From contig JAHFCF010000002.1 in the NCBI GenBank assembly GCA_023249645.1, forward strand, positions 1 through 64,000: a DNA stretch of 64,000 bases, written 5' to 3'. Origin of the DNA: Elusimicrobiota bacterium (GTDB lineage Bacteria > Elusimicrobiota > Elusimicrobia > UBA1565 > UBA9628). The translations under genes and the position numbers were made by a program. The notes under the pieces were generated by a model that was not told the origin of the DNA, ran no database searches, and was given only the letters and a program-made list of their open reading frames with translations. Of this stretch, positions 1-64,000 are shown in pieces. Within the stretch, counting starts at the first letter, position 1. The number at the start of each line of letters is the position of its first letter.

Positions 1-2826
1 AAGACGAGGCTGCATTTTGAATACTCTGGCAAGAAAATCGACGAGTTCCTTGGGGATCGAAACAGATCGAGAGGCGACAAGTTGTTGGTACGACTCAAAG
101 ACTGCATCGGGGGGAACCCATGGGTGTCCATTCTCTGATGATGCGTTCATAAACTTGATTCTACTTCCAAGGATATCCGCATAGTCCTCCATTTCCTTGC
201 GCAATCTTTTCTCTATCTTGGGAGTTTGATCCCCTCCGGAGGCCGCAAAGCGCCGGATGGCCTGATACACCAGCTCTTCCAATCCCTGGCGCGTATTGGC
301 CAAAGGCAAGACCTGCCTGATAGACTGACAAAGCTTATGAATATCCGCTTCAAAAGTCTTGGCATCACTTTTCTCGCCGCACCAATAGCGCTGTTTGCAA
401 AGCAATATCAGTATGTTCTTGATGCCCTGATGCGTACGGGTACGAAAAGAGCGCTTCTGAAGAGACAGCTTCAGATTGGTATTAAAAAATTCACGCACAG
501 ATGCGACGGGGTAGTCAGCGCCCATTTCCACGGCGGCCGCCACACCACTCAATACTTCCAAATAAGAAGCTGTTGATTCCTTCAATCTCTTTTGCGACTC
601 TTGCCTCTCTTCTAGATCAAGATCAACTGGGAGGCTGATTCTGGATATCAATCGGGCTATATGCAAGGCTGCTGCTTCCTCCGCCTTCTTCATCTGCTCA
701 GCATCCAAGGACCCCATCAGGCTCGCCAATCGATCGCGAGCGAAGGCCTTTTCTTCGCCGGGCAAGAGCAGGAACGCGGCCGCATACCGCGCATAGACTT
801 TTGCCAGCGGGCCCCCGCTTGTATTGCCGAGACGGAATCTTGGATTGAACAACCCCCACTTCAAAAGCCCAGGAGCCACCTCCACGCCGAAACGCTCCTC
901 GGCGATCTTCACGGCCAGGTCCGCCACCTTCTTCATCCGGCGGGCCACCCACATGGCGCGCATGATCTCCAGATATTCTCCCGCGCCCTCATAGGCCCGC
1001 AGCCCGTCCAATTTGGGGAGGATCCGGCCCAACTGGTCCAGATCGACTTTGCCGCTCTCGATCTCCAAGATGCTTTGAAACAGCCTGGCTCGGACTTCGT
1101 GGACCGCTGATTGCCACAAACCCTCGACTTCTTTCTTAAAATCATTTAGCTTTTCCACACCGAGCCAATGAGGCTTAAATCTGACCCATGTCAGCACCCT
1201 ATCAGCCAGCAGCCTACCCACAGGCTCCAGCGCGAAAAGCTCCGCCTCTGTGGTGAGATCAAAGAACCGTATTTTGGTGAAAGTGCTTTCTTTCTTCCAA
1301 TCCGACCCGAAGTAATATTCCAAGAGCTCTTTAAATTCTTTCAGCCAAGGAGCATCGCTGGGCATGGGCTTGAAGGAGTGGATGGCCAGTTCGCTGCTTG
1401 AAAACTGGATGGAACGAGGGGCTTCCTTGATCAACTCAGACGGCCAAGCGAAATGAGATCGATACTCCGCGAGAATGGATTCAAATCCATCGGCCACGGT
1501 TTCGACTTTGGCATCGATGCTGTGGTCCGTAGGGTCGTATTTCAAAAGACCGGGCAGTGCGGCTAGCGCGGCCTTGCATCTCGACACAAGATCGCGCTGG
1601 CTCCACATGAACTGGAGATAGCCCAGCGGAAGCAGGGGGGCACTGCCCAGCACGAGCTCTTCAAGGACTTTTCTGCGCTGGACAAAATCCGTGGAAGACA
1701 CCTGCTGCAGCCTCCAGTCATAATAATCCTTGATCCTTAAAATGTGCGTGGCGAGATCCAAATTCCATCTCCGCTCAAACTCCTGCAGATATTCGTACTC
1801 CATCCCCTCGGATATTTCCGGCGCTTCGTGGAAGCCCTTGCTCGCGACCCGGCCTCCTTTCTTTGCCGGCTTGCCGTCATTGGAGAAGCGGCGGCGGGAA
1901 ACGAGTTCACCCAGAGAGCCCCGGGCCGAGAGATCGAAGAGGAGATGCCTGCGATCCAACTCCGCTCCGGCGCCTCTCAGGAATTGAAAAGATGGGATCA
2001 CTTCTCGAAGCTTCAGCTCGCGTATTTTCTGCGCCGCCTCTATCGGAGCGGGATCCGAAGCAATGTCTTTTTTGTCATACGCGCTTAAAGGAAGCCGGCT
2101 GTCGAAGATCGTGGTCCCATCCGGCTTCTTCATCGTCAACGCTTCACCTTCGCCGATCTGAATGGTCTGCTGGCCATCGGTCTTGACGACCCCTTTCTCG
2201 TCATAGGAAACCGCGTAAAATCCCTCCGAGAGCGCCCGCACATGCCCCTGCACAGCTTCCATGAGGAGTTTCGGCTCCATGGCCGCCAAGAGACTACCGA
2301 CAGCCGCCAACTGGTTTCTTTTATTCTGCGCCAAGAAATACCTATCCCGTCTTTCCAGCGACTCCGCTTTCCATTGATACTCGGCCACGTTGCCCCAGTT
2401 GATCTCCGCTGCAGAGACGCGCTTTAAATAATCAGCCGCCTCCCGCTCCGCGTCCTTCTCTGTCTGGGCAAAAGCCGCCTTGGCCAAGCGCAAGGCCCTT
2501 TTCTCAGGCTCCTCTTTCTTGCCGTCGATCATCAGATCCGGAGCGTTCATCAATGCGCGGCTGTTCCTCATGAATCTGTCGACATAATAACCGTCGCTGT
2601 TGATATCGATTTTCACCAGCTCATCCATGGCCAAAGGCAGCCCCAGCTTGGCGGCTCCATCCTGACGAATCGCTTGGTAGACAGATGCCATGAAAGGAGG
2701 TGGGTAAGTCCAGCCCTCACTAAAGACGACTCCTGCCAGTGCCGGCTGGACAGAGGCAAAGACAAGACAGCCAGAGAGAAGGCCTGCCATGACCTTATGA
2801 AAGAAGTCTGGTATGTGCCTGGTCAT
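1..2826 (-). CDS. Large exported protein of unknown function, partial (runs off left edge); paralogue of the next gene
   Basis: The reading frame is open from an ATG at 2826 to the window edge (942 codons, no stop), so the C-terminus is missing. The N-terminus has basic residues, a hydrophobic core and an AxA-like site (VQPALAG), a Sec signal peptide. It is clearly related to the gene at 2826-7313: both share the stretches SRRRFSNDGKPAKKGG, IKDYYDWRL, FSSSELAI and QSILEIESGK in the same order. It lacks about 30 residues that in the neighbour hold a CxxC pair. Its ATG overlaps the neighbour's TGA as ATGA, so it is translationally coupled and last in the operon here. I recognise no family. The near-identical motifs in tandem argue for local gene duplication followed by divergence; there is no frameshift, so I do not call it a pseudogene. 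Confidence 0.8.
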   Translation of the reverse strand, partial: MTRHIPDFFHKVMAGLLSGCLVFASVQPALAGVVFSEGWTYPPPFMASVYQAIRQDGAAKLGLPLAMDELVKIDINSDGYYVDRFMRNSRALMNAPDLMIDGKKEEPEKRALRLAKAAFAQTEKDAEREAADYLKRVSAAEINWGNVAEYQWKAESLERRDRYFLAQNKRNQLAAVGSLLAAMEPKLLMEAVQGHVRALSEGFYAVSYDEKGVVKTDGQQTIQIGEGEALTMKKPDGTTIFDSRLPLSAYDKKDIASDPAPIEAAQKIRELKLREVIPSFQFLRGAGAELDRRHLLFDLSARGSLGELVSRRRFSNDGKPAKKGGRVASKGFHEAPEISEGMEYEYLQEFERRWNLDLATHILRIKDYYDWRLQQVSSTDFVQRRKVLEELVLGSAPLLPLGYLQFMWSQRDLVSRCKAALAALPGLLKYDPTDHSIDAKVETVADGFESILAEYRSHFAWPSELIKEAPRSIQFSSSELAIHSFKPMPSDAPWLKEFKELLEYYFGSDWKKESTFTKIRFFDLTTEAELFALEPVGRLLADRVLTWVRFKPHWLGVEKLNDFKKEVEGLWQSAVHEVRARLFQSILEIESGKVDLDQLGRILPKLDGLRAYEGAGEYLEIMRAMWVARRMKKVADLAVKIAEERFGVEVAPGLLKWGLFNPRFRLGNTSGGPLAKVYARYAAAFLLLPGEEKAFARDRLASLMGSLDAEQMKKAEEAAALHIARLISRISLPVDLDLEERQESQKRLKESTASYLEVLSGVAAAVEMGADYPVASVREFFNTNLKLSLQKRSFRTRTHQGIKNILILLCKQRYWCGEKSDAKTFEADIHKLCQSIRQVLPLANTRQGLEELVYQAIRRFAASGGDQTPKIEKRLRKEMEDYADILGSRIKFMNASSENGHPWVPPDAVFESYQQLVASRSVSIPKELVDFLARVFKMQPRL

Positions 2827-5800
2827 CATAAGTAGGTAATCTTCCCGGCGTTTTCTGGATTGGGTGGCCGCATAAGATCGGCAAAATCCTTTCTCAGTTT
2901 CCTCAGCTTGTCGACTATTTCTTTAAAGCCAGGCTTGGCCGACCATGTGCCGCTTTTATCGTCCCGCTGAGCTAACATCCTCCGGAGTTCTTCTGGGGGA
3001 GCCTCCTGCGCTTTTTTATAGAACACAGCCCTCAAGACCTCCAAACTCTCGACGTTCTTCCTAAAAGAACCGCCGCCCAAGGAGAGCATCCCCTGCTTGG
3101 CCTTGGGATTGATGTCCCGCACCTCGCCATAAAAAGAAGCCAGCTGTGCCAAGCCGATCAGACCGGGACATCTCTGGCTGGCCAACACGGCCATCTCTCC
3201 CAGCTTCTTTAATGTGAAGGAAAGCACCTCCTCTTTGGAATCGTCGAATTTTCCCTCCTTATCCCAATTCAGAATGAATGCAATTGTCCCGAATCCTTCC
3301 TTTAGAAAAGGAACAAACTCTTGGGAGATCATATCTGACCGCACGTCGATCAGCTGTTTATACAGATCCAATGTATCCCTGATCCGTCTTTTGGGAAACC
3401 AGCCATGCGGCAATTGGATGGAGTTATCGAGGTCAAGCCGCACGATCTCATAGAGAGGCCAACTGCTCCAACCCGGTTCCAGCGTTCTGTCCTTGGGCAA
3501 ATGAGCCGTCATAATCTCCAGCAATATCCGTTCGAAGTCCTTAGATGCGATTTGCGGACTATCATTTAATACTTGGCTGATTTTTTGAGCGCTTTCAAAA
3601 GCAGCCTGAGAGTCAAAACGGTTGGAAGCCTTCAAAGACTCGGCCAATTTCACCAATGACTCCGTGCTTTCCTGCGTGGATTTTTGCGAAACGCCCGCTT
3701 TCCTTGTTCCTATTTCTGGATACTGGAAGTGCATGGCGTCAGAGAAATCCTTGCTCTGTTTCTCCAGCCTAGCGACGATGTCTGCATACTCGGGCTTGGC
3801 CGACCATTTCTCGCTTTCGGCATCCAATTTTGCGAGAGCCTCCCTCACCGCTTCGACGTGAGCTGCCCGAGCCCACTCATAGATCGCCTCGCGCAAATTG
3901 GCCTTGGTATCTTCGATGTTCTTCCTAAGATGATTGCTTCTCAAAAGCGGCACCATGCCGACCTGGTGGGCGTCCAGAGCCGCAGAATTGATGGAACACA
4001 AACCGCGCTCAAACGAAGCCAACTCGGCGAACGACAACAGAGCAGGCCGCTGTTTAGAAACCAGGGCCATGATCTCACTTAATTGTTTCAAGGCAAAAGC
4101 CAATGCCTCGTCCCCTTCGCGATCCCCAAGCCCGCCGAAGGACGACCGGAGAACAATCGGCTGTGTGCCGAATCCTGCCTCCTGCAAGAAAAAAAGATTT
4201 AGAGAAATCGCATCCGGACTGGATGCGATCAACTGCTTGTACTGGTCGAAGGCGTCTCTGATCCGCTTGGTGGGAACCCAGCCATCCGGTGTCTGTTCCC
4301 GATATTCTGGGGCGAGCGGATGGATACTGCTTGACAGACGAGAAGAATAGTCCTCATCACCACGCTTAGGCGTGCGCACTCTATCCTTGAATTTTAAAAA
4401 ATAGCCCCTTATTTCCTTACGCAATTTCTCCTCCACGCTCTTGGAATCGGTTTCGATAGCCGTTGGCGGCCTTGAAGCCTTCCAGGGATCTCCACTCGCC
4501 GGGGCTTTATCCCATCTCTCTCGCGCAAAGCGATTGATCGCCTGCTGAAATATCTCTTCCAATCCCTCCGGCGTATTGGCCAAACTCAAAGACTGCCTGA
4601 CAGACTGGAATAGTGTCTGCATATCCGCTCTAAAGCTTCCCTTGGCCTGGGCAGAATCATAATGATAGGAGAAGAGCTTCACTAGGGTAGTCCTCAGCAA
4701 GACCAACTCAGGATAAGCAGTACCGAGAGTCTCCTTGTCAAGATTCAGGGCCTTGATCGTTCTATCGTCAAAAGTTTTTTGGTTCTCCACCAAGGGCCGT
4801 TGTTCCACTGCTTCCATAAGCCGCAATGCCTCAAAATAAGGCGCGCGCACTTTCTCCGTCTCCTTGTCCGACGCTTCTTTTACTTCCTGGTCGCTATCTT
4901 TCTCCCGACTGATTTTTGCGAGCAGCTTGGCGATCAGCAAAGCTGTCTTTTCCTCCGCCCTCCGCAGCGCATCCGGATGCAGGGAACCCAAGCTCTGCGC
5001 CAATGCCTGGCCAGGAAAAATCTTGCCAGTGCCGGGAAAGAGCAGGAACGCTGCCGCATACAGCGCGTAGATGTTTTCCTGCGGGACCTTATCCTTATCA
5101 GCCAGGAAAAGAGGGGGGACATGAGCGGGATTGAACAACCCCAATTTCAAGAGGCGAGCCACTCCCGGCGCCACCTCCACCCCAAAACGCTCCTCGGCAA
5201 GCTGCACCGCCCGGTCCGCCACCTTCTGCATGCGGCGCGCCACCCACATGGTGCGCATGGTGTCCAGCAACTCTACCGCGCCCTCATAGAGGTTGAGCCC
5301 TTGCAATTTGGGGAGGATCTGGCCCAGCTGGTCGACATCGATCTTCCCGCTCTCGATCTCCAGAATGCTTTGGAACAGCCTGGCTTGAACTTCCGGGGCC
5401 GCGGATTTCCCAAACTCATTGACTTCATCCATGAATTTGTACTGCTCCTCTATCTTCATCAGGTCCGTCAAATTTCTTCTCCCTTTCAACTTCCTGTCTC
5501 CCCAAGCCATCTGGCTCAGCGGCCCTAGCGCGACAAGCATGGTTGCATCGGTTAAATCGGAGAATCTTATCCTATTGAAAAAGACCTCCTCCTTCCCTCT
5601 CGTTTTATATGGGTTGAGATACTCAAAAGATTTTGCAAGCGCTTGGACCCAAGCAGCATCGCTAGGCGCCGGCTTGAAGGAATTGATGGCCAATTCGCTG
5701 CTGGAAAACTTCACAGGAACGGACTGTCCGGCGAGCGCCTTCATGCATAACATATTTGTCACGCCATACAGGGGCAGCCCGAGGGCGCGGTGTACGAGAC

Positions 5801-7313
5801 AAGACGCGCACACAGTCCCGCCATCCTTGCCCAGAAAATCCAACATGGAAAAATACGATTTATACTCTTCAAGAATGAGCTTGAAATCTCCAATGGCGGA
5901 GGAGATCGGGTCAGGGCAGATCATCACATGCGCAAGGACCGGGTGGGTGAATGCGGGCCCGATCGAGACATTCTCCGATATAGCCTCTAGGGCGGATTGA
6001 ACTAAACCCAGAGGAAGCAAGGGAGCGCTGCCCAGCGCAAGCTCCACCAGGACCTTCCGACGCTGGATGAAATCTGTGGCCGGCACCTGCTCCAGCCTCC
6101 AATCGTAATAATCCTTGATCTTTAAAATATGCACAGCGAGGTCTCTATCCAATTTCTCCTTGAACTTGCGGAGCTCCGCAGACTCCATCCCCTCGGCTGT
6201 TTCCGGCTCTTCGCGAAATCCCTTGCTCGCGAGCCGCCCTCCTTTCTTTGCCGGCTTGCCATCATTGGGGAAACGGCGCCGGGAGACGATCTCAGAAAGA
6301 GAGCCCCGGGGCGAGAGATTGAACTCGAGATTCCTCTGATCCAACGTCATTCCATACCCTCTCAGGATTTCGAAAGATGGGATCACCTCACGGAGCTTGA
6401 GCTCATGAATCTTCCGAGACTCCTTCGTTTCCAGGAGACCAGGCTTCCCAGAGAAATCCGTTTGGGCGATCTTTTGCTGATAGGCAGCCACCGTCTCGCT
6501 GCTCGACCTCGGCACCCGGCTGTCAAAAACCGTCTCACCGGCATCGGTCTTCACCACGAGGGTCTTCCCTTCATCCATCAAGGTCAAGGTCCCCTTATCC
6601 CGGGTTGTCACGAAGGTTTCCTGCCCCTTCTCAGAAGTTTCGAAGGAGACGGTCTGGTGTCCTTCCGTAACCGCCCGGAGATGGCCCTGGATAGATTCAA
6701 AGGCGAGTTGAGGCTCCTGAGCCTCCAAAAGACTCTTCACAGCCATCAGCTGGTGGCTTCTCGTCACCGTCAGAAAATATTTGTTCCTTTCCGCGATTTT
6801 CTCAGCTTCCTCTTTGTAGGCGGCCACATTGCCCCAGTTGAGCTCCGCTTGAGAGACCCTCTGCAAATAATCAACCGCCTCCTGCTCCGCGTCCTTCTCC
6901 GTCTTCGCAAAAGCCTCTTCAGCCAGTCTCAGATTCTTTTGCTCCGCGTGCTCTTTGACGCCATTCCTGATCCTGCCAGGGTCTTTATTCAACGCTTCTC
7001 GATTCTGGATGAATTTTTCGACATAGATCGCATTCGTGTCCTTGGAAAATCCAAGCGCGGCCAATTGATTGAACTGCACCGGCAGTCCAAGGTTTTCAGC
7101 TCCTTGATCACGGATCATTCGAAAGGCGGAATGAAGGGAATCAGGCAGCATGGCAAAGGGATTGCGTCGAACGGGATCCTGGACACTGGTATGTGTGCTC
7201 CCCCCAAGCATTCCATTGGGACCCGCGAAGGCCGGTTGGAGAGAGGAAAAAACCAAGCAGCCAGAGAGAAAAGCCGCCAAGGTTTTATGGATAAAAACTA
7301 CCTTTCCATTCAT
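2826..7313 (-). CDS. Very large exported protein of unknown function (1495 aa) with C-terminal internal duplication
   Basis: A 1495-residue protein with a Sec-type signal peptide (basic start, LAAFLSGCLVFSSLQPAFAG). Most of the chain is charged and predicted helical, with many Lys/Glu-rich segments (about residues 100-190 and 340-400). Around residues 495-530 there is a cysteine-bearing segment (CASC and a later Cys) that is absent from the tandem paralogue. The last third holds two related blocks, about residues 1011-1194 and 1304-1481, sharing KRIRD, YKQLI, FGT, LASF, RKN and WSAKP. No catalytic motif or transmembrane segment beyond the signal was seen, so it is probably periplasmic, at the cell surface or secreted. 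It follows lptB by 96 bases, in which lies an array of three short dyad repeats. Function unknown; it could be a scaffold or surface protein, but that is a guess. Confidence 0.85.
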   Translation of the reverse strand: MNGKVVFIHKTLAAFLSGCLVFSSLQPAFAGPNGMLGGSTHTSVQDPVRRNPFAMLPDSLHSAFRMIRDQGAENLGLPVQFNQLAALGFSKDTNAIYVEKFIQNREALNKDPGRIRNGVKEHAEQKNLRLAEEAFAKTEKDAEQEAVDYLQRVSQAELNWGNVAAYKEEAEKIAERNKYFLTVTRSHQLMAVKSLLEAQEPQLAFESIQGHLRAVTEGHQTVSFETSEKGQETFVTTRDKGTLTLMDEGKTLVVKTDAGETVFDSRVPRSSSETVAAYQQKIAQTDFSGKPGLLETKESRKIHELKLREVIPSFEILRGYGMTLDQRNLEFNLSPRGSLSEIVSRRRFPNDGKPAKKGGRLASKGFREEPETAEGMESAELRKFKEKLDRDLAVHILKIKDYYDWRLEQVPATDFIQRRKVLVELALGSAPLLPLGLVQSALEAISENVSIGPAFTHPVLAHVMICPDPISSAIGDFKLILEEYKSYFSMLDFLGKDGGTVCASCLVHRALGLPLYGVTNMLCMKALAGQSVPVKFSSSELAINSFKPAPSDAAWVQALAKSFEYLNPYKTRGKEEVFFNRIRFSDLTDATMLVALGPLSQMAWGDRKLKGRRNLTDLMKIEEQYKFMDEVNEFGKSAAPEVQARLFQSILEIESGKIDVDQLGQILPKLQGLNLYEGAVELLDTMRTMWVARRMQKVADRAVQLAEERFGVEVAPGVARLLKLGLFNPAHVPPLFLADKDKVPQENIYALYAAAFLLFPGTGKIFPGQALAQSLGSLHPDALRRAEEKTALLIAKLLAKISREKDSDQEVKEASDKETEKVRAPYFEALRLMEAVEQRPLVENQKTFDDRTIKALNLDKETLGTAYPELVLLRTTLVKLFSYHYDSAQAKGSFRADMQTLFQSVRQSLSLANTPEGLEEIFQQAINRFARERWDKAPASGDPWKASRPPTAIETDSKSVEEKLRKEIRGYFLKFKDRVRTPKRGDEDYSSRLSSSIHPLAPEYREQTPDGWVPTKRIRDAFDQYKQLIASSPDAISLNLFFLQEAGFGTQPIVLRSSFGGLGDREGDEALAFALKQLSEIMALVSKQRPALLSFAELASFERGLCSINSAALDAHQVGMVPLLRSNHLRKNIEDTKANLREAIYEWARAAHVEAVREALAKLDAESEKWSAKPEYADIVARLEKQSKDFSDAMHFQYPEIGTRKAGVSQKSTQESTESLVKLAESLKASNRFDSQAAFESAQKISQVLNDSPQIASKDFERILLEIMTAHLPKDRTLEPGWSSWPLYEIVRLDLDNSIQLPHGWFPKRRIRDTLDLYKQLIDVRSDMISQEFVPFLKEGFGTIAFILNWDKEGKFDDSKEEVLSFTLKKLGEMAVLASQRCPGLIGLAQLASFYGEVRDINPKAKQGMLSLGGGSFRKNVESLEVLRAVFYKKAQEAPPEELRRMLAQRDDKSGTWSAKPGFKEIVDKLRKLRKDFADLMRPPNPENAGKITYL

Positions 7314-7349
7314 TTCCTTAATAGTGTAAGGAAACCAGGAAAATCCGCA

Positions 7350-7412
7350 GGTGTCTTTAGACCTAGAAAGGAGGGTAAAAAGGACCTATTTCAAGATGGG
7401 TCCAAAGCCCTA
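7350..7412 (-). repeat. Array of three TAGGnC...CC dyad repeats upstream of the 1495-aa gene
   Basis: Read on the minus strand, the copies are TAGGGCTTTGGACCC (7412-7398), TAGGTCCTTTTTACCC (7388-7373) and TAGGTCTAAAGACACC (7365-7350), with starts 24 and 23 bases apart. The TAG of the first copy is the stop codon of lptB. The last copy ends 36 bases before the ATG at 7313. Similar arrays precede the genes starting at 25285, 40474 and 52608. Whether it acts as DNA (operator) or RNA (leader) cannot be told from sequence. Confidence 0.6.
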
Positions 7413-8129
7413 GATCTTAAAATCCTGCCCCAGGTAGAGTTCCCGGGCCTTGGGGTCGTCCAAAAGCTGCTTGGAGTTTCCCTCGACGAGGATCTTGCCG
7501 TCGAACATCAGATAGGCGCGGTCGATGATGGGCAGGGTCTCGCGCACGTTGTGGTCCGTGATGAGGATGCCGATGCCGCGTTCCTTCAGGCGCGAGATCA
7601 TGTCCTTAAGTTCGCCCACGGTGATGGGGTCGATGCCCACGAAGGGCTCATCCAGAAGGATGAGCTTGGGATCGCTGATCATGGCCCGCGCGACCTCCAG
7701 GCGCCGCTTCTCCCCGCCGGACAAAGTCCAAGCCTTCTGGCGCCTCAGCTCCCAGAGCCCGAATTCCTCCAAAAGTTCCTTGACCCGGCGCATCTGCTCA
7801 AAGCGGCTTGAGATCGTGCGTTCCAAGATCGCGCGCAGATTCTCATCCACGGTGAGTCCCCTGAAGACCGTCGGCTCCTGCGCCAGATAGCCCAGGCCGC
7901 GCCGCGAGCGCGCGAACATGGGAAGCGCGGTCACGTCCTCGCCGTCCATGGCGATGACGCCGGCCTCGGGCCGGATGAAGCCGGCCAGGCTGTAGAAGGT
8001 CGTGGTCTTGCCCGCCCCGTTGGGGCCCAGCAGGCCCACGATCTCGCCGGAGGAGACCTCCAACGAGATGCCTTGGACGACCTGCCTCTCGTCGTAATAC
8101 TTGCGGATCTCGTGGGCTGAAAGTTTCAT
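7410..8129 (-). CDS. lptB: LPS export ABC transporter ATP-binding protein LptB
   Basis: A 239-residue ABC ATPase that powers extraction of LPS from the inner membrane with LptFG. Walker A is GPNGAGKTT (about residue 35), the signature is LSGGEKRR, Walker B is LILLDEPFVGIDP and the switch His lies in ITDHNVRET. The length and the DHNVRETL tail region match LptB rather than a generic ABC protein. It overlaps lptA by ATGA (8126-8129) and closes the conserved kdsA-lptC-lptA-lptB order. LptF and LptG are not in the window. The TAG stop is also the first base triplet of the dyad array upstream of the 1495-aa gene. Confidence 0.95.
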   Translation of the reverse strand: MKLSAHEIRKYYDERQVVQGISLEVSSGEIVGLLGPNGAGKTTTFYSLAGFIRPEAGVIAMDGEDVTALPMFARSRRGLGYLAQEPTVFRGLTVDENLRAILERTISSRFEQMRRVKELLEEFGLWELRRQKAWTLSGGEKRRLEVARAMISDPKLILLDEPFVGIDPITVGELKDMISRLKERGIGILITDHNVRETLPIIDRAYLMFDGKILVEGNSKQLLDDPKARELYLGQDFKI

Positions 8130-8950
8130 TTGAGCATCTTCTCCGGGTTGTCTTTGAACTTGATCCAGCCATGCGTCTGGCCGTCAGCCTGAAAACGGTC
8201 CGGATTCTGCAGCGCGGCCAGGGTCGTGCCCTGCACGGCGCCTGTCCAGCCTCCTTCCATGACATGAAGGACCGGCCGATCCTGGGAAACGGTCAAGACC
8301 TGCTGGAGCGCGTCGTAGTCCGCCGCGCCGCCCCACAGCTCGGCGCGCGGCCCCCCAACATGGACCCCGCCGCTTAGATGCGCGCGCTCTTGGCCTTCCC
8401 ACTCCAGACGCTGGGCCGTGCCCTCGTCCGGGGGGGGGCCGGCCACCGGAAGGCGCTGAAAAGAGATCGGACCGCCATGGGCGCCGATGAGCCAGCCGCG
8501 CTTGGTCTTCTGATCGTATTGGGCCTCTTCGCCGTTGATCGCGATGCGGTCGCCGGACTTGAGCGTCTCGTCGAGCTTCACATGGCCGCGGGCGTTCCAG
8601 ATCTGGGTCGCGTGGCGCAAGAGCGCCCAATCCGCCGTGAGGATGCGCGGACCCTGGCGATAGCTCACCTCGCCGATGAACTCCTCCTCGCGCTGAGGAG
8701 CTCGGCGCACCAGCCATTCCTTGCTGCGGACCACGCCGCCGACAACGGCAGGCAAGGGCGGCGGTTCTCTTTTCACAGCGGGCGAAGGTCCGCCGTCTCT
8801 TGAGCTCGCTGTTTCTCCTTGCACGGAGGGGATGGCAGCCCATACCAAAACAATCAAGATAAGAAAAATTAAAAATGGTTTACAATCGAGCGTAGCACTG
8901 TGTCCGGACACAGTGCCCGAGAAAATCGTGCTCGATTGCGGCCGCCTCAC
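8126..8950 (-). CDS. lptA: LptA/OstA-like periplasmic LPS transport protein
   Basis: A 274-residue protein between lptC and lptB. An N-terminal hydrophobic segment (about residues 25-45, KPFLIFLILIVLVWAAIP) should act as signal or anchor. The body is rich in beta-strand patterns typical of the OstA/LptA jellyroll (for example ARGHVKLDETLKSGDRI and GEEAQYDQKTKRGWLIGA). It is longer than E. coli LptA (about 185 residues), and the middle repeats the strand pattern, so it may hold extra jellyroll turns. The start taken is the GTG at 8950, which forms a GTGA overlap with the lptC stop. The first 22 codons are unusual: they are encoded by nested inverted repeats and precede an unusually AT-rich stretch, so a later start is possible. 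Function from context and family pattern. Confidence 0.75.
   Translation of the reverse strand: MRRPQSSTIFSGTVSGHSATLDCKPFLIFLILIVLVWAAIPSVQGETASSRDGGPSPAVKREPPPLPAVVGGVVRSKEWLVRRAPQREEEFIGEVSYRQGPRILTADWALLRHATQIWNARGHVKLDETLKSGDRIAINGEEAQYDQKTKRGWLIGAHGGPISFQRLPVAGPPPDEGTAQRLEWEGQERAHLSGGVHVGGPRAELWGGAADYDALQQVLTVSQDRPVLHVMEGGWTGAVQGTTLAALQNPDRFQADGQTHGWIKFKDNPEKMLK
8883..8938. repeat. Nested inverted repeats at the 5' end of lptA
   Basis: Outer 9-base arms CAATCGAGC (8883-8891) and GCTCGATTG (8930-8938) flank a perfect 22-base palindrome at 8895-8916 with half-site GCACTGTGTCC. The structure covers codons 5 to 23 of the annotated lptA start region. As RNA it would give a strong stem-loop just after the start codon. 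Confidence 0.8.
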
Positions 8951-9456
8951 GCCCCTCCCTCCTTGATCACCGATTTCTGGCGGAAGATGCGGATCTCGGA
9001 GAGGTCAGGCTTGGCCTCCATGCCCTGGCCGCGCGTCTGGCCCTCCGGCTTGACGATCAGGACATCCGCCTGGGTCGTGAAACGCTGGCGTTTGGAGGAA
9101 TAGTCCAGAGTATCCGTGTAGAGAACGGTATGGTCTTCGAGGACCTCGAGCACGACGGAGCTGGAGAGATGTACGTCGTGCGTTTCCAGGCGCACCTGGC
9201 CGGCCTGAGATCGCACGCGCGAGACGGCCTTGCCGTTCTCATAGAACTGCATGGTCGGCCTAGTCAGGCCCGAGACCTGGGTCTCCTCGTGCAGGATGGC
9301 CGACTCGGCGTGCAGCTGCCATTTGGGCGTCCCGCGCGAAGTCTGATCCAGCGTGAAATCCTCCAGGGTCTGGCTGGACGTGATGCCGTCCTGCGCCCTC
9401 TGGCTGCAGCCGGACGCCAGAGCGAGGAACACGACGGCCAAGGAGATCCGTCTCAC
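8947..9456 (-). CDS. lptC: LptC-like LPS export protein, putative lipoprotein
   Basis: A 169-residue protein starting at the GTG at 9456, which forms a GTGA overlap with the zinc-ribbon gene upstream. A longer open frame continues to 9963 but that part is antisense-like GC-rich frame over kdsA. The mature start gives a short signal with lipobox (LALASGC), so the protein is probably anchored as a lipoprotein, unlike the TM-anchored E. coli LptC. The rest has the single OstA-type beta region of LptC (SAILHEETQVSGLTRP, YTDTLDYSSKRQRFTT). It bridges LptBFG and LptA in the LPS export path. Position between kdsA and lptA supports the call. Confidence 0.8.
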   Translation of the reverse strand: MRRISLAVVFLALASGCSQRAQDGITSSQTLEDFTLDQTSRGTPKWQLHAESAILHEETQVSGLTRPTMQFYENGKAVSRVRSQAGQVRLETHDVHLSSSVVLEVLEDHTVLYTDTLDYSSKRQRFTTQADVLIVKPEGQTRGQGMEAKPDLSEIRIFRQKSVIKEGGA

Positions 9457-9773
9457 TTCGAAACCGTCTGGCCCTCGATCTCCGGCGGCAGGGGCGCCTT
9501 GAGATCTGCTTCGGGGAGGTGCTTGGGCCCCGAGCGCAGCCAGGGGGTCATCTCGATGGGGATATGGCGCATCTGGTAGGGTTTGGGGAGCTTGCGCAGA
9601 AGAGCGCTCACGCCGAAATAGAGCACGATGAGGCACGCGTAGATGACGGCCAGGGTCTTCAGATGCCAGCGCGCGTCCGGGAACCACGCCGGCGCCACGG
9701 AGAGGTCCCGGCCGCACTTTTTGCAGGCCTTGGCCGCGTCCTTGTTCTCTTGCCCGCAGTTCATGCATTTCAT
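9453..9773 (-). CDS. Small zinc-ribbon membrane protein
   Basis: A 106-residue protein with an N-terminal zinc ribbon: CMNCG at residues 3-7 and CKKCG near residue 17, a CxxC-x(10-11)-CxxC layout. One transmembrane segment follows (TLAVIYACLIVLYFGVSALL, about residues 40-59), then a proline-rich hydrophilic tail. The ribbon lies before the membrane span, so it is probably cytoplasmic. ATG overlaps the kdsA stop (ATGA, 9770-9773) and its own stop overlaps the lptC start. Function unknown; its fixed place inside the Kdo/Lpt block suggests an envelope role. Confidence 0.75.
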   Translation of the reverse strand: MKCMNCGQENKDAAKACKKCGRDLSVAPAWFPDARWHLKTLAVIYACLIVLYFGVSALLRKLPKPYQMRHIPIEMTPWLRSGPKHLPEADLKAPLPPEIEGQTVSK

Positions 9774-10600
9774 AGGCGTTCCTTCTTGGCGACGGCGTCG
9801 ATGCGGCAGACCTGCCGGATGAAGAGAGGCACGTCGCGCAAGGCGAGAGAATTGGGCCCGTCGGACAAGGCGCGATCCGGGGTGGGATGGGCCTCGAGGA
9901 AGACTCCCGCCACGCCCACGGCCGCCGCGGCCCGGGCCAGGGGAAGGGCGAAGCGCCGCTCACCGCCCGTAGATCGGCCCTTGCCGCCGGGGAGCTGGAC
10001 CGAATGGGTCGCGTCGAAGATGACCGGATAGCCGAACTCCCTCAAGACGGCCAAGGAGCGCATGTCCACCACGAGATTGCCGTAGCCGAAAGCGAAGCCG
10101 CGTTCCGTGATGAGGATGTTCTTATTCCCCGTGGACTCGACCTTGCGCACGGCGTTGGCCATGTCCCAGGGGGAGACGAACTGTCCCTTCTTGAGATTGA
10201 CGGGCTTGCCGGTGCGGCCGCAGGCCAGGAGCATCTCGGTCTGTCGGCAGAGGAAGGCCGGGATCTGCAGGATATCGACGTAGCGCGCGGCTACGGCGGC
10301 TTGCGAGGGCTCATGGACATCCGTCAGGACCGCGACGCCCAAGCGCTTGGCCACGCGGGAGAGTATCTGCAGTCCTTTCTCGAATCCCAACCCGCGGAAG
10401 GCGTCGTGAGAGGTGCGGTTGGCCTTGTCCACCGAGCACTTAAGAACGAAACCGGCGCCGGCACGTGCGCAGGCGGCTTTGAGCGCTTGGCCGACGCGCA
10501 GCAGCATCGTTTCGGATTCCAGGGCGCAGAGCCCTGCGATGAAGCAGACGGGAGCGTTGTTGGCGAACGTCGCGCCGCGCACTTTGATCTTCTTAAGCAT
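9770..10600 (-). CDS. kdsA: 3-deoxy-8-phosphooctulonate synthase (Kdo-8-P synthase)
   Basis: A 276-residue class I DAHP/Kdo8P synthase condensing phosphoenolpyruvate with arabinose-5-phosphate, the first committed step of Kdo synthesis. Family motifs: KCSVDKANRTSHDAFRG, LTDVHEPSQA, ILQIPAFLCRQT, LITERGFAFGYGNL, FDATHSVQLPGG. The N-terminal IAGLCALESE has Cys at the place of the metal-binding Cys of the metal-dependent class (Aquifex type), where E. coli has Asn; I infer a metal-dependent enzyme. ATG at 10600 overlaps the end of pyrG by 8 bases. Confidence 0.96.
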   Translation of the reverse strand: MLKKIKVRGATFANNAPVCFIAGLCALESETMLLRVGQALKAACARAGAGFVLKCSVDKANRTSHDAFRGLGFEKGLQILSRVAKRLGVAVLTDVHEPSQAAVAARYVDILQIPAFLCRQTEMLLACGRTGKPVNLKKGQFVSPWDMANAVRKVESTGNKNILITERGFAFGYGNLVVDMRSLAVLREFGYPVIFDATHSVQLPGGKGRSTGGERRFALPLARAAAAVGVAGVFLEAHPTPDRALSDGPNSLALRDVPLFIRQVCRIDAVAKKERL

Positions 10601-12209
10601 GGGCTTTCACCCCTTTGCGTCGGGCCGCGCGCTGCAAGGCCGCGGCCATGAAACCCAGGAAAAGCGGATGGGGATTCTCCGGCCGGCTCTTGAACTCCGG
10701 ATGGAACTGGACGGCCACGAACCACGGATGCTCAGGGAGCTCGATGATCTCGACGAGGTCCTTGGCCGCGTGCACGCCCGAGACGACCAGACCTGCCTCC
10801 TGGAGGAGCTTGCGGAACTTATTGTTGACCTCGTAGCGGTGCCGGTGGCGTTCCAAGACCGCATCCGTCTTGTAGGCGCGGCGCGCCAGGGTGCCCCTCT
10901 TGAGCGCGCAATCGTAGGTCCCCAGACGCATGGTCGCGCCCTTGGCCGCCACCGTCTTCTGCTCAGGCAGGAGGTCGATGACCGGATAGTGCGTCGCCGT
11001 GTTGAACTCCGTGGAGTTCGCGTCCTGAAGCTTCAAGATGTGGCGGGCGAACTCGATGACCGCGACCTGCAATCCCAGGCAGAGGCCGAAGAACGGCACG
11101 CGTCCCTCGCGCGCGAGTTCCACGACGCGGATCTTGCCCTCCACGCCGCGGTCGCCGAATCCTCCGGGGACGAGGATCCCGTGGACATCGTCGAGCTTCT
11201 TGGCGGCCGCCGGATCGCTCGTGTCGAGATAGCGGACCTGCACGCGGGCCTCCAGGGCCGTGGCCGCGTGGATGAGGGCTTCATGGACGGATTTGTAGGC
11301 GTCCTTGTAGTCCGTGTATTTGCCGGCCAGGGCGATGGTGACCTCGCGCTTGGGCTTGCGCCAGCGCTCGACCATGGCCGTCCAGGCGGCCAGCTCGCCC
11401 GGCCGGGCATGCAGGTGCAGAAGGTAGAGGACGAGGTCATCAAGACCCTGTTTTTTGAAGATCAGCGGCACTTCATAGATGCTCGACGCGTCCGGGGCCT
11501 CGATGACGGCCTCCCTGGACACGCTGGTGAAGAGACCGATCTTGGCCTTGAGGTCGGCGGAGAGCGGCTTCTCGCTGCGGCAGAAGATGATGTCCGGCTG
11601 GATGCCGATCTCGCGCAGCTTGCCCACGCTGTGCTGGGTGGGCTTGGTCTTGAGCTCCTCGGAGGCGCGCAGGAAGGGCACCAGGGTCACATGGGCGTAG
11701 AGGACGTTCTCCTTGCCGCCCTCCATGCCCATCTGGCGGGCCGCCTCGAGGAAGGGGAGGCTCTCGATGTCGCCCACCGTGCCGCCGATCTCGACGATGA
11801 CGACGTCCATGCCCTTAGACACGGACCGGATGCGCTTCTTGATCTCGTCGGTCACGTGGGGGATGACCTGGACCGTGGTTCCGAGGAAATCTCCACGGCG
11901 CTCGCGGGAGATGATCGTCTCATAGACCTTGCCGGTCGTGAAATTGTTGATCTGGTGCATTTCGCGGTTCAAGAAGCGCTCGTAGTGCCCCAGGTCCAGG
12001 TCGGTCTCGGCCCCGTCCTCGGTCACGAAGACCTCGCCGTGCTGGAAGGGGTTCATGGTGCCCGGGTCCACGTTGATGTACGGGTCGCACTTGAGCATCG
12101 TGACCTTGAGGCCGCGCGCTTGCAGGAGCTTGCCGATGGAGGCGGCGCAGATGCCCTTGCCGAGCGAACTCACCACGCCGCCGGTGACGAAGATATACTT
12201 AGTCGTCAT
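10593..12209 (-). CDS. pyrG: CTP synthase
   Basis: A 538-residue amidoligase that converts UTP to CTP with ATP and glutamine. The N-terminal synthetase domain has [13 protein letters not shown] and the D-rich [19 protein letters not shown]. The C-terminal class I glutaminase has GGFGDRG, the nucleophile in FGLCLGLQ and the His/Glu pair in [10 protein letters not shown]. The ATG at 12209 has AGGAG seven bases upstream; the frame extends 10 codons further without such a site. CTP is the cofactor for CMP-Kdo made by KdsB two genes upstream, which explains its place among Kdo genes. Confidence 0.97.
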
Positions 12210-12217
12210 AAATTCTC

Positions 12218-12793
12218 CTAAGATTTTTGCTGAGGGCATCCCATCTCTTTGTATTTCTTGCCGTACTCGGCCGCATCAATGACTTTGTATTCTCCTTCAT
12301 ACAACATAAAGGGCGTCTCTTGCCCGGGAAGAAAAAACCGCTTTCTGGCGATGAGAAGCTGACTGGGAAGTATATAGTTCGTGTCCTCGATTTTCAAATT
12401 ATCCGGCAGATAGATCATGGAGAATTTCAAATAATCCCATTTCCACCGCTCTCCCCTGAGTTCAGCCGTCCCCTGAATCGTTGGCTTCGCGGATTGGCCC
12501 AGCACATCAGAGACGGTCGCACCGTTCTGCGACGCAATGATATAAGCGGGGTGGATCTGCGCGGTCATACTCCCCGCATCCAAAACGCAGCCATTTTCGG
12601 AAATATAACCTGCGCCTGGATCGGTGACTCGCGGGAAAAGCACTTTCTGCGTTTTGACTTCGCCATTCATTAAATTAGTGAGTCGCGGCTCGCCATAGTA
12701 GTAAACGGTATTTTTTGAAGGAGGTTCGGCCTGGGCTATGGTGAAGCCCATGAACAGGATCGTTAAAAAAGAGACGAAAAACGATTTTTTCAT
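12218..12793 (-). CDS. Small secreted protein of unknown function
   Basis: A 191-residue protein with a clear signal peptide (MKKSFFVSFLTILFMGFTIAQA). The ATG at 12793 forms an ATGA overlap with the kdsB stop, so I prefer it to the in-frame TTG two codons earlier. The mature part has two cysteines (near NGCVLDAG and EMGCPQQ), strand-rich sequence and no transmembrane segment. It is less GC-rich than its neighbours. No family recognised. It sits between kdsB and pyrG, breaking an otherwise all-enzyme block; probably periplasmic. Confidence 0.7.
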   Translation of the reverse strand: MKKSFFVSFLTILFMGFTIAQAEPPSKNTVYYYGEPRLTNLMNGEVKTQKVLFPRVTDPGAGYISENGCVLDAGSMTAQIHPAYIIASQNGATVSDVLGQSAKPTIQGTAELRGERWKWDYLKFSMIYLPDNLKIEDTNYILPSQLLIARKRFFLPGQETPFMLYEGEYKVIDAAEYGKKYKEMGCPQQKS

Positions 12794-13527
12794 TTGCAAT
12801 TATCCGAATGAAGCAGACGTTCGGCTCGGCGCAGGTCCGCCGGCGTGTCTATGGCGACGGAAAGATCTTCGACTCGGGCCGCGTAGATCGTCATCCCGTC
12901 CTCGAGCGCACGCAATTGCTCCAGGCTCTCTATTTTTTCTAGGGGCGAGGGGGAAAGCCGCACGAACCGTTCCAGGGCCTTGCGCCTAAAGCCGTAGATG
13001 CCGAGGTGTTCGAAGCGTTGAGGCACGTTCCCATTGCGGGGAAAAGGGATCGGCGAACGCGAGAAATAAAGGGCGCGGCCATCGCGGGCCAAGACAGCCT
13101 TGACGGCATTCGGATTGAGGGCGCGACGCTCGTCCGCCATGGGCACGACCGCTGTCGCCATGTCGGCGGCCTTGTTCCGGCGAAGGATCTGGGCCACGCG
13201 ACGCACCGTCGAGGGTCGGACGAAGGGCATGTCGCCCTGCAGATTGATGATGAAGGGCTCTTTGCGGCCGAGCGAAGCGCAGTGCACCCGGTCGCTGCCC
13301 GAGGCGCAGGATCTCGGGGTCAGCACCGCCTGGCCGCCGAAAGCGGCCACGGCGCGGACCACGCGCTGATCATCGGTTGCGACCAGGACGGGACCCACTT
13401 TCGCACGGATTGCGGCGCGCCAGCACCACTCGACGACAGAGCGTCCGCCCAAAGAGGCGAGGACCTTAGCCGGAAAGCGCGTGGAACCCAGGCGCGCGGG
13501 GATGACGACGAGGCAGTCCGGCCTCAC
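12790..13527 (-). CDS. kdsB: 3-deoxy-manno-octulosonate cytidylyltransferase (CMP-Kdo synthetase)
   Basis: A 245-residue nucleotidyltransferase that activates Kdo with CTP. Motifs: VIPARLGSTRFPAKVLASL at the N-terminus (CTP site), VVATDDQRV, SGSDRVHCA, INLQGDMPFVRP and LYFSRSPIPFPR. Start is the GTG at 13527, giving a GTGA overlap with rfaE1. It works between KdsA and WaaA in this window, with PyrG supplying CTP. Confidence 0.95.
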   Translation of the reverse strand: MRPDCLVVIPARLGSTRFPAKVLASLGGRSVVEWCWRAAIRAKVGPVLVATDDQRVVRAVAAFGGQAVLTPRSCASGSDRVHCASLGRKEPFIINLQGDMPFVRPSTVRRVAQILRRNKAADMATAVVPMADERRALNPNAVKAVLARDGRALYFSRSPIPFPRNGNVPQRFEHLGIYGFRRKALERFVRLSPSPLEKIESLEQLRALEDGMTIYAARVEDLSVAIDTPADLRRAERLLHSDNCK

Positions 13528-14516
13528 CGCAGGACTTCCCTCAATTCCGCCACGCTCACCGTGGCCGTGCCCAGCTTGCCCACCACGATGCCGGCCGCAT
13601 AATTGGCCAGGGCCGCCGCGTCGCGGATGGAGGCCCGGCAGGCCCGGGCCAGGGTCAGAACCGAGACCACCGTGTCGCCGGCTCCGGTCACGTCGTAGAC
13701 CTCGCGGGCGCGCGTGGGGATGTGCGTCAGACGGCCGCCGGACTCAAAGAGGCTCATCCCATCGGGCCCGCGCGTGATGAGCACGGAACGGGCCTTGAGG
13801 CGCTTGACGATGTCCCAGCCCAGCTTATCCAGAGGCTCCTGGCCGGGCTTGGGCACGCGGCGCATCCCCGCCCAAGCTTCATGGGTGTTGGGGGTGATGC
13901 AGTCCACGCCGCGGTAGAGGCCGAAGTTCTCGATCTTGGGATCCACGATCACGGGGATGTTCCGGCCGCGGGCCGCGGCCATGACCGCCTTGAGCAGACG
14001 CGGAGAGATGACGCCTTTGCCGTAATCCGAGAGGATGACGGCTTGGGCCTGGGCGATAGCCGCCGCCAGCCCGCGCAGCAGGACGCCCTGCGCGGGAACG
14101 GAGAGAGGCTTGGGCGTCTCGCGGTCGAAGCGGACGACCTGCTGATGCTCGGCGATGACGCGGCATTTCTGGGAGGTGACGCGCTCGGGATCGACGAGGA
14201 TGCGGGAGGTGGAGATCCCCTGGCTGGAGAGGTTCTCCAAGAGCGTGCGCCCGGCCAGATCGTCTCCGACGATGCCCACCAGGTCCGCGCGGGCGCCCAA
14301 CGCGGCGAGATTGAGCGCCACGTTGCCCGCCCCTCCGGGCATGAGGCTCTCGGAGCGCACATGGACCACGGGCACCGGAGCCTCGGGAGAGAGGCGCGAA
14401 ACGGACCCGCGGATGAACTGGTCGAGCATGAGATCGCCCACGACCAGAACGCGCGTCTGGGCCAGCCGCGCCAAGAGGCGCCGCAGCCTGACCTTTTCAG
14501 CCTGGGATGTGCTCAT
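13524..14516 (-). CDS. rfaE1: D-glycero-beta-D-manno-heptose-7-phosphate kinase (RfaE domain I)
   Basis: A 330-residue PfkB-family kinase. It begins with VLVVGDLMLDQFIRGSVSRL and SPEAPVPVV, both typical of HldE domain I, has GGAGNVALNLAALGA, and carries the catalytic DVTGAGDTVVS near the C-terminus. It lacks the C-terminal adenylyltransferase domain of the bifunctional E. coli HldE, so the second activity must be elsewhere. It makes the activated heptose precursor for the GT9 heptosyltransferases of this operon. ATG at 14516; a TATAAT on the minus strand (14539-14534) may give an internal promoter. Confidence 0.92.
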   Translation of the reverse strand: MSTSQAEKVRLRRLLARLAQTRVLVVGDLMLDQFIRGSVSRLSPEAPVPVVHVRSESLMPGGAGNVALNLAALGARADLVGIVGDDLAGRTLLENLSSQGISTSRILVDPERVTSQKCRVIAEHQQVVRFDRETPKPLSVPAQGVLLRGLAAAIAQAQAVILSDYGKGVISPRLLKAVMAAARGRNIPVIVDPKIENFGLYRGVDCITPNTHEAWAGMRRVPKPGQEPLDKLGWDIVKRLKARSVLITRGPDGMSLFESGGRLTHIPTRAREVYDVTGAGDTVVSVLTLARACRASIRDAAALANYAAGIVVGKLGTATVSVAELREVLR

Positions 14517-14534
14517 GATATAGGACTCACGCGA

Positions 14535-15362
14535 TTATAACATTTTCGCCAAACTGGCCGTCACATGCCCGAAGAAGACCTCCACGGACATGCGCACCGG
14601 AATCTTACGCTCATCGTCCGTGAGCCAGATCTGCAGGTTGCGGCCCTTCTGGATGAAGATGCCCTCTTCGCGCAAGGCCGGCTCCACCACGACACAGGAG
14701 AACTTCCCAGCTGGCGTCTTGATGGTCTCCCGTTTCAAGACCCGGATGACCAAAGGCCAGGTGCGTTTGGTATTGACGTCCACGATGACCTCGGCGCCCG
14801 GCTCCAGGCGCTTGGAACGGACGAAATAGAGGCTGGATAGGACATCCTGGACATGAACCGGGATCGTGCCGCCGGACCATTCGAAGCTGGAGTCGCGGTT
14901 CACCTTCTTCGAGAGGAAGGCCCCGGCCGCGCGGTCGTAGAGCACCCACTCATCCCTGAAGAAACGCCCCTCGCGCAGCTTCTTGGAGTAGCCCAAGGAC
15001 TCCAGTCGCCGAGCGTCGATCCAGGACTCGTTGATGTCGCGCACCTTGTAGAGGGCATCGCAGAAGTTGTTGGACTTGGCCTCGGAGACCACGTGGTAGG
15101 CCGGCGCGCCGTTGAAAGAGACGATCTCCTCGATCTGCATGGTGGCCTGCCCCACGGACATAAGACCCCAGGAGACATCGAAAATGAGCTTCTCCGGAAA
15201 CGCGGTCAAGCGCGCCAGATTCGAGGAGGGGGAGAGCTTGCCTGTCGAGAGCGAGTGCGGATCGCTCACCGTGGCGCTGGAAATGGGGACTCCCCCGGCC
15301 GCCAGCGGAAGAACCATCGCGATGAAATAGATTACGCCAGTCGTCCGAGCGCAGCGTCCCAT
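14535..15362 (-). CDS. DUF3108 family exported protein
   Basis: A 275-residue protein with an N-terminal signal (GVIYFIAMVLPLAAGG). The body matches the DUF3108 pattern: PEKLIFDVSWGLMSVGQATM, SNNFCDALYKVRD, SWIDARRLESLGYSKKL, DVLSSLYFVR and the C-terminal IWLTDDERKIPVRM. Start chosen at the ATG at 15362 with GGGGAGAG upstream; it overlaps lpxK by 31 bases. The frame is open further upstream but the extra residues look like an lpxK shadow. Family members are periplasmic or outer-membrane associated and of unknown function; the operon implies an envelope role. Confidence 0.8.
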   Translation of the reverse strand: MGRCARTTGVIYFIAMVLPLAAGGVPISSATVSDPHSLSTGKLSPSSNLARLTAFPEKLIFDVSWGLMSVGQATMQIEEIVSFNGAPAYHVVSEAKSNNFCDALYKVRDINESWIDARRLESLGYSKKLREGRFFRDEWVLYDRAAGAFLSKKVNRDSSFEWSGGTIPVHVQDVLSSLYFVRSKRLEPGAEVIVDVNTKRTWPLVIRVLKRETIKTPAGKFSCVVVEPALREEGIFIQKGRNLQIWLTDDERKIPVRMSVEVFFGHVTASLAKML

Positions 15363-16411
15363 ATCTCTCTCCCCTTGACGATCTCCAGCTTGACGGCCAA
15401 GACATAGACCTCCCGGGACAACAGGTCTCGCCATCCGTCCGGGAATCGGACGATGTCCTTGAAGGTGGTCACGAGCGGCGCCTCGCCGGCCAAGCGAGAG
15501 AGCGCAGAGAGCTCGTCGAGCGTATAGCGATGATGGTCGGGATACTGCCATTTCTGCGCGACCCGAGCGCCCAGACGCTCGATCATGGCTTCGAACTGCT
15601 CGGGAACGGCGATTGCGGCCAGAGTGACGACGCCGAGGCCCTGAAGATGCTCCAAGGGCAGCCGAGCATCGGTTTTCGCGTCGAAGAGGAAGTCCGGCGC
15701 ATGGACGGATTCAAGGACCGGGACCTTGGCATGCAATCGCCGGATCTCCTCGCGCAGGGCCGACAAGTCTGCGGGCGATATGAGATCTGAGTGGGTCAGC
15801 ACCACCAGGTGCGCGCGGCGCAGCGCGTACGGCGCTTCACGGAGATCGCCGTACGGCAGAAAATGGCGGCCGCCGAAGGGAGCCGCGGCATCGATCAGCA
15901 CGATGTCCAGATCGCGCTTCAAGGCCCGATGTTGGAATCCATCGTCGAGGATGAGAACGCGGGAATGGTAGAAATTGACGGCCTGCGTCCCGGCGCGGAT
16001 GCGATCCGGCGAGACCAGGATAGGGACCCCCTGGCCTTTGAGGAGCTGATGCATCATCCAGGGCTCATCGCCGCATTGCTTCCAGGACGACGCGCTCTCG
16101 TCGACCAGGACGCTGATCTCGCGCCCTTTTTGCGGCCGGCCGTAGCCGCGGCTCAGGATGGCCGTGGACACGCCTTTGGAACGAAGGGTCATGGCGGCCA
16201 GGACCGCGGCCGGGGTCTTGCCCGTGCCTCCGGCCGTCAGATTTCCGATGCACACGACCCGAGCCGCGACAGCGCGCGCGCGCAGGAGACCCAGATCATA
16301 GAGGAGTCCGCGCGACATAGCACCGAAGCCGTAGGCCCAGGAAAGGCTTCGCAGCAAGATCCTTCCCCAGGACTTCGCCAGCAGGCGCGAGCGTCTCTTC
16401 TTCCAGTTCAT
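15332..16411 (-). CDS. lpxK: Tetraacyldisaccharide 4'-kinase
   Basis: A 359-residue kinase that phosphorylates the 4' position of the lipid A disaccharide. The P-loop is GNLTAGGTGKTP, preceded by the membrane-associating N-terminal helix with LLYDLGLL. Other family patterns: LSRGYGRPQKG, GDEPWMMHQ, LILDDGFQHRALKRDLDI, PYGDLREAP and the C-terminal DHHRYT. ATG at 16411 forms an ATGA overlap with the upstream GT9 gene; a longer frame to 16483 is not needed. Other lipid A enzymes (lpxA-D) are not in the window. Confidence 0.95.
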   Translation of the reverse strand: MNWKKRRSRLLAKSWGRILLRSLSWAYGFGAMSRGLLYDLGLLRARAVAARVVCIGNLTAGGTGKTPAAVLAAMTLRSKGVSTAILSRGYGRPQKGREISVLVDESASSWKQCGDEPWMMHQLLKGQGVPILVSPDRIRAGTQAVNFYHSRVLILDDGFQHRALKRDLDIVLIDAAAPFGGRHFLPYGDLREAPYALRRAHLVVLTHSDLISPADLSALREEIRRLHAKVPVLESVHAPDFLFDAKTDARLPLEHLQGLGVVTLAAIAVPEQFEAMIERLGARVAQKWQYPDHHRYTLDELSALSRLAGEAPLVTTFKDIVRFPDGWRDLLSREVYVLAVKLEIVKGREIWDAALGRLA

Positions 16412-17394
16412 GGGGCAGGCACCCGCTCCAACAGAGACGAGACGGCGGCCAGCACTCTTTGAGGCGAAAGGTCCTTGAAGCATTCCAGATGCCTTGGGCA
16501 GACATTGAGCCGGCAGGCGATGCAGAAGAGCTCGTCGAGCCTCACCGACGCGTGGTCAGGATGGGGCGGCGTCCAGCTGGCCGGATCGCTGGAGCCGTGC
16601 ACCGTGACCGTGGGGACTCCCGAGGCCACGGCCAGATGCTTGAGGCCGTTGCAATTCGTGACGAGCAGCCGACAACGCACGAGCTCTCGCGCCGCATCCG
16701 CCAGCTGGGGAGTCGGATCGCACACGCGGGCGCCCAAACCGATGGCCGCGGCCGTTTCCTCGGCCAAGGCGCGCTCGCCAGGACCCCAGAAGACCACGAT
16801 CCGGCAGCCGAACCGCTCTCTCAGAAGGCGGCCCAGCTCGGCGAAGGAAGCTGGCGGCCAACGACGGGTCACTTTGCGCGAAGTCGGGGAGAGTCCGATC
16901 AGATTCTCAGGCTGCGCCGGTTTGGACGCCAGGAAGACCCGAGGCATGAAATCCTGGCCCTCGACCTCGACGCCCAGGCTCTTCAAGACCAGGATCTTCT
17001 CCAGACCGGTATAAACGGACTTCTCAGGCTGGACGAGGAGATGGTTGTAGGCCCAGCGATGCGTTGTGCGCGCGTATCCAGCCCGCACAACGGCGCCGCT
17101 GACGGCGGTCAAAAGCGCGCTGCGCGGATTGCCGAGATAGTCGATGACCCAGTCATAGCCCAGGCAACGCGCGCGCCACAGCCAGGCCCAGGTCTGCCAG
17201 GGTCCGCCGTGATAGACGAGGATGCGGCTGATGTCCGGATTGCCCGCCAGGGCCTGCATGCCCGGCTCTTCCACGAGGAAATCGATCTCGGCTTGGGGGT
17301 AGCGGCTCTTCAGGGCCCGGAGAGCCGGCGTGGTCAGGATCACGTCGCCGATGCGGCGCAGCTGGATGATGAGGATGCGCCGGGGTGCGGTCAT
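16408..17394 (-). CDS. Glycosyltransferase family 9 (heptosyltransferase-like)
   Basis: A 328-residue GT9 enzyme. The N-terminus, ILIIQLRRIGDVILTTPALR, is the family's first Rossmann signature. The donor-site region is VTNCNGLKHLAVASGVPT followed by HGSSDPASWTPP. A cysteine-containing C-terminal motif (CIACRLNVCPRHLEC) resembles those in many heptosyltransferases. The ATG at 17394 makes an ATGA overlap with the deacetylase; 33 further in-frame codons upstream are rejected. It likely adds a heptose to the LPS inner core; which position is unknown. Confidence 0.88.
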   Translation of the reverse strand: MTAPRRILIIQLRRIGDVILTTPALRALKSRYPQAEIDFLVEEPGMQALAGNPDISRILVYHGGPWQTWAWLWRARCLGYDWVIDYLGNPRSALLTAVSGAVVRAGYARTTHRWAYNHLLVQPEKSVYTGLEKILVLKSLGVEVEGQDFMPRVFLASKPAQPENLIGLSPTSRKVTRRWPPASFAELGRLLRERFGCRIVVFWGPGERALAEETAAAIGLGARVCDPTPQLADAARELVRCRLLVTNCNGLKHLAVASGVPTVTVHGSSDPASWTPPHPDHASVRLDELFCIACRLNVCPRHLECFKDLSPQRVLAAVSSLLERVPAP

Positions 17395-18191
17395 AGGCGC
17401 GCCCTGCCGCGGGTCATGTTCAGGTGGAAATCGAGCATGAAGTCGTCGCCGCGGATGAGCAGGCGCTTGAGCGCGCCGGAGGCCGGGTCCCACGGCCAGG
17501 GAGAGATGCCCTGCTTGATGCTGAAGTCATAGGCATAGCCCGCGTCTCGAGCAAGCTGGCGGACCGCCGGGACGAAAGCCCCGGCGCCGTAGGGATAGGC
17601 GAAACCCAACATGGGCCGTCCGAGCTTGGCTTCCAGCCGCTTCTTGCTCTCAAAAAGCTCCCAGCGGACCTGGTCCAGAGCTATCCGGGCCAGATTAGGA
17701 TGGCGCATGGTGTGGGAACCGAATTCGACCAGGCCGGAGGCCTGCATCCGCTCGACCTGATTCCAGGTGAGCATCCTCTGCCAGGGCTCGCTGGCCGGGT
17801 CATGCCAAACGTTGTGCTGGTCCACGGTCTCGTAGACCAGGAAGATGTTGGCCTTCATCTTCAACTCCTGCAGGATGGGGAAGGCAACCTCGAAGTTGTT
17901 GGCATAGCCGTCGTCGAAAGTGATGAGCACCGGATGCTCCGGCATGGGTCGGCGCCCCAGTTCGGAGAAAAGAAGGGGGGTATAGCCGTGGCGCTTGAGA
18001 TAGTCCAGCTGCCGGCGAAAATCACGGGGGGAGACCCAGAGCTTGGCCAGCTGGGAGCCTTTTGGGCAATCTCCGACCTTGTGGTACATGAGCACCGGTA
18101 GGCCCGCGGTTGGGGGACGCCACCAGTTCCAGCGGGCGCTGGCGCCCAGAAGAGCCGCCCCGCCGGCGACAGCACTGAGCGTGGCGATCAT
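17391..18191 (-). CDS. Polysaccharide deacetylase family protein
   Basis: A 266-residue NodB-type carbohydrate esterase with an N-terminal hydrophobic segment (signal or anchor). Motifs: LPVLMYHKVGD, the metal Asp pair in LITFDDGYANN, the His motif SHTMRHPNLA and the later FAYPYGAG. These are the four conserved blocks of the fold, so it should be an active metal-dependent N- or O-deacetylase. It sits among LPS core glycosyltransferases with ATGA overlaps at both ends, so an LPS sugar is a more likely substrate than chitin or peptidoglycan; that is inference. Confidence 0.88.
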   Translation of the reverse strand: MIATLSAVAGGAALLGASARWNWWRPPTAGLPVLMYHKVGDCPKGSQLAKLWVSPRDFRRQLDYLKRHGYTPLLFSELGRRPMPEHPVLITFDDGYANNFEVAFPILQELKMKANIFLVYETVDQHNVWHDPASEPWQRMLTWNQVERMQASGLVEFGSHTMRHPNLARIALDQVRWELFESKKRLEAKLGRPMLGFAYPYGAGAFVPAVRQLARDAGYAYDFSIKQGISPWPWDPASGALKRLLIRGDDFMLDFHLNMTRGRARL

Positions 18192-18940
18192 GCTTTGGCG
18201 TCCTCTTCTTGGAGTTTGACATATTTGAGCCAGCGATGAAACGCGGCCAGACCGGCCCAGACCAGGCCGGGGGTGCCGTCCAAGATGCCGAGCTTCAAGA
18301 CCGCGCGCGTGAAGAATTCCACGGGCAGGATGAGGTGATTGCAGGCGTGGTAGCGCCGCCCTTCTTGGTAATGCTTGCGCGCGGCCAGCGTGGTGTAGCG
18401 GTCGAGCTTGCCCAGGTAGTCGGAGATGTCGCGGTAGGGCTCATGGCGCATGGCACCCTCGAGCCTACCCACACGGCCGGAGATCTTCAAACTCTCATGG
18501 ACGAATCCGCCGACGAAGGACGCTCCCTCCCGACGGAAGAGCCGCAGATGCGACTCACGGCCCATGCCGCCCCATCTCAGTCGTCGACCCAAGAACCAGA
18601 TCTCAAAGGGGATCCTATACGCCGCGGCATCGGGCCGTACCATGGCGTGCCGGATGGCCTGCGACAGGCCCGACGTCACTCGCTCGTCCGGATCGATCCA
18701 AAGGCACCATTCCCCACAGGCCGCGTCCAGAGAAGCCTGGCGCTGGGAGGCATAGTCGTCGAAGCGGCGGCGCAGCACCTGGACACCTGAGGCGCTCGCG
18801 ATTTCCGCGGTCCGATCCTTGGTTTCCGTGTCAACCACGACCACGACCTCATCGGCCAGGCCCTCCAGGCTCTTCAGGCAGCCGGGAAGATCGACCTCCT
18901 CATCGGTCGCGATCAAAATCGCGCTGAGCTTGGGTTTCAT
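18188..18940 (-). CDS. Glycosyltransferase family 2 (WaaE/KdtX-like)
   Basis: A 250-residue GT-A enzyme. Begins LSAILIATDEEVDLPGCLKS, has the nucleotide-binding Asp in VVVVDTETKDRT and the metal motif in CLWIDPDERV. The C-terminal part (FVGGFVHESL, RYTTLAARKHYQEGRR, KLGILDG) matches LPS core beta-1,4-glucosyltransferases of the WaaE type. ATGA overlaps with both neighbours. Predicted to extend the LPS core on the cytoplasmic side. Confidence 0.88.
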   Translation of the reverse strand: MKPKLSAILIATDEEVDLPGCLKSLEGLADEVVVVVDTETKDRTAEIASASGVQVLRRRFDDYASQRQASLDAACGEWCLWIDPDERVTSGLSQAIRHAMVRPDAAAYRIPFEIWFLGRRLRWGGMGRESHLRLFRREGASFVGGFVHESLKISGRVGRLEGAMRHEPYRDISDYLGKLDRYTTLAARKHYQEGRRYHACNHLILPVEFFTRAVLKLGILDGTPGLVWAGLAAFHRWLKYVKLQEEDAKA

Positions 18941-19974
18941 GCCAGGAGTCCTCGATACAGAGCTTCCGTCGCATCGGCAAAGCGCTTGAGCGTGTAGCGC
19001 GCGTCGAACCGGCGCCGCGCCGCGGCCCCCAGGCGCGCCGCCAGAGACGGATCCTGGAGAAAGCGCTTGAGCGCCTCGGCCAGAGCCTGGGGATCGCCCG
19101 GCGGCACGAGAAAACCGGTCTCATCGTCCACGACCAGGTCCGGCAGGCAGCCCACGGCGCTCGCCACGACCGGACGGCCGGCCGCCATCCACTCCAGAGC
19201 CGCGCGGGAGACGGCCTCGGAACCCGTGGAAGCGACGATGCCGACGGAGCAGCGCTGCATTTGAGCGCTGACATCCTCCACGAACCCTGTAAACTCCCAC
19301 ATCCCTCCCAAGCCCAGCTCAGCGACAAGACCGTCGAGCCGGGCACGGCGCTGGGGGGACCCTCCTCCGACGGCGACAAACCGAACCTGGGGATGATCGG
19401 CCTTGATTCCTGCGGCCGCCGCCATCAGAGTCTCATGGCCCTTGACGGGATCCAGGCGGCCCAAGAGGCCGAAGACAGGGGCAGCCGGCAGAGCAAGCGC
19501 CGCGCCCGCCTCGATACCCTGAGGGATCATGACGACCCGAGTCTTGGGAAAAGCCTGGGCGAGATCGGACTGGATGCGTGCATTGGCCGCGATGAAGGCG
19601 GTCGTGCGCGAGGCCAGCAGACGCGCCAGGGGGTTCTTCACCGCTGGCCGGGCATCGCCGCGGGTGCGCACCACGGGCACGCTGCTGAACGCGGCCAAAG
19701 CCGCTGCCAGACAATGGGCTCGGCCCGTGTGGGCATTGATGAGCTCCAAACCTGCCTGCCGGACCTTCGCGCGCAGGCGCGGCAGGCAGGACCAGGGGCG
19801 GCGCAAGCCCAGGGTCTTCAACCCCCAGCGGGAGGCCTGATGCAGGAGAGGAGAATCCTCACGTCCCCAAAAATGGATCTCGTGGCCGCGGCGCTGCAGC
19901 TCGGCCGAGAGGGTCAGGGCATAATGGGCGATGCCGGAATCCCAGGGCTCGTCTTCGATCTGCAGGATCCTCAT
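18937..19974 (-). CDS. Glycosyltransferase family 4
   Basis: A 345-residue GT-B enzyme. The N-terminus has GIAHYALTLSAELQRRGHEIHF and the C-terminal donor domain has FGLLGRLDPVKGHETLM and then GSEAVSRAALEWMAAGRPVV, the GT4 E-x7-E motif, and GFLVPPGDPQALAEAL. ATGA overlaps at both ends. Likely acts on LPS core or O-chain; sugar specificity cannot be read from sequence. Confidence 0.9.
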   Translation of the reverse strand: MRILQIEDEPWDSGIAHYALTLSAELQRRGHEIHFWGREDSPLLHQASRWGLKTLGLRRPWSCLPRLRAKVRQAGLELINAHTGRAHCLAAALAAFSSVPVVRTRGDARPAVKNPLARLLASRTTAFIAANARIQSDLAQAFPKTRVVMIPQGIEAGAALALPAAPVFGLLGRLDPVKGHETLMAAAAGIKADHPQVRFVAVGGGSPQRRARLDGLVAELGLGGMWEFTGFVEDVSAQMQRCSVGIVASTGSEAVSRAALEWMAAGRPVVASAVGCLPDLVVDDETGFLVPPGDPQALAEALKRFLQDPSLAARLGAAARRRFDARYTLKRFADATEALYRGLLA

Positions 19975-21479
19975 GCCGCCACCGCCGAAGAGAGCATCGC
20001 CGACGCCTGAGCGAAGACTTCATCGACCGTGATGAGCCGCATGCACAGGAAATGACCCCGCGGGCAGGTCTTGGTCCCATGGAGGCTGCAGGGCCGGCAG
20101 GCCAGCTCCTTTTCCACGACCCGATGTCCGGCCCCGTAAGGGAAGAAACCGAGCTCCCGCGTGGTGGGCCCGAAGATCGCCAGGGTGGCAACGCCCGAGG
20201 CCGTGGCCAGATGCATGGGACCGGAGTCGTTGGTCACGAAGAGCGCCAGACGGCCCATGAGGGCCTTGAGCTGGGCCAGATCCGTGCGGCCGGACCAGTC
20301 CAAAACGCCGGAGTCTCGCGCGATGGCAGCGCAGAGGGCCGCATCGGCCTGGCCGCCGACCAGGACCACCGGCAGACCCTCGGCGCGCAGGCGCGAGGCG
20401 AGCTGCGCGAACCTCTCGGGCAGCCAGCGCTTGGTGGGCCAGACCGAGCCGGGGTGCATGCCGATGACGCGCTCCTGCGCGCCGATGCCGGACGCGCGCA
20501 GCCGGGAGTTGACGGCTTCAAGCGCCATGGAATCCTTGGCCACGTAGAGGGACTCATCCTCGCGCGGACGCAGGCCGGGCTTGAGCGGCCCCAAGAGAGC
20601 CAGATTGCGCTCGAGATCGTGCATGAGCCACACGAACGGCACGGCATCCGTCAGGAAGCATCGTCCGACGCTCGTCTCAAAGCCGATGCGGCGCGGGATC
20701 GCGGCCAGCCAAGCGAGAAGCGCGCTGCGCAGAGACCGGTGGGGGATCAAGGCCAGATCGAAGCCTTGGCGGCGCAAGCCGCGGGCGAGTCGCCAGAGGC
20801 CGCCCAAACCGCGGCTGACGCCGCGCTTGTCATCCGGGATCACCTCGTCCACATAGGGGGAACGGAAAAGCTCCGCGCTCTGGGGCAGGGTCAGCACGCT
20901 CACGCGGCACTCCGGCGCCAGGGCCTTGAGTTCGCGCGCCAGGGGAAGGGTCAGCAGGCTGTCGCCGAAAAAAGCGCTCTGGAGGATGAGGACCTTGCCC
21001 AAGACCGGATGGGGGACCGCTTTCGCGCCGAAATCTCCCAAGGACAGCCAGCGCTCGCGGATGGGGATGCCCCACGGCTTCAAAGCGTCGAGATACCTCT
21101 CGGCCGTGTGGCGCTCCAAAGCCGGAGAAGGCAGGCGCAAGGCGACGAAGAGCCGGCGCGCCAGGGCGTTCTTGCGATAGACGCTGACCGCGCCGACGAC
21201 GGAAAACCGGCGGATGAAGAACGAGCGAAGATTGGCATGAAGATCCAGAAGATGGGTGAATCCTCCCGCCCGGATGCGCCGCAGCGCGTCGCCCAGGCCC
21301 CGGAAGACGATGACCTCATCGACGCCCGGCATGCCGGCCGCGAGCGCGGCATAGGAGGGCTTGACCAGCACCGAGATGGAGCAGTCCCGCCAATGGGCCT
21401 TGAGATTCTTGTAGACCGGGGCGGTCAAAGCGACGTCCCCCAAGGAAGAAAGACGGATGACGAGGATCTTATTCGGCAT
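19971..21479 (-). CDS. Double-headed GT9 protein: truncated heptosyltransferase domain fused to a full heptosyltransferase
   Basis: A 502-residue protein, well above the usual 330-360 for GT9. Residues 1 to about 150 form one N-terminal GT9 Rossmann domain (ILVIRLSSLGDVALTAPVYK, then HLLDLHANLRS). A second N-terminal signature, VLILQSAFFGDSLLTLPLAR, begins near residue 165, followed by a complete enzyme with GMHPGSVWPTKRWLPERFA, VTNDSGPMHLATASGV and a cysteine-rich CRPCSLHGTKTCPRGHFLC tail. The first copy has no donor-binding C-terminal half. The ATG at 21479 is in frame after 44 rejected codons. It is first in the operon, 31 bases downstream of a minus-strand TATAAT. Second half is probably WaaF-like. 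Confidence 0.85.
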   Translation of the reverse strand: MPNKILVIRLSSLGDVALTAPVYKNLKAHWRDCSISVLVKPSYAALAAGMPGVDEVIVFRGLGDALRRIRAGGFTHLLDLHANLRSFFIRRFSVVGAVSVYRKNALARRLFVALRLPSPALERHTAERYLDALKPWGIPIRERWLSLGDFGAKAVPHPVLGKVLILQSAFFGDSLLTLPLARELKALAPECRVSVLTLPQSAELFRSPYVDEVIPDDKRGVSRGLGGLWRLARGLRRQGFDLALIPHRSLRSALLAWLAAIPRRIGFETSVGRCFLTDAVPFVWLMHDLERNLALLGPLKPGLRPREDESLYVAKDSMALEAVNSRLRASGIGAQERVIGMHPGSVWPTKRWLPERFAQLASRLRAEGLPVVLVGGQADAALCAAIARDSGVLDWSGRTDLAQLKALMGRLALFVTNDSGPMHLATASGVATLAIFGPTTRELGFFPYGAGHRVVEKELACRPCSLHGTKTCPRGHFLCMRLITVDEVFAQASAMLSSAVAA

Positions 21480-21510
21480 GGATTGCGCGCACGCGCGCGA
21501 GATTTTAAGT

Positions 21511-21518
21511 ATTATACT
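21511..21518. promoter_or_regulatory. Overlapping divergent -10 elements
   Basis: On the plus strand TATACT lies at 21513-21518; on the minus strand TATAAT reads 21516-21511. The two -10 boxes share bases, so one site could fire in both directions, for the 14-kb LPS operon (minus) and for the CheC-like unit (plus). No convincing -35 was seen for either. Confidence 0.55.
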
Positions 21519-21524
21519 ATTTCC

Positions 21525-21551
21525 ATGGCGCCCCCCGGAGACCTCCCATGA
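21525..21551 (+). CDS. Eight-codon leader ORF coupled to the CheC-like gene
   Basis: ATG at 21525 starts MAPPGDLP followed by TGA at 21549-21551, which overlaps the CheC-like ATG as ATGA. The ATG is 6 bases after the TATACT box, so the transcript may begin at or next to this ATG. Too short for a protein; it could serve translational coupling. Confidence 0.35.
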   Translation: MAPPGDLP

Positions 21552-22189
21552 AACCTCTCGATTGCGTGCCGCCGGCCTTGCTCCACGCCATCCGCCACGG
21601 CGTGGACACAAGCGCCTCGGGCCTGGCCCGGATGTCCTGCCTCAGCTGTCAGTTGGAAACGACCTCCATCGAGACGTTCTCTTTGGAAAGATTCCGGGGC
21701 GGCCTGGCGGCCAGCCCGACGGTCTACAGCAGCGTCCGCTTCTCCATCCCCGGAGGTCTCTTCGTCGCTCTGTTCTCCACGCCCAACGCCGCGGCTCTAG
21801 CGGACGCTTTTCTGAAGCATGGCACGGAGAAACGCGTCCAGTCAGCTCTCACTCCAGCAGCGATCGCGGAGATCTCCAACATCCTGGTCAACGCCGTCGT
21901 CAATTCGTTGGGAGACGCAGCAGGGTCGGGATTCCTCCTCTCAGCGCCGGAGGCGGTCCAGGACACGAAAGCGAACATCCTCGATCAGGCGATGGAGAGA
22001 TTTAAAATCTGCGGCCGGCAGGGCGAGATCCGATGCCACGACGGGGCGTTCCTCCGATTCGCCGACAGCGACGCCTATTTCACGATCATCAATTACCTCC
22101 ACCTCTCCTCGCCCATACTGCCGGTGACCTGCAACGTCTTCATCCTGCTCAATGCCTTATGGGGGAACGCCGTCCCGGCCGCCGATTGA
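21548..22189 (+). CDS. CheC/CheX-like protein
   Basis: A 213-residue soluble protein. Its central part fits the CheC-family active helix: E108 and N111 (AEISNILVN) followed after exactly 22 residues by P134 (LLSAP), the E-xx-N-x22-P pattern of CheC, CheX and FliY phosphatases. The preceding GGLFVALFSTPNAAALADAFL matches the strand-helix that precedes the second active helix in CheC. The usual Asp/Ser four residues before the Glu is Ala here. Two cysteines (CLSC) lie near residue 31. CheC proteins dephosphorylate CheY-type receivers. No chemotaxis or flagellar gene is in the window, so its partner is unknown. Confidence 0.6.
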   Translation: MKPLDCVPPALLHAIRHGVDTSASGLARMSCLSCQLETTSIETFSLERFRGGLAASPTVYSSVRFSIPGGLFVALFSTPNAAALADAFLKHGTEKRVQSALTPAAIAEISNILVNAVVNSLGDAAGSGFLLSAPEAVQDTKANILDQAMERFKICGRQGEIRCHDGAFLRFADSDAYFTIINYLHLSSPILPVTCNVFILLNALWGNAVPAAD

Positions 22190-22201
22190 CGGCCCTTGCC
22201 C

Positions 22202-23386
22202 ATGCCTGCCTCCATCTACGAACTGGTCAATCTCTTCCAATGTGAAGTCTACATGGGCGTGACGGAATTGCCCATGGACAAACAGCTGGCCCAGGACAAG
22301 GTCTCGCCTCCCGCGCCGATCCGGCACTGGAATTTCACGGCCAAGGACATCCTCCCGCGCCAGATCGAGTCCTTTGCCGACATCCAGGAAGCCTCCCAGT
22401 TCTTCGACGCGTATCTGCAGGCGCGCTCCCGCGCCGGTTGGAAGATCACGCGGGCTGACACGAACCCGCCCGCCGCTCTGGCCCACTCGCGCACCCAGGT
22501 CGTCTACAAGCTGGCCCAGCCGCCTCAGAATCCCGCGGAAAGGATCCTGCGCCTCTCCCTGAAGACCGCGGGGCTCCTGCTCCAAGGCGGGCTCCTCCTG
22601 GGGATCGGGTTCGCCACCTTCATCGCCGCCGGGCTCTTCGTCCTGCCGCACCTCATCGATCCGATCCGGACCAAAGAAGCCGTGAGCGCGCATCTGCAGG
22701 AGATCCTGCAGCAGCCCGTCGAGATCGGCGATATCACCCTGACGCCGCGCGGGCTGAGACTCTACGGCTTGAAGATCGGCGCGCTGACACACTCCGGCCG
22801 CATCCTGGAATGCGACACGGCTTTGGTCTCCATGAGATCAGCGCCCTCCCTGGGCAAGCCCCTGGAGCTCGACACCATCAAGCTCTTCTCTCCGCGCATC
22901 CACATCTGTCGGGACGAACAAGGCCTCTGGAATTTCGCCGAGCTGGCGGCCAAACTGGCCAACACCCCCGAGCTCGCCGCAGAATGCTCCCTGCCTGTCG
23001 CCTTCGCTTCCATCGCCTTTACGCCCAAGAACATCTCCATCCATGATGGGACGCTCCAGGTGGAGGATCTCGCGCAGCACGCGAACATCCTGAGCGGACG
23101 CATCGATCTGAACGTGCGCGAGTTCAGCGGCCACAGCCCCTTCGAATTCACCCTCAATTTCGACGACTACAACTCGGACAACACCGGCCGAGCGGCGAAG
23201 ATCTCGCTGTTCATCGAAGGCCTGATGTCCCTCTCCGCCTTCAACTGGAACGCCCTCTGGCTGCGCCCGGACAAGATGATGCTCAAGGTCGACGGCAAGA
23301 TCGCCGAGGTGAGCGGCGCGCAGATCCAGGACGTCGCCACCCTGTTCTTGGCCATCAAGCACGACGCCTCTTTATATAAAAAATAG
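22202..23386 (+). CDS. Membrane protein with degenerate GIY-YIG-like N-terminus and AsmA-like C-terminus
   Basis: A 394-residue protein starting at ATG 22202, 12 bases after the CheC-like stop; an in-frame TTG lies two codons earlier. Residues 4-22, SIYELVNLFQCEVYMGVTE, resemble the GIY...YIG core of GIY-YIG nucleases, but the catalytic Arg position is Lys and no full active site is apparent. One transmembrane helix follows (about residues 125-150, GLLLGIGFATFIAAGLFVLP). The C-terminal 240 residues (VEIGDITLTPRGLRLYGLKI, then SPRIHICRDEQGLWNFAELA) look like the AsmA/DUF748 lipid-transport-like fold. So a cytoplasmic head would be joined to a periplasmic AsmA-like part. The GIY-YIG reading is tentative. 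Confidence 0.6.
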   Translation: MPASIYELVNLFQCEVYMGVTELPMDKQLAQDKVSPPAPIRHWNFTAKDILPRQIESFADIQEASQFFDAYLQARSRAGWKITRADTNPPAALAHSRTQVVYKLAQPPQNPAERILRLSLKTAGLLLQGGLLLGIGFATFIAAGLFVLPHLIDPIRTKEAVSAHLQEILQQPVEIGDITLTPRGLRLYGLKIGALTHSGRILECDTALVSMRSAPSLGKPLELDTIKLFSPRIHICRDEQGLWNFAELAAKLANTPELAAECSLPVAFASIAFTPKNISIHDGTLQVEDLAQHANILSGRIDLNVREFSGHSPFEFTLNFDDYNSDNTGRAAKISLFIEGLMSLSAFNWNALWLRPDKMMLKVDGKIAEVSGAQIQDVATLFLAIKHDASLYKK

Positions 23387-23418
23387 GTGTCAGGCTTTCT
23401 CGTATTTTCCGTATTTTT
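23386..23418. repeat. Dispersed repeat copy A, between two convergent stops
   Basis: Reads GGTGTCAGGCTTTC then TCGTATTTTCCGTATTTTT on the plus strand. It fills the gap between the TAG of the AsmA-like gene and the TAA of the metzincin gene. Related copies are at 32895-32929 and 55049-55080, all in the same orientation; a weak fourth may be at 40776-40800. Confidence 0.7.
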
Positions 23419-25285
23419 ATCTACTGCCCGCAAGCAGCAAGGACATGGCCTTGAGTAAGTCGAGAGGCGTAACGGCTCTGGCGGCACCTCCCATAATGTT
23501 GTTGGGAAAGTTAATTTCCCGGAATGTGTGCCGACGAGTATCATAAATATACTCATACTCATCCGGCAGGCCCAGAATATGGCCAAACTCATGGGCCGGC
23601 GTCTGGAATGCCATCTCACGGCCGATCGCAATCCCATCTGGTTGGGCATGGGCGGATAAGGCACCGGCCTCGATAAGCCGCAAGCTCCCAGAAGAGAAGC
23701 TCTCTCCTGGACTCAAGCGGCGCACGCTGATCTCTGTCCGAAAAGTATAGGGTTGGCCATCGACCTCGAATTCTCCCTGCCAATAATGCTCGATGGAGGC
23801 TTGGACGTATCCGGGCACGCGTTCTTCCTGTATATCCGTCTCGAAATGCCCCTGAAGGAGAAATCCTCCTGAAACCTGGGTAAGACGCAGATTCTTATTG
23901 TGCGGAATCCAAAGCGGTTGATGCGGCTTTCCGTAATGCTCTCCGGGGGCCATGAATTCATTAATGAGCCGGTTTCCGGTATAGTGATCAAGGTTCAAGG
24001 CAAGCACCTTCAGCCTTCGACTCATTGTTTCCACATAATGCTGCAAGTTCGTCAATGCTCGCGTCCGCATTGCCCGGGGGAACCGCCCATCCAAGGAAAC
24101 GATACGATGGCGCTGAATGCGTTTTTCAACGTTAAAAATCCGTTCGTCCAATTGTTTTGATTTTTTTCTTGAGCTATAGCTATGCTCCTTCCGATCTTGC
24201 TCACCCTCTGCCGGCAGCAACTTCTCAAACTCTTCAAGCGTACCCAGATGCCAGATCTTATCACCACTTGCCTGCATCAACTGATGACTTCCCTTGGGAA
24301 TAAACGGCTTGATGAGCGTCTCTAGCCGTGCCATCTTATATCGGATCTCGCGCTCGCGCAATAATTCTTCAGACACAACGGGATTGACCAGGAAGCTTTG
24401 ATAAACATCCTTGGCCAAAGCCTTAACCTCCGGAGATACGCCGGGGGCCACTTGCACATCCCGCAGCATTTCTCTTGCATGCTGCTCTATGGCGACGAGA
24501 GCGCCGGCACGGGCTTCTGGAGGCTCCAAATCCCTTGCCCGCAGCATACCCACATAAAGTTTGCGAAGGAGAGCTCTAAGATAGCTGGGGTCCCGGGCCA
24601 AAAAAGAAAGTCTTGCATTTTTATCATCTATGGCTTTGGAAAGGAGAGCATCGACTTCCGGTGTGGCAATCGGAGGGAGATCTGTTACTTGAAATGCTGG
24701 TATGTCCCCAGTCGGAGGCATATCCTGAGCCGCAGATCGACGGCTCATGCGGCGAGGCATCGCCAATGCGGCCTCAGCCGAACCGGGAATGGTGGCCACA
24801 TGCCCCAACTCCGGCCGTTCTCCAGCGATCTGAGTCATGATCTGACGCGCCAAACCACTCAGTTCGATTTCCGACATCTGCTCCAGCTTTTCCGGCGTCA
24901 GCTGGTCCAAAATTCCCCGCGTTTGTGACAGGATCGCCTGGGCGGATAAAGGCGTCCCTGGCACGGTCAGAGTGAATTGACCCAAGTTGTTTTGTTCAAC
25001 TGCCGCAGAACGCTGAAGAAAGACAACGAGGTTCTCATTGAGCATTGGATGCAATGGCAATGAAGCGGGAGCCTCGGCACTCGGAGGCGCGGGCGACTGC
25101 GGTGCTTCCAGAGAGGAAAGTATGAAGCTGCGCACGGACAGAATCGGCGCTGCAAAAGCTGCAGGCACTCTGGCAGCCGAACCGTTCACACCGACAGCAC
25201 TGCCCGCAAAGGCAGAGATGGGCAAAGAAGCTACAGCAGGACTTAACGACAGGAGGAGGACTACCGAGCGAAGGATAGACTTCAC
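23417..25285 (-). CDS. Exported zinc metalloprotease of metzincin type
   Basis: A 622-residue protein with a signal peptide (SVVLLLSLSPAVASLPISAFAG). The C-terminal catalytic motif HEFGHILGLPDEY begins at about residue 565, giving three zinc ligands HExxHxxGxxD, and NNIMGG about 30 residues later (Met near 598) is a plausible Met-turn. The first 500 residues are mostly helical with an Ala/Pro-rich start and no known domain; they may be a large prodomain. Two of the dyad repeats and a hairpin lie in the 83 bases before its start. The gene is less GC-rich than the LPS genes around it. Substrate unknown; secreted or surface location inferred from the signal. Confidence 0.8.
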   Translation of the reverse strand: MKSILRSVVLLLSLSPAVASLPISAFAGSAVGVNGSAARVPAAFAAPILSVRSFILSSLEAPQSPAPPSAEAPASLPLHPMLNENLVVFLQRSAAVEQNNLGQFTLTVPGTPLSAQAILSQTRGILDQLTPEKLEQMSEIELSGLARQIMTQIAGERPELGHVATIPGSAEAALAMPRRMSRRSAAQDMPPTGDIPAFQVTDLPPIATPEVDALLSKAIDDKNARLSFLARDPSYLRALLRKLYVGMLRARDLEPPEARAGALVAIEQHAREMLRDVQVAPGVSPEVKALAKDVYQSFLVNPVVSEELLREREIRYKMARLETLIKPFIPKGSHQLMQASGDKIWHLGTLEEFEKLLPAEGEQDRKEHSYSSRKKSKQLDERIFNVEKRIQRHRIVSLDGRFPRAMRTRALTNLQHYVETMSRRLKVLALNLDHYTGNRLINEFMAPGEHYGKPHQPLWIPHNKNLRLTQVSGGFLLQGHFETDIQEERVPGYVQASIEHYWQGEFEVDGQPYTFRTEISVRRLSPGESFSSGSLRLIEAGALSAHAQPDGIAIGREMAFQTPAHEFGHILGLPDEYEYIYDTRRHTFREINFPNNIMGGAARAVTPLDLLKAMSLLLAGSR

Positions 25286-25301
25286 CGTAAGAAGATTCTA
25301 T

Positions 25302-25307
25302 CGCACA
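25302..25307 (-). promoter_or_regulatory. Possible -10 box for the metzincin gene
   Basis: The minus strand reads GATAGAATC about 17-22 bases before the ATG at 25285, containing TAGAAT. No clear -35 was found. The dyad array lies upstream of this box, so here it would be outside the transcript if this promoter is real. Confidence 0.3.
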
Positions 25308-25324
25308 GACGCCCACCGCACTAT

Positions 25325-25385
25325 GAGTCTTTAGGGCCAAAAAGCGGCGGCAAAGGACCTAGGACTTTCTAGGTCCTTTGGACCC
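25325..25385 (-). repeat. Array of dyad repeats upstream of the metzincin gene, including an 11-bp hairpin
   Basis: Minus-strand copies: GGGTCCAAAGGACC (25385-25372), TAGGTCCTTTGCC (25361-25349) and GGCCCTAAAGACTC (25338-25325). Spacing is less regular (about 26 and 21) than in the other arrays. AAAGGACCTAG (25352-25362) and CTAGGTCCTTT (25369-25379) form a perfect 11-bp stem with a 6-base loop, and the waaA TAG stop (25371-25369) lies in it. It could end waaA transcription, regulate the protease, or both. Confidence 0.6.
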
Positions 25386-26673
25386 GGCCAGGAGTGAGGA
25401 TTGGTGAAAGATGCGCAAGCGTGCGGCCTGTCGCCCCTTGAAGGCGATGGACCATGTCCTGAGCCTTGCGTCCGCATTCCTTGGCAAGAGAAGGCTGAGT
25501 CAGAAGTCTTCCCAAAGTCACAGCGAGGGCGGAAGCATCAGCAACCTCGAATCCGCCGCCGCAAGACTGCAAACTTGCAGCCGCCTGGCGCGCGTGCGCT
25601 GTGTGCGGCCCGAAGATCACGGGCTTGCCAAAAGCCGCTGGTTCAAGCAGATTGTGTCCCCCGACAGGCACCAAGGAGCCTCCCACAAAGGCGACATCAG
25701 CGCAGGCATAGAAAGAGGACAGCCACCCCATGGTATCGACGAGCAAGGCCTCGCCCGCATCCTGGGGAACACCTAAGCGCGCAAAACGCACGCCCAAGCG
25801 GCTTAATGACTCTGCCGCCGCATCCGAGCGCTCCACATGCCGTGGCGCCAAGACCAGTTTCAGATCCTTGATCTGCCGTCGAACCTCAAGAAAAGCCTGG
25901 ATGAGCATCTCTTCCTCGACCGGATGCGTGCTTCCGACAACAAAGAGGGGGAAATCCTGCCAGCCCAGCCGCTGCAGTTCCAATCGTCCGCGATCGTCTC
26001 CACGGACCTTGAGGCGGTCATATTTCATGTTGCCGACGACCATGACAGCCTGGGACGCAACGCCGAGAGCCGCGAGCCTTTGCGCGCCCACCTCGGTCTG
26101 CGCCGCCACCCTCTCCAGGCGGCGCAGAAAGGGACGCAAGAAACAGGCGATGAAGCGATAACGCGGGAAGCTGCGATCCGAGATCCGGGCGTTGACCATG
26201 CCGACCCGGAGACCGGCCCTCGTCGAGAGAGCGATCATGTTGGGCCACAGCTCGGTCTCGACGAGGATCAAGGCGTACGGTCGGACCTTCCGCAGAAAGC
26301 GGCTCACGGTCGGCCAGGAATCCACGGGCGCCAAGCACGCCGCATCCACCTGCGCCAAGCGTCCGGCCGCCTCCTTGCCCGCCTGCGTCATGGTCGTGAG
26401 CAGGATAGCCGGCGCGTCAGGCCGCGCATGCAGCTGGCGCAGGAATTCGTCCACAGCCGCGACCTCGCCGGCCGAAGCGACATGCACCCACAAGACCGGC
26501 CGGCCCGCCAGCTTGGCGAGCGCCTCCTCCGAGATCCCTCCCAAACGTTCGTTGATCTCGCCAGGCAGATCGCGCAACAGGCCCCGCCGCGAAGAGAGGA
26601 GGAACTTCAAGATGACTCCCAGGACGATGAAGGGTGCGGCCAGGTTGAGCAGAGCTAAAACAAAAAAAGTCAC
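25369..26673 (-). CDS. waaA: 3-deoxy-D-manno-octulosonic acid transferase (Kdo transferase)
   Basis: A 434-residue GT30 enzyme adding Kdo to lipid A precursor. N-terminal membrane segment, then RLGGISEEALAKLAGRPVLWVH with the family block WVHVASAGEVAAV, the acceptor/active-site region LVETELWPNMI, GMVNARISDRSFPRYR and the donor motif FVGGSLVPVGGHNLLEPAAF. Start is the GTG at 26673 (GTGA overlap with the acyltransferase stop). Length is typical. It uses CMP-Kdo made by KdsA/KdsB. Confidence 0.95.
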   Translation of the reverse strand: MTFFVLALLNLAAPFIVLGVILKFLLSSRRGLLRDLPGEINERLGGISEEALAKLAGRPVLWVHVASAGEVAAVDEFLRQLHARPDAPAILLTTMTQAGKEAAGRLAQVDAACLAPVDSWPTVSRFLRKVRPYALILVETELWPNMIALSTRAGLRVGMVNARISDRSFPRYRFIACFLRPFLRRLERVAAQTEVGAQRLAALGVASQAVMVVGNMKYDRLKVRGDDRGRLELQRLGWQDFPLFVVGSTHPVEEEMLIQAFLEVRRQIKDLKLVLAPRHVERSDAAAESLSRLGVRFARLGVPQDAGEALLVDTMGWLSSFYACADVAFVGGSLVPVGGHNLLEPAAFGKPVIFGPHTAHARQAAASLQSCGGGFEVADASALAVTLGRLLTQPSLAKECGRKAQDMVHRLQGATGRTLAHLSPILTPGRVQRT

Positions 26674-27308
26674 GAAGCCACCTCACAATCCGCCTCATCC
26701 GTGATGCGGTCGAGCTCAGTCTTAAGCTCCTGAGCCTTGGCCACCAGGTCGTCCTGAGGCCCCACGAAGATGGGCGCGCCGTGGATAACGACGGCTCGGC
26801 TCAGGGGAAGGGGGAAAAGAAAATGGTCCCAACTTCTGGAGAATTGCAGCCTGCGGGAGGCCGCGTTGGTGATCGGGACGATGGGTAGGCCCGTCTTCTG
26901 GGCCAGATAGAGGATGCCGGGCTTGATCTCGCGGGCCGGACCCTTGGGGCCATCGCAGGCAAGGCCGACGTCGAAGCCGGCGTCCAGAGAGTCCAACATC
27001 TCTCGGGTCGCGACCGCGCCGCCGCGTGAGGAAGAGCCGCGGCAAGCCGCGATGCCGAAAAGCGCCATGGCGCGGGCGATGAGCTCACCGTCGGCGCTGC
27101 GGCTGACGAGGACTTTCGCCCCGCTGGCGCGGTGGGACCACAAAAAGCCGATCTGGCGCTGGTGCCAGACCGCATAGATGACCGGTCCTTTGACGCGGCG
27201 GGCGGCTTCGAGATGCTCGCGCCCAAGCCAGCGCCAACGAGAGGTCAGGCCGACGAAAGAAACGATGAGATAGGCGAGGGGGGGAATGAAAAAACGCAGG
27301 ACATTCAA
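26670..27308 (-). CDS. DUF374 lysophospholipid acyltransferase-like protein
   Basis: A 212-residue membrane-associated protein with an N-terminal hydrophobic segment. It has VIYAVWHQRQIGFLW (the family's HxxxxxxW-type block in place of HX4D), ISRS-type SRSADGELIARAM, GSSSRGGAVATREML and ACDGPKGPAREIKPGI, the standard DUF374 pattern. Members lie beside waaA and are thought to be acyltransferase-like, perhaps for lipid A. Start: TTG at 27308 is the longest plausible; a GTG two codons in is an alternative, and no strong ribosome site marks either. Confidence 0.85.
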   Translation of the reverse strand: MNVLRFFIPPLAYLIVSFVGLTSRWRWLGREHLEAARRVKGPVIYAVWHQRQIGFLWSHRASGAKVLVSRSADGELIARAMALFGIAACRGSSSRGGAVATREMLDSLDAGFDVGLACDGPKGPAREIKPGILYLAQKTGLPIVPITNAASRRLQFSRSWDHFLFPLPLSRAVVIHGAPIFVGPQDDLVAKAQELKTELDRITDEADCEVAS

Positions 27309-27318
27309 AGGAGCGGAC

Positions 27319-27894
27319 TCACTCCTTCTTTTTGCTCCGCGTCTTGACCTGGGCCAGCCAGCTCAAGCTCACGACCGCGGAGGCCGCGGGATCGAGCCTG
27401 CCGTCCTGCAGGCGCACTTCGATCTTGGCCGCGTCGAGTTTGAAGAGCGCCGTCTGAATCGCCGCCGGGTCCTGAAGAGCATTCCAAGGGCTCAGGACGC
27501 AGGACTCGCGCCCGGCCTCGTCTTCGAGGATCGTCGAGGCGAAGCGCACGGCTTCATCCAAAGCGATCTCCTGTAGGAGGCCCCAAACAGCGTACATCTC
27601 CGAGGATATCCCTTGGGCCCTCTCCAGAGCCGGGGCAAATCCCGGGCCGAGGGTCGCCAAAATAACGCTATAGGCCAGGCCTGGGATGGGAGACAGAGCT
27701 GCCGCATCCGAGTCCGGATGCTTGAAGGTGTCGAAGAGCACCGCCGGCGCCATGTTTTTAGCAGCATCTGCCGCTAATCTCTGAATCTCGATATCGTCGA
27801 GGCCCAAGGCGAGAAGGTCCAGGCCGGCCTTCTTGGCCCGTCGCTTGATCTCAGCGGGCCTGAGGGTGAGCTTGAAGCCTCGGACCTTATGCAT
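27319..27894 (-). CDS. Protein resembling the vitamin B12-dependent methionine synthase activation domain
   Basis: A 191-residue protein. The second half has the order expected of stand-alone MetH activation-domain proteins: ILATLGPGFAPALERA, a helix with EIALDEAVRFAST, CVLSPWNALQDPAAIQTALF and KIEVRLQDGRLDPAASAV, comparable to the usual SPGYxDWPLxxQ and IGVxLTxxxxMxPxKSVS blocks, though the Tyr/Trp motif is changed. If correct it would reactivate a B12 methionine synthase whose own domain is missing. Its stop lies 11 bases before the acyltransferase start and its ATG overlaps secF by 8 bases. The call rests on pattern memory only. Confidence 0.45.
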   Translation of the reverse strand: MHKVRGFKLTLRPAEIKRRAKKAGLDLLALGLDDIEIQRLAADAAKNMAPAVLFDTFKHPDSDAAALSPIPGLAYSVILATLGPGFAPALERAQGISSEMYAVWGLLQEIALDEAVRFASTILEDEAGRESCVLSPWNALQDPAAIQTALFKLDAAKIEVRLQDGRLDPAASAVVSLSWLAQVKTRSKKKE

Positions 27895-28852
27895 ACCCCT
27901 GTTTTTTCGGCAGCGGCCTGATCTTTGCGGAGAGCTCCGCGGCGGAGGCCTTACGGCCGCCCATGCGCACCTCCCACTCGTAGATCAAAGTGGACGTGGC
28001 GGCGATGGAGGAATAGGTTCCCAGGATGTTGCCCACGACCATGGCCAAGGAGAAGTTGCGCAGCACGGGCCCGCCGAAGATGAGCAGGATGATGCAGACG
28101 GTCTGCACGGTCAGGACCGTGATGATGGTCCGAGAGAGGGTCTCGTTGATGGAGGAGTTGATAATCTCGCCGAAGTCGGCCCCGCGCTTGATGCGCAGGT
28201 TCTCGCGGATCCGGTCGAAGATGATGATGGTGTCGTGCATGGAGTAGCCCGCGATGGTCAGAAGCGCCGTCACGATCAGCAGGTCCACCTCGAGGCCCAA
28301 GAGTGAGAAGAGCGCCGCCGTGCCCACCACGTCATGGAAAAGCTCCAAAACGCCCGTGAGCCCCCAGAGGGGATTGGCAAAGCGGTAAGCCACGTAGATG
28401 ATGATGCACATCAGGCTCAGGAAGATCGCCCAATAGGTTCGGCGCTTCAAGTCCTTGCCGACGACAGGGCCGACGAAATCCTTCTTCTCCAAGGTCGGCA
28501 GATTGTCCGGGAAGCCGGCCTTCAGGACGTCCAGGGTGCGGTTGGAGGCGTCCTCCATGGCTTTTTCGTCGCTCTTCTCACGCAGGATGTAATTGATGCG
28601 GCCGTTAGGCGCCGTCAGGGTCTGGATCTCCGGATTGAGTCCCGCGCGGCCCAGATCCGCGCGCAGATCAGCCACGCTCACGGGCTGGACGAAGGAGACC
28701 TGAAGCAGTGTCCCTCCGGTGAACTCGATAGAGTAGTTGAATCCCTTGACGAGGATCGTCGCGACGCCGCCGATGATGATGGACAGCGAGATGACGATGG
28801 GGATGCGTCGAAGGCCGATGAAGTCGATGCTGGGTTTGTGGAAGAATTCCAT
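27887..28852 (-). CDS. secF: Protein translocase subunit SecF
   Basis: A 321-residue inner-membrane RND-type protein that uses the proton gradient to help Sec translocation. First TM segment then YSIEFTGGTLLQVSF (the FTGG block), AVLCC-like YSMHDTIIIFDRIREN (the family's D..VV.FDR.REN motif), and five further TM helices. The 80-residue periplasmic domain between TM1 and TM2 is present. It directly follows secD (1-base gap) as usual. Confidence 0.96.
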   Translation of the reverse strand: MEFFHKPSIDFIGLRRIPIVISLSIIIGGVATILVKGFNYSIEFTGGTLLQVSFVQPVSVADLRADLGRAGLNPEIQTLTAPNGRINYILREKSDEKAMEDASNRTLDVLKAGFPDNLPTLEKKDFVGPVVGKDLKRRTYWAIFLSLMCIIIYVAYRFANPLWGLTGVLELFHDVVGTAALFSLLGLEVDLLIVTALLTIAGYSMHDTIIIFDRIRENLRIKRGADFGEIINSSINETLSRTIITVLTVQTVCIILLIFGGPVLRNFSLAMVVGNILGTYSSIAATSTLIYEWEVRMGGRKASAAELSAKIRPLPKKQGYA

Positions 28853-28853
28853 G

Positions 28854-30269
28854 TTAGATCGACAGCTCCTCTACGGGATTGGCGGAGAGATAAGAATCGA
28901 ACACGAGCCGCGTCACGTAGATGGCCGTGACGAAGCTCATGATGATGCCCACGATGAGGGTGACCGCGAAGCCCTTGATGGGGCCCGTGCCGAAGTTGAA
29001 GAGGAAGGCCGCGACCCCGACCGTGGTGATATTGCAGTCGAGGATCGCGGTGAAGGCGCGGTCGTAGCCCTGGGTCACGGCCAGGCGCACCGGCTTGCCC
29101 GCGCGCAGCTCCTCGCGGATGCGCTCGAAGATCAGCACGTTGGCGTCCACGGCCATGGCCAAGCTCAGGATCATTCCGGCCATGCCGGGCAAGGTCAGCG
29201 TGGATTGGAAATACGACATGGCGGCCAGAAGGTACAAGCAGTTCAGGGCCAGGGCCATGCAGGCGATCACGCCGGAGAGACGGTAGTAGACGACCATGAA
29301 CATGACCACGAGGGCCAGGCCGACGAGGCCCGAGGTGATGCCGGCGCGGATGGAGTCCTCGCCCAAAGTCGGGCCGACCGTGCGCTCCTCGATGAGATTG
29401 ACGGGCGCGGGCAGAGCGCCGGCGCGAAGCACGATGGCCAGGTTGCGCGCGTCATCCGCCGAGAATTGGCCCTCGATGAAACCCGAACCGCCGGAGATCT
29501 TCGTGTGGATGACCGGGGCCGAGTAGACGATGTCGTCGAGCAGGATGGCCATGCGCTTGCCGACGTTGGCGCCGGTGAGGTTCGCGAAGGTCACAGCCGC
29601 CTCGGGCTTCAACTTGAAGTCCACCACGGGCATCCCATAGTCCCCGCCGGTGGACACGCGGGCGGTCTCCAGCTGCGCGCCGGTGATCGGCGTCTCCTTC
29701 TTGACGAGGTAGAGAGAACTCTCCTTGCCCGGGAAAAGATCCATTCCCGCGGGAACGAGCTTGGCCGCGGCTGACGAGATCTTGGGGCCGTTGAAAGCGG
29801 CCACGCCGAGCTCCGCGATCTTTCCCAAGGCCTTCTGCGCCACATCGGAATCATCCACCATCCGCCATTCCAGCAGCGCGGTCTTGCCCACGAGCTCCTT
29901 GGCCTGCGCCGTGTTGGTGATGCCGGGCAGTTGGACCACGATCCAGCGCTGGCCCTGGCGCACGATCATGGGCTCGGCCACGCCGAACTGGTCCACGCGG
30001 TTGCGGATGATCTCGATGGCGCGGGCCATGGCGTCGCTCAGATCCGCCTTGGGGTCGAGCTTGGAGACGTCGAGCTCCATCAAAAGGTGCGTGCCCCCGC
30101 GCAAGTCGAGACCGAGATTCAGCAGCCATTTCGGACGCTGGCGATAGGCTTCAAGCTTCTCCCTCTCCGAGGCATCGAGACTGTACCAGTTGACCGTAGG
30201 ATAGAGGAAGAAGAGAGCGAGGATGACGCTGCCCAGGACGAAGGTCCACTTGATCTGGAGCTTGCTCAT
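28854..30269 (-). CDS. secD: Protein translocase subunit SecD
   Basis: A 471-residue protein with the SecD order: TM1, LGLDLRGGTHLLMELD, the P1 periplasmic domain with VDQFGVAEPMIVRQG and IVVQLPG, then GLVGLALVVMFMVVYYR, LPGMAGMILSLAMAVDANVLIFERIREEL and the closing TM bundle. It is at the short end of the family (E. coli 615), as is common outside proteobacteria. Gap to yajC is 7 bases. Confidence 0.96.
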   Translation of the reverse strand: MSKLQIKWTFVLGSVILALFFLYPTVNWYSLDASEREKLEAYRQRPKWLLNLGLDLRGGTHLLMELDVSKLDPKADLSDAMARAIEIIRNRVDQFGVAEPMIVRQGQRWIVVQLPGITNTAQAKELVGKTALLEWRMVDDSDVAQKALGKIAELGVAAFNGPKISSAAAKLVPAGMDLFPGKESSLYLVKKETPITGAQLETARVSTGGDYGMPVVDFKLKPEAAVTFANLTGANVGKRMAILLDDIVYSAPVIHTKISGGSGFIEGQFSADDARNLAIVLRAGALPAPVNLIEERTVGPTLGEDSIRAGITSGLVGLALVVMFMVVYYRLSGVIACMALALNCLYLLAAMSYFQSTLTLPGMAGMILSLAMAVDANVLIFERIREELRAGKPVRLAVTQGYDRAFTAILDCNITTVGVAAFLFNFGTGPIKGFAVTLIVGIIMSFVTAIYVTRLVFDSYLSANPVEELSI

Positions 30270-30276
30270 GGGAGGC

Positions 30277-30594
30277 TCAGGAAGGCACGAGCTGGGTCGC
30301 GGCCGGCTCCGGGGAACCCTCGACGGCCACCACCCGCGCCACGGCCGAGCGGACCAAGGTCAGCTTCACGTTCTCGGCGAAGCGGACTTCCAGGTCATTG
30401 CCCTTCACTCCCGTGATCGTGCCGTAGAGCCCGCCCGTGGTCAGGATCTTATCGCCCTTCTTCACGGAGTCGAGCATGGTTTGATGCTCGCGCGCCTGCT
30501 TCTGCTGCGGACGGATAAGGAAGAAATAGAAGATGGCGAAGACGGCCGCGATGGGGATCATGTTGACCAAGAGGTTGGGCTGTTGTGTGGGCAT
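30277..30594 (-). CDS. yajC: Preprotein translocase subunit YajC
   Basis: A 105-residue protein with one N-terminal TM helix and the family block FFLIRPQQKQAREHQTML, followed by VKKGDKILTTGGLYGTITGV. AGGAGAG lies just upstream of the ATG. It heads the yajC-secD-secF set. Beyond it, about 60 bases separate it from the pyrophosphatase stop. Confidence 0.95.
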   Translation of the reverse strand: MPTQQPNLLVNMIPIAAVFAIFYFFLIRPQQKQAREHQTMLDSVKKGDKILTTGGLYGTITGVKGNDLEVRFAENVKLTLVRSAVARVVAVEGSPEPAATQLVPS

Positions 30595-30654
30595 AAGCTC
30601 TCCTTAGGACCCGATCCGCAGGGATCCGATTCAGACGCCAGATTCTAGCACTTT

Positions 30655-32820
30655 TTACAGAAACAACGGCGCAAGCACCAGCGTGATCGTGGCCAAAAGC
30701 TTGATCAAGACATGCAGGGAGGGCCCCGCCGTGTCCTTGAAGGGATCGCCGACCGTGTCGCCCACGACCGCCGCCTTGTGCGGGTCCGAGCGCTTGCCGC
30801 CGAAGGCCCCGGTCTCGATGTATTTCTTGGCGTTGTCCCAGGCGCCGCCCGAGTTGTTGAGGAAGGTGGCCAGGAGGATGCCTGCCACCGTGCCGATCAT
30901 CAAGAACGCCGCCACGGTCTCGGCCGCGATCGTCGGGTCGGCCGGGGTGATGAAGACGCGGAAGAGCAAGCCCACGGCGATGGGCCCGCAGACCGCGACC
31001 AGGCCCGGCAGGACCATGGCCTTCAAGGCGCCCACGGTCACGATGTCCACGCACTGGCCGTAGTCCGGAGAATCCGTCCCCTGCATGATGCCGGGCTTTT
31101 CCTTGAATTGCCGGCGCACCTCGTTGATGACCGCGAAGGCCGCCCTGCCCACGGCCCGGATGGTGAACCCGGAGAAGAGGAAGACGAGCATGGCTCCCAG
31201 CATGGCCCCGACGAAGACCTCGGGCTTGGCGATGTTCACGCCGATATGCACACCCTTGTAGTTGAAGATCTCATCCATGTACGCGGAGAAGAGGAGGAAC
31301 GCGGCCAGAGCCGCGGAGCCGATGGCGTAACCCTTGGTCAGGGCCTTGGTCGTGTTGCCCACCGCGTCCAAGCGGTCGGTCTTCTTGCGGATGGCCTCCG
31401 GCTGGTGCGACATCTCGACGATGCCGCCCGCGTTGTCCGTGATCGGGCCGAAGGTGTCCATGGCCAGGATGTAGGCCGCGGTGCTGAGCATGCCCATGGT
31501 CGCGACCGCCGTGCCGAAGAGACCGCCCAGGCCGCCGGGTAAGGCCGCGACACCCAGCTTGTAGGAGGCCAAGATCGCGATGCAGATGACGATGACGGGC
31601 AGAGCCACGCACTCAAAGCCCACGGACACGCCGGCGATGATGTTGGTCGCCGGTCCGGTCTGCGAGGCTTCCGCGATGGAGAGGACGGGACGGTATTTGT
31701 ATTCGGTGTAGTACTGGGTGATGTACACGAAGGCCTGCGAGTTCAAGATGCCGATGACGCCGCAAACCGTGTAGTAGAGCCAGGCGTTGGGCGCCAAGTC
31801 CGTGTAGAGCAGCCACCGCGCTGAAAAGGCGAAGGCTGCCATGGCCAAAGCCGAGGCGATGTAATAGCCGATGTTGAGGGCTGTCATGGGATCCTTGTCC
31901 TCTTCCGTGCGCACATAGAGGATGCCCACGATGGAGGCCAAAATGCCCAAGGCGCGCGCGACCAGCGGAAAGAGGATGCCCTTCCAGCCGAAGAAGGGGA
32001 TGAGCGCCACGCCGAGGATCATGGCGCCGATGTTCTCGGCAGCCGTGGACTCGAAGAGGTCCGCGCCGCGCCCCGCGCAGTCGCCCACGTTGTCGCCCAC
32101 CAGGTCCGCGATGACGGCGGGATTGCGCGGGTCGTCTTCGGGGATGCCGGCCTCGACCTTGCCCACGAGGTCCGCGCCCACGTCAGCGGCCTTGGTGTAG
32201 ATGCCGCCGCCCAGCTGGGCGAAGAGCGCCACGAAGGAGGCGCCGAAGCCGTAGCCCACGATCATGAAGGGGATCTTAGAGACGTCGTAGCCCAGGAACT
32301 TGAGCAGCGTGAAGAGCCCGCCCACGCCGAAGAGCGAGAGCGCGGTCACGAAGATGCCCGAGACCGCTCCGCCGCGCAGAGCGATGCGCAGAGCATCATT
32401 CAAGGAAGTGCGTGCCGCCGAGGCCGTGCGGATGTTGGCGCGGATCGAGACCCACATGCCCATGAAGCCCGCGCTGACCGAGCATAAGGCGCCCATGACG
32501 AAGGAAAGCGTCGTCCAGTAGGCCAGGGTCATAGGGAGAGCCGCGTCGTGCTCGTTGTGGCTGCGCACGAAAGCGTAGAGGACGAACAGGAGCACCGCGA
32601 ACGCGCTGGCCAAGAACAGGATGGTCTTGTTCTGGCGGCGCAGGAAGGCCTCGGCTCCTGCCTTGATGGCGTCCGAGATCTTGCGCATCTCGTCTGTGCC
32701 GGTGTCCTTGGCCATGACCCAGAGGGTCAGCCAGTAGGCGACGGCAAGCGCCGTCAAAGACGCCCCGAACACGAGAGCCAGGGCTGGTCTCATCGAGAGT
32801 TGGCAGTAGCAGACGTTCAT
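30655..32820 (-). CDS. hppA: Membrane-bound ion-translocating pyrophosphatase, K+-independent type
   Basis: A 721-residue integral membrane protein with about 16 TM helices that couples pyrophosphate hydrolysis to ion pumping. Substrate motifs: GGGIYTKAADVGADLVGKVE, DDPRNPAVIADLVGDNVGD, and GDTVGDPFKDTAGPSLH near the end. The subtype signature reads GNTTKALTKGYAIGSAAL; Lys after GNTT is the mark of K+-independent, H+-pumping members, where K+-dependent ones have Ala. AGGAGG six bases before the ATG at 32820 settles the start. Confidence 0.95.
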   Translation of the reverse strand: MNVCYCQLSMRPALALVFGASLTALAVAYWLTLWVMAKDTGTDEMRKISDAIKAGAEAFLRRQNKTILFLASAFAVLLFVLYAFVRSHNEHDAALPMTLAYWTTLSFVMGALCSVSAGFMGMWVSIRANIRTASAARTSLNDALRIALRGGAVSGIFVTALSLFGVGGLFTLLKFLGYDVSKIPFMIVGYGFGASFVALFAQLGGGIYTKAADVGADLVGKVEAGIPEDDPRNPAVIADLVGDNVGDCAGRGADLFESTAAENIGAMILGVALIPFFGWKGILFPLVARALGILASIVGILYVRTEEDKDPMTALNIGYYIASALAMAAFAFSARWLLYTDLAPNAWLYYTVCGVIGILNSQAFVYITQYYTEYKYRPVLSIAEASQTGPATNIIAGVSVGFECVALPVIVICIAILASYKLGVAALPGGLGGLFGTAVATMGMLSTAAYILAMDTFGPITDNAGGIVEMSHQPEAIRKKTDRLDAVGNTTKALTKGYAIGSAALAAFLLFSAYMDEIFNYKGVHIGVNIAKPEVFVGAMLGAMLVFLFSGFTIRAVGRAAFAVINEVRRQFKEKPGIMQGTDSPDYGQCVDIVTVGALKAMVLPGLVAVCGPIAVGLLFRVFITPADPTIAAETVAAFLMIGTVAGILLATFLNNSGGAWDNAKKYIETGAFGGKRSDPHKAAVVGDTVGDPFKDTAGPSLHVLIKLLATITLVLAPLFL

Positions 32821-32886
32821 GAACGACCTCCTGAAGTCATGGGTTTGATTTGAACCTAGGAAATAAAGCAGTTTCAGACGTTTTCG

Positions 32887-34041
32887 TCAATGCTCGGGGT
32901 CAGACCTTTCCGTATTTTCCGTATTTTTCTTGTAGCCCGCCAGGAACGCATCTCTCCTTTGCGTGAAGCAGTTCTCGCGCAAAGCCTGGCGGATCTCCGC
33001 GGCAACGCCCATCATCAGATGCAGGTTGTGATAGGAAAGCAGCTGGTAGACCAGAAGCTCCTTGGTGCGGAAAAGATGGCCGAGATACGCCCGAGAATAG
33101 CGGCGGCAGACGAAACAGGAGCACTCCGCGTCCAACGGGGAAAAATCCTGCCGATGGCTGCTGTTGACGATGTTGAGCTTGCCGGTGCGCAGCATGGCCT
33201 GGCCGTTGCGCGCCACGCGCGTGGGCCAGACGCAGTCCATCATGTCCACGCCGCGGCTGACAGCGTCCCACAGGTCAGGCGGAGTGCCCACTCCCATGAG
33301 ATAGCGCGGCTTGTCCTCGGGGAGCAAGGACGTGGCCGTCTCCAGGATGGACCAGGTCTGGTCCTTGGGCTCGCCCACGGAGAGTCCCCCGATGGAGACT
33401 CCGTCCCAGGGAAGGGTCTGCAGATGCTCCGCGGCCTGTTTCCTTAAGGAGGGGAAGAAGGAGCCTTGCAGGATGGGAAAGAACAACGATCGAGAACCAG
33501 CATCTCTGGCTTTTTTCAACGCGATGACGGAACGGTCGCTCCAAGCCATGGTCCGGCGCAGGGCCGCGGACGCATGAGCCTCGTCGCATCCATAAGGCGC
33601 GCACTCGTCCAAAGTCGTCCAGCAATCGGAGCCTAGGTCGCGCTGGACCTCGATGACCTTCTCCGCGGTCAGGCGGTGCTCGCTGCCGTCCCAGTGGGAA
33701 CGGAAGGTCACGCCCTCGTCGTCGATCTCGCGCAGGTCCGATTGGCTCAGGACCTGGAAGCCTCCGGAATCGGTCAGGATCATCCCGTCATAACCCATGA
33801 AGCGATGCAATCCCCCGGCCTTTTTCACGACTTCGGTTCCGGGCCGCAGATAGAGGTGGTAGGAGTTGGCGAGGATCGCGCGCACGCCGAGGCTTCCTAA
33901 TTCCTCCTGCGAGATCGCCTTGACCGTGCCCTGGGTCGCCACGGGCATGAAGACCGGGGTCTCCACATCGCCGTGGGGGGTGCAGAGGACGCCGGCCCGC
34001 GCGCGGGTCGAAGAGTCCTTCGCTTGAATGCGGAAGCTCAT
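32887..34041 (-). CDS. tgt: tRNA-guanine transglycosylase
   Basis: A 384-residue enzyme exchanging G34 for preQ1 in queuosine tRNAs. Motifs: ILANSYHLYLRPG, ILTDSGGFQVLS (catalytic Asp), IGGLSVGEPKDQT, DCVWPTRVARNGQA and the zinc site CSCFVC with a downstream His (LSYHNLHLMM). ATG overlaps the queA stop as ATGA. Its last 14 codons (KKNTENTERSDPEH) are read through dispersed repeat copy B, so the natural C-terminus has been replaced or extended by the repeat. Confidence 0.96.
   Translation of the reverse strand: MSFRIQAKDSSTRARAGVLCTPHGDVETPVFMPVATQGTVKAISQEELGSLGVRAILANSYHLYLRPGTEVVKKAGGLHRFMGYDGMILTDSGGFQVLSQSDLREIDDEGVTFRSHWDGSEHRLTAEKVIEVQRDLGSDCWTTLDECAPYGCDEAHASAALRRTMAWSDRSVIALKKARDAGSRSLFFPILQGSFFPSLRKQAAEHLQTLPWDGVSIGGLSVGEPKDQTWSILETATSLLPEDKPRYLMGVGTPPDLWDAVSRGVDMMDCVWPTRVARNGQAMLRTGKLNIVNSSHRQDFSPLDAECSCFVCRRYSRAYLGHLFRTKELLVYQLLSYHNLHLMMGVAAEIRQALRENCFTQRRDAFLAGYKKNTENTERSDPEH
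32895..32929. repeat. Dispersed repeat copy B, inside the 3' end of tgt
   Basis: Plus strand reads CGGGGTCAGACCTTTCCG then TATTTTCCGTATTTTTC. It encodes the final codons of tgt and ends 6 bases before its stop. Matches copy C (55049-55080) at nearly every base over 30 positions. Confidence 0.75.
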
Positions 34042-35072
34042 AGGATCACCATAGCATCTCCGTAGGAGTAGAGGCGGTAGCGCTGACGGAAGGCCTCCTG
34101 GTAAGCGGCCAGGAGCTTCTCGCGGCCGAGAAAGGCCGAGGCCAGGAGAAGCGGCGTGGATTTGGGCAGATGGAAATTGGTGATGAGACCCGAGACGATG
34201 CCAAACTCATGGCCCGGGCAGATGTAAAGCTCCGTCTGACCCTGTCCCGGGCCGAAACCTTCGGGGCGGCGCGCCAGAGTCTCCAGGACGCGCGTGCTCG
34301 TCGTGCCGACCGAGATGACGCGGCCGCCTTCCTTTATAGTGCGAGATATCTTGGCCGCTTCGGATTCCTCCACCCGATAAGATTCGGCGAGCATCTGATG
34401 GCTGCGCGCATCTTCGGCCGTGATCGGCCTGAAAGTCCCGCGGCCCACGTGCAAAGTGATCTTCGCGCACCGTACGCCGGTTGACTCAAGCTCATGCAAA
34501 AGCCGCGGCGTGAAATGCAGGCCGGCCGTCGGAGCGGCAATCGAGCCGGACTCACGGGCGTAGACGGTCTGGTAGCGCTCTTTATCACCCAAGTCCGGGA
34601 TCTTCTTGCGCTTGACGATGTAGGGGGGCAGGGGCGCGTGGCCGTGGTCCGCCAGATATCCCAAGATATCCGCGCGGTCGAATCGGCAGAGGTATTCGCC
34701 TTCATCCGTGAGGCCCTCGACGACAGCGCTCAGCTCTCCGGGAAAAAAAAGCTGCATCCCCGCCTTGAATCCCGAAGCCAGCGCCGCCCAAAGCCCCGGC
34801 TCGATCTCGCGGACCAGGAGGAGTTCCGCCTTGCCTCCCGTGGATTTGCGGCCAAGCAGCCGGCATGACAAGACCTTGGTCTCATTGATCACCAGGCAGT
34901 CGCCGGACTTGAGACAGGAGGGGAGGTCGCGGAAATGCAGGTGTCTCCATGAGCCCGAAGCGCGGTCTATGACCATGAGCCTTGAGGAATCGCGCGGCTC
35001 GGCAGGGTTCGAAGCCACGAGCTCATCGGGAAAGGGGAAATCGTATTCTGAAAGGGGCAGGGGATCCATCAT
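34038..35072 (-). CDS. queA: S-adenosylmethionine:tRNA ribosyltransferase-isomerase
   Basis: A 344-residue enzyme adding the epoxycyclopentane precursor to preQ1-tRNA. Motifs: YDFPFPDELVASNPAEPRD, SRLMVIDR, GKAELLLVREI, TAGLHFTPRLLHEL, HVGRGTFRPITAED and TNFHLPKSTPLLLASAFLG. The ATG at 35072 has AGGAG five bases upstream and is preferred to the GTG two codons earlier. It lies directly before tgt, the next enzyme of the pathway. Confidence 0.96.
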   Translation of the reverse strand: MMDPLPLSEYDFPFPDELVASNPAEPRDSSRLMVIDRASGSWRHLHFRDLPSCLKSGDCLVINETKVLSCRLLGRKSTGGKAELLLVREIEPGLWAALASGFKAGMQLFFPGELSAVVEGLTDEGEYLCRFDRADILGYLADHGHAPLPPYIVKRKKIPDLGDKERYQTVYARESGSIAAPTAGLHFTPRLLHELESTGVRCAKITLHVGRGTFRPITAEDARSHQMLAESYRVEESEAAKISRTIKEGGRVISVGTTSTRVLETLARRPEGFGPGQGQTELYICPGHEFGIVSGLITNFHLPKSTPLLLASAFLGREKLLAAYQEAFRQRYRLYSYGDAMVIL

Positions 35073-35169
35073 CGTCACTCCTGATGTCCCCGTGGCTTGC
35101 TGGGCAGACCGAATCGTATGTCGAAGCTGGAAAAAGATGACACCTGGAATGTATGGAAAAGTCCAGGCA

Positions 35170-35197
35170 CCGCGGAAACGTCTTCCTTATTCCGCGG
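35170..35197. repeat. Perfect 8-bp hairpin between spoIID and queA
   Basis: CCGCGGAA (35170-35177) and TTCCGCGG (35190-35197) with a 12-base loop. On the minus strand this lies about 100 bases before queA. A second short stem, CCTGGA and TCCAGG, is just to its left. There is no uridine tract for termination. Confidence 0.6.
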
Positions 35198-35315
35198 CGA
35201 CCTTAACATGAAATTGCTCTTTAAATCATTGGAGTTTTTTTCCTTTACTTTCCCCGGGGAAAGTAAAACAAAAAAAATCATTATAAAATAAGCTTTTTTC
35301 ATCAGTGAGGTCGCC
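35196..35315. repeat. 120-bp AT-rich near-palindrome
   Basis: Terminal 8-base arms GGCGACCT (35196-35203) and AGGTCGCC (35308-35315) and a perfect central 24-base palindrome (35244-35267, half-site TTTACTTTCCCC) share exactly the same centre, 35255.5. Next to the centre, T-rich and A-rich flanks also pair with few mismatches. The segment is far richer in A+T than its surroundings. It looks like a small hairpin-forming element. No coding gene is convincing in 35079-35331. Confidence 0.75.
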
Positions 35316-35331
35316 ATTTTTTCAAGCCCCA

Positions 35332-36471
35332 TCACTCATCCACGACGGACAAAGTCGAGCCGGGAAAGTAGTACTCCAGGATCTGCTCGTAGCCGCGGCC
35401 TCGCTCTGCCTGCAGGCGAGCGCCCCATTGGCACAAGCCCACCCCGTGCCCGGAGCCGGAACCGGAGAACTCGACGCCCCCGCGGCGCAGGCGCACGGAA
35501 CCCACACGCAGGCTGCGCAGCTCCGTCGCGCCGACGGATTTCCGGAATTCCTCGGCGTCCACGCTCAGCATCTCGCCGCCCACCTTGGCCGTGAAGCTGC
35601 GCACATAGCCGGCCGAGTCGCGCTTGCCCGGCCGGAAGTACTGGAGTTTGCCGCCGATGAGATGCTTGGATTGCAGTGCTGCCAGGACGTCATCGACCGG
35701 GATGAACGCGGTCCATCGGGCCAGGGGAGAGCGGGGGCAGTAGCGGTCCCTCACCCCGCGCAAAGGCCGCGGAGCTGAGATCCCGCGGCCCCAGACCGTG
35801 GCGTAGTCCGCCGTGTGGCCGCCGCAGCAGGAATGGTAGTAGGAGGCCAGAAGCTCGCCCTGGTAGCCCAACACTTCTCCGCTCGTCTGAGAGACAGCCT
35901 GGCGCACGGCTTCGGAGCCCGGCCCCACGCCGCCATAGACCTGGGACCGCGTGTCCGAGGTGAGGTCGAAGCCGGACTTCCTGTATTTTCCCAGGTTGAC
36001 ATAGGCGAAGGTGCGCGCCACCACGGCCTGGGCCTTCAAAGCCTCCAGAGGCCAGTCCGTCTCCATCTCGCGGGGCAAGACCCCCAGGAGATAATCCTCC
36101 ACGCCCAACTCATCGACGACCGTGAACGTCTCGTCGCTTTCAAGCTTGAAGCTGAGATTGCCCTGGTACTTATGGCCGTTGATGGCGGCCAGAAGTCCGG
36201 GATCCATGGGAGTCAAATGGGCTGTTCTCCCGAGATGATAGGATCCAAAACGCAGCTCGCCCCCTTCGACCTCCACGGAGTAGGTTTTGCGCGGCACGAG
36301 GATCGGCGAGAGGTCCGCAGCGTCCCCGCGCAGAGCGAATCGGCCCTGCAGCGTCACGGAGAGCTCGCGCTGGCCGCGGAAGATCTCGATCTGGATGAGC
36401 CGCGGGGTGTAGAGCGCCCGCGCCGCCGGAGCGGCGCAGAAAGTCCAGAGCGCCAGGAGGAGCGCCGGCAT
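35332..36471 (-). CDS. SpoIID/LytB domain protein
   Basis: A 379-residue exported protein with a short signal (LLLALWTFCAAPAARA). The SpoIID core is clear: DYLLGVLPREME, WPLEALKAQAVVARTFAYVN, YHSCCGGHTAD and the C-terminal GSGSGHGVGLCQWGA. In sporulating bacteria SpoIID is a lytic transglycosylase on denuded glycan strands; in Gram-negatives the role is probably peptidoglycan remodelling. ATG at 36471 is 2 bases after the ruvB stop; the open frame upstream is a ruvB shadow. Confidence 0.9.
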   Translation of the reverse strand: MPALLLALWTFCAAPAARALYTPRLIQIEIFRGQRELSVTLQGRFALRGDAADLSPILVPRKTYSVEVEGGELRFGSYHLGRTAHLTPMDPGLLAAINGHKYQGNLSFKLESDETFTVVDELGVEDYLLGVLPREMETDWPLEALKAQAVVARTFAYVNLGKYRKSGFDLTSDTRSQVYGGVGPGSEAVRQAVSQTSGEVLGYQGELLASYYHSCCGGHTADYATVWGRGISAPRPLRGVRDRYCPRSPLARWTAFIPVDDVLAALQSKHLIGGKLQYFRPGKRDSAGYVRSFTAKVGGEMLSVDAEEFRKSVGATELRSLRVGSVRLRRGGVEFSGSGSGHGVGLCQWGARLQAERGRGYEQILEYYFPGSTLSVVDE

Positions 36472-36473
36472 GA

Positions 36474-37505
36474 TCAGAAGAGTTCCGGACCGCCCTTGGG
36501 GGCCTGACGGCCCAGATGGGCGTAGGCCTTGGCCGTGGCCACGCGGCCGCGGGGAGTGCGGGCGATGAGGCCGGATTTGATGAGGAAAGGCTCGGTGACG
36601 TCGGTGAGCGTGTCCATCTCTTCGCTCACCGAGATGGCGAGATTCTCGACGCCCACAGGACCGCCGGAGAACTTGTCGATGATGACGCAAAGAAGCCGCC
36701 TGTCCGCGGCATCCAAGCCCGCGGCGTCTACCTCCAGACATTCCAAGGCGTAATTGGCGATGTCCGCCGTGATCACGCCCTTTCCCTTGACCTGCGCGAA
36801 GTCCCGCACCCGGCGCAGAAGGCGGTTGGCGATGCGGGGCGTGCCGCGGCAGCGCCGGGCGATCTCGCGGGCTCCCGCCGTCTCGGTCGGGATCTCCAGG
36901 ATGGAGGCCGAACGCTGGACGATGGCCTCAAGCTCCTCGGGCTCGTAGAAGCCCAGGTTGCCGACGATGCCGAAGCGGTCCCGCAGCGGTCCTGTCAGCA
37001 GGCCCGCTCGGGTGGTGGCCCCGACCAGAGTGAAGCGGGGGATGGCCAGCTTCATGGTGGAAGCGGCCGGCCCCTTGCCCGTGGAGATGAAGAAGGTGAA
37101 GTCCTCCATCACGGGATACAGCGCCTCTTCGACCACGGGGCTTAAGCGATGGATCTCGTCGATGAAGAACACGTCGCCCTCGGCCAGGTCGGTGAGGATG
37201 GCGGCCAGGTCCCCGGCGCGCTCGAGGATGGGGCCCGAAGAAGTGCGCAGGTTCACGCCCAGCTCGCGGGCGAGTATATTGGCGAGCGTGGTCTTGCCCA
37301 GACCGGGGGGGGAATAGAAGAGGCAGTGATCAAGCGGCTCTTGACGCGCCTTGGCAGCGGCGATGAAGACCCGCAGGTTGGCCTTGAGCTTTTCCTGGCC
37401 GATGAACTCATCGAGAGTGCGGGGCCGCAGGGTGCGCTCGTATGCCTCGTCCTCGGCCTGCGGCGTCGGAGTCAGGACGGAATCCTGTGAATGGGCGCTC
37501 ATCAT
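36474..37505 (-). CDS. ruvB: Holliday junction branch migration helicase RuvB
   Basis: A 343-residue AAA+ motor. [15 protein letters not shown], Walker A in [16 protein letters not shown], Walker [10 protein letters not shown], sensor [19 protein letters not shown] and the winged-helix end [17 protein letters not shown] at 37505 overlaps the ruvA stop (ATGA). Part of a ruvC-ruvA-ruvB string. Confidence 0.97.
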
Positions 37506-38125
37506 AACCTCTTCAGGGCCAGCCGGATCACGCGCTCGGCGTTCAAATCCTCGCCGGGATGCTCTTCAGCGACTGCGGACAAAGCGGCACGCGCCTCCGA
37601 GGGCTTGTAGCCGAGGGCGGACAAGGCGCTCAAGGCCTGACTCATGGCACCGACAGGGAGCTGCGCTCCGCCCAAACGGGCCAGACGCTCGGCCCCGGGC
37701 ACGCTGATGCCTTCGAGCTTGTCCTTCAAGGCATCGACGAGCCTCTCCGCTGTCTTGGGCGTGAACCCGAAGACGCCCCGCAGGACCTTGGCGTCCTTCT
37801 CCAGGACAGCCCGGCGGAAATCCGGCAAAGACTTGGAAGCCTTATCCAGATATTCCAAGGCCTTCTTGGCTCCCGTGGATGGCACGCTGTCTCGGAAAGT
37901 GAGGAACAACTCTTTTTCCGATGAGGTCAAAAACCCGTAAAGCGTGACTCCGCCGCCGTACATGGCGACAGACTCGACCACATGGAGCAAGGCCGTCTGG
38001 CCGAGAGCGGGCAGCGCGTCCGAGCTCGCCGGCGTGAGCAAGACTTCATAACCGATGCCGGAAACTTCCAGGATGACGTTGTCCTGAGCCTTCGACAGGA
38101 CAACGCCCTTTAAAGTGGCGATCAT
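37502..38125 (-). CDS. ruvA: Holliday junction branch migration protein RuvA
   Basis: A 207-residue protein. [22 protein letters not shown]-fold start, then the [13 protein letters not shown] block, a helix-hairpin-helix region ([13 protein letters not shown]) that departs from the usual GVGPK/GIGxK wording, and the C-terminal three-helix domain ([16 protein letters not shown]) that contacts RuvB. The ATG at 38125 gives ATGA with ruvC; 152 upstream in-frame codons are a ruvC shadow. Confidence 0.92.
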
Positions 38126-38628
38126 GACCGGCCCCCGTGCATCTCGAGGACCTTGAGACGCTTGACGCGGCCGCAGCGCCAAGCGCAGAGCGCGATGGCC
38201 GCCGCGTCGGCCACGTCGTCGGGCCTCAGAAGATCGCTCAGGCCCAGGGCCTTGGACACGACGCGCTGCATCTGGGCCTTGTCCGCCGAACCGTTGCCGG
38301 TCAAGGCCGACTTGACCGCGCGCGGGTTGTGCTCGGAGATGGGACATCCCGCCTGCGCCGCGGCCAGAAGCACCACGCCGCGCGCCTGCAGGGTGGCGCG
38401 GATGGTGTGGGCGGCCTTGAGGAAGAACATCTCCTCGATGGCCAGAGCGTCCGGACGATGGGTCTCGAGCAGGCGGGAGATCTCGCGGTGGATATGGCAG
38501 AGCCGTTGGGGGAGTTCCTGCACGGGCGTGGTTTTGATGAGCCCGGAAGCCTTCAACCGATCCTCGTGGAGCACGGCCCACCCTGTCTCCGAGACTCCGG
38601 GATCGATGCCTAAGGTGACCTGGGGCAT
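38122..38628 (-). CDS. ruvC: Holliday junction resolvase RuvC
   Basis: A 168-residue nuclease. Catalytic acids in LGIDPGVSETGWAV (first Asp), LAIEEMFF (Glu) and RPDDVADAAAIALCA (last pair), with ARGVVLLAAAQAG and QMQRVV between. The ATG at 38628 lies one base after the yebC stop; the longer frame is rejected because the family begins right at this Met. Confidence 0.95.
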   Translation of the reverse strand: MPQVTLGIDPGVSETGWAVLHEDRLKASGLIKTTPVQELPQRLCHIHREISRLLETHRPDALAIEEMFFLKAAHTIRATLQARGVVLLAAAQAGCPISEHNPRAVKSALTGNGSADKAQMQRVVSKALGLSDLLRPDDVADAAAIALCAWRCGRVKRLKVLEMHGGRS

Positions 38629-38629
38629 G

Positions 38630-39385
38630 CTACTGGAGCCGATCGATGATCTCGTCGGGGATGTCGAAGTTGGCGTGGACCTTCTTGACGTCATCGTGAT
38701 CTTCCAGGTACTCCACGAGCTTGAGGACCTTGGCCGCCGCGTCGGCCTGGGAGATGGGAACCATCGTGTCCGGCTTCATGAAGGGCTCGGCACGGGCCAC
38801 GGCGACCTGGCGCGCGAGCAAGCCGTCCTTGACCTTGTCGAGGTCCTGGGGGCCGGTATAGATCTCGTAAGCCTCGGCCACGTCGGTCACGACGTCCTCG
38901 GCGCCCAGCTCCAAGGCATGGGAGATCAGGGTGTCCTCGTCCACGGAAGAAGGCTTGGCCACGGTGATGAATCCCTTGGGCTTGAACATCCAGGCGACAC
39001 AGCCCGCCTCGCCCAAGTTGCCGCCGTTCTCGCGGAAGATCTGGCGCACCTCGTTCAAGGTGCGGTTGTGGTTGTCGGTCGTGACCTCGACGAGCATGGC
39101 CACGCCGCTGGGGCCGTAGCCCTCGTAGACGCGCTCCTCGTACATCATGCCCGGAAGCTCGCCCGTGCCGCGTTGGATGGCGCGCTTGACGTTGTCGGCG
39201 GGCATGTTGGCGGCCTTGGCGTCGTCGATGACCCGGCGCAGGCGCGGGTTGGATCCGACATCGCCGCCCCCGATCCTGGCCGCGATCGCGATCTCCTTGA
39301 CGATCTTAGTCCAGACCTTGCCCCTCTTGGCGTCGAGGAGCCCCTTCTTGTGCTTGATGCCGGCCCAATGCGAGTGTCCGCCCAC
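38630..39385 (-). CDS. yebC: YebC/PmpR-type transcriptional regulator
   Basis: A 251-residue TACO1-family protein: GGHSHWAGIKHKKGLLDAKR start, FTKIVKEI-like WTKIVKEIAIAARIGGGD, NPRLRRVIDDAKAANMPADN, YEGYGPSGVAMLVEV and NGGNLGEAGCVAWMF. GTG start at 39385 with GGGAGG five bases upstream. It is the usual neighbour of ruvC-ruvA-ruvB. Members bind DNA or act on ribosome stalling; which applies here is not shown. Confidence 0.95.
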   Translation of the reverse strand: MGGHSHWAGIKHKKGLLDAKRGKVWTKIVKEIAIAARIGGGDVGSNPRLRRVIDDAKAANMPADNVKRAIQRGTGELPGMMYEERVYEGYGPSGVAMLVEVTTDNHNRTLNEVRQIFRENGGNLGEAGCVAWMFKPKGFITVAKPSSVDEDTLISHALELGAEDVVTDVAEAYEIYTGPQDLDKVKDGLLARQVAVARAEPFMKPDTMVPISQADAAAKVLKLVEYLEDHDDVKKVHANFDIPDEIIDRLQ

Positions 39386-39466
39386 GGTCCCTCCCGGTGC
39401 GCGTGAAGTTCAAGTCATGCTATCAAAAATCAGACGAGAATCGCCAGGGCTGGGAGCGTCTAGAAG

Positions 39467-40474
39467 TCAATGGATGGGATTGACGCTGACGAAACTGAAC
39501 GCCTGCTGGAATTCTCTCTCCGTGACCGTGACCGACCATCCCTCTCCCTCCGGATCGCCCAGGGTCACTGTCCCGCGATCCTTGTTCACGGACCTCACCC
39601 AATAGGCGTGGCGAGGGCGCAACTTCGCGCTTCTGAAAATCGGCCAGGCGATCGCCAAGGCTGGCGGCAGGCTTCGAACGACGACGGCATAGCCCTTGCT
39701 CCCCCAATCCGACAGATCGGCGACAGAGGTCAGGCAGGCGGGACCAGAATAGATCCTGTTTTTTCCGGTAATCCTTTCCAGAGCCTCGTTGGGATCTCCG
39801 GCCACCACGGCATTGTAGGAGCCATTGCCAAAAGACATGGCAAAAGCCTTTTCAGCGATCATGACCCAGACAGATCCTCCCTTGCCGTAAGCGGCGAATA
39901 AGGGAGCGGGTGGAGACCCAGCGCTTCTCATGGGAAATCGATCATCCACCCGCAACCTTTCGGGGCCAAAGCCCGGCCCGCGGCTATAGAGAGTGACCGT
40001 GTAGGTCCCATCATGGTTGTCCTGGATCATGCGGCGTATAAAGTCAGGATCCTGGTCAGCGATCGCTCCCAACGCCGCCATGAGGTAGCAATCCCCGAGT
40101 TCTCCCTGCGCGATGTCGCCGGAACTTATCTTCTTGCCAAAAAGGGGCGCATCACCCGCTTGGGAATACCGGGCAGCGGGCATGTCACCGCAGCCGAAGA
40201 TCCAGAGCCGACAATCGACACCGCTGAAATCAGGCTGGTTGCGGTCCCGCGAAGGAAAAAGAAAGCGCTGCGGCGCCAGGAGCGCGTTCTCGACGGTGGG
40301 CGCATCGAACCCCGTGGCGATGGGAAGGGCTGTCTGAACGATGGTCTTGGCTGCGGAAAAAGAGGTCTCAAAAAACTTCCTGCCCGCATCCTTGGGATCC
40401 TCCAGACAGAAACCGCGGCTGGTTGTTGCCAGACAAATCATCACCAGGACACTGGCCCGAAAAAATCTTTTCAT
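39467..40474 (-). CDS. Exported calpain-like cysteine protease
   Basis: A 335-residue protein with a signal peptide (ASVLVMICLATTSRGFC). The calpain (C2) core is visible: catalytic Cys129 in QGELGDCYLMAALGAIAD, MIQDNHDGTYTVTLYS strand, WVMIAEKAFA and the catalytic His289 in RPRHAYWVRSV. The third residue, normally Asn in an RNPWG-like motif, is Asp here (LGDPEGEGW, about residue 307), so activity may be altered. No calcium-binding EF-hand or C2 domain follows. Located alone between yebC and tRNA-Arg, with two dyad repeats upstream. Secreted peptidase is the likely role. Confidence 0.8.
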   Translation of the reverse strand: MKRFFRASVLVMICLATTSRGFCLEDPKDAGRKFFETSFSAAKTIVQTALPIATGFDAPTVENALLAPQRFLFPSRDRNQPDFSGVDCRLWIFGCGDMPAARYSQAGDAPLFGKKISSGDIAQGELGDCYLMAALGAIADQDPDFIRRMIQDNHDGTYTVTLYSRGPGFGPERLRVDDRFPMRSAGSPPAPLFAAYGKGGSVWVMIAEKAFAMSFGNGSYNAVVAGDPNEALERITGKNRIYSGPACLTSVADLSDWGSKGYAVVVRSLPPALAIAWPIFRSAKLRPRHAYWVRSVNKDRGTVTLGDPEGEGWSVTVTEREFQQAFSFVSVNPIH

Positions 40475-40503
40475 GACCTTGATTTTCAGCCTCCCATAAC
40501 ACT

Positions 40504-40518
40504 AGGGTAGCTGACCCT
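40504..40518. repeat. Short hairpin upstream of the calpain gene
   Basis: AGGGT (40504-40508), loop AGCTG, ACCCT (40514-40518). It lies between the dyad repeats and the calpain start and may belong to the same leader structure. Confidence 0.4.
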
Positions 40519-40532
40519 CGCGATTCGCAACA

Positions 40533-40571
40533 GGGTCTTTGGGCCTAGCTGAAGCTGGTTCTTTAGACCTA
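40533..40571 (-). repeat. Two dyad repeats upstream of the calpain gene
   Basis: Minus-strand copies TAGGTCTAAAGAACC (40571-40557) and TAGGCCCAAAGACCC (40547-40533), starts exactly 24 bases apart. The nearer copy ends 58 bases before the ATG at 40474. The first nine bases of the distal copy equal those of the proximal copy upstream of the 1495-aa gene. Confidence 0.65.
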
Positions 40572-40637
40572 CGTGCCAATTGTTCATTTTTTGTTTGTCC
40601 CCGTTTCACAAATTATTGTTGTAAAATCATTTTTGAG

Positions 40638-40669
40638 GGCCCGCACTTGCCTTTGGCAAGTACAGGGCC
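40638..40669. repeat. Two-part hairpin upstream of tRNA-Arg
   Basis: Inner stem ACTTGCC (40645-40651) and GGCAAGT (40655-40661) with loop TTT; outer stem GGCCC (40638-40642) and GGGCC (40665-40669). No uridine tract follows on either strand, so it is not a standard terminator. The remaining bases of 40475-40688 hold nothing else I can name. Confidence 0.55.
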
Positions 40670-40688
40670 TGTCAACAAAAACGATTTT

Positions 40689-40760
40689 GGGCCCGTAGCT
40701 CAATGGATAGAGTACGTGGCTTCGAACCACGGGATCCGGGTTCGATTCCTGGCGGGCCCA
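40689..40760 (+). tRNA. tRNA-Arg (anticodon TCG)
   Basis: 72 bases folding into a full cloverleaf: acceptor GGGCCCG/CGGGCCC, D-stem GCTC/GAGT, anticodon stem CGTGG/CCACG with loop CTTCGAA (anticodon TCG), a 4-base variable loop, T-stem CCGGG/CCTGG with loop TTCGATT, discriminator A. CCA is not encoded. Confidence 0.93.
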
Positions 40761-40775
40761 CTTTTTAATATTTCT

Positions 40776-40800
40776 TCAGCCTTCCCGTAATATTTCCGTA
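40776..40800. repeat. Possible degenerate copy of the dispersed repeat
   Basis: TCAGCCTTCCCGTAATATTT then CCGTA resembles copy A (23386-23418) with a 2-base insertion and several changes. It lies between tRNA-Arg and the protease gene. Similarity is weak. Confidence 0.35.
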
Positions 40801-40827
40801 AACGCGAAAGCATACCCTTAAAGGCGT

Positions 40828-43800
40828 ATGAGGCTTCTGTTCCTGGCCGTCGCCATACTGAGGGGGGGGATCGCGCCGGCACACGCCGCCTACCTCCCCG
40901 CCGAACTGACCTCGCAAGCCCAGCACGACACCCAACGCTTCGGCCGCCGCCGCCCGCTCTCTCAGATGTCCCGGCATCGCGCGCAGGCTGAGCAGGCCTT
41001 CACGAACTTCAAGCAGTCCCACGGCCAGGCCTGGCAGATGCGCGTCAACGAGAACACCGGCCATCCCGCCGCCCTTGTCCATGGGCGCACCATGCCCCGC
41101 CGCGGCGCGCCCGAGGCCATCTCCTCCTCTTTCCTAGCCGAGGCGCAGTCTCTCATGCGCATCGATCCGTCCTCCCTGGTCCAGGAAGTCACCCGAAAAG
41201 GCCTTGGCATGACGCACCTCCTCTACCGGCAGACCTACAAGGGCTTGCCCGTGGAGTTCTCCCGCGTCAAAGTCCACGTCGCCGATGACGGCGCGGTCGT
41301 GGGAGTGGGCTCGAATTACGAACCGGACCTCGCGCTGGACACGACGCCCGGTCTGGCCGCCGAGCAAGCCGCCCAGGCCGTTGGCGCGGACTGCGGCAAG
41401 AGCCCGTCGGACCGGGGGAGCTTGGTCATCCTGCCGGACCAAGGAGCGGGCTCGGCACGGCTCGCCTGGAAATTCAAGGTCCGCATGAAGGCGGCGCTCT
41501 GGCGCTACTACGTGGACGCGCAGAACGGCAAGGTCCTTTTCCGCTACAACGACCTGAAGTTCGCCACCGCGGGGACCGTCACGGGCACGGTCTACGACAA
41601 AGACCCCAACGCCCCCGCAGCCCAGAGAGCCTTCGCCAACGCGTATGTCTACGTCGCCACGCCTGACAACGCGTCGGTGACCGACGCGAATGGCGCATTC
41701 GCCAATGGGCAATCGGGCAAGATCGTCACCGCGCTCCAAGGCCCCTGGGTGACGGTCGCCAATTTCCTCGGCCCCAGCGCGCATTACGACAACGGCAGCG
41801 GTGTCTGGCAGACGCAGACCTACGCCGCCTCCTCGCCCCATCCCTACTCCGCCGATTCGGTATTCATATCCACCATCGACATCTCGGCCCTGCAGCCCGA
41901 CGCCTTCATGCAGCTGCCCGTCTTCTCCAATTTCAACGTCGGGACCTACGCGAATGGAGATTTTACTCAAGACGACGAGGTCACCATCTTCGACGCCAAC
42001 CTGAACCCTCTGGCCAGCTACATCGGCAACCGCGGCCCCTTCAACGGCACGGCCGCCTACGGGCAGACGCTCTACCTGCACCTGCGCCCAAGCTCCGCGG
42101 TCAACGTGGTCACGAATCTGCGCGGACGCACCGGCTCCAACAGCCTGGGAGCCGCGATCTCGCCGAGCACCAGCATGTACGGCTATGACGTCGCCTCCTC
42201 CAGCTATCTGATCATCTCCAACCCGACCGTGCCCGGAGTCAGCGCCGACCACGAGTGGACATCCACGGACACGGCCCTCAGCCTGCGCAGCGAGCTCAGC
42301 CTCTTCTACCACCTCAACAAGATGCACGACTACTACCTGGGAGACGTGGACAAGTCCAGCGCCGCCTTCCTCGGCGCGCCCGCCAACGCCATGGCCTTCC
42401 TGCCGGACCTCGACAACGCCTTCTTCGATTCGACCGACAACAACCTCTTCTTCGGCGACGGAGGCGACCAGACCCATCCCACGGACAAGCTGACCGACGA
42501 CGCGACGATCATCCGCCATGAGTACACGCACTACATGATGGACAAGATCTGGCCCATCACCTACTTCGGCCAGTCCGGCAGCATCTCCGAAGGCACGCCG
42601 GACTATTTCTCAGGAAGCTCTCTGGGCACCAGCTCCATCGGCAAGTACTACAACGGCGGCACGCCTCTGCGCGAGTTGGACTGCGAGGGAAACCCCGGCG
42701 CCTGCCGCGTCTTGAACGGCGCCAATTGGGAGGGCGACCTCTACAAGGACGGTCTGGCCTACAGCCAGTCCCTCTGGTACATCCGCAGCCACACCACGGC
42801 CTCCTGCGCGGACAACCTGGCCTTCCAGACGCTCCTCTTCTTCCCCGAGAGCTTCCAGGAGATCGTCGACGACATGCAGACCGTCGCGAGAAACGGCATG
42901 GCGCCGCCCTGCGCTCCGATCCCAAGCCTGGCCAGCATCATCACCAATGGATTTTCCCTGCACGGCATCGGCGTGCCGGGAGGCGACGTTTGGGAGAAGC
43001 AAAGCGGCTCTCTCCACAACGACGGCTTCGAGGCCGCCGTGGACGTGAGCACCATCCCCTCTCTCAGCGCGACGATCTATCCCTCGGGAGACGTGGACTA
43101 CTACACCTTCGGCGCCGGCGCCGGGCCCATGCAGTTCATCCTGACCCTGCCGCAAGACCCGGGAAGCCTCTATGACAAGGCCTACATGATGACCCTCTAT
43201 GACCGCAACCACACGTCCGTGGCTCAGGCCCAGCCTCCTTATGACGGTCCCGGCGGCCTCGGCAGCGTCTGCTCGGCCGGTGACTGCGACACCAGCGCCC
43301 AGCAGGTCGTTTTGACCTACACCAATGCCACGCCCGGGCCGTTCTTCCTGGAGATCAACGGCGGCCAGACGGCCGCTGGCTCCAACAGCGCCGTCTCCCT
43401 CGACACCGTCCCCTACACCGTCTCCTTCGTCTTTCCCAAGGCGGCCGCCTTTCCCGGCTCGATCATCACCGCCTCCTACGACAACGACCAATTCAGCTTC
43501 GCCGTCGCGGTCAGCTGCTTCGCGCGGACAACGGGGCCGGGCGCTCCCGGCGGCCAGGACTATTCCTTCGCCTACGCCCAGCTGCGCGATCATGCCTTCA
43601 ACGCCATATCCCAAACGGACACCCGCAATCCCACCTATCTGACCGTCCTGTCCTCGACGAACCTCAACGGCAGCGTCAGCGGCTCGCTCGCCCTTCAGCC
43701 GGGATTCGCGCAGACGTTCCCGGCCTTCGGCACGGTGTATCTGGAGGTCTTCGGCTATGACGTCGCTGGAAGCAGCGTCTCCTTGGGCCTCTCACCGCCC

Positions 43801-44103
43801 CTCTCCCTGACATCCAACCAGGCATCCCTGCATGCCTACAACAACATCTTCAATCCCCTGCGGGGGGAAAAGGCCACGATCAAATACGCGACCTCCTCGT
43901 CCGGCCATGTGCGCCTCACGCTCTACACTCTCGACGGTCGTTTGGTCAAGGCCCTGGTCGATGAGGACCTCCCCCCAGGGCGGGGATCCTTGGATTGGGA
44001 GGGTGACAACCTGCGCGGCAGCACGGTCGCCAGCGGCGTCTATCTGCTGCGCCTGGTGGCGCCCGGGTTCTCCAAGACGCAGAAAATCGTGGTCGTCAAA
44101 TGA
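40828..44103 (+). CDS. Large secreted gluzincin-type metalloprotease with FlgD/T9SS-like C-terminal domain
   Basis: A 1091-residue protein with a signal peptide (LLFLAVAILRGGIAPAHA). Residues about 60-250 look like an FTP-type propeptide (THLLYRQTYKGLPVEFSRVK, WKFKVRMKAALWRYYVDAQN). A carboxypeptidase-regulatory-like insert follows (GTVTGTVYDKDPNAP). The zinc site is HEYTH (His564, Glu565, His568) and the probable third ligand is Glu588 in SEGTPDYFSG, as in M4/M36 enzymes. The end (about 1000-1091) is a FlgD-like Ig domain (VRLTLYTLDGRLVKALV, SGVYLLRLVAPG) ending in KIVVVK, the form of T9SS-type sorting domains. The stop overlaps the PorV-like gene start by ATGA. Confidence 0.85.
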   Translation: MRLLFLAVAILRGGIAPAHAAYLPAELTSQAQHDTQRFGRRRPLSQMSRHRAQAEQAFTNFKQSHGQAWQMRVNENTGHPAALVHGRTMPRRGAPEAISSSFLAEAQSLMRIDPSSLVQEVTRKGLGMTHLLYRQTYKGLPVEFSRVKVHVADDGAVVGVGSNYEPDLALDTTPGLAAEQAAQAVGADCGKSPSDRGSLVILPDQGAGSARLAWKFKVRMKAALWRYYVDAQNGKVLFRYNDLKFATAGTVTGTVYDKDPNAPAAQRAFANAYVYVATPDNASVTDANGAFANGQSGKIVTALQGPWVTVANFLGPSAHYDNGSGVWQTQTYAASSPHPYSADSVFISTIDISALQPDAFMQLPVFSNFNVGTYANGDFTQDDEVTIFDANLNPLASYIGNRGPFNGTAAYGQTLYLHLRPSSAVNVVTNLRGRTGSNSLGAAISPSTSMYGYDVASSSYLIISNPTVPGVSADHEWTSTDTALSLRSELSLFYHLNKMHDYYLGDVDKSSAAFLGAPANAMAFLPDLDNAFFDSTDNNLFFGDGGDQTHPTDKLTDDATIIRHEYTHYMMDKIWPITYFGQSGSISEGTPDYFSGSSLGTSSIGKYYNGGTPLRELDCEGNPGACRVLNGANWEGDLYKDGLAYSQSLWYIRSHTTASCADNLAFQTLLFFPESFQEIVDDMQTVARNGMAPPCAPIPSLASIITNGFSLHGIGVPGGDVWEKQSGSLHNDGFEAAVDVSTIPSLSATIYPSGDVDYYTFGAGAGPMQFILTLPQDPGSLYDKAYMMTLYDRNHTSVAQAQPPYDGPGGLGSVCSAGDCDTSAQQVVLTYTNATPGPFFLEINGGQTAAGSNSAVSLDTVPYTVSFVFPKAAAFPGSIITASYDNDQFSFAVAVSCFARTTGPGAPGGQDYSFAYAQLRDHAFNAISQTDTRNPTYLTVLSSTNLNGSVSGSLALQPGFAQTFPAFGTVYLEVFGYDVAGSSVSLGLSPPLSLTSNQASLHAYNNIFNPLRGEKATIKYATSSSGHVRLTLYTLDGRLVKALVDEDLPPGRGSLDWEGDNLRGSTVASGVYLLRLVAPGFSKTQKIVVVK

Positions 44104-45239
44104 GAGCGGCACTCTTCATCGTCGCCTTGGCGTTCACGCCCGCGCGCGGGGCTGAGAATCCCGGCGTGACCGGCGCGGCCATCCTGCAGATCCCCATGGG
44201 AAGCCGCGCCCTGGCCATGGGCAGCGCTTTCACCGCCGTCGGGGGGGACGCCTCGGCCCTCTACTACAATCCGGCCTCCATGAGCCGCTTGAACGCCCAG
44301 GAAGTGGGCCTCTCCTACTTCTCCGGACTCTCGGACAATGCCCTGCAGGAAATCTCCTACGCCGGCCCGACCCCCTTCCTGGGCCTCTGCGGCAACGGAC
44401 GCACGAGCGCGGGCGCCAGCCTGCTTTACTCCCAAAGCGGCGTGATCGAATACAATCGCCTCGATTCCAATGGTTCGCTGCAGAGCTCGCAGAACCTCAA
44501 CGCCGGAACGGACCTGGTAGCCAGCCTGGGATATTCCGAGGAGGTCGCCAGCACGCCGTTAGAACTGCCGGACATGACCTACGGGATACATCATTTCCTT
44601 GGAGTCTCCGGGAAATACATCCGCTCGACATTGGCCGGCGCCTACTCCGCCCAATCCGTCGCCGCAGATATCGGCTATCTGGCCCATTCCCCAGAGGCCG
44701 GCCTGAGCGCCGGCATATCGCTCCTGAATGCGGGCAATGAAATGAAGTTCATCAATGTCGGAGACCCTCTTCCTCTCATGACGCGCTTGGGCGTGGCCTA
44801 CCAGTTCACGAGCAATTCCGAGCACAGCTTCCTCACGGCCGTGGACGGCGTCTACAGCCTGCATGAGAAGATCTGGCAAGCCAATATCGGAGAGGAATAT
44901 CTCTGGCAGAAGACCTTCGCCCTGCGGGGCGGCTACCAATTCTTCAGCGACACGCTGGGACTGACCCTGGGCTTCGGCCTGCGCATCAACAACCGCATCC
45001 TCATCGACTACGCGTGGGGGATGTCGCAGACCATGAATGACACCCATCATTTCACCATCTCCTACCGCTTCGGCGCGCTCACGTCCGCCGAGCGCGGCCG
45101 CGAGCGCAAGCCGGTCATCGAATTCGTCCCGGAAAGAGAGCAGCTCAAAGGCCTCGACAATGCCGCGCCCCTCATCGAGAAGCCCCGACAGGCCTACCCC
45201 CAAGACAACAACCAAGCCCTCCCGGGCTGGATCTACTGA
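44100..45239 (+). CDS. PorV/PorQ-like outer membrane beta-barrel protein
   Basis: A 379-residue exported protein with a short signal (ALFIVALAFTPARG). The start of the mature chain, LQIPMGSRALAMGSAFTAVG then DASALYYNPASMSRL, is the hallmark of the PorV/UPF0164 barrel family, and the body has alternating strand patterns (FALRGGYQFFSDTLGLTLGF). A 45-residue charged tail follows the last strand. In T9SS bacteria PorV carries substrates with C-terminal sorting domains to the attachment complex. Here it is coupled (ATGA) to a protease with such a domain. No other T9SS gene is in the window. Confidence 0.8.
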   Translation: MRAALFIVALAFTPARGAENPGVTGAAILQIPMGSRALAMGSAFTAVGGDASALYYNPASMSRLNAQEVGLSYFSGLSDNALQEISYAGPTPFLGLCGNGRTSAGASLLYSQSGVIEYNRLDSNGSLQSSQNLNAGTDLVASLGYSEEVASTPLELPDMTYGIHHFLGVSGKYIRSTLAGAYSAQSVAADIGYLAHSPEAGLSAGISLLNAGNEMKFINVGDPLPLMTRLGVAYQFTSNSEHSFLTAVDGVYSLHEKIWQANIGEEYLWQKTFALRGGYQFFSDTLGLTLGFGLRINNRILIDYAWGMSQTMNDTHHFTISYRFGALTSAERGRERKPVIEFVPEREQLKGLDNAAPLIEKPRQAYPQDNNQALPGWIY

Positions 45240-45258
45240 GATCGAACGCGAGCGGCGA

Positions 45259-47109
45259 CTACTCTTCGTATTCGCGTCTTTTGTCGTCGCGCCGGCGGAA
45301 GCTCGCGTTGAGGATCCTCTTGCGCAGGCGCAGGCTCTTGGGCGTCACCTCGACGAGTTCCGTATCGTCGATAAACTCCAGGGCCTGCTCCAGGGACATG
45401 ACCATCGGGGGGGTCAGGTCGACGGCGTCGTCGGTCGCCTTGCTGCGCATGTTGCTCAAGGCCTTGGCCTTGCAGGGGTTGACCACGAAATCGTTGTCCT
45501 TCTTGGCCAGGCCGACCACCATCCCCTCGTAGACCTCCACGCCAGGGCCGAGGAAGAGGATGGATTGATCCTGCAGGTTCGCCAGAGCGTAGCCCGTGGT
45601 GCGGCCCTGCTCCTTGGCCACGTACACGCCCTGCTGACGCCCCGCCGGCTGCGGTCCCTTGGGTCCGTAGCCATGGAAGGCGTGGTGCATGAGGCCCATG
45701 CCGCGCGTGAGCGTCAAGAGCTCCGACTTGAATCCCATCAGCGCCCGCGAAGGGATCTCGTACTCCAGACGCACCCGCGTCTTGCCTTCAGGCGCCATGT
45801 TGACCATGCGCGCATTGCGCTTGCCCATGGACTCGATGACCGGGCCTTGATAATCGGCCGGGATGTCCACGACGAGATATTCCATGGGCTCGAGCAGTCC
45901 TTGCGGCGACTCCTTGAAGATGACCTCGGGCCGGGCCACTCCCAGCTCATAGCCCTCCCGGCGCATGGTCTCGATGAGGATGGAAAGATGCAGTTCCCCG
46001 CGTCCGGAGATCTTGAAATGTCCCTCGCCCTCGAGAGCCTCCATGCGCAGGCCGACATTGACCTCCTGCTCCCGCTGCAGACGATCGCGCAGATGGCGGC
46101 CGGTCACGAATTTCCCTTCCCGGCCGGCAAAGGGGCTGTTGTTGACCATGATCTCCATGGAGAGGGTCGGCTCGTCGATGTCCAGGGGCGGCAGGGCTTC
46201 GGGAGTCTCGATGGAAGCCACGGTGTCTCCCACGTGGATCTCGGGCAGTCCGGCCACGGCCACCACGTCGCCGGCGCTGGACTCGTCCACCTCGCGGCGC
46301 TCCAGGCCGAAAAAACTCTCCAGGCGGGTGACCTTGCCGGTGAAGATCTTGCCGGAAGGCTTCACCAGGGCCACGCTCTCGCCCTTGGCGATGCGGCCGT
46401 TGATCACCCTCCCGATCCCGATGCGTCCGATGTAGTTGCTGTAATCCAACATGGTCACCAGCATCTGCAGTGGCTGGCCCGGACGGATGGCGGGGGCCGG
46501 CACCGCGGTCAAAATGGTGTCAAGAAGCGGCGTCACGTCCGGACCGCGCTCGGTCGTGACGCTGGCCCAACCCTGCCTCCCCGAGGCGTAGACCACGGGG
46601 AAGTCCAACTGCGGCTCGGTCGCGCCCAGGTCGATGAAGAGGCTGAAGACCCGGTCCAAAGCCTCGTGCGGCTTGGCGTTCTCGCGGTCCATCTTGTTGA
46701 TCACGACGATGGGGTGCAGTCCCAGGGCCAGGGCCTTGCGCAGCACGAAGCGCGTCTGGGGCATGGGCCCCTCGACCGCGTCGACCAGGAGGAGCACGCC
46801 GTCCACCATCTTGAGGATGCGTTCGACCTCCGAGCCGAAGTCGGCGTGGCCGGGAGTGTCGACGATATTGATGGTGACGTCCTTGAAGACGATCGAGGTG
46901 TTCTTGGCCAGGATCGTGATGCCGCGCTCACGCTCGAGGTCATTGGAGTCGAGCACCTGCTCCTGGGCCGCGTCAGCCTTGACCTTGAAGGCGCCGGTCC
47001 GTTTGAGGAGCGCGTCGACCAGGGTCGTCTTGCCGTGGTCGACATGGGCGATGATGGCGACGTTGCGTCGATCCAAGCGGCGCGTCGTCTGGGCGGGGGT
47101 GGAAGTCAC
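45259..47109 (-). CDS. typA: Translational GTPase TypA/BipA
   Basis: A 616-residue GTPase of the EF-G superfamily involved in ribosome assembly and stress. G1 AHVDHGKTTLVDALL, G2 ERERGITILAKNTS, G3 DTPGHADFG, G4 INKMDREN, then the BipA-specific GRGELHLSILIETMRREGYE and the C-terminal domain with QDQSILFLGPGVEVYEGM. The frame has no ATG before the G domain; the GTG at 47109 is preferred because it lies 5 bases after a minus-strand TATACT, while the 218 codons upstream overlap the divergent aminopeptidase. Confidence 0.93.
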   Translation of the reverse strand: MTSTPAQTTRRLDRRNVAIIAHVDHGKTTLVDALLKRTGAFKVKADAAQEQVLDSNDLERERGITILAKNTSIVFKDVTINIVDTPGHADFGSEVERILKMVDGVLLLVDAVEGPMPQTRFVLRKALALGLHPIVVINKMDRENAKPHEALDRVFSLFIDLGATEPQLDFPVVYASGRQGWASVTTERGPDVTPLLDTILTAVPAPAIRPGQPLQMLVTMLDYSNYIGRIGIGRVINGRIAKGESVALVKPSGKIFTGKVTRLESFFGLERREVDESSAGDVVAVAGLPEIHVGDTVASIETPEALPPLDIDEPTLSMEIMVNNSPFAGREGKFVTGRHLRDRLQREQEVNVGLRMEALEGEGHFKISGRGELHLSILIETMRREGYELGVARPEVIFKESPQGLLEPMEYLVVDIPADYQGPVIESMGKRNARMVNMAPEGKTRVRLEYEIPSRALMGFKSELLTLTRGMGLMHHAFHGYGPKGPQPAGRQQGVYVAKEQGRTTGYALANLQDQSILFLGPGVEVYEGMVVGLAKKDNDFVVNPCKAKALSNMRSKATDDAVDLTPPMVMSLEQALEFIDDTELVEVTPKSLRLRKRILNASFRRRDDKRREYEE

Positions 47110-47114
47110 AAGAG

Positions 47115-47148
47115 AGTATAGCAAAGCCGTGAAGCACTTCGGTATAAT
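47115..47148. promoter_or_regulatory. Divergent leaderless-type promoters of typA and the aminopeptidase gene
   Basis: Minus-strand TATACT (47120-47115) is 5 bases before the typA GTG (47109). Plus-strand TATAAT (47143-47148) is 6 bases before the aminopeptidase ATG (47155). Transcription normally starts about 7 bases past the -10 box, i.e. at the start codons. No ribosome-binding site is present for either gene. Confidence 0.6.
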
Positions 47149-47154
47149 CGCGCC

Positions 47155-48477
47155 ATGAACGACACTCTCCGGCATCGCCGCGCCCTGGCCGAGCGCCTGC
47201 CCGACGGACTCATCCTGCTTTCCGGCGGCGTCAGCCGCACGCGCAACGCGGACACGGAAGCGCTTTTCCGGCAGAGATCGGATTTCCTCTATCTGACGGA
47301 CGTCGAGGCGTCGGGATACACTCTGCTCATCGACCCTCAGCGCGGCCGCCAGACCCTCTTCATCCCGCGCATCGACAACCAGCACCGCGTGTGGCTCGGC
47401 CCCGTGCCCGGACCGGCCGAGTCCCAGAGGCTCTACGGCATGCGCGCCGTCTACGCCGACACTCTGGAAAAAGAATTCAAGATCTCCCGGCGCGGCTATC
47501 GCAAGATCTACACGGACCAGGAGACTCTCAAAGCCCACCGCCCCTTGATGAAAGGCCTTCATGCGGCTCCGGCCAGGCTGGCGGATGCCCTCTCGGAACT
47601 GCGGGCTTGCAAGTCTCCCGGCGAACTGGACATGATCCGACAGGCCTGCGCCGCCACGAATGCGGCGCACCTGGCGGTCATGCGCTCGGTGCGTCCCGGC
47701 CAGCATGAATATGAGGCCCAAGCCGTGTTCGAGTCGGAGTGCCTCCAAGCCGGTCTCAGGCACCTGGCCTACCTCACCATCGCCGCCTCAGGAAAAAATT
47801 CCGCCATCCTGCACTACGACCGCAACAACGCGAAGCTCAAGGCGGGCGACCTTCTCCTGATGGACGCGGGAGCCGAGTGCCGCGGCTACGCGGCGGACGT
47901 CACGCGCACCTTGCCCATCAGCGGCCGGTTCAGCCGGCGGCAAAAAGACATCTACTCTATCGTCCTGGAGGCGCAGAAGGCCTCGATCGCGCACGCCCAG
48001 CCGGGCCTGCTCTCGACGGATCTCCACATCTTCTCCATGACCAGGATCGCCGAGGGCCTGAAGTCCTTGAAGATCCTGCGGGGTGACACGACGGGGCTGG
48101 TGGAGAACGGCGCGGTCAGGCTCTTCTACCCGCACGGGCTCTCCCACATGATGGGACTCGACGTCCATGACGTCACCGGCGGCAAGAAGCGCCTGGTGCG
48201 CAATCCCCACAAGTTCGCGCTCCGGTTCCTCGCCAAGCTCGAGCCGGGCTTCGTCATTACGATCGAGCCGGGCATCTACTTCATCGAGGCCCTGCTCCAG
48301 GACGCCCACAACCGCCGCCAGCATCGCGCTTCAGTCGATTTTGCGCGCGCGGAGAAGTTCCTGGACTTCGGAGGGGTGCGCATCGAAGATGACATCGTCA
48401 TCCAGGCGCGCGGATCTCTCAATCTCACGGACACGCCCAAGGAGATCAAGGACGTCGAAGCCGCGTGCCGCCGCTAA
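47155..48477 (+). CDS. pepP: M24 family Xaa-Pro aminopeptidase (PepP-like)
   Basis: A 440-residue metallopeptidase. The N-terminal aminopeptidase-P domain has FRQRSDFLYLTDVEASGYTL. The pita-bread domain has all five metal ligands: LLMDAGAECRGYAADVTRT (two Asp), PHGLSHMMGLDVHD (His), VITIEPGIYF (Glu) and GGVRIEDDIVI (Glu). It removes N-terminal residues before proline in the cytoplasm. The start is a leaderless-type ATG. The prolyl iminopeptidase at 55482 has a related role. Confidence 0.93.
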   Translation: MNDTLRHRRALAERLPDGLILLSGGVSRTRNADTEALFRQRSDFLYLTDVEASGYTLLIDPQRGRQTLFIPRIDNQHRVWLGPVPGPAESQRLYGMRAVYADTLEKEFKISRRGYRKIYTDQETLKAHRPLMKGLHAAPARLADALSELRACKSPGELDMIRQACAATNAAHLAVMRSVRPGQHEYEAQAVFESECLQAGLRHLAYLTIAASGKNSAILHYDRNNAKLKAGDLLLMDAGAECRGYAADVTRTLPISGRFSRRQKDIYSIVLEAQKASIAHAQPGLLSTDLHIFSMTRIAEGLKSLKILRGDTTGLVENGAVRLFYPHGLSHMMGLDVHDVTGGKKRLVRNPHKFALRFLAKLEPGFVITIEPGIYFIEALLQDAHNRRQHRASVDFARAEKFLDFGGVRIEDDIVIQARGSLNLTDTPKEIKDVEAACRR

Positions 48478-48795
48478 GTGAGCCTAAAAAGTTCAGTCGA
48501 AGCTTAAATTCGCCATCGCCGGTCGTATCGGCGAGGACGAATCACGCTCCCACAGAGCGTAAAAGATTGTTGATCCCGCCCGTGGGGTAAACATCCTCTG
48601 GCCTGCAAGAAATTTCCAAGCAACTGTTGCCGGCAACAGTTCGACCTGATTTTCAGTTCAAGTGCTCATGCCGAGTCGCTCGTTTGCATGATTTCCAACT
48701 GAAACGCAGTTCCCAATGGACGAAAAAAGATATGAAAAAATAATGGCTTTTTTCAACCGCGCCACCGGACGGGGTGCTGAACTGACGGATTCAGA
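48478..48795. other. Intergenic region between convergent genes, with hairpins
   Basis: 318 bases between the aminopeptidase stop and the stop of the 1270-aa gene. A perfect 20-base palindrome, AACTGTTGCCGGCAACAGTT, lies at 48622-48641; TCGCCG and CGGCGA (48511-48532) form a 6-bp stem; GAAAAAAG and CTTTTTTC near 48722-48757 can pair around an AT-rich loop and could end transcription from either side. No gene or tRNA was found. Confidence 0.6.
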
Positions 48796-51700
48796 TTAGG
48801 GCTTGCGGATGCCGAGAAGGCGGGCCAGAGCGCCCAGCTTGGGCAGCAAGAGCAGGATAGCGCCGACCACCCCGATCTCAACGCCTGTTTCCACGGCGCG
48901 CCGGAAGGGAACGCCGTCTTTGGGTTTGGAAGCGGGGAAATCTCTTTTGTATTTGGTCAGCGGCATCAATCGGAAGACGGACTCATCACGCGCCGTCTCA
49001 TCGTCCGCAACCTGAGGAGCACTCTGGCTGAACTGGGACTGCATCTGAGGAGCTGCGGCCTGCGCAGGCGCCGAGGCCGTGGCCGCCTCTTTTTTGGCGA
49101 CAAAACGATTGGGCAGAGATGCCAAGGCCAGCACCGTGATTCTACTTCCTCCAGATGTCGAAGGAGCTGCTTTCATCGCGGCTTGGGCATCCGGATTGGC
49201 GTTGTCATAAGGGATGCTGTGGTCATGGCCGCCCACGATGGACGCGGCTTGCAGGACTGTGTTGTCCTTCTTGCTTGGCTCAGGAACAGGGGAGGACGAC
49301 GCTGGGCTGCCCGCTGCCAGAGAGGGGGAAGTCGGCTCTGCCGGAGCTGGGTTGTTGGCAGCGACACCGGCGGCCTCGGATCTGGCCGCATTGGCAGAAC
49401 CGACGCCGGCAGCGCTGCTCGGGCCTGCGCCGCCTCCAGCACCTCCGCCTCCAGCACCGCTCGCGCCTCCAGCTGACCCAGCACTGCCGCCGCCGCTCTC
49501 CGAAACCTGGGAATCACTGCTATGGGAGGACGATCCTCCGGACCTAGAAGAGCCGCCTCTGGCGCTTTCGCCGCGAAGGACTTTTGCGCTGGCCATTTTT
49601 GTGTCGGGTTTTTTTCCCTCAGGGCTGGCTCCCGATTTATTTTTCTGAGGTGCAGAACTGGCCTCTGGAGCGGTCCGCTCTTCCGTCTTCAGTGGCAGAG
49701 GGGGGATTACTTTTTCCGCTGGCGGTTCCTGCTGAAGCAAGCTGGAGGCCACAAAGCTGAGAGAGAGTTTATAGGCCGCTTCTCCAGGCAGAATGATTTT
49801 TGAGGGCTCCGGCAATGCCGCGAACCTTTTTTCAGGAGGGAGCATCTCCTCAGGCGTCATCTTCCAATCCTCCATGGCTTTGGTGTTCAAAAGTTCAGGC
49901 TGTTCCATTGCCGGGATGCTTTCCTTGGGGGCGAGATTCTTGGCAGGCTCTGTGGTCTCCGGCAGGTTGGCCAATTTGGGTTGCTTACGCTGCCATTGCC
50001 ACCACTTCTTCGGCTCGACATCTAAAAGTCTCAGTTGCTCGCTTTCCAAAGGCTTGTCGTTCTCCCTCTTTGCCTTCTGGTACAGCGACTTCAGATCAGA
50101 CCAGATATTCCCAAAGGACTTCGGTTGCTCGGCTGCCGCTTGAAGCGCTGGCTGCTCCACTGCTGGCTTAAGATTTGCTTGCTCCACCTCCAAGCCGGCT
50201 TTGGGAGCCTGTTCCTTGAGCGTCTCATGTCCTCCGGCAAAGATGACGATCAACGCCGCATCATCCACAACAGCGCGCATCTTTTGCGAGCATTCCCCAT
50301 TGCGCGTGGCGCAGGCATGCGCCGCCGAGGCAAAATCCCCGGCAACGCCTGTGCCCGCTGAAAAGGCCATCATCCCATAGGCCGTCTGGACCGGCCACTT
50401 CACGCCGTACCGGAACAAAGGCCCGGCATGAGCCACAGCATCGAGCTTTCGCATCCCTTTCACTGCCAAAGACAGACCCCCGAAACGAGCGATTGGCAAG
50501 AAGACCCAGGAGATGGGGTTGAGCAGACTTTGCGTCACATCCTCGGTGGAGCCGACAATGAAACCGGCCGTTTGCAAAGCCCACTTGCTCGGGCCCTGGC
50601 ACTCCTGCGCCAAGGCGTCCAGCTGTTTGCCATAGGTGCTCGCCCCATGATTCTCCCGCACGAAATCCAGGAGCTCCTGATCGCTCACCGGCGCGTGGAC
50701 CGCCTGCTCCAGCGCCTCCTGGGGCAGAGGATAGGAGGCCTTCTCCAATTGGCGCCGGCGCTGCGCGCGCAGCTCCTGGGCCAGCCTTTCCCGCGCCCCG
50801 ACACTCAGAAGATTGCCAGCGAGCGCCTGGCCTGCTTCCTGGCTCAGCAGCGCTCTTTTAGAGAGACTCCCCAAAGCTTCGATGCGCCAACGGTCAGGAT
50901 CTAGGATCTTGTCAGCAGATTTTTTATAACTTTCGTAGGTGAAACCCGGGACACCCCCCAGGATAGGCGCCGTTGTCAGATAAAGCCCCTGCGCCAACAT
51001 GACCACGATAGCCTGTCTCGCCGGCTCAAAGCTGATGGTCTCGGCGACCGTCCACTGAACCGCTCCCATGGCACCCGAGTAGGCGGTTGTGGCAAACATC
51101 TCCAATGGCTTCATCACATAAGAAAATCCAGCGCCCATCCAGGTCTTCCCTTCATGGACGAGGACGGAGCTTTTCTTGGCGACCCGTTCCTCGGGCAGAG
51201 CAGCCCATTTTTCGTCTGCGATCGACGGCAGCCAGTCGCGGATCTCCGTGTCATAGCGGACCTGCCGGACCAGGTAGACTTCTTCGAACATCTGCGTGTA
51301 GGCAAGCACCCAGCGGCGATTCTTCAGCTGGTTGCGAACCACCCAGACCCGCCGGGTATCGTCATCGGCATATTCCCATTGGCAGCCCAGGCGATACGGC
51401 TGCGACACGCCATCCGCGCCCACTTTCACGGGCCGCATCACGAGCAAGCTCGGCAGCCGCTTATCTTCCCACGGCGAGCCCAGGCCGGGCTGGACCGTGA
51501 CGATCTGCATCACGCTGTGCCGGTCCCGGGAAACGAACTGGAAGCTCTTGGTCGTTGAGTCGAAGGTCAGATGCGCTTCCACAGCGCCGTCCAGCTTGAA
51601 GTGGTCGAGGTCGCGCAAGAAATTGGCCAGGGGGACCAGAAGCTCGTCGAGCTGCAGCTGCGAGCTGAGCGCCGAGGCGATCTCGCGGGCGAAGGCCAGG

Positions 51701-52608
51701 CGCTGCTCATCGGAGAAATTCTGCAACTCGGCGATGTCGAAATCATAGCCTGAGACAGCGCCGCCAGGACCCAGCATCGCGGTCACATGCGGGCTGACGC
51801 GGCGCGGCTTGGCGCTTTGGGGGGAAACCGCTTGGACAAAGACCTCGCCGTTTCCGCGCACGGCGGTGTACAAGATCTGCAGGGGCCCGCGGTTGAGATG
51901 AAGATCCGAGGAGACCGGGCCTCCCTCGGCGGCCGAATCGCCCAGGGCTGCGACATGGACATGGAAGCCAGTGACATCCTTGGGCTTGCCCTGGTATTGC
52001 ACTGGAATGGGCTTGCCGCTGGCATCCACCACGATCACGGGCAGATCATTGCGCAGGTCCTGAAGGGACTTGAGGATCTCCTTTTTATCTCTCAGGTGCT
52101 CGAAATTTCCGAAATTATCGAAGATCCGTCCCAACTTTTCAGGATGATCCTGGGCATTATCAGCCGCTTCGAAAAGACCGGACATCAGCTCGGACACTGT
52201 CTGGATCGCATCAGCGCTCGTAGAAGCAGCCTGAACTAGGCGGGCGATCCTGGGATCGACCGATCTTGTGGAAAAGAATCTCCTGCTCTGGTAGAGGATC
52301 GTGCGCAGCCTCTGGATCTCAGAGGCGATCTGCTTCCTTTTATAGGAAGGGACGGAGGCATCGCTCAAAAATCTCTTCTCGATCTCCTCAAGACGATTCT
52401 GGAGCTTATCCAACGACTGCGCGTCGGATTTCCCGGTCAAATATCCGATGACATCGCGTCCCAGCGCATCGACATTCCCTTGGATGCCCAGCGGAACGTT
52501 GAAAAGGCCTGCATCAGCCGGCCCCGCCGCCGCCGGGCTGGGCGCAAAAAAGCCCCCGAGAGCCAGGGCGCAGAACAAGCCAGAGGCCAGCATGGAGGAC
52601 CGTCTCAT
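48796..52608 (-). CDS. Very large exported protein of unknown function with Ser/Gly linker and C-terminal membrane anchor (1270 aa)
   Basis: Signal peptide at the N-terminus (LASGLFCALALGGFFAPSPAAA). Residues about 60-200 are helical and charged. The middle has hydrophobic stretches (QAIVVMLAQGLYLTTAPILG; PVQTAYGMMAFSAGTGVAG) that may be membrane segments. About residues 820-1000 are rich in Pro, Glu and Lys. Residues about 1030-1110 are low-complexity Ser/Gly/Ala. The chain ends in a hydrophobic helix and basic tail (GVEIGVVGAILLLLPKLGAL then RIRKP-like residues), which could be an anchor or sorting signal. No family recognised. Three dyad repeats fill its leader. Confidence 0.8.
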   Translation of the reverse strand: MRRSSMLASGLFCALALGGFFAPSPAAAGPADAGLFNVPLGIQGNVDALGRDVIGYLTGKSDAQSLDKLQNRLEEIEKRFLSDASVPSYKRKQIASEIQRLRTILYQSRRFFSTRSVDPRIARLVQAASTSADAIQTVSELMSGLFEAADNAQDHPEKLGRIFDNFGNFEHLRDKKEILKSLQDLRNDLPVIVVDASGKPIPVQYQGKPKDVTGFHVHVAALGDSAAEGGPVSSDLHLNRGPLQILYTAVRGNGEVFVQAVSPQSAKPRRVSPHVTAMLGPGGAVSGYDFDIAELQNFSDEQRLAFAREIASALSSQLQLDELLVPLANFLRDLDHFKLDGAVEAHLTFDSTTKSFQFVSRDRHSVMQIVTVQPGLGSPWEDKRLPSLLVMRPVKVGADGVSQPYRLGCQWEYADDDTRRVWVVRNQLKNRRWVLAYTQMFEEVYLVRQVRYDTEIRDWLPSIADEKWAALPEERVAKKSSVLVHEGKTWMGAGFSYVMKPLEMFATTAYSGAMGAVQWTVAETISFEPARQAIVVMLAQGLYLTTAPILGGVPGFTYESYKKSADKILDPDRWRIEALGSLSKRALLSQEAGQALAGNLLSVGARERLAQELRAQRRRQLEKASYPLPQEALEQAVHAPVSDQELLDFVRENHGASTYGKQLDALAQECQGPSKWALQTAGFIVGSTEDVTQSLLNPISWVFLPIARFGGLSLAVKGMRKLDAVAHAGPLFRYGVKWPVQTAYGMMAFSAGTGVAGDFASAAHACATRNGECSQKMRAVVDDAALIVIFAGGHETLKEQAPKAGLEVEQANLKPAVEQPALQAAAEQPKSFGNIWSDLKSLYQKAKRENDKPLESEQLRLLDVEPKKWWQWQRKQPKLANLPETTEPAKNLAPKESIPAMEQPELLNTKAMEDWKMTPEEMLPPEKRFAALPEPSKIILPGEAAYKLSLSFVASSLLQQEPPAEKVIPPLPLKTEERTAPEASSAPQKNKSGASPEGKKPDTKMASAKVLRGESARGGSSRSGGSSSHSSDSQVSESGGGSAGSAGGASGAGGGGAGGGAGPSSAAGVGSANAARSEAAGVAANNPAPAEPTSPSLAAGSPASSSPVPEPSKKDNTVLQAASIVGGHDHSIPYDNANPDAQAAMKAAPSTSGGSRITVLALASLPNRFVAKKEAATASAPAQAAAPQMQSQFSQSAPQVADDETARDESVFRLMPLTKYKRDFPASKPKDGVPFRRAVETGVEIGVVGAILLLLPKLGALARLLGIRKP

Positions 52609-52621
52609 GACTTTAGTGTAT

Positions 52622-52683
52622 GCCCATAAGACCTAGGCCCTCTAGGGCCATAAGACCTAGGCCTTCCTAGGTCTTAAGTCCTA
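52622..52683 (-). repeat. Most regular dyad array: three copies at exact 24-bp spacing
   Basis: Minus-strand copies TAGGACTTAAGACC (52683-52670), TAGGTCTTATGGCCC (52659-52645) and TAGGTCTTATGGGC (52635-52622), starts 24 and 24 bases apart. The spacers between them (TAGGAAGGCC, TAGAGGGCC) are alike too. The last copy ends 13 bases before the ATG at 52608, so the array fills nearly the whole predicted leader RNA. Confidence 0.75.
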
Positions 52684-52698
52684 TATGGACATAGAGAT

Positions 52699-52726
52699 AG
52701 TATAGCCGGAATCCGCGCAAATGCAA
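52699..52726 (-). promoter_or_regulatory. Probable promoter of the 1270-aa gene
   Basis: Minus-strand TTGCAT (52726-52721), 16-base spacer, TATACT (52704-52699). The predicted start site near 52692 places the whole dyad array inside the transcript. Confidence 0.5.
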
Positions 52727-52729
52727 GAG

Positions 52730-53629
52730 TCAGGAAGGCTTGGCGAGCAGCGCCAGGCGCTCCTCGAACTTCGGCCGGGGCGCGGTGCCTTCCTCGCGTA
52801 GGAGGAAATACTTGCTCGCCTTCTGGGAAAGGACCACGAGGAACTTGGCGGGGACGCCCGCGCGGCGATAGGCCGCCAGCTTGTGGTGGCCGTCCATGAC
52901 GAAGCCGGCGAAGAAGCTGTGCAGAACCTTGTTGCGGCCGCGCCGGACGACCTCGGGGATGCCCCGGTGGTACATGCCCAGAAGCAGGATGCGCGGCCGA
53001 TCCCCATTGGCGATCATCGACTGGTAGATCTTGACGTTCTCGTCCTTGAGCATACCGCGGGGGACCAGCGGGATGATGAAGTCGTGCTGGCTCTCCGTCA
53101 CGCCCGAGTCCTGGTGGCGCCAGACGCGCGGCCGGTCTCCCTCGTAATGCTCCCAGCCGGAGAGCAGCCCTTCCTCGCGCGGGTCGGCAACGTCCCAGAG
53201 CTCCATGAATTCGTTGTTGAAGAAATACGAGCCCTCATCCTCGCTGTCATAGGGCCCGGAGAGGTGGATGGAGGTCTCAAAGACATCATACTCGCCCTTT
53301 TCCTGCATCTCGAGCACCGGCGCGAGGTCCTGCAGCATTTCCTCGTCGATGGGGCGCGGCACCTGAAAGGCCTTGGGCAGATTGGCGACCTTGCGCACCA
53401 GGCGCGGCTCATGGAGGCATTTGAACCAGAAATGGCAGGTGTCGCAGTCGTTGCCGATCTCGAACTTCTTGGAGGAGTTGATCTCCAGAAAGAGGGAATT
53501 GGCCTCTCCCGGCTTCTTCTCGACGCCGATCTTGAAGAAGCCCCGGCCCTCCTTGAGCTTGACCTTGAAGAGGCCGTCGGAGAGGCGCGCCACCTCGAAC
53601 TTCTGCGGGGCCGCTTCGGGTTTCACCAT
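52730..53629 (-). CDS. ParB/sulfiredoxin-like protein with Cys cluster
   Basis: A 299-residue cytoplasmic protein. The C-terminal part has VMDGHHKLAAYRRAGVPAKF, the DGhHR..Aa...G pattern of ParB-N/sulfiredoxin folds, preceded by a stretch (KIYQSMIANGDRPRILLLGM) that fits the usual first strand-helix. The N-terminal third has CDTCHFWFKC, a possible metal site. The ATG at 53629 is chosen; a TTG at 53680 extends the frame by 17 codons across a palindrome. No parA, segregation site or plasmid gene is nearby, so it is probably not a partition protein. Function unknown. Confidence 0.6.
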   Translation of the reverse strand: MVKPEAAPQKFEVARLSDGLFKVKLKEGRGFFKIGVEKKPGEANSLFLEINSSKKFEIGNDCDTCHFWFKCLHEPRLVRKVANLPKAFQVPRPIDEEMLQDLAPVLEMQEKGEYDVFETSIHLSGPYDSEDEGSYFFNNEFMELWDVADPREEGLLSGWEHYEGDRPRVWRHQDSGVTESQHDFIIPLVPRGMLKDENVKIYQSMIANGDRPRILLLGMYHRGIPEVVRRGRNKVLHSFFAGFVMDGHHKLAAYRRAGVPAKFLVVLSQKASKYFLLREEGTAPRPKFEERLALLAKPS

Positions 53630-53672
53630 GTTCTTGCTCGTATTGTAATCATTTATTCCAACGAAGTCCAGT

Positions 53673-53717
53673 AGGCCCAAAATGGGCCTTGACAGCTCCG
53701 CGTCAACCTGTTATAAC
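53673..53717 (+). promoter_or_regulatory. Strong promoter of the first YtxH gene with adjacent palindrome
   Basis: TTGACA (53689-53694), 17-base spacer, TATAAC (53712-53717), then GAGGAGGAAGG before the ATG at 53760. AGGCCCAAAATGGGCCT (53673-53689) is a 7-bp inverted repeat touching the -35 box, placed like an operator. The sequence TAGGCCCAAA also resembles one dyad-array copy. Confidence 0.7.
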
Positions 53718-53759
53718 AAAAAGAAGACGACTGTCTCGCATCAGTGAGGAGGAAGGATC

Positions 53760-54005
53760 ATGTCAGAAGATAAAGGCTCGAATCTGCTGTTCTTTTTGAC
53801 CGGCGCGGCCATCGGCGCCGGCCTGGGCGTGCTCTTCGCGCCCAAGTCTGGAAAACAGACCCGGGACCAGATCACGGATTGGCTCCAGGACAAACGCGAT
53901 GAAGGCGAGGAACTCCTGGCCAAGATCAAGGAAGAAAGCCTGCACAAGAAGGAGCAGGTGGCGGCCGCGATCAAGGCCGGCAAGCAGGCTTTCGTCGACA
54001 GCTAA
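53760..54005 (+). CDS. YtxH-like small membrane protein
   Basis: An 81-residue protein with one glycine-rich N-terminal helix (FFLTGAAIGAGLGVLFAPKS), the GLLFAPKSG/R hallmark of the YtxH family, then a charged helical tail likely to form a coiled coil. Clear ribosome-binding site and promoter. Its TAA overlaps the convergent pilT stop by 4 bases. Family members are often stress-induced; the role is unknown. Confidence 0.85.
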   Translation: MSEDKGSNLLFFLTGAAIGAGLGVLFAPKSGKQTRDQITDWLQDKRDEGEELLAKIKEESLHKKEQVAAAIKAGKQAFVDS

Positions 54006-55048
54006 GACTTCCCGAGGGTCTCAGGGTGGCGCATGTGCTCCAGCGCCACTTCCCGGGTGATGAGCTGGCGGGCGTAGAGATTCTTGATGCTCGCGTCCCG
54101 CGACGTCATCCCCACGCTCATGCCCGACTGGATGGCGTCGTTGATCGCCTCGAGCTTGTTCTCCCGGATCATCTGGCGCACGGCCGTAGTCACGATGAGC
54201 ACCTCGCAGGAGAGGACCTGGCCCTTGCCGTCGGCGCGAGGCAGCAGCTCCTGGGAGATGACCGCCTCTAAAGTCGTGGCCAGATGCTCGCGCATGCCCT
54301 CTTGGTCGCCGGCCGGCACGGCGGTGACGATGCGCTGAGCAGTCTTGGACGCGTCGCGCGTGTGCAGGGTCGAGAGGACGAGGTGTCCCGTCTCAGCCGC
54401 GACGAAAGCCGCGTTGATGGACTCCACGTCGCGCAGCTCGCCGATGCACAACACATCCGGATCCTGGCGCAGGGCGTCCACGATTCCCATGGCAAAGGAC
54501 GGCGTGTCCGCGCCGACCTCCCGCTGGACGAAGATCGAGTGGCACGGCTTGAAGATGGTCTCCACCGGATCCTCGATGGTGATGACCTTCGCGGGCTTGC
54601 CCGTCTGGTTGATCCACTCCAGCATCGCGGCCATGGTCGTGCTTTTGCCGCTGCCCGTGGCGCCGGTGATGAGGATGATGCCGTTCTTCTTGTGGCCCAG
54701 GGCGCCGACGATGGGCGGAAGACCCAGGGAGGATAAGGGATAGATCTTGTGCGGCAGCGCGCGGATGGAGGCGCCGACCGTGCCCAGGGCCTTGTAGACG
54801 CTGAAGCGGTAGCGGCCCTCGGCGATGGTGTGGGCGCAATTGACCCGGCAATCCTTCTTGAGCAGCTCGCGATTGACATCGGTCAAGAAGGGATCCAACA
54901 ACGCCTGGATGCCGTCGGAATCCAAGACCGGATGAGAGAGCGTCCCGATCTCACCCGCGATGCGCGCGATCGGCGGCAGGCCGTGGATGAGATGGAGATC
55001 CGAGCCGCCGCGCGCGGTCACGTCTTCGAGCAGGGATTCCAATTTCAT
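54002..55048 (-). CDS. pilT: Type IV pilus retraction ATPase (PilT family)
   Basis: A 348-residue secretion ATPase. N-terminal GSDLHLIHGLPPIARIAGEI, Walker A GATGSGKSTTMAAML, Asp box KVITIEDPVE, Walker B DALRQDPDVLCIGELRD and His box LSTLHTRDASKTAQRIV. The C-terminal AIRNLI motif of classical PilT reads AINDAI here, so PilU-like function is possible. Dispersed repeat copy C ends directly at the base before its ATG. No pilin or pil operon genes are nearby. Confidence 0.93.
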   Translation of the reverse strand: MKLESLLEDVTARGGSDLHLIHGLPPIARIAGEIGTLSHPVLDSDGIQALLDPFLTDVNRELLKKDCRVNCAHTIAEGRYRFSVYKALGTVGASIRALPHKIYPLSSLGLPPIVGALGHKKNGIILITGATGSGKSTTMAAMLEWINQTGKPAKVITIEDPVETIFKPCHSIFVQREVGADTPSFAMGIVDALRQDPDVLCIGELRDVESINAAFVAAETGHLVLSTLHTRDASKTAQRIVTAVPAGDQEGMREHLATTLEAVISQELLPRADGKGQVLSCEVLIVTTAVRQMIRENKLEAINDAIQSGMSVGMTSRDASIKNLYARQLITREVALEHMRHPETLGKS

Positions 55049-55080
55049 CGGGGTCAGAGCTTTCCGTATTTTCCGTATTA
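55049..55080. repeat. Dispersed repeat copy C, abutting the pilT start codon
   Basis: Plus strand reads CGGGGTCAGAGCTTTCCG then TATTTTCCGTATTA. It differs from copy B at one internal base and the end. On the minus strand its last base is followed at once by the pilT ATG, with no recognisable ribosome site in between. Confidence 0.75.
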
Positions 55081-55103
55081 TTCCATATTCTGGCGATTTC
55101 TGC

Positions 55104-55109
55104 TAGAAT
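55104..55109 (+). promoter_or_regulatory. Possible -10 box of tRNA-Asn
   Basis: TAGAAT at 55104-55109, 10 bases before the mature tRNA 5' end. The -35 region is poor. Confidence 0.4.
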
Positions 55110-55119
55110 CTTGTCCCAT

Positions 55120-55191
55120 TCCGGGCTAGCTCAATGGTGGAGCAGGCCGCTGTTAACGGCAAGGTTGTAGGTTCGAGTCCTACGCCCGGAG
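55120..55191 (+). tRNA. tRNA-Asn (anticodon GTT)
   Basis: 72 bases: acceptor TCCGGGC/GCCCGGA, D-stem GCTC/GAGC, anticodon stem with four pairs GCCG/CGGC (top pair G-A mismatched) and loop CTGTTAA (anticodon GTT), T-stem GTAGG/CCTAC with loop TTCGAGT, discriminator G. CCA is not encoded (GCA follows). Confidence 0.92.
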
Positions 55192-55225
55192 CACTCTCTC
55201 CTCTCAAATATGTCATAATGCCTGC

Positions 55226-55480
55226 ATGCGAACTCCCAAGAAACACAAGATGATGCTGCAGTACAAGAACCTCAGCGGCGATTCCAAGGTCGCGCGCTTT
55301 CACATCGCCAAAGACGCCATGACGATCCGCTTCGCCGACTGCTCGGTCTACCTCTACACCAACCAGACCGCCAGCCCCGAGATGATCCGAAAGATGAAGA
55401 CCCTGGCGGTCGCCGGCAAAGGGCTGGGGACTTTCATCGACGCCAACGTGAGGGACCGCTTCGCTCGCAAGATCCGGTAG
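55226..55480 (+). CDS. Small conserved protein of unknown function (84 aa)
   Basis: Short basic protein with LQYKNLSGDSKVARFHIAKD, TIRFADCSVYLYTNQTAS and MKTLAVAGKGLGTFIDANV; this layout is known to me from small conserved hypotheticals in many bacteria, possibly KTSC-like. CATAAT ends 6 bases before the ATG, so the transcript may be leaderless. Followed after 1 base by the iminopeptidase gene. Confidence 0.65.
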   Translation: MRTPKKHKMMLQYKNLSGDSKVARFHIAKDAMTIRFADCSVYLYTNQTASPEMIRKMKTLAVAGKGLGTFIDANVRDRFARKIR

Positions 55481-55481
55481 C

Positions 55482-56426
55482 ATGGACCTGTTCGCTCCGA
55501 TCAAGCCCTACCGGGAAGGGTTCCTCAAGGTCTCACCGCTCCATACGATCCATTTCGAGGAGTGCGGCAACCCCCGAGGCAAGCCCCTCGTCTTCCTCCA
55601 CGGCGGCCCCGGCGGCGGCACCGACGCGATCTATCCCCGCTACTTCGATCCCCGCCAATGGCGCATCGTGCTCTTCGACCAGCGCGGCTGCGGCAAAAGC
55701 CTCCCCTTCGCCGAACTCCGAAAGAACACCACCTGGGACCTCGTGGCGGACATCGAGCGCCTCCGGGAGCATCTCGGCATCAGCCGTTGGGTGGTCTTCG
55801 GCGGCAGCTGGGGCAGCTCGCTGGCCTTGGCCTACAGCCAGACCCATCCCCGCAGCTGCAAAGGCATCATCCTGCGCGGGATCTTCCTGCTGAGGGACAA
55901 GGAATTGAGCTGGATGTATCAGGAAGGCGCCAACTACATATTCCCGGATGCCTGGGAGAAGTTCCTCAAGCCGATCCCGCCGCGCCAGAGGGGGAATCTT
56001 ATCCGGGCCTACTATCGCCGGCTCACCAGCCCGAATGCCAAGATCCGCCTCGAAGCCGCCCGAGCCTGGTCCATCTGGGAGGGGGCGATCTCCAAGCTGC
56101 GCCAGGACGAGGGTCTCATCGCGCATTTCGGAGAGGACCGCTTCGCCGAGGCCCTGGCCCGCATCGAGTGCCACTATTTCATCCACAAATCCTTCCGGAA
56201 GACGGAGGATCAACTGCTCGACGGCGTCAAAAAGATCCGAAAGATACCGGGCGTCATCGTGCAGGGCCGCTACGACATGTGCTGCCCCATGATCTCGGCC
56301 TGGGATCTGCACCGCGCCTGGCCCGAAGCCAAGCTCGTCGTCGTGCCCGACGCCGGGCACTCGATGACCGAGCCGGGCATCCGCAGCGAGCTCATGAAGG
56401 CCGCCGAACGCTTCCGCCGGCTCTGA
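55482..56426 (+). CDS. pip: Prolyl iminopeptidase
   Basis: A 314-residue S33 alpha/beta hydrolase releasing N-terminal proline. HGGPGGGTD oxyanion block, FDQRGCGKSLP, nucleophile GGSWGSSLALAYSQTHP, catalytic Asp in VQGRYDMCCP and His in PDAGHSMTEPG. Cap region WEGAISKL and AEALARIECHYF are typical. Probably cotranscribed with the small gene before it. Confidence 0.95.
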   Translation: MDLFAPIKPYREGFLKVSPLHTIHFEECGNPRGKPLVFLHGGPGGGTDAIYPRYFDPRQWRIVLFDQRGCGKSLPFAELRKNTTWDLVADIERLREHLGISRWVVFGGSWGSSLALAYSQTHPRSCKGIILRGIFLLRDKELSWMYQEGANYIFPDAWEKFLKPIPPRQRGNLIRAYYRRLTSPNAKIRLEAARAWSIWEGAISKLRQDEGLIAHFGEDRFAEALARIECHYFIHKSFRKTEDQLLDGVKKIRKIPGVIVQGRYDMCCPMISAWDLHRAWPEAKLVVVPDAGHSMTEPGIRSELMKAAERFRRL

Positions 56427-56430
56427 ACGG

Positions 56431-56460
56431 TTGACGGCGCCTTTTCTTTCTTCATATGAT
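56431..56460 (+). promoter_or_regulatory. Leaderless-type promoter of the lipoprotein pair
   Basis: TTGACG (56431-56436), 18-base spacer, TATGAT (56455-56460), then 7 bases to the ATG at 56468. It starts only 5 bases after the pip stop. Confidence 0.65.
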
Positions 56461-56467
56461 GCGAACC

Positions 56468-57118
56468 ATGAGAAACATCCGATGGCTCGTCGTCCTCGCA
56501 GCCGCGGGCATTCTGTCCGCCTGCTCCTTCGTCCAGCCGGTCCAATTGAAGGCCTCAGCGACGCCCACCGCGGCGAAACTTCCCCAGGTCAAGCGCGTCG
56601 CCATCATGCCGTTCTTCAACGCCAACGGCCTGGGCTCGGACGATCCGGACCCCGCTTATAAAGGAAAATACGCCGACATGGTGCCCACGACCATCATCTA
56701 TCGGGGCGTCAAGGACAGCACGCGCTTCTCCTTCATCCCCATGGACGAGGTCGTCTCGACCCTGAAGAAGAACGGCTTCGAGGGCGTCAAGCTCAAGCCG
56801 GACGAGGACGTCAGCATCATGACCGCCATGTTCCATCCCGACCGCTACCGAACGGGCTTCACCATGCAGGAGGCGCTCAAGACCGGCAAGGACCTCCACG
56901 CCGACGCCATCCTCATCGGCGCCCTCGGCATGAGCGGCAACGCTCCCGCCAACATGCGCTACGTGATGTCTCTGCGCTTGGTCGATCCCGCAACCGGAGA
57001 GGTCATCTGGGGTTCGGCCCAGGCGGAGGAGGTCAAGAGCTCCCTCTTCCATCCCATCGACACCTACACCCAGCAGATGCAGTCCATGGCCCAGACACTT
57101 CTCGCGGAGGTCCCATGA
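56468..57118 (+). CDS. Lipoprotein of unknown function, partner of GNA1162-like lipoprotein
   Basis: A 216-residue protein with a lipoprotein signal (LVVLAAAGILSAC). The body starts KRVAIMPFFNANG, a strand-loop found in CsgG/TolB-N-like lipoproteins, and includes ADAILIGALGMSGN and RLVDPATGEVIW, typical of that fold. The ATG at 56468 is chosen over two ATG codons 9-12 bases upstream because these lie within the -10 box. It ends in an ATGA overlap with the next lipoprotein. An outer-membrane or periplasmic pair is likely. Confidence 0.75.
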   Translation: MRNIRWLVVLAAAGILSACSFVQPVQLKASATPTAAKLPQVKRVAIMPFFNANGLGSDDPDPAYKGKYADMVPTTIIYRGVKDSTRFSFIPMDEVVSTLKKNGFEGVKLKPDEDVSIMTAMFHPDRYRTGFTMQEALKTGKDLHADAILIGALGMSGNAPANMRYVMSLRLVDPATGEVIWGSAQAEEVKSSLFHPIDTYTQQMQSMAQTLLAEVP

Positions 57119-57813
57119 AACTCCTTTTTCCTCGTTGCCTCGCCGTCGCCGCGATTGCCCTTCTCACCTCCGGCTGCATCGGAGGCAGTCCCCGGCTGAC
57201 CTATCTGAAGGATCGCACCCCGCTCCCGCACTTCGTCGCCATCCTGCCTCCGGAGAACAAGACCTCGGATACGGATGCCCCCGACACGGTGCGCCGGGCC
57301 TCCGCGGAGATGCTCCTCGGCCTGGGAATGATCCCGGTCAGCTCGCCCGCCCAGGACGCGCAGATCGGAGATCTCCTGGCGGAAGGCAAGCCGCTCAATG
57401 AGATCCCTCCCCAGACTCTGGCCGACAAGCTGGGCGTCGACGGCCTGCTCTATGCCACCATCACGCAGTTCCACGACTTCAACGCCGTCGTCGTGGTCGA
57501 GCGCGAGGTGGCCGCCACCCTCAAGCTCCTCGACCGCACGGGCAACAAGGTCTGGGAGATCGAGGGCACGGGCTACAACCGCGAGGTCGACGTCAACCCT
57601 CAGGATTGGGCACTCAACATGGGCAAGCTGGCGCTCAAGCCCGTTGATTTGAGCAATATGCTGGAACATGCGCTGCACGTGCACCTGCTCAATGAGACCC
57701 AGATGATGACGGGCTTCATGACGCCGCTTCTGCCCTCCTGGCCGCAGAGCGAGAAGCCCGGCGTGGATGTGGCCGCGGAACTCGCCGCGGCAGCGGCGGC
57801 AAAGAAGCCCTAA
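57115..57813 (+). CDS. GNA1162/DUF799-like lipoprotein
   Basis: A 232-residue lipoprotein (AIALLTSGC lipobox). FVAILPPENKTSDTDAPDTV and GVDGLLYATITQF match the DUF799/GNA1162 family, whose Neisseria member is an outer-membrane lipoprotein with a nucleotide- or anticodon-binding-like fold. In other bacteria such genes sit beside a CsgG-like lipoprotein, as here. The tail is Ala-rich (AAELAAAAAAKKP). Function unknown; an envelope complex with its upstream partner is inferred. Confidence 0.75.
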   Translation: MKLLFPRCLAVAAIALLTSGCIGGSPRLTYLKDRTPLPHFVAILPPENKTSDTDAPDTVRRASAEMLLGLGMIPVSSPAQDAQIGDLLAEGKPLNEIPPQTLADKLGVDGLLYATITQFHDFNAVVVVEREVAATLKLLDRTGNKVWEIEGTGYNREVDVNPQDWALNMGKLALKPVDLSNMLEHALHVHLLNETQMMTGFMTPLLPSWPQSEKPGVDVAAELAAAAAAKKP

Positions 57814-57816
57814 GAG

Positions 57817-58686
57817 TCAAAGCCGCGTCGCGGCCCGGACTCCCGCCAGCACCAGTGCGCCGCCCGCCAGCGTCCAGGCGGTCAATGCGTCTCCCAGAAG
57901 CCACGCGCCCAGCGCCACTCCCACGAGCGGCTGAAGGAAGATGAAGTTGGCCACCCGTGAAGCCTCGGTGCGCTCCAAAGCCAGGTTCCAGAGCAGTCCT
58001 CCCAGGAAATTGCCGCCGACCCCGAGAAAGACGATGCCTGCCCAGGCAAGCGCCCCGGCCGAGCGCCACGCGCCGGGCGAGAGATCCGGCCCGGCCCAGA
58101 GGGCCACGCCCAGGAAACCGAACACCGTGGTCACGGCGGTGTAGTCGAGAGGGCGCACGCGGGTCAGCAGCGGCTTGCCGATAACGGTGTAGATCGCCCA
58201 AGAGGCTCCCGCGGCCGCGAGCATCAAGTCGCCGGTCATGCGGCCGGTCAAGGACTCTCCCCAGTGCGGCAGGCCTTGAAAAGTGATGAAGCCCGTGCCT
58301 AAAAGACCCGCCGCAAAGGCCAGACCCTTCCTCTGGGTGATCCGTTCTCCCAGGAAAAGACAGGAGAGAAAGACGATCGTGATGGGCTCCAGAGTGAGAA
58401 GCAGCGAAGCCGAAGCTGCCGTAGAAAGCTTCTGGCCGCAGATGCCCAGGGCCAACGGCATGGAGTATCCGAAGAATCCCACGACGGCCATGAGCGCCCA
58501 ATCGCGAGCCGCGAGGGCACAGAGGCGCTTGCGCGAATGCAGCAGGAGGGGGACGAAGAGCAGGGAGCACAGGCCCATGCGCAAAAACGCCACGTCGCGG
58601 TCCCCGAATCCTCTCAAAGCGATGCTGATGGCCGGGTAGCACGCGCCTCCCAGGATGTTCGTCAAGATCAGACAGAGAGTCTCCAC
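57817..58686 (-). CDS. EamA-type (DMT superfamily) transporter
   Basis: A 289-residue membrane protein with about ten TM helices in two EamA repeats: the first with LGGACYPAISIALRGFGDRD and LLLTLEPITIVFLSCLFLGE, the second with VGVALGAWLLGDALTAWTLA. The GTG at 58686 is chosen because TATAAT lies 6 bases before it; the frame goes on 11 codons but those would be untranscribed. Substrate unknown; could export amino acids or metabolites. Convergent with the lipoprotein pair. Confidence 0.85.
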   Translation of the reverse strand: METLCLILTNILGGACYPAISIALRGFGDRDVAFLRMGLCSLLFVPLLLHSRKRLCALAARDWALMAVVGFFGYSMPLALGICGQKLSTAASASLLLTLEPITIVFLSCLFLGERITQRKGLAFAAGLLGTGFITFQGLPHWGESLTGRMTGDLMLAAAGASWAIYTVIGKPLLTRVRPLDYTAVTTVFGFLGVALWAGPDLSPGAWRSAGALAWAGIVFLGVGGNFLGGLLWNLALERTEASRVANFIFLQPLVGVALGAWLLGDALTAWTLAGGALVLAGVRAATRL

Positions 58687-58692
58687 GCAGCG

Positions 58693-58698
58693 ATTATA
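58693..58698 (-). promoter_or_regulatory. Leaderless-type -10 box of the EamA gene
   Basis: Minus-strand TATAAT (58698-58693) followed by six bases and the GTG at 58686. Confidence 0.55.
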
Positions 58699-58712
58699 CG
58701 AAGTTCGAGGCA

Positions 58713-58746
58713 TGGACACGGCGCTTGAATGTCATTATAATGACAT
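58713..58746 (+). promoter_or_regulatory. Promoter of the second YtxH gene with -10 box inside a perfect palindrome
   Basis: TGGACA (58713-58718), 17-base spacer, TATAAT (58736-58741). The -10 box lies in the perfect 18-base palindrome ATGTCATTATAATGACAT (58729-58746). AAGGAGAG then precedes the ATG at 58765. A dimeric repressor site or a bidirectional promoter would both fit. Confidence 0.65.
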
Positions 58747-58764
58747 CGTGACCAAGGAGAGACC

Positions 58765-59079
58765 ATGAAAAAATCAACGAAGGTGATCGGAGCCGGAGCC
58801 GGGCTGGCCGCGCTCGTCGCGGCGGGAACCTATTTTCTCTACGGTCCGAGAGGCGCCAAGAATCGCGCGAAGATCTCGGGATGGGTCCTCAAGGTGAAGG
58901 GCGAGGTCCTCGAAAAGATGGAGGACATGAAGGAGATCAACCAAGAGGCTTACGAAAAACTCGTGGACGAGACCGCGCAGCGCTACGCGCGGGTCAAGCA
59001 CGCCAGCGCCTCAGAGATCAAACATGTGACCGCCGAACTCAAGAGCGCCTGGTCGCATATCAGCAAGCAGCTGAAATAA
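58765..59079 (+). CDS. YtxH-like small membrane protein (second copy)
   Basis: A 104-residue protein with an N-terminal hydrophobic helix (VIGAGAGLAALVAAGTYFLY), then YGPRGAKNRAKISGWVLKVK in place of the FAPKSG motif and a charged helix likely to coil. Same layout as the protein at 53760 but different in sequence. Good ribosome-binding site. Stress or envelope role suspected from the family, not shown. Between its stop and 59183 no gene is seen. Confidence 0.75.
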   Translation: MKKSTKVIGAGAGLAALVAAGTYFLYGPRGAKNRAKISGWVLKVKGEVLEKMEDMKEINQEAYEKLVDETAQRYARVKHASASEIKHVTAELKSAWSHISKQLK

Positions 59080-59182
59080 AAAATCACAACCGATGCCGCA
59101 CAAGCTCCCACTCCACGCGCTGAAGACCTGATGTTTTCTTGACCATTCCCGCTTAACCTATAGGCGTGAATGAGGTGATGGT

Positions 59183-59557
59183 ATGAAGAAGAGCGCGGTG
59201 CTGGAGAGGAGTATCGAGATCCGGAGTTTCCACACGCCGGATGAAAGGCGCAATTTCCCGAAGGGGCACCTCGAGCTCATCAAGCTCGGCGGCGCGACTG
59301 TGGGAAAGGCCGTCCTTCAACCAGGTTGGAAATGGTCAGAATCGGTCAAGCCGATCGCTAAGACCAAGAGCTGTCAGGCGCCCCACCTGCAGTACCAGTT
59401 GGCAGGAACCCTGCGCATCCTGATGGATGATGGGACGGTGCGGGACTCTAAGCCGGGGGACGTGTCCTCGGTGGCGCCGGGGCACGATGCCTGGGTGGTC
59501 GGCGACGAAGAAGTCGTCATCGTCGACTTCCAGGGCATGACCGACTACGCGCGCTGA
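59183..59557 (+). CDS. Cupin domain protein
   Basis: A 124-residue single cupin barrel. Strand motif KAVLQPGWKWSESV stands for the first cupin box, HLQYQLAGTLRILMDDG contains one conserved His, and the second box is SVAPGHDAWVVGDEEVVIVD. The first box lacks the usual HxH, so metal binding may be incomplete. GAGGTGAT lies upstream of the ATG. Followed by a DUF1059 gene after 29 bases. Substrate unknown. Confidence 0.8.
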   Translation: MKKSAVLERSIEIRSFHTPDERRNFPKGHLELIKLGGATVGKAVLQPGWKWSESVKPIAKTKSCQAPHLQYQLAGTLRILMDDGTVRDSKPGDVSSVAPGHDAWVVGDEEVVIVDFQGMTDYAR

Positions 59558-59586
59558 GCGCGCCCATGCGGCTAAAGGAGGTTGTT

Positions 59587-59784
59587 ATGACTGAGCAAAA
59601 GAGAGTCATTCTGGATTGCAGGCAGCATCCAAAGTCGAACTGTACGCTCACACTCTCCGGCACAGAACAAGAAGTCCTGGACGCCGGAGAACAGCATGCC
59701 ATCGGCAAGCACGGCTTCGAGCAGTCGCCGGGGCTGCGCGACCAACTGCGGCAGTATCTCAAGCAGGAGGCCCTCAGCCGATGA
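59587..59784 (+). CDS. DUF1059 small protein
   Basis: A 65-residue protein with DCRQHPKSNCTLTLSGTEQE and HAIGKHGFEQ, the Cys...Cys and His...His pattern of DUF1059. AAAGGAGG five bases before the ATG at 59587 sets the start; a longer frame from 59566 would bury this site. Family function is unknown; the conserved Cys/His suggest metal binding. Confidence 0.8.
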   Translation: MTEQKRVILDCRQHPKSNCTLTLSGTEQEVLDAGEQHAIGKHGFEQSPGLRDQLRQYLKQEALSR

Positions 59785-59813
59785 TCCGCAGGACCTAGAC
59801 AAAAATCCGAATC

Positions 59814-61538
59814 ATGACGTTGCTCCTCTTCAGCTTCGCGGCCGGCTTGGCGACGATTTTGGCGCCTTGCATCTGGCCGCTGTTGCCCATCGTCCTCTCC
59901 GCCTCCTCCGGCGAGGGAAGGCGGCGGCCGTTGGGCCTGGTCCTGGGCCTCATGACCAGCTTCTTGATCCTCACACTGAGCGTTTCCTACCTGGAGAAGG
60001 CCCTGGGCATCGACCCCGACGCCTTCCGCCTGGCGGCCGTCGCTGTCATCAGCCTTCTGGGACTCTCCCTGATCGTCCCGTCTCTGGGCTCCCGGTTCGA
60101 AGTCCTCGTCTCCAGATTGCTGCGGCCTTTGCAGGGAACAGGCCCGAGCTCCGGCCAGGGCTTCCTCGCCGGCTTTGCCGGCGGCTTTTCGATCGGCCTC
60201 GTCTGGGCGCCCTGCGCCGGGCCCATACTCGCCACGATCGCCACGCTCGCGGCCACGCGCAGCGTCAACGCCCGGGTCATCCTGGTGGCTGTCGCCTATG
60301 TGTTCGGCATCGGCGTCCCGCTGTTCTTGCTGGCCATGGGCAGTTCGCGGATCTTCAGCCGACTGCGGGAGTGGGGCCGCTACAGCGGCCGCATCCAACA
60401 GGCCTTCGGCCTGGTGATGATCGCCGCCGCCCTTCTCATCTACACCGACTACGACAAGAAGCTGCAACTGCGCGTGCTCGACGCCTTCCCATCCTATGGG
60501 CGGCTCTTCGCGCGCATCGAAGACAATGAACATGTCCGCCGCCAGCTCGATGAGATCCGAAAAGACGGTCCAGGCGCTCAGAAGGCCTCCGCCCGCGAAG
60601 GAAGCGACCTGGAAGACCTCGGCCCCGCGCCCGAATTCACAGGCATCTCCCGCTGGCTCAATTCGCCGCCGCTCTCGCTGCGAAAGCTCCGCGGAAAAGT
60701 CGTTCTCGTGGATTTCTGGACCTACAGCTGCATCAACTGTCTGCGCACGCTCCCCTTCGTCAAGCACTGGCACCAAGCCTACGGCCCCTCGGGCCTGGTC
60801 GTGATCGGCGTGCATGCCCCGGAATTCGCCTTTGAGAAGAAGACGGCCAACGTCGAGGCCGCGCTGCGACAATTCGGCGTCTCCTATCCCGTGGCCCAGG
60901 ACAACGACTTCGCGACCTGGAAGGCCTATGACAATCATTATTGGCCGGCGGAGTATCTCATCGACGCCGCGGGCCGCGTGAGACTCGCCCATTTCGGGGA
61001 GGGGGAAGCCCCGGAGATGGACGCGGCGATCCGGGAGCTCCTGGCCGATGCCGGCCGCCCGCGGCCGAGCGCGGCGACGCTGCCCGCGGAAAGATCCAGC
61101 CCGGACAGGATCACCCCGGAGACTTATCTGGGCCGCGAGAGGATGGAACGCTTCTCATCGCCGAAACCAGAGTTGGGCAAGCATCTCTTCGCCCTGCCGC
61201 GCACCATCGGCAAGGACCATTTCGCCCTTCAGGGCCTCTGGACGATCTCCGGAGCATCGGCGATATCCGCAGCAGGCTCCTCGCTCGAGCTCCAGTTCCA
61301 GGCCGAGAAGGTCTATCTCGTGATCGGCCCGCGCCATGAGGGAGACAGCGTCGCCGTGCTCCTGGATGGGCGACCCATCAGCCCTGAGGACTCGGGAGCC
61401 GATGTCCAAGGCGGCCGCGCCCGGCTGGACGGGCACCGGCTCTATCATCTCGTCGATCTTCGGGGAAAGTCAGGCCCTCATCGCCTGCGCCTGGTGTTTG
61501 ATGAGAGGACTTCGGTCTACGCCTTCACGTTCGGCTGA
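59814..61538 (+). CDS. DipZ-like fused CcdA/thioredoxin protein
   Basis: A 574-residue fusion. Residues 1 to about 210 form a CcdA-type six-helix membrane domain (AAGLATILAPCIWPLLPIVL; GFSIGLVWAPCAGPILATIA, each with the conserved Pro-Cys). Residues about 265-410 form a TlpA/redoxin domain with WTYSCINCLRTLPFV (CxxC). The last 130 residues are a beta-rich carbohydrate-binding-like domain typical of DipZ. Electrons from the cytoplasm would pass through the membrane domain to extracytoplasmic thiols. Length and order match actinobacterial and proteobacterial DipZ. Confidence 0.9.
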   Translation: MTLLLFSFAAGLATILAPCIWPLLPIVLSASSGEGRRRPLGLVLGLMTSFLILTLSVSYLEKALGIDPDAFRLAAVAVISLLGLSLIVPSLGSRFEVLVSRLLRPLQGTGPSSGQGFLAGFAGGFSIGLVWAPCAGPILATIATLAATRSVNARVILVAVAYVFGIGVPLFLLAMGSSRIFSRLREWGRYSGRIQQAFGLVMIAAALLIYTDYDKKLQLRVLDAFPSYGRLFARIEDNEHVRRQLDEIRKDGPGAQKASAREGSDLEDLGPAPEFTGISRWLNSPPLSLRKLRGKVVLVDFWTYSCINCLRTLPFVKHWHQAYGPSGLVVIGVHAPEFAFEKKTANVEAALRQFGVSYPVAQDNDFATWKAYDNHYWPAEYLIDAAGRVRLAHFGEGEAPEMDAAIRELLADAGRPRPSAATLPAERSSPDRITPETYLGRERMERFSSPKPELGKHLFALPRTIGKDHFALQGLWTISGASAISAAGSSLELQFQAEKVYLVIGPRHEGDSVAVLLDGRPISPEDSGADVQGGRARLDGHRLYHLVDLRGKSGPHRLRLVFDERTSVYAFTFG

Positions 61539-61549
61539 GCAGGCCTCGC

Positions 61550-64000
61550 TCAGTCCGCGAGCACCGACCAGTCCAGGCCCTTGGTCGAAGGACTCGCCAC
61601 GATCTTGCGAAAGACTTCCTTGGGCCACTTGAGCACGCCGTCGACCACCAGGAGATCCTCGCGGTTGGAGATGCCGAAGTAGCCCTCGTTGGCCTGCAGG
61701 TACGGGAAGATGACGCTCCAATCGGCTTCACGGAACGGCACGAAGCTCGCGCCGTTGAGCTGGCGCTCGCTCACCGTGTGGTAGGGATCGTTGAGGTAGC
61801 AGGCCCCGCCCGAGGCCAAGGAGAAGAGATTGTTGCCCGCGTACTTGTGCTCCAGGCCCACCACGCTGCCGCGCTCGTTGAAGCCCAGGCCGTTGATGAT
61901 GACGAAGCCCCCGCCCAGCTGGTCGCCGGCCATGAAGCTCTCGGCGCAGTAGTCGAGACACGTGCCGTTGATGATGGCCCGGATCTTGCCCACCGCGTTG
62001 ATGAGTGGCCGGCCGGCCGCGTTGCCCATGACGAAGGCCTCTCCGCCCTTGGCCCCGTAAAGGAAGGTCTGCCCCACATCCCCGTAGACCACGATGCGCC
62101 CGGCCTTGAGGATCTGGCCCACCTGGTCCTGCGCGTTGCCATGCACGAAGATCTCCGCCCCATCGAGTCCCGAACCCAGGTAGTCGCCGCTCGATCCGTA
62201 GACGTCGATGCGCACGCCCGCGCTTCCAGGCCCCAGGCCGCAGCCGAGGAACCGGTCGCCGCGCGCGCGGAAGATGACGAAGCGCTTCCAGCCCTGGCGA
62301 ACGGCGTCCACGATGAGCCGGTTGACGGCCGAGGGCCCTTCCGGAGGGAAACCCTGGGCGTCGATGACCAAGGCCGCGCCGGGAGACTGAGGGGAAGGCA
62401 GTCTGGCGGAGCGCGTGGAAGCTCGATCGACCCGGCAGTCCCCGGCCGCCGCCGGCAGTGCCGGCACGCTCTCGAGGATCGCGTTCACGGCGCGGTCCAC
62501 GGCCGCCCAGACGAAGCCCGGCCTCTGCCTGCCCATATCCCAGCGGCGATCGCGCAGGACGCTGACCTCGTCCAAGGTCTTGCGCCAGCCCGATGAGGCG
62601 AGCTTTCCGCGGACCTCGGAGAGGAACTCCGCGTCACGTCCGCGGCGCAGCAGGGACTTCAAGCCGTCCGAAGGCTCCAGAACCGGAGTCTCCTGCAGCT
62701 GATCCTTCTCCGTGAAAAGTTCGTTGCCGAATTTATCGACGATATCCAGCTTCGCTTGGTCGCCTTCCCCCTGGACCGAGAAGACGAATGCCCCGCCGTC
62801 CGTGCAGCTGCCGCCGCGGGCGTTCCAATAAGCGTCAGCGCAGGCGGGCACGTCCGGGTAGACCTGGGAGAGCTCCTCGAAGAAAGCGTCGATGGCCTGC
62901 TTCTCCGAGGCGATGGCGCCGAAGCTCTTGGCCCCGCGCTGGACCGAGAAGACCTGCGGCCGAAGCATGGAGACGTCGGTGATGCCGATGAGCTGGGGAG
63001 AGAGGGTCTGTGGGTCGCAGCGGGCCACGATGAAGAACCACGGCCCGTCCGGGGAGCCGTTCAAGTGCGCGTTCTGCAGGGCCCGGTAGATGCGCTGGCG
63101 GCGCTTGCTCAAGCGCTCGAAATCGCCCTCGGGCGTGGGGCCCAGGGCCTCGATGACATGCTCCAGGGGATAGCCCAAGACGCGCGCGTAGTGGTCGAAG
63201 AGCAGGACCGAGACCTCGGTATCGGTCACGAAGAGCGGGACCATCCCCCGCTGGCGCAGATACTCGGTCACCGCGTAGTAGTTGGCAAAGTCGCCGTTAT
63301 GGACCAGGGCCTCGTGCAGACCGGCGAAGGGGTGCGCGCCGCCCGGATGCCAGACACGGCCGCGCGTGGGATAGCGCTGGTGCCCGATCCAGACCTTGGC
63401 CTGGGTCTCTTCCAGGCGATAGAAGCGGGCCACCTCCTCGGCGTAGCCCACGGCCTTGAGGATCATCAGGTCGCGGCCGTGCGAGAGCACGAAGGCTCGG
63501 GGAGGCGCGGCCTCGGCGTAGAAGCGGCGGTTGAGCTTGAAGCTGTTCTGGTAGACGAACTCATCCTCAGCCGCTGAGCGATCCGTGATCTGTGTCTCGG
63601 ACATGAAGCGTTCGAGCTCGGAAGCTTTTGCTCGGACAAAATAGCGCCAGACCGTGGGGGGCCGCAGTTCCAAGCCCACCGCGCGGTAGTCGCCCACGTC
63701 GGCTTGCCGTTCCATGTGCGTCACATCGAAGCGGGGGGTGATGAACTCGTTCTCCAAGGCCTGGCGCACGGATTCGTCGATATAGCCGATGTGCAGGGCA
63801 TAGTGCCGACGGTACTTCGGGAATAAGCCAGCGGCGGCCACGCCGCCGCCCTTGCCGTTGCCGCGGTTGCGCATCTGGCTGCACGGCCTGATGATGAGCT
63901 TGCCCGGCATGGGTACTGTGCCCACGATGCCGATGACCCCGCAGCCGCCCTCGCAATCGGGCTTGCCTGACGGGCGCAGCCCCTCGACGAGCCTCCTCCG
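61550..64000 (-). CDS. Glutamate-synthase-like protein: class II glutamine amidotransferase fused to GXGXG domain (partial at right edge)
   Basis: 816 codons in the window; the frame is open through 64000, so the N-terminus is missing. Near the edge, GGCGVIGIVG holds the likely catalytic Cys of a class II amidotransferase, followed by IGHQRYPTRGR, ALVHNGDFANY and FVTDTEVSVLLFD, all typical. The last 250 residues are a GXGXG beta-helix (GSGLDGAEIFVHGNAQDQVG, GDVGQTFLYGAKGGEAFVMG). The FMN-binding synthase domain between them in GltB is absent. Similar split arrangements occur in N-methylglutamate synthase and archaeal-type glutamate synthases, where the FMN domain is a separate gene; that gene would lie outside this window. 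It is convergent with the DipZ-like gene. Confidence 0.85.
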   Translation of the reverse strand, partial: RRRLVEGLRPSGKPDCEGGCGVIGIVGTVPMPGKLIIRPCSQMRNRGNGKGGGVAAAGLFPKYRRHYALHIGYIDESVRQALENEFITPRFDVTHMERQADVGDYRAVGLELRPPTVWRYFVRAKASELERFMSETQITDRSAAEDEFVYQNSFKLNRRFYAEAAPPRAFVLSHGRDLMILKAVGYAEEVARFYRLEETQAKVWIGHQRYPTRGRVWHPGGAHPFAGLHEALVHNGDFANYYAVTEYLRQRGMVPLFVTDTEVSVLLFDHYARVLGYPLEHVIEALGPTPEGDFERLSKRRQRIYRALQNAHLNGSPDGPWFFIVARCDPQTLSPQLIGITDVSMLRPQVFSVQRGAKSFGAIASEKQAIDAFFEELSQVYPDVPACADAYWNARGGSCTDGGAFVFSVQGEGDQAKLDIVDKFGNELFTEKDQLQETPVLEPSDGLKSLLRRGRDAEFLSEVRGKLASSGWRKTLDEVSVLRDRRWDMGRQRPGFVWAAVDRAVNAILESVPALPAAAGDCRVDRASTRSARLPSPQSPGAALVIDAQGFPPEGPSAVNRLIVDAVRQGWKRFVIFRARGDRFLGCGLGPGSAGVRIDVYGSSGDYLGSGLDGAEIFVHGNAQDQVGQILKAGRIVVYGDVGQTFLYGAKGGEAFVMGNAAGRPLINAVGKIRAIINGTCLDYCAESFMAGDQLGGGFVIINGLGFNERGSVVGLEHKYAGNNLFSLASGGACYLNDPYHTVSERQLNGASFVPFREADWSVIFPYLQANEGYFGISNREDLLVVDGVLKWPKEVFRKIVASPSTKGLDWSVLAD

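What the first reader, a model, noticed from the sequence alone, without database searches (positions are those of the whole stretch)
52622..52683. Periodic 24-bp dyad array (TAGGnC...GnCC) filling the leader of a large exported protein
Three copies at exact 24-base spacing lie between a good promoter and the ATG at 52608, with even the spacers alike. The same dyad family occurs as arrays before three other exported-protein genes (7313, 25285, 40474) and nowhere obvious before housekeeping genes. Copies share TAGG, a C two bases on, and a closing CC, with a variable A/T-rich or AAAG centre, and two-helical-turn spacing. This looks like an undescribed regulon signal or leader RNA element for secreted proteins.
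Basis: partly seen in the sequence, partly recalled or inferred. Interest (0 to 1): 0.78.

Follow-up and report, generated by a model that had tools for sequence, protein, structure and literature searches.

The report
Promoter-box arrays for exported-protein genes
In a whole class of little-studied bacteria (Elusimicrobia), genes for exported proteins share a strictly spaced row of mirror-image DNA boxes just upstream of the promoter, which most likely dock a conserved two-component activator and so mark out a large, undescribed secretion regulon.

Summary
The array is real and far from chance. The 16-bp dyad TRGGTCYWWRGACCYA recurs 2-5 times at 22-25 bp spacing. I found 38 arrays in 648 kb of the genome and 17 in 390 kb of unselected hold-out stretches (none in the reversed control), so about 100 genome-wide. 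It is restricted to class Elusimicrobia: 82 class genomes, none in the other classes of the phylum.

The array is not in a leader. A -10 hexamer lies typically 22 nt DOWNSTREAM of the proximal dyad, often with the start codon 6 nt later, so dyads centre at -42.5, -66 and -89. All four window arrays obey this. For 52608 the -10 is TACACT at 52620-52615. The two sides of the dyad do not covary, which argues against an RNA element. Downstream genes are strongly enriched for signal peptides (33/40 versus 166/480).

Best explanation: activator boxes for a NarL/FixJ-type response regulator (67-84% identical across the class, linked to dCache and REC histidine kinases). It is present in 78 of 82 array-bearing genomes. 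The layout matches BvgA promoters, where dimers sit every 22 bp and the last abuts -35. CRP, LysR, GntR and TetR families are each missing from some array-bearing genomes. Binding itself is untested.

The parts
52668..52683 (-). dyad 1 (distal) TAGGACTTAAGACCTA, promoter of 52608 gene
   Evidence: PWM 21.4 bits
52644..52659 (-). dyad 2 TAGGTCTTATGGCCCT; ends 23 nt before the -10, so it is the functional proximal dyad (centre about -43.5)
   Evidence: PWM 18.0 bits; spacing rule
52620..52635 (-). dyad 3 TAGGTCTTATGGGCAT, lies in the -35/-10 spacer, abuts/overlaps the -10
   Evidence: PWM 12.7 bits
52615..52620 (-). -10 hexamer TACACT; 6 nt before ATG 52608 (leaderless or nearly so)
48796..52608 (-). 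1270-aa exported protein, signal peptide MRRSSMLASGLFCALALGGFFAPSPAAA; no Pfam family
7350..7412 (-). array of three dyads (7397-7412, about 7373-7388 weak, 7350-7365)
7323..7328 (-). -10 TACACT, 21 nt after the array, 9 nt before ATG 7313
2826..7313 (-). 1495-aa exported protein, no Pfam family
25324..25385 (-). array of three dyads (25370-25385, 25346-25361 half-strong, 25324-25339)
25295..25300 (-). -10 TAGAAT, 23 nt after the array, 9 nt before GTG 25285
23417..25285 (-). 622-aa exported protein, no Pfam family
40532..40571 (-). array of two dyads (40556-40571, 40532-40547)
40504..40509 (-). -10 TACCCT, 22 nt after the array; ATG 40474 29 nt further
39467..40474 (-). 335-aa exported calpain-family (Peptidase_C2) protein
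   Evidence: E 8.5e-18

Best explanation
The array is double-stranded-DNA binding sites for an activator, not a leader element. Each 16-bp dyad (two inverted heptamers, TRGGTCY-WW-RGACCYA) binds one head-to-head dimer. Two or three dimers stack every 22-24 bp, with the last one (centre -42.5) abutting or replacing the -35, and recruit sigma-70-type RNA polymerase to a -10 box 22 nt further on. The transcript often starts at or within a few bases of the start codon of a Sec-exported protein. Shown: the dyads, spacing, -10 phasing, signal-peptide enrichment and class-wide conservation. Inferred: that the activator is the class-conserved NarL/FixJ-type response regulator (own copies G000:C8:4647-5315 and G000:C19:95872-96543), phosphorylated by the linked dCache-HAMP and REC-hybrid histidine kinases, so that an extracytoplasmic signal switches on a large set of exported proteins together.
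For: Fixed geometry: TAnnnT occurs at 22 nt after the array in 24 of 75 flanks (mean per offset 0.96) in the own genome, 56 of 250 (mean 4.6) in other Elusimicrobiota, and with no peak in chance hits from other phyla; hold-out 15 of 38 (mean 0.66, two arrays counted twice). Dyad centres -42.5, -65.5/-66.5, -89.5; in other Elusimicrobiota the proximal dyad runs into a TTG -35. Signal peptides 33/40 versus 166/480, p 5e-9. No covariation between the two dyad halves. Divergent promoters share arrays. Regulator: the orthologue group is 67-84% identical to the own copy, REC + GerE, linked in a cluster to dCache-HAMP-HisKA and REC-HisKA-HATPase kinases. It is present in 78 of 82 array-bearing genomes, and families f6, f9, f10, f11 and all other classes lack arrays and the close orthologue. 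CRP family absent from G056 (arrays present). LysR absent from six array genomes, GntR over cut-off in only three, TetR absent from own, G226, G200. Closest solved relatives VraR, DevR, NarL. BvgA: head-to-head dimers on inverted heptads every 22 bp, last one abutting -35 (PMC7250471).
Against: No binding or expression data. Co-occurrence of regulator and arrays could simply follow one clade. 50 sampled genomes carry the regulator without a strict array match, and family f2 has three copies but few strict arrays. The regulator's own promoter has arrays in one relative only (L205, where no clean phased -10 was found) and not at the own copies. At 52608 the third dyad sits in the core-promoter spacer, unlike most arrays. 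Not every transcription-factor family was screened (OmpR, MarR, MerR, XRE and others were not).
Confidence: 0.68

Rival explanations
1. The same promoter arrays, but bound by a different dyad-binding activator not screened here (for example a MarR-, MerR-, XRE- or novel-type factor).
For: The DNA evidence does not name the protein; only five families were screened.
Against: The 7-2-7 symmetry, 22-24 bp tandem spacing and abutting of -35 are those of NarL/FixJ activators; the NarL orthologue is the only screened family present in every array-rich genome tested.
Confidence: 0.22
2. A leader RNA: tandem hairpins in the 5' UTR acting as a riboregulator or protein-binding site, transcribed from the promoter-like TTGCAT/TACTAT upstream of the array.
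For: The 52608 leader folds well (z -4.7) and a consensus-like promoter lies upstream.
Against: Inverted repeats fold by construction. Positions 5/12 show no covariation in 93 and 169 dyads. The -10 is downstream of the array across the class. Arrays serve both strands. No Rfam match.
Confidence: 0.05
3. Dispersed repetitive palindromes (REP/MITE-like) that happen to lie between genes.
For: Many copies, palindromic, intergenic.
Against: Spacer sequences are not conserved between copies, position relative to -10 and start codon is fixed, downstream genes are non-random, and the geometry is conserved across many families of the class.
Confidence: 0.02
4. Repressor operators rather than activator sites.
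For: Dyads near the core promoter can also repress; at 52608 one dyad overlaps the spacer and the -10.
Against: The usual proximal position (-42.5) and the lack of a -35 in the own genome (best -35 score no better than background) fit activation.
Confidence: 0.07

Closest known systems
BvgA-activated promoters of Bordetella (fha promoter; PMC7250471)
   Same: NarL/FixJ response regulator; head-to-head dimers on inverted heptads; three dimers, 22-bp centre-to-centre, last one abutting -35
   Different: Here every dyad is recognisable, spacing is mostly 23-24, the box is TRGGTCY not TAAGAAA-like, and it occurs before about 100 genes per genome in an unrelated phylum
E. coli NarL/NarP 7-2-7 sites
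   Same: Two inverted heptamers separated by 2 bp; DNA-bound response-regulator dimer
   Different: Different heptamer (TACYYMT, own knowledge) and no regular 24-bp arrays
CRP/FNR class II activator promoters
   Same: Dyad centred near -41.5 replacing the -35
   Different: No CRP-family protein in some array-bearing genomes; 24-bp tandem arrays
VraR / DevR / NarL proteins (solved structures)
   Same: Nearest solved relatives of the candidate regulator by sequence
   Different: The candidate's recognition helix region SVKTIKNHLNS is its own; DNA target not determined

Membership tests
NarL/FixJ response-regulator promoter array (BvgA-like) | Inverted heptamers separated by 2 bp | tested here: met
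   PWM: T R G G T C Y - W W - R G A C C Y A
NarL/FixJ response-regulator promoter array (BvgA-like) | Dimer sites repeated about every two helical turns | tested here: met
   22-25 bp, mostly 24 and 22/23
NarL/FixJ response-regulator promoter array (BvgA-like) | Proximal site abuts -35 of a sigma-70-type promoter | tested here: met
   Centre -42.5, -10 TAnnnT at 22 nt; TTG directly at the dyad end in other Elusimicrobiota
NarL/FixJ response-regulator promoter array (BvgA-like) | Genome encodes a REC-GerE response regulator with cognate kinase, conserved with the arrays | tested here: met
   78 of 82 array genomes
NarL/FixJ response-regulator promoter array (BvgA-like) | The phosphorylated regulator binds the dyads and activates | not testable with these tools
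   no binding or expression data
CRP/FNR-type class II promoters | A CRP/FNR-family protein in every genome with the sites | tested here: not met
   0 HTH_Crp_2 matches in G056, which has arrays
Structured leader RNA / riboswitch | Compensatory base changes in the stems | tested here: not met
Structured leader RNA / riboswitch | Element lies downstream of the transcription start | tested here: inconclusive
   -10 boxes lie downstream of the arrays by sequence; starts not mapped
Sigma-54 enhancer sites | -24/-12 promoter and sigma-54 in the lineage | tested here: not met
   Promoters carry TATAAT-like -10 at fixed distance; sigma-54 reported absent from Elusimicrobium minutum (PMC3162934)

The most novel reading that the evidence does not exclude
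One ancient two-component relay (dCache kinase, REC-kinase, NarL-type regulator) acts as a general switch for the exported proteome of class Elusimicrobia, driving about half of the promoters of Sec-exported proteins through a rigid multi-dyad promoter code that feeds leaderless or near-leaderless transcripts.
Probability: 0.35. Interest if true: 0.75.

Novelty: new member of a known kind. Interest (0 to 1): 0.62.

Why it matters
Elusimicrobia are mostly uncultured and their exported proteins are mostly unannotated (20 of the 24 regulon proteins checked match no Pfam family). A base-exact promoter signature lets anyone list the co-regulated exported proteins in any genome of the class, and names one candidate regulator to test. 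It also shows that BvgA-type stacked-dimer promoters can be a genome-wide code rather than a handful of promoters.

Tried and rejected
Leader-RNA reading: rejected (no covariation, -10 downstream, no Rfam match). CRP-family regulator: rejected (absent from G056, which has arrays). LysR, GntR, TetR: absent from several array-bearing genomes. Chance matches in other phyla (Caulobacter, Okeania, Rhizobium and others): no -10 phasing, treated as chance. Autoregulation of the regulator as proof: dyads at 202, 245 and a half-site at 269 upstream of the paralogue in L205, but without a clean phased -10 and not at the own copies, so not used. A covariance model was not built because the pair statistics already argued against RNA. 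The first 648 kb were partly chosen around pattern hits, so the 390-kb hold-out was taken to check the rule. Literature searches found no prior description, but many subscription papers are not held.

Full report
WHAT IS THERE. On the minus strand before the ATG at 52608 lie three 16-bp dyads at exact 24-base spacing: TAGGACTTAAGACCTA, TAGGTCTTATGGCCCT and TAGGTCTTATGGGCAT. The same family stands before 7313, 25285 and 40474. The window lies in a 2.27-Mb genome of 38 contigs. Exact pair matches in named genomes are mostly Elusimicrobia.

MORE THAN CHANCE. I took stretches totalling 648 kb (window included) and refined a weight matrix, giving T-R-G-G-T/C-C-Y-W-W-R-G-R-C-C-Y-A. Sites scoring at least 8 bits pair at 22-25 bp 56 times and at 45-48 bp 30 times; in the reversed sequence neither occurs. 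Clean-up leaves 38 arrays, 23 of them with three dyads. Twenty further stretches (390 kb), not chosen by motif, gave 19 calls (17 distinct arrays) and 0 in the reversed control. That extrapolates to about 100 arrays per genome. A strict pair pattern has matches in 82 of 248 genomes of the phylum, all 82 in the window's class, with 0 matches of the backwards-read control in any genome.

WHERE IT SITS. Aligning the arrays shows otherwise. TAnnnT stands at exactly 22 nt after the array in 24 of 75 flanks of the own sample (mean per offset 0.96), in 56 of 250 flanks of other Elusimicrobiota (mean 4.6), with no such peak at the chance pattern hits of other phyla, and again in 15 of 38 hold-out flanks (mean 0.66; two arrays counted twice). 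Taking the first base of the hexamer as -12, dyads centre at -42.5, -65.5/-66.5 and -89.5. In other Elusimicrobiota the end of the proximal dyad runs into TTG at a 17-bp spacer, i.e. it abuts the -35. In the own genome the -35 is no better than background. The commonest gap between -10 and start codon is 6 nt, which predicts leaderless or nearly leaderless transcripts. All four window arrays fit: offsets 21 (7313), 23 (25285), 22 (40474), and 23 from the second dyad for 52608, whose -10 is TACACT at 52620-52615 with the ATG six bases on. In that last case the third dyad lies in the core-promoter spacer.

DNA, NOT RNA. In 93 own and 169 other dyads the two variable partners 5/12 agree no more often than in shuffles (0.33 against 0.36; 0.35 against 0.33), and the centre avoids self-complementary TA/AT in favour of TT or AA. 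The good fold of the 52608 stretch follows from its inverted repeats. Rfam finds nothing there. Several arrays serve two divergent promoters.

WHAT IT CONTROLS. With a simple signal-peptide rule, 33 of 40 genes just downstream of arrays score positive against 166 of 480 others (p 5e-9), and against 40 of 139 array-less genes with a comparable upstream gap. 32 of the 72 signal-peptide genes that head a unit have an array. My rule is crude, but the contrast is large, and the non-exported genes are mostly on the other side of a shared intergenic region. Of 24 such proteins scanned, 20 match no Pfam family; the others are a calpain-type peptidase, an esterase, an M3/M49 peptidase and a PLD-like protein.

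WHAT BINDS IT (inferred). The layout is that of BvgA promoters: head-to-head NarL/FixJ dimers on inverted heptads, every 22 bp, the last abutting -35 (PMC7250471). Screening array-bearing genomes, CRP-family proteins are missing from G056, LysR from six of fourteen, GntR passes its cut-off in three, and TetR is missing from the own genome, G226 and G200. GerE proteins are in every array-rich genome tested. One GerE orthologue group is 67-84% identical to the own copy, with SVKTIKNHLNS in the recognition-helix region. It scores strongly in 128 sampled genomes and in 78 of the 82 with arrays. The four exceptions are draft genomes (84-96% complete) from genera whose other members have it. Families f6, f9, f10, f11 and all other classes have neither the close orthologue nor arrays. 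It sits in a cluster after a dCache-HAMP-HisKA kinase and a REC-HisKA-HATPase kinase. Its closest solved relatives are VraR, DevR and NarL. The weak points: one clade could carry both by descent, 50 genomes have the regulator without a strict array match, and no binding has been shown.

KNOWN OR NEW. As a kind of thing, stacked response-regulator dimers at a sigma-70-type promoter are known. This box, its class-wide range and its exported-protein regulon were not found described, with the caveat that the library lacks most subscription papers. I therefore call it a new member of a known kind, with the array-promoter rule shown by sequence and the regulator's identity inferred.

Noticed in passing
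window:52608, 7313, 25285; L039, L042, L043, L051, L063, L065 promoters: The start codon commonly follows the -10 hexamer by only 6-7 nt, predicting leaderless mRNAs for many exported proteins; a uvrB-like gene (L063:16429, named from its N-terminus by eye) shows the same gap, so leaderless starts may be general in this genome.
   Followed up: partly
own arrays, e.g. 25346-25361, L042, L051, L053, L060: In three-dyad arrays the middle site is often strong only on its upstream half (TAGGTCCTTTGCC), with oriented spacing 24 then 22 or 23, so the array is polar towards the promoter.
   Followed up: partly
L258, L259, L262, L271: The candidate regulator is linked to two histidine kinases and, downstream, to proteins with N-termini like TadE/TadG (RGQATTEVVLLFP...; ...LVPIVLLVIYLIFETAKLS), which had no confident Pfam match.
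   Followed up: partly
L041:5098-19998: A giant open frame of at least 4967 aa with an N-terminal hydrophobic segment lies on the plus side of an array; it runs to the end of the fetched stretch.
   Followed up: no
dyad centre, positions 7-10: The centre is an AAA or TTT run (TTTG, CAAA, CTTT) in either orientation rather than a symmetric TA/AT step, so each dyad is slightly polar.
   Followed up: partly
family f2 genomes (G023, G024, G026, G028): These carry three copies of the candidate regulator but almost no strict array matches, so the box may have drifted there.
   Followed up: no
non-Elusimicrobiota pattern hits (loci such as L085, L086, L125): The same array caller finds runs of up to 5-7 copies in some of these non-Elusimicrobiota loci, without a phased -10; they look like unrelated tandem repeats.
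   Followed up: no
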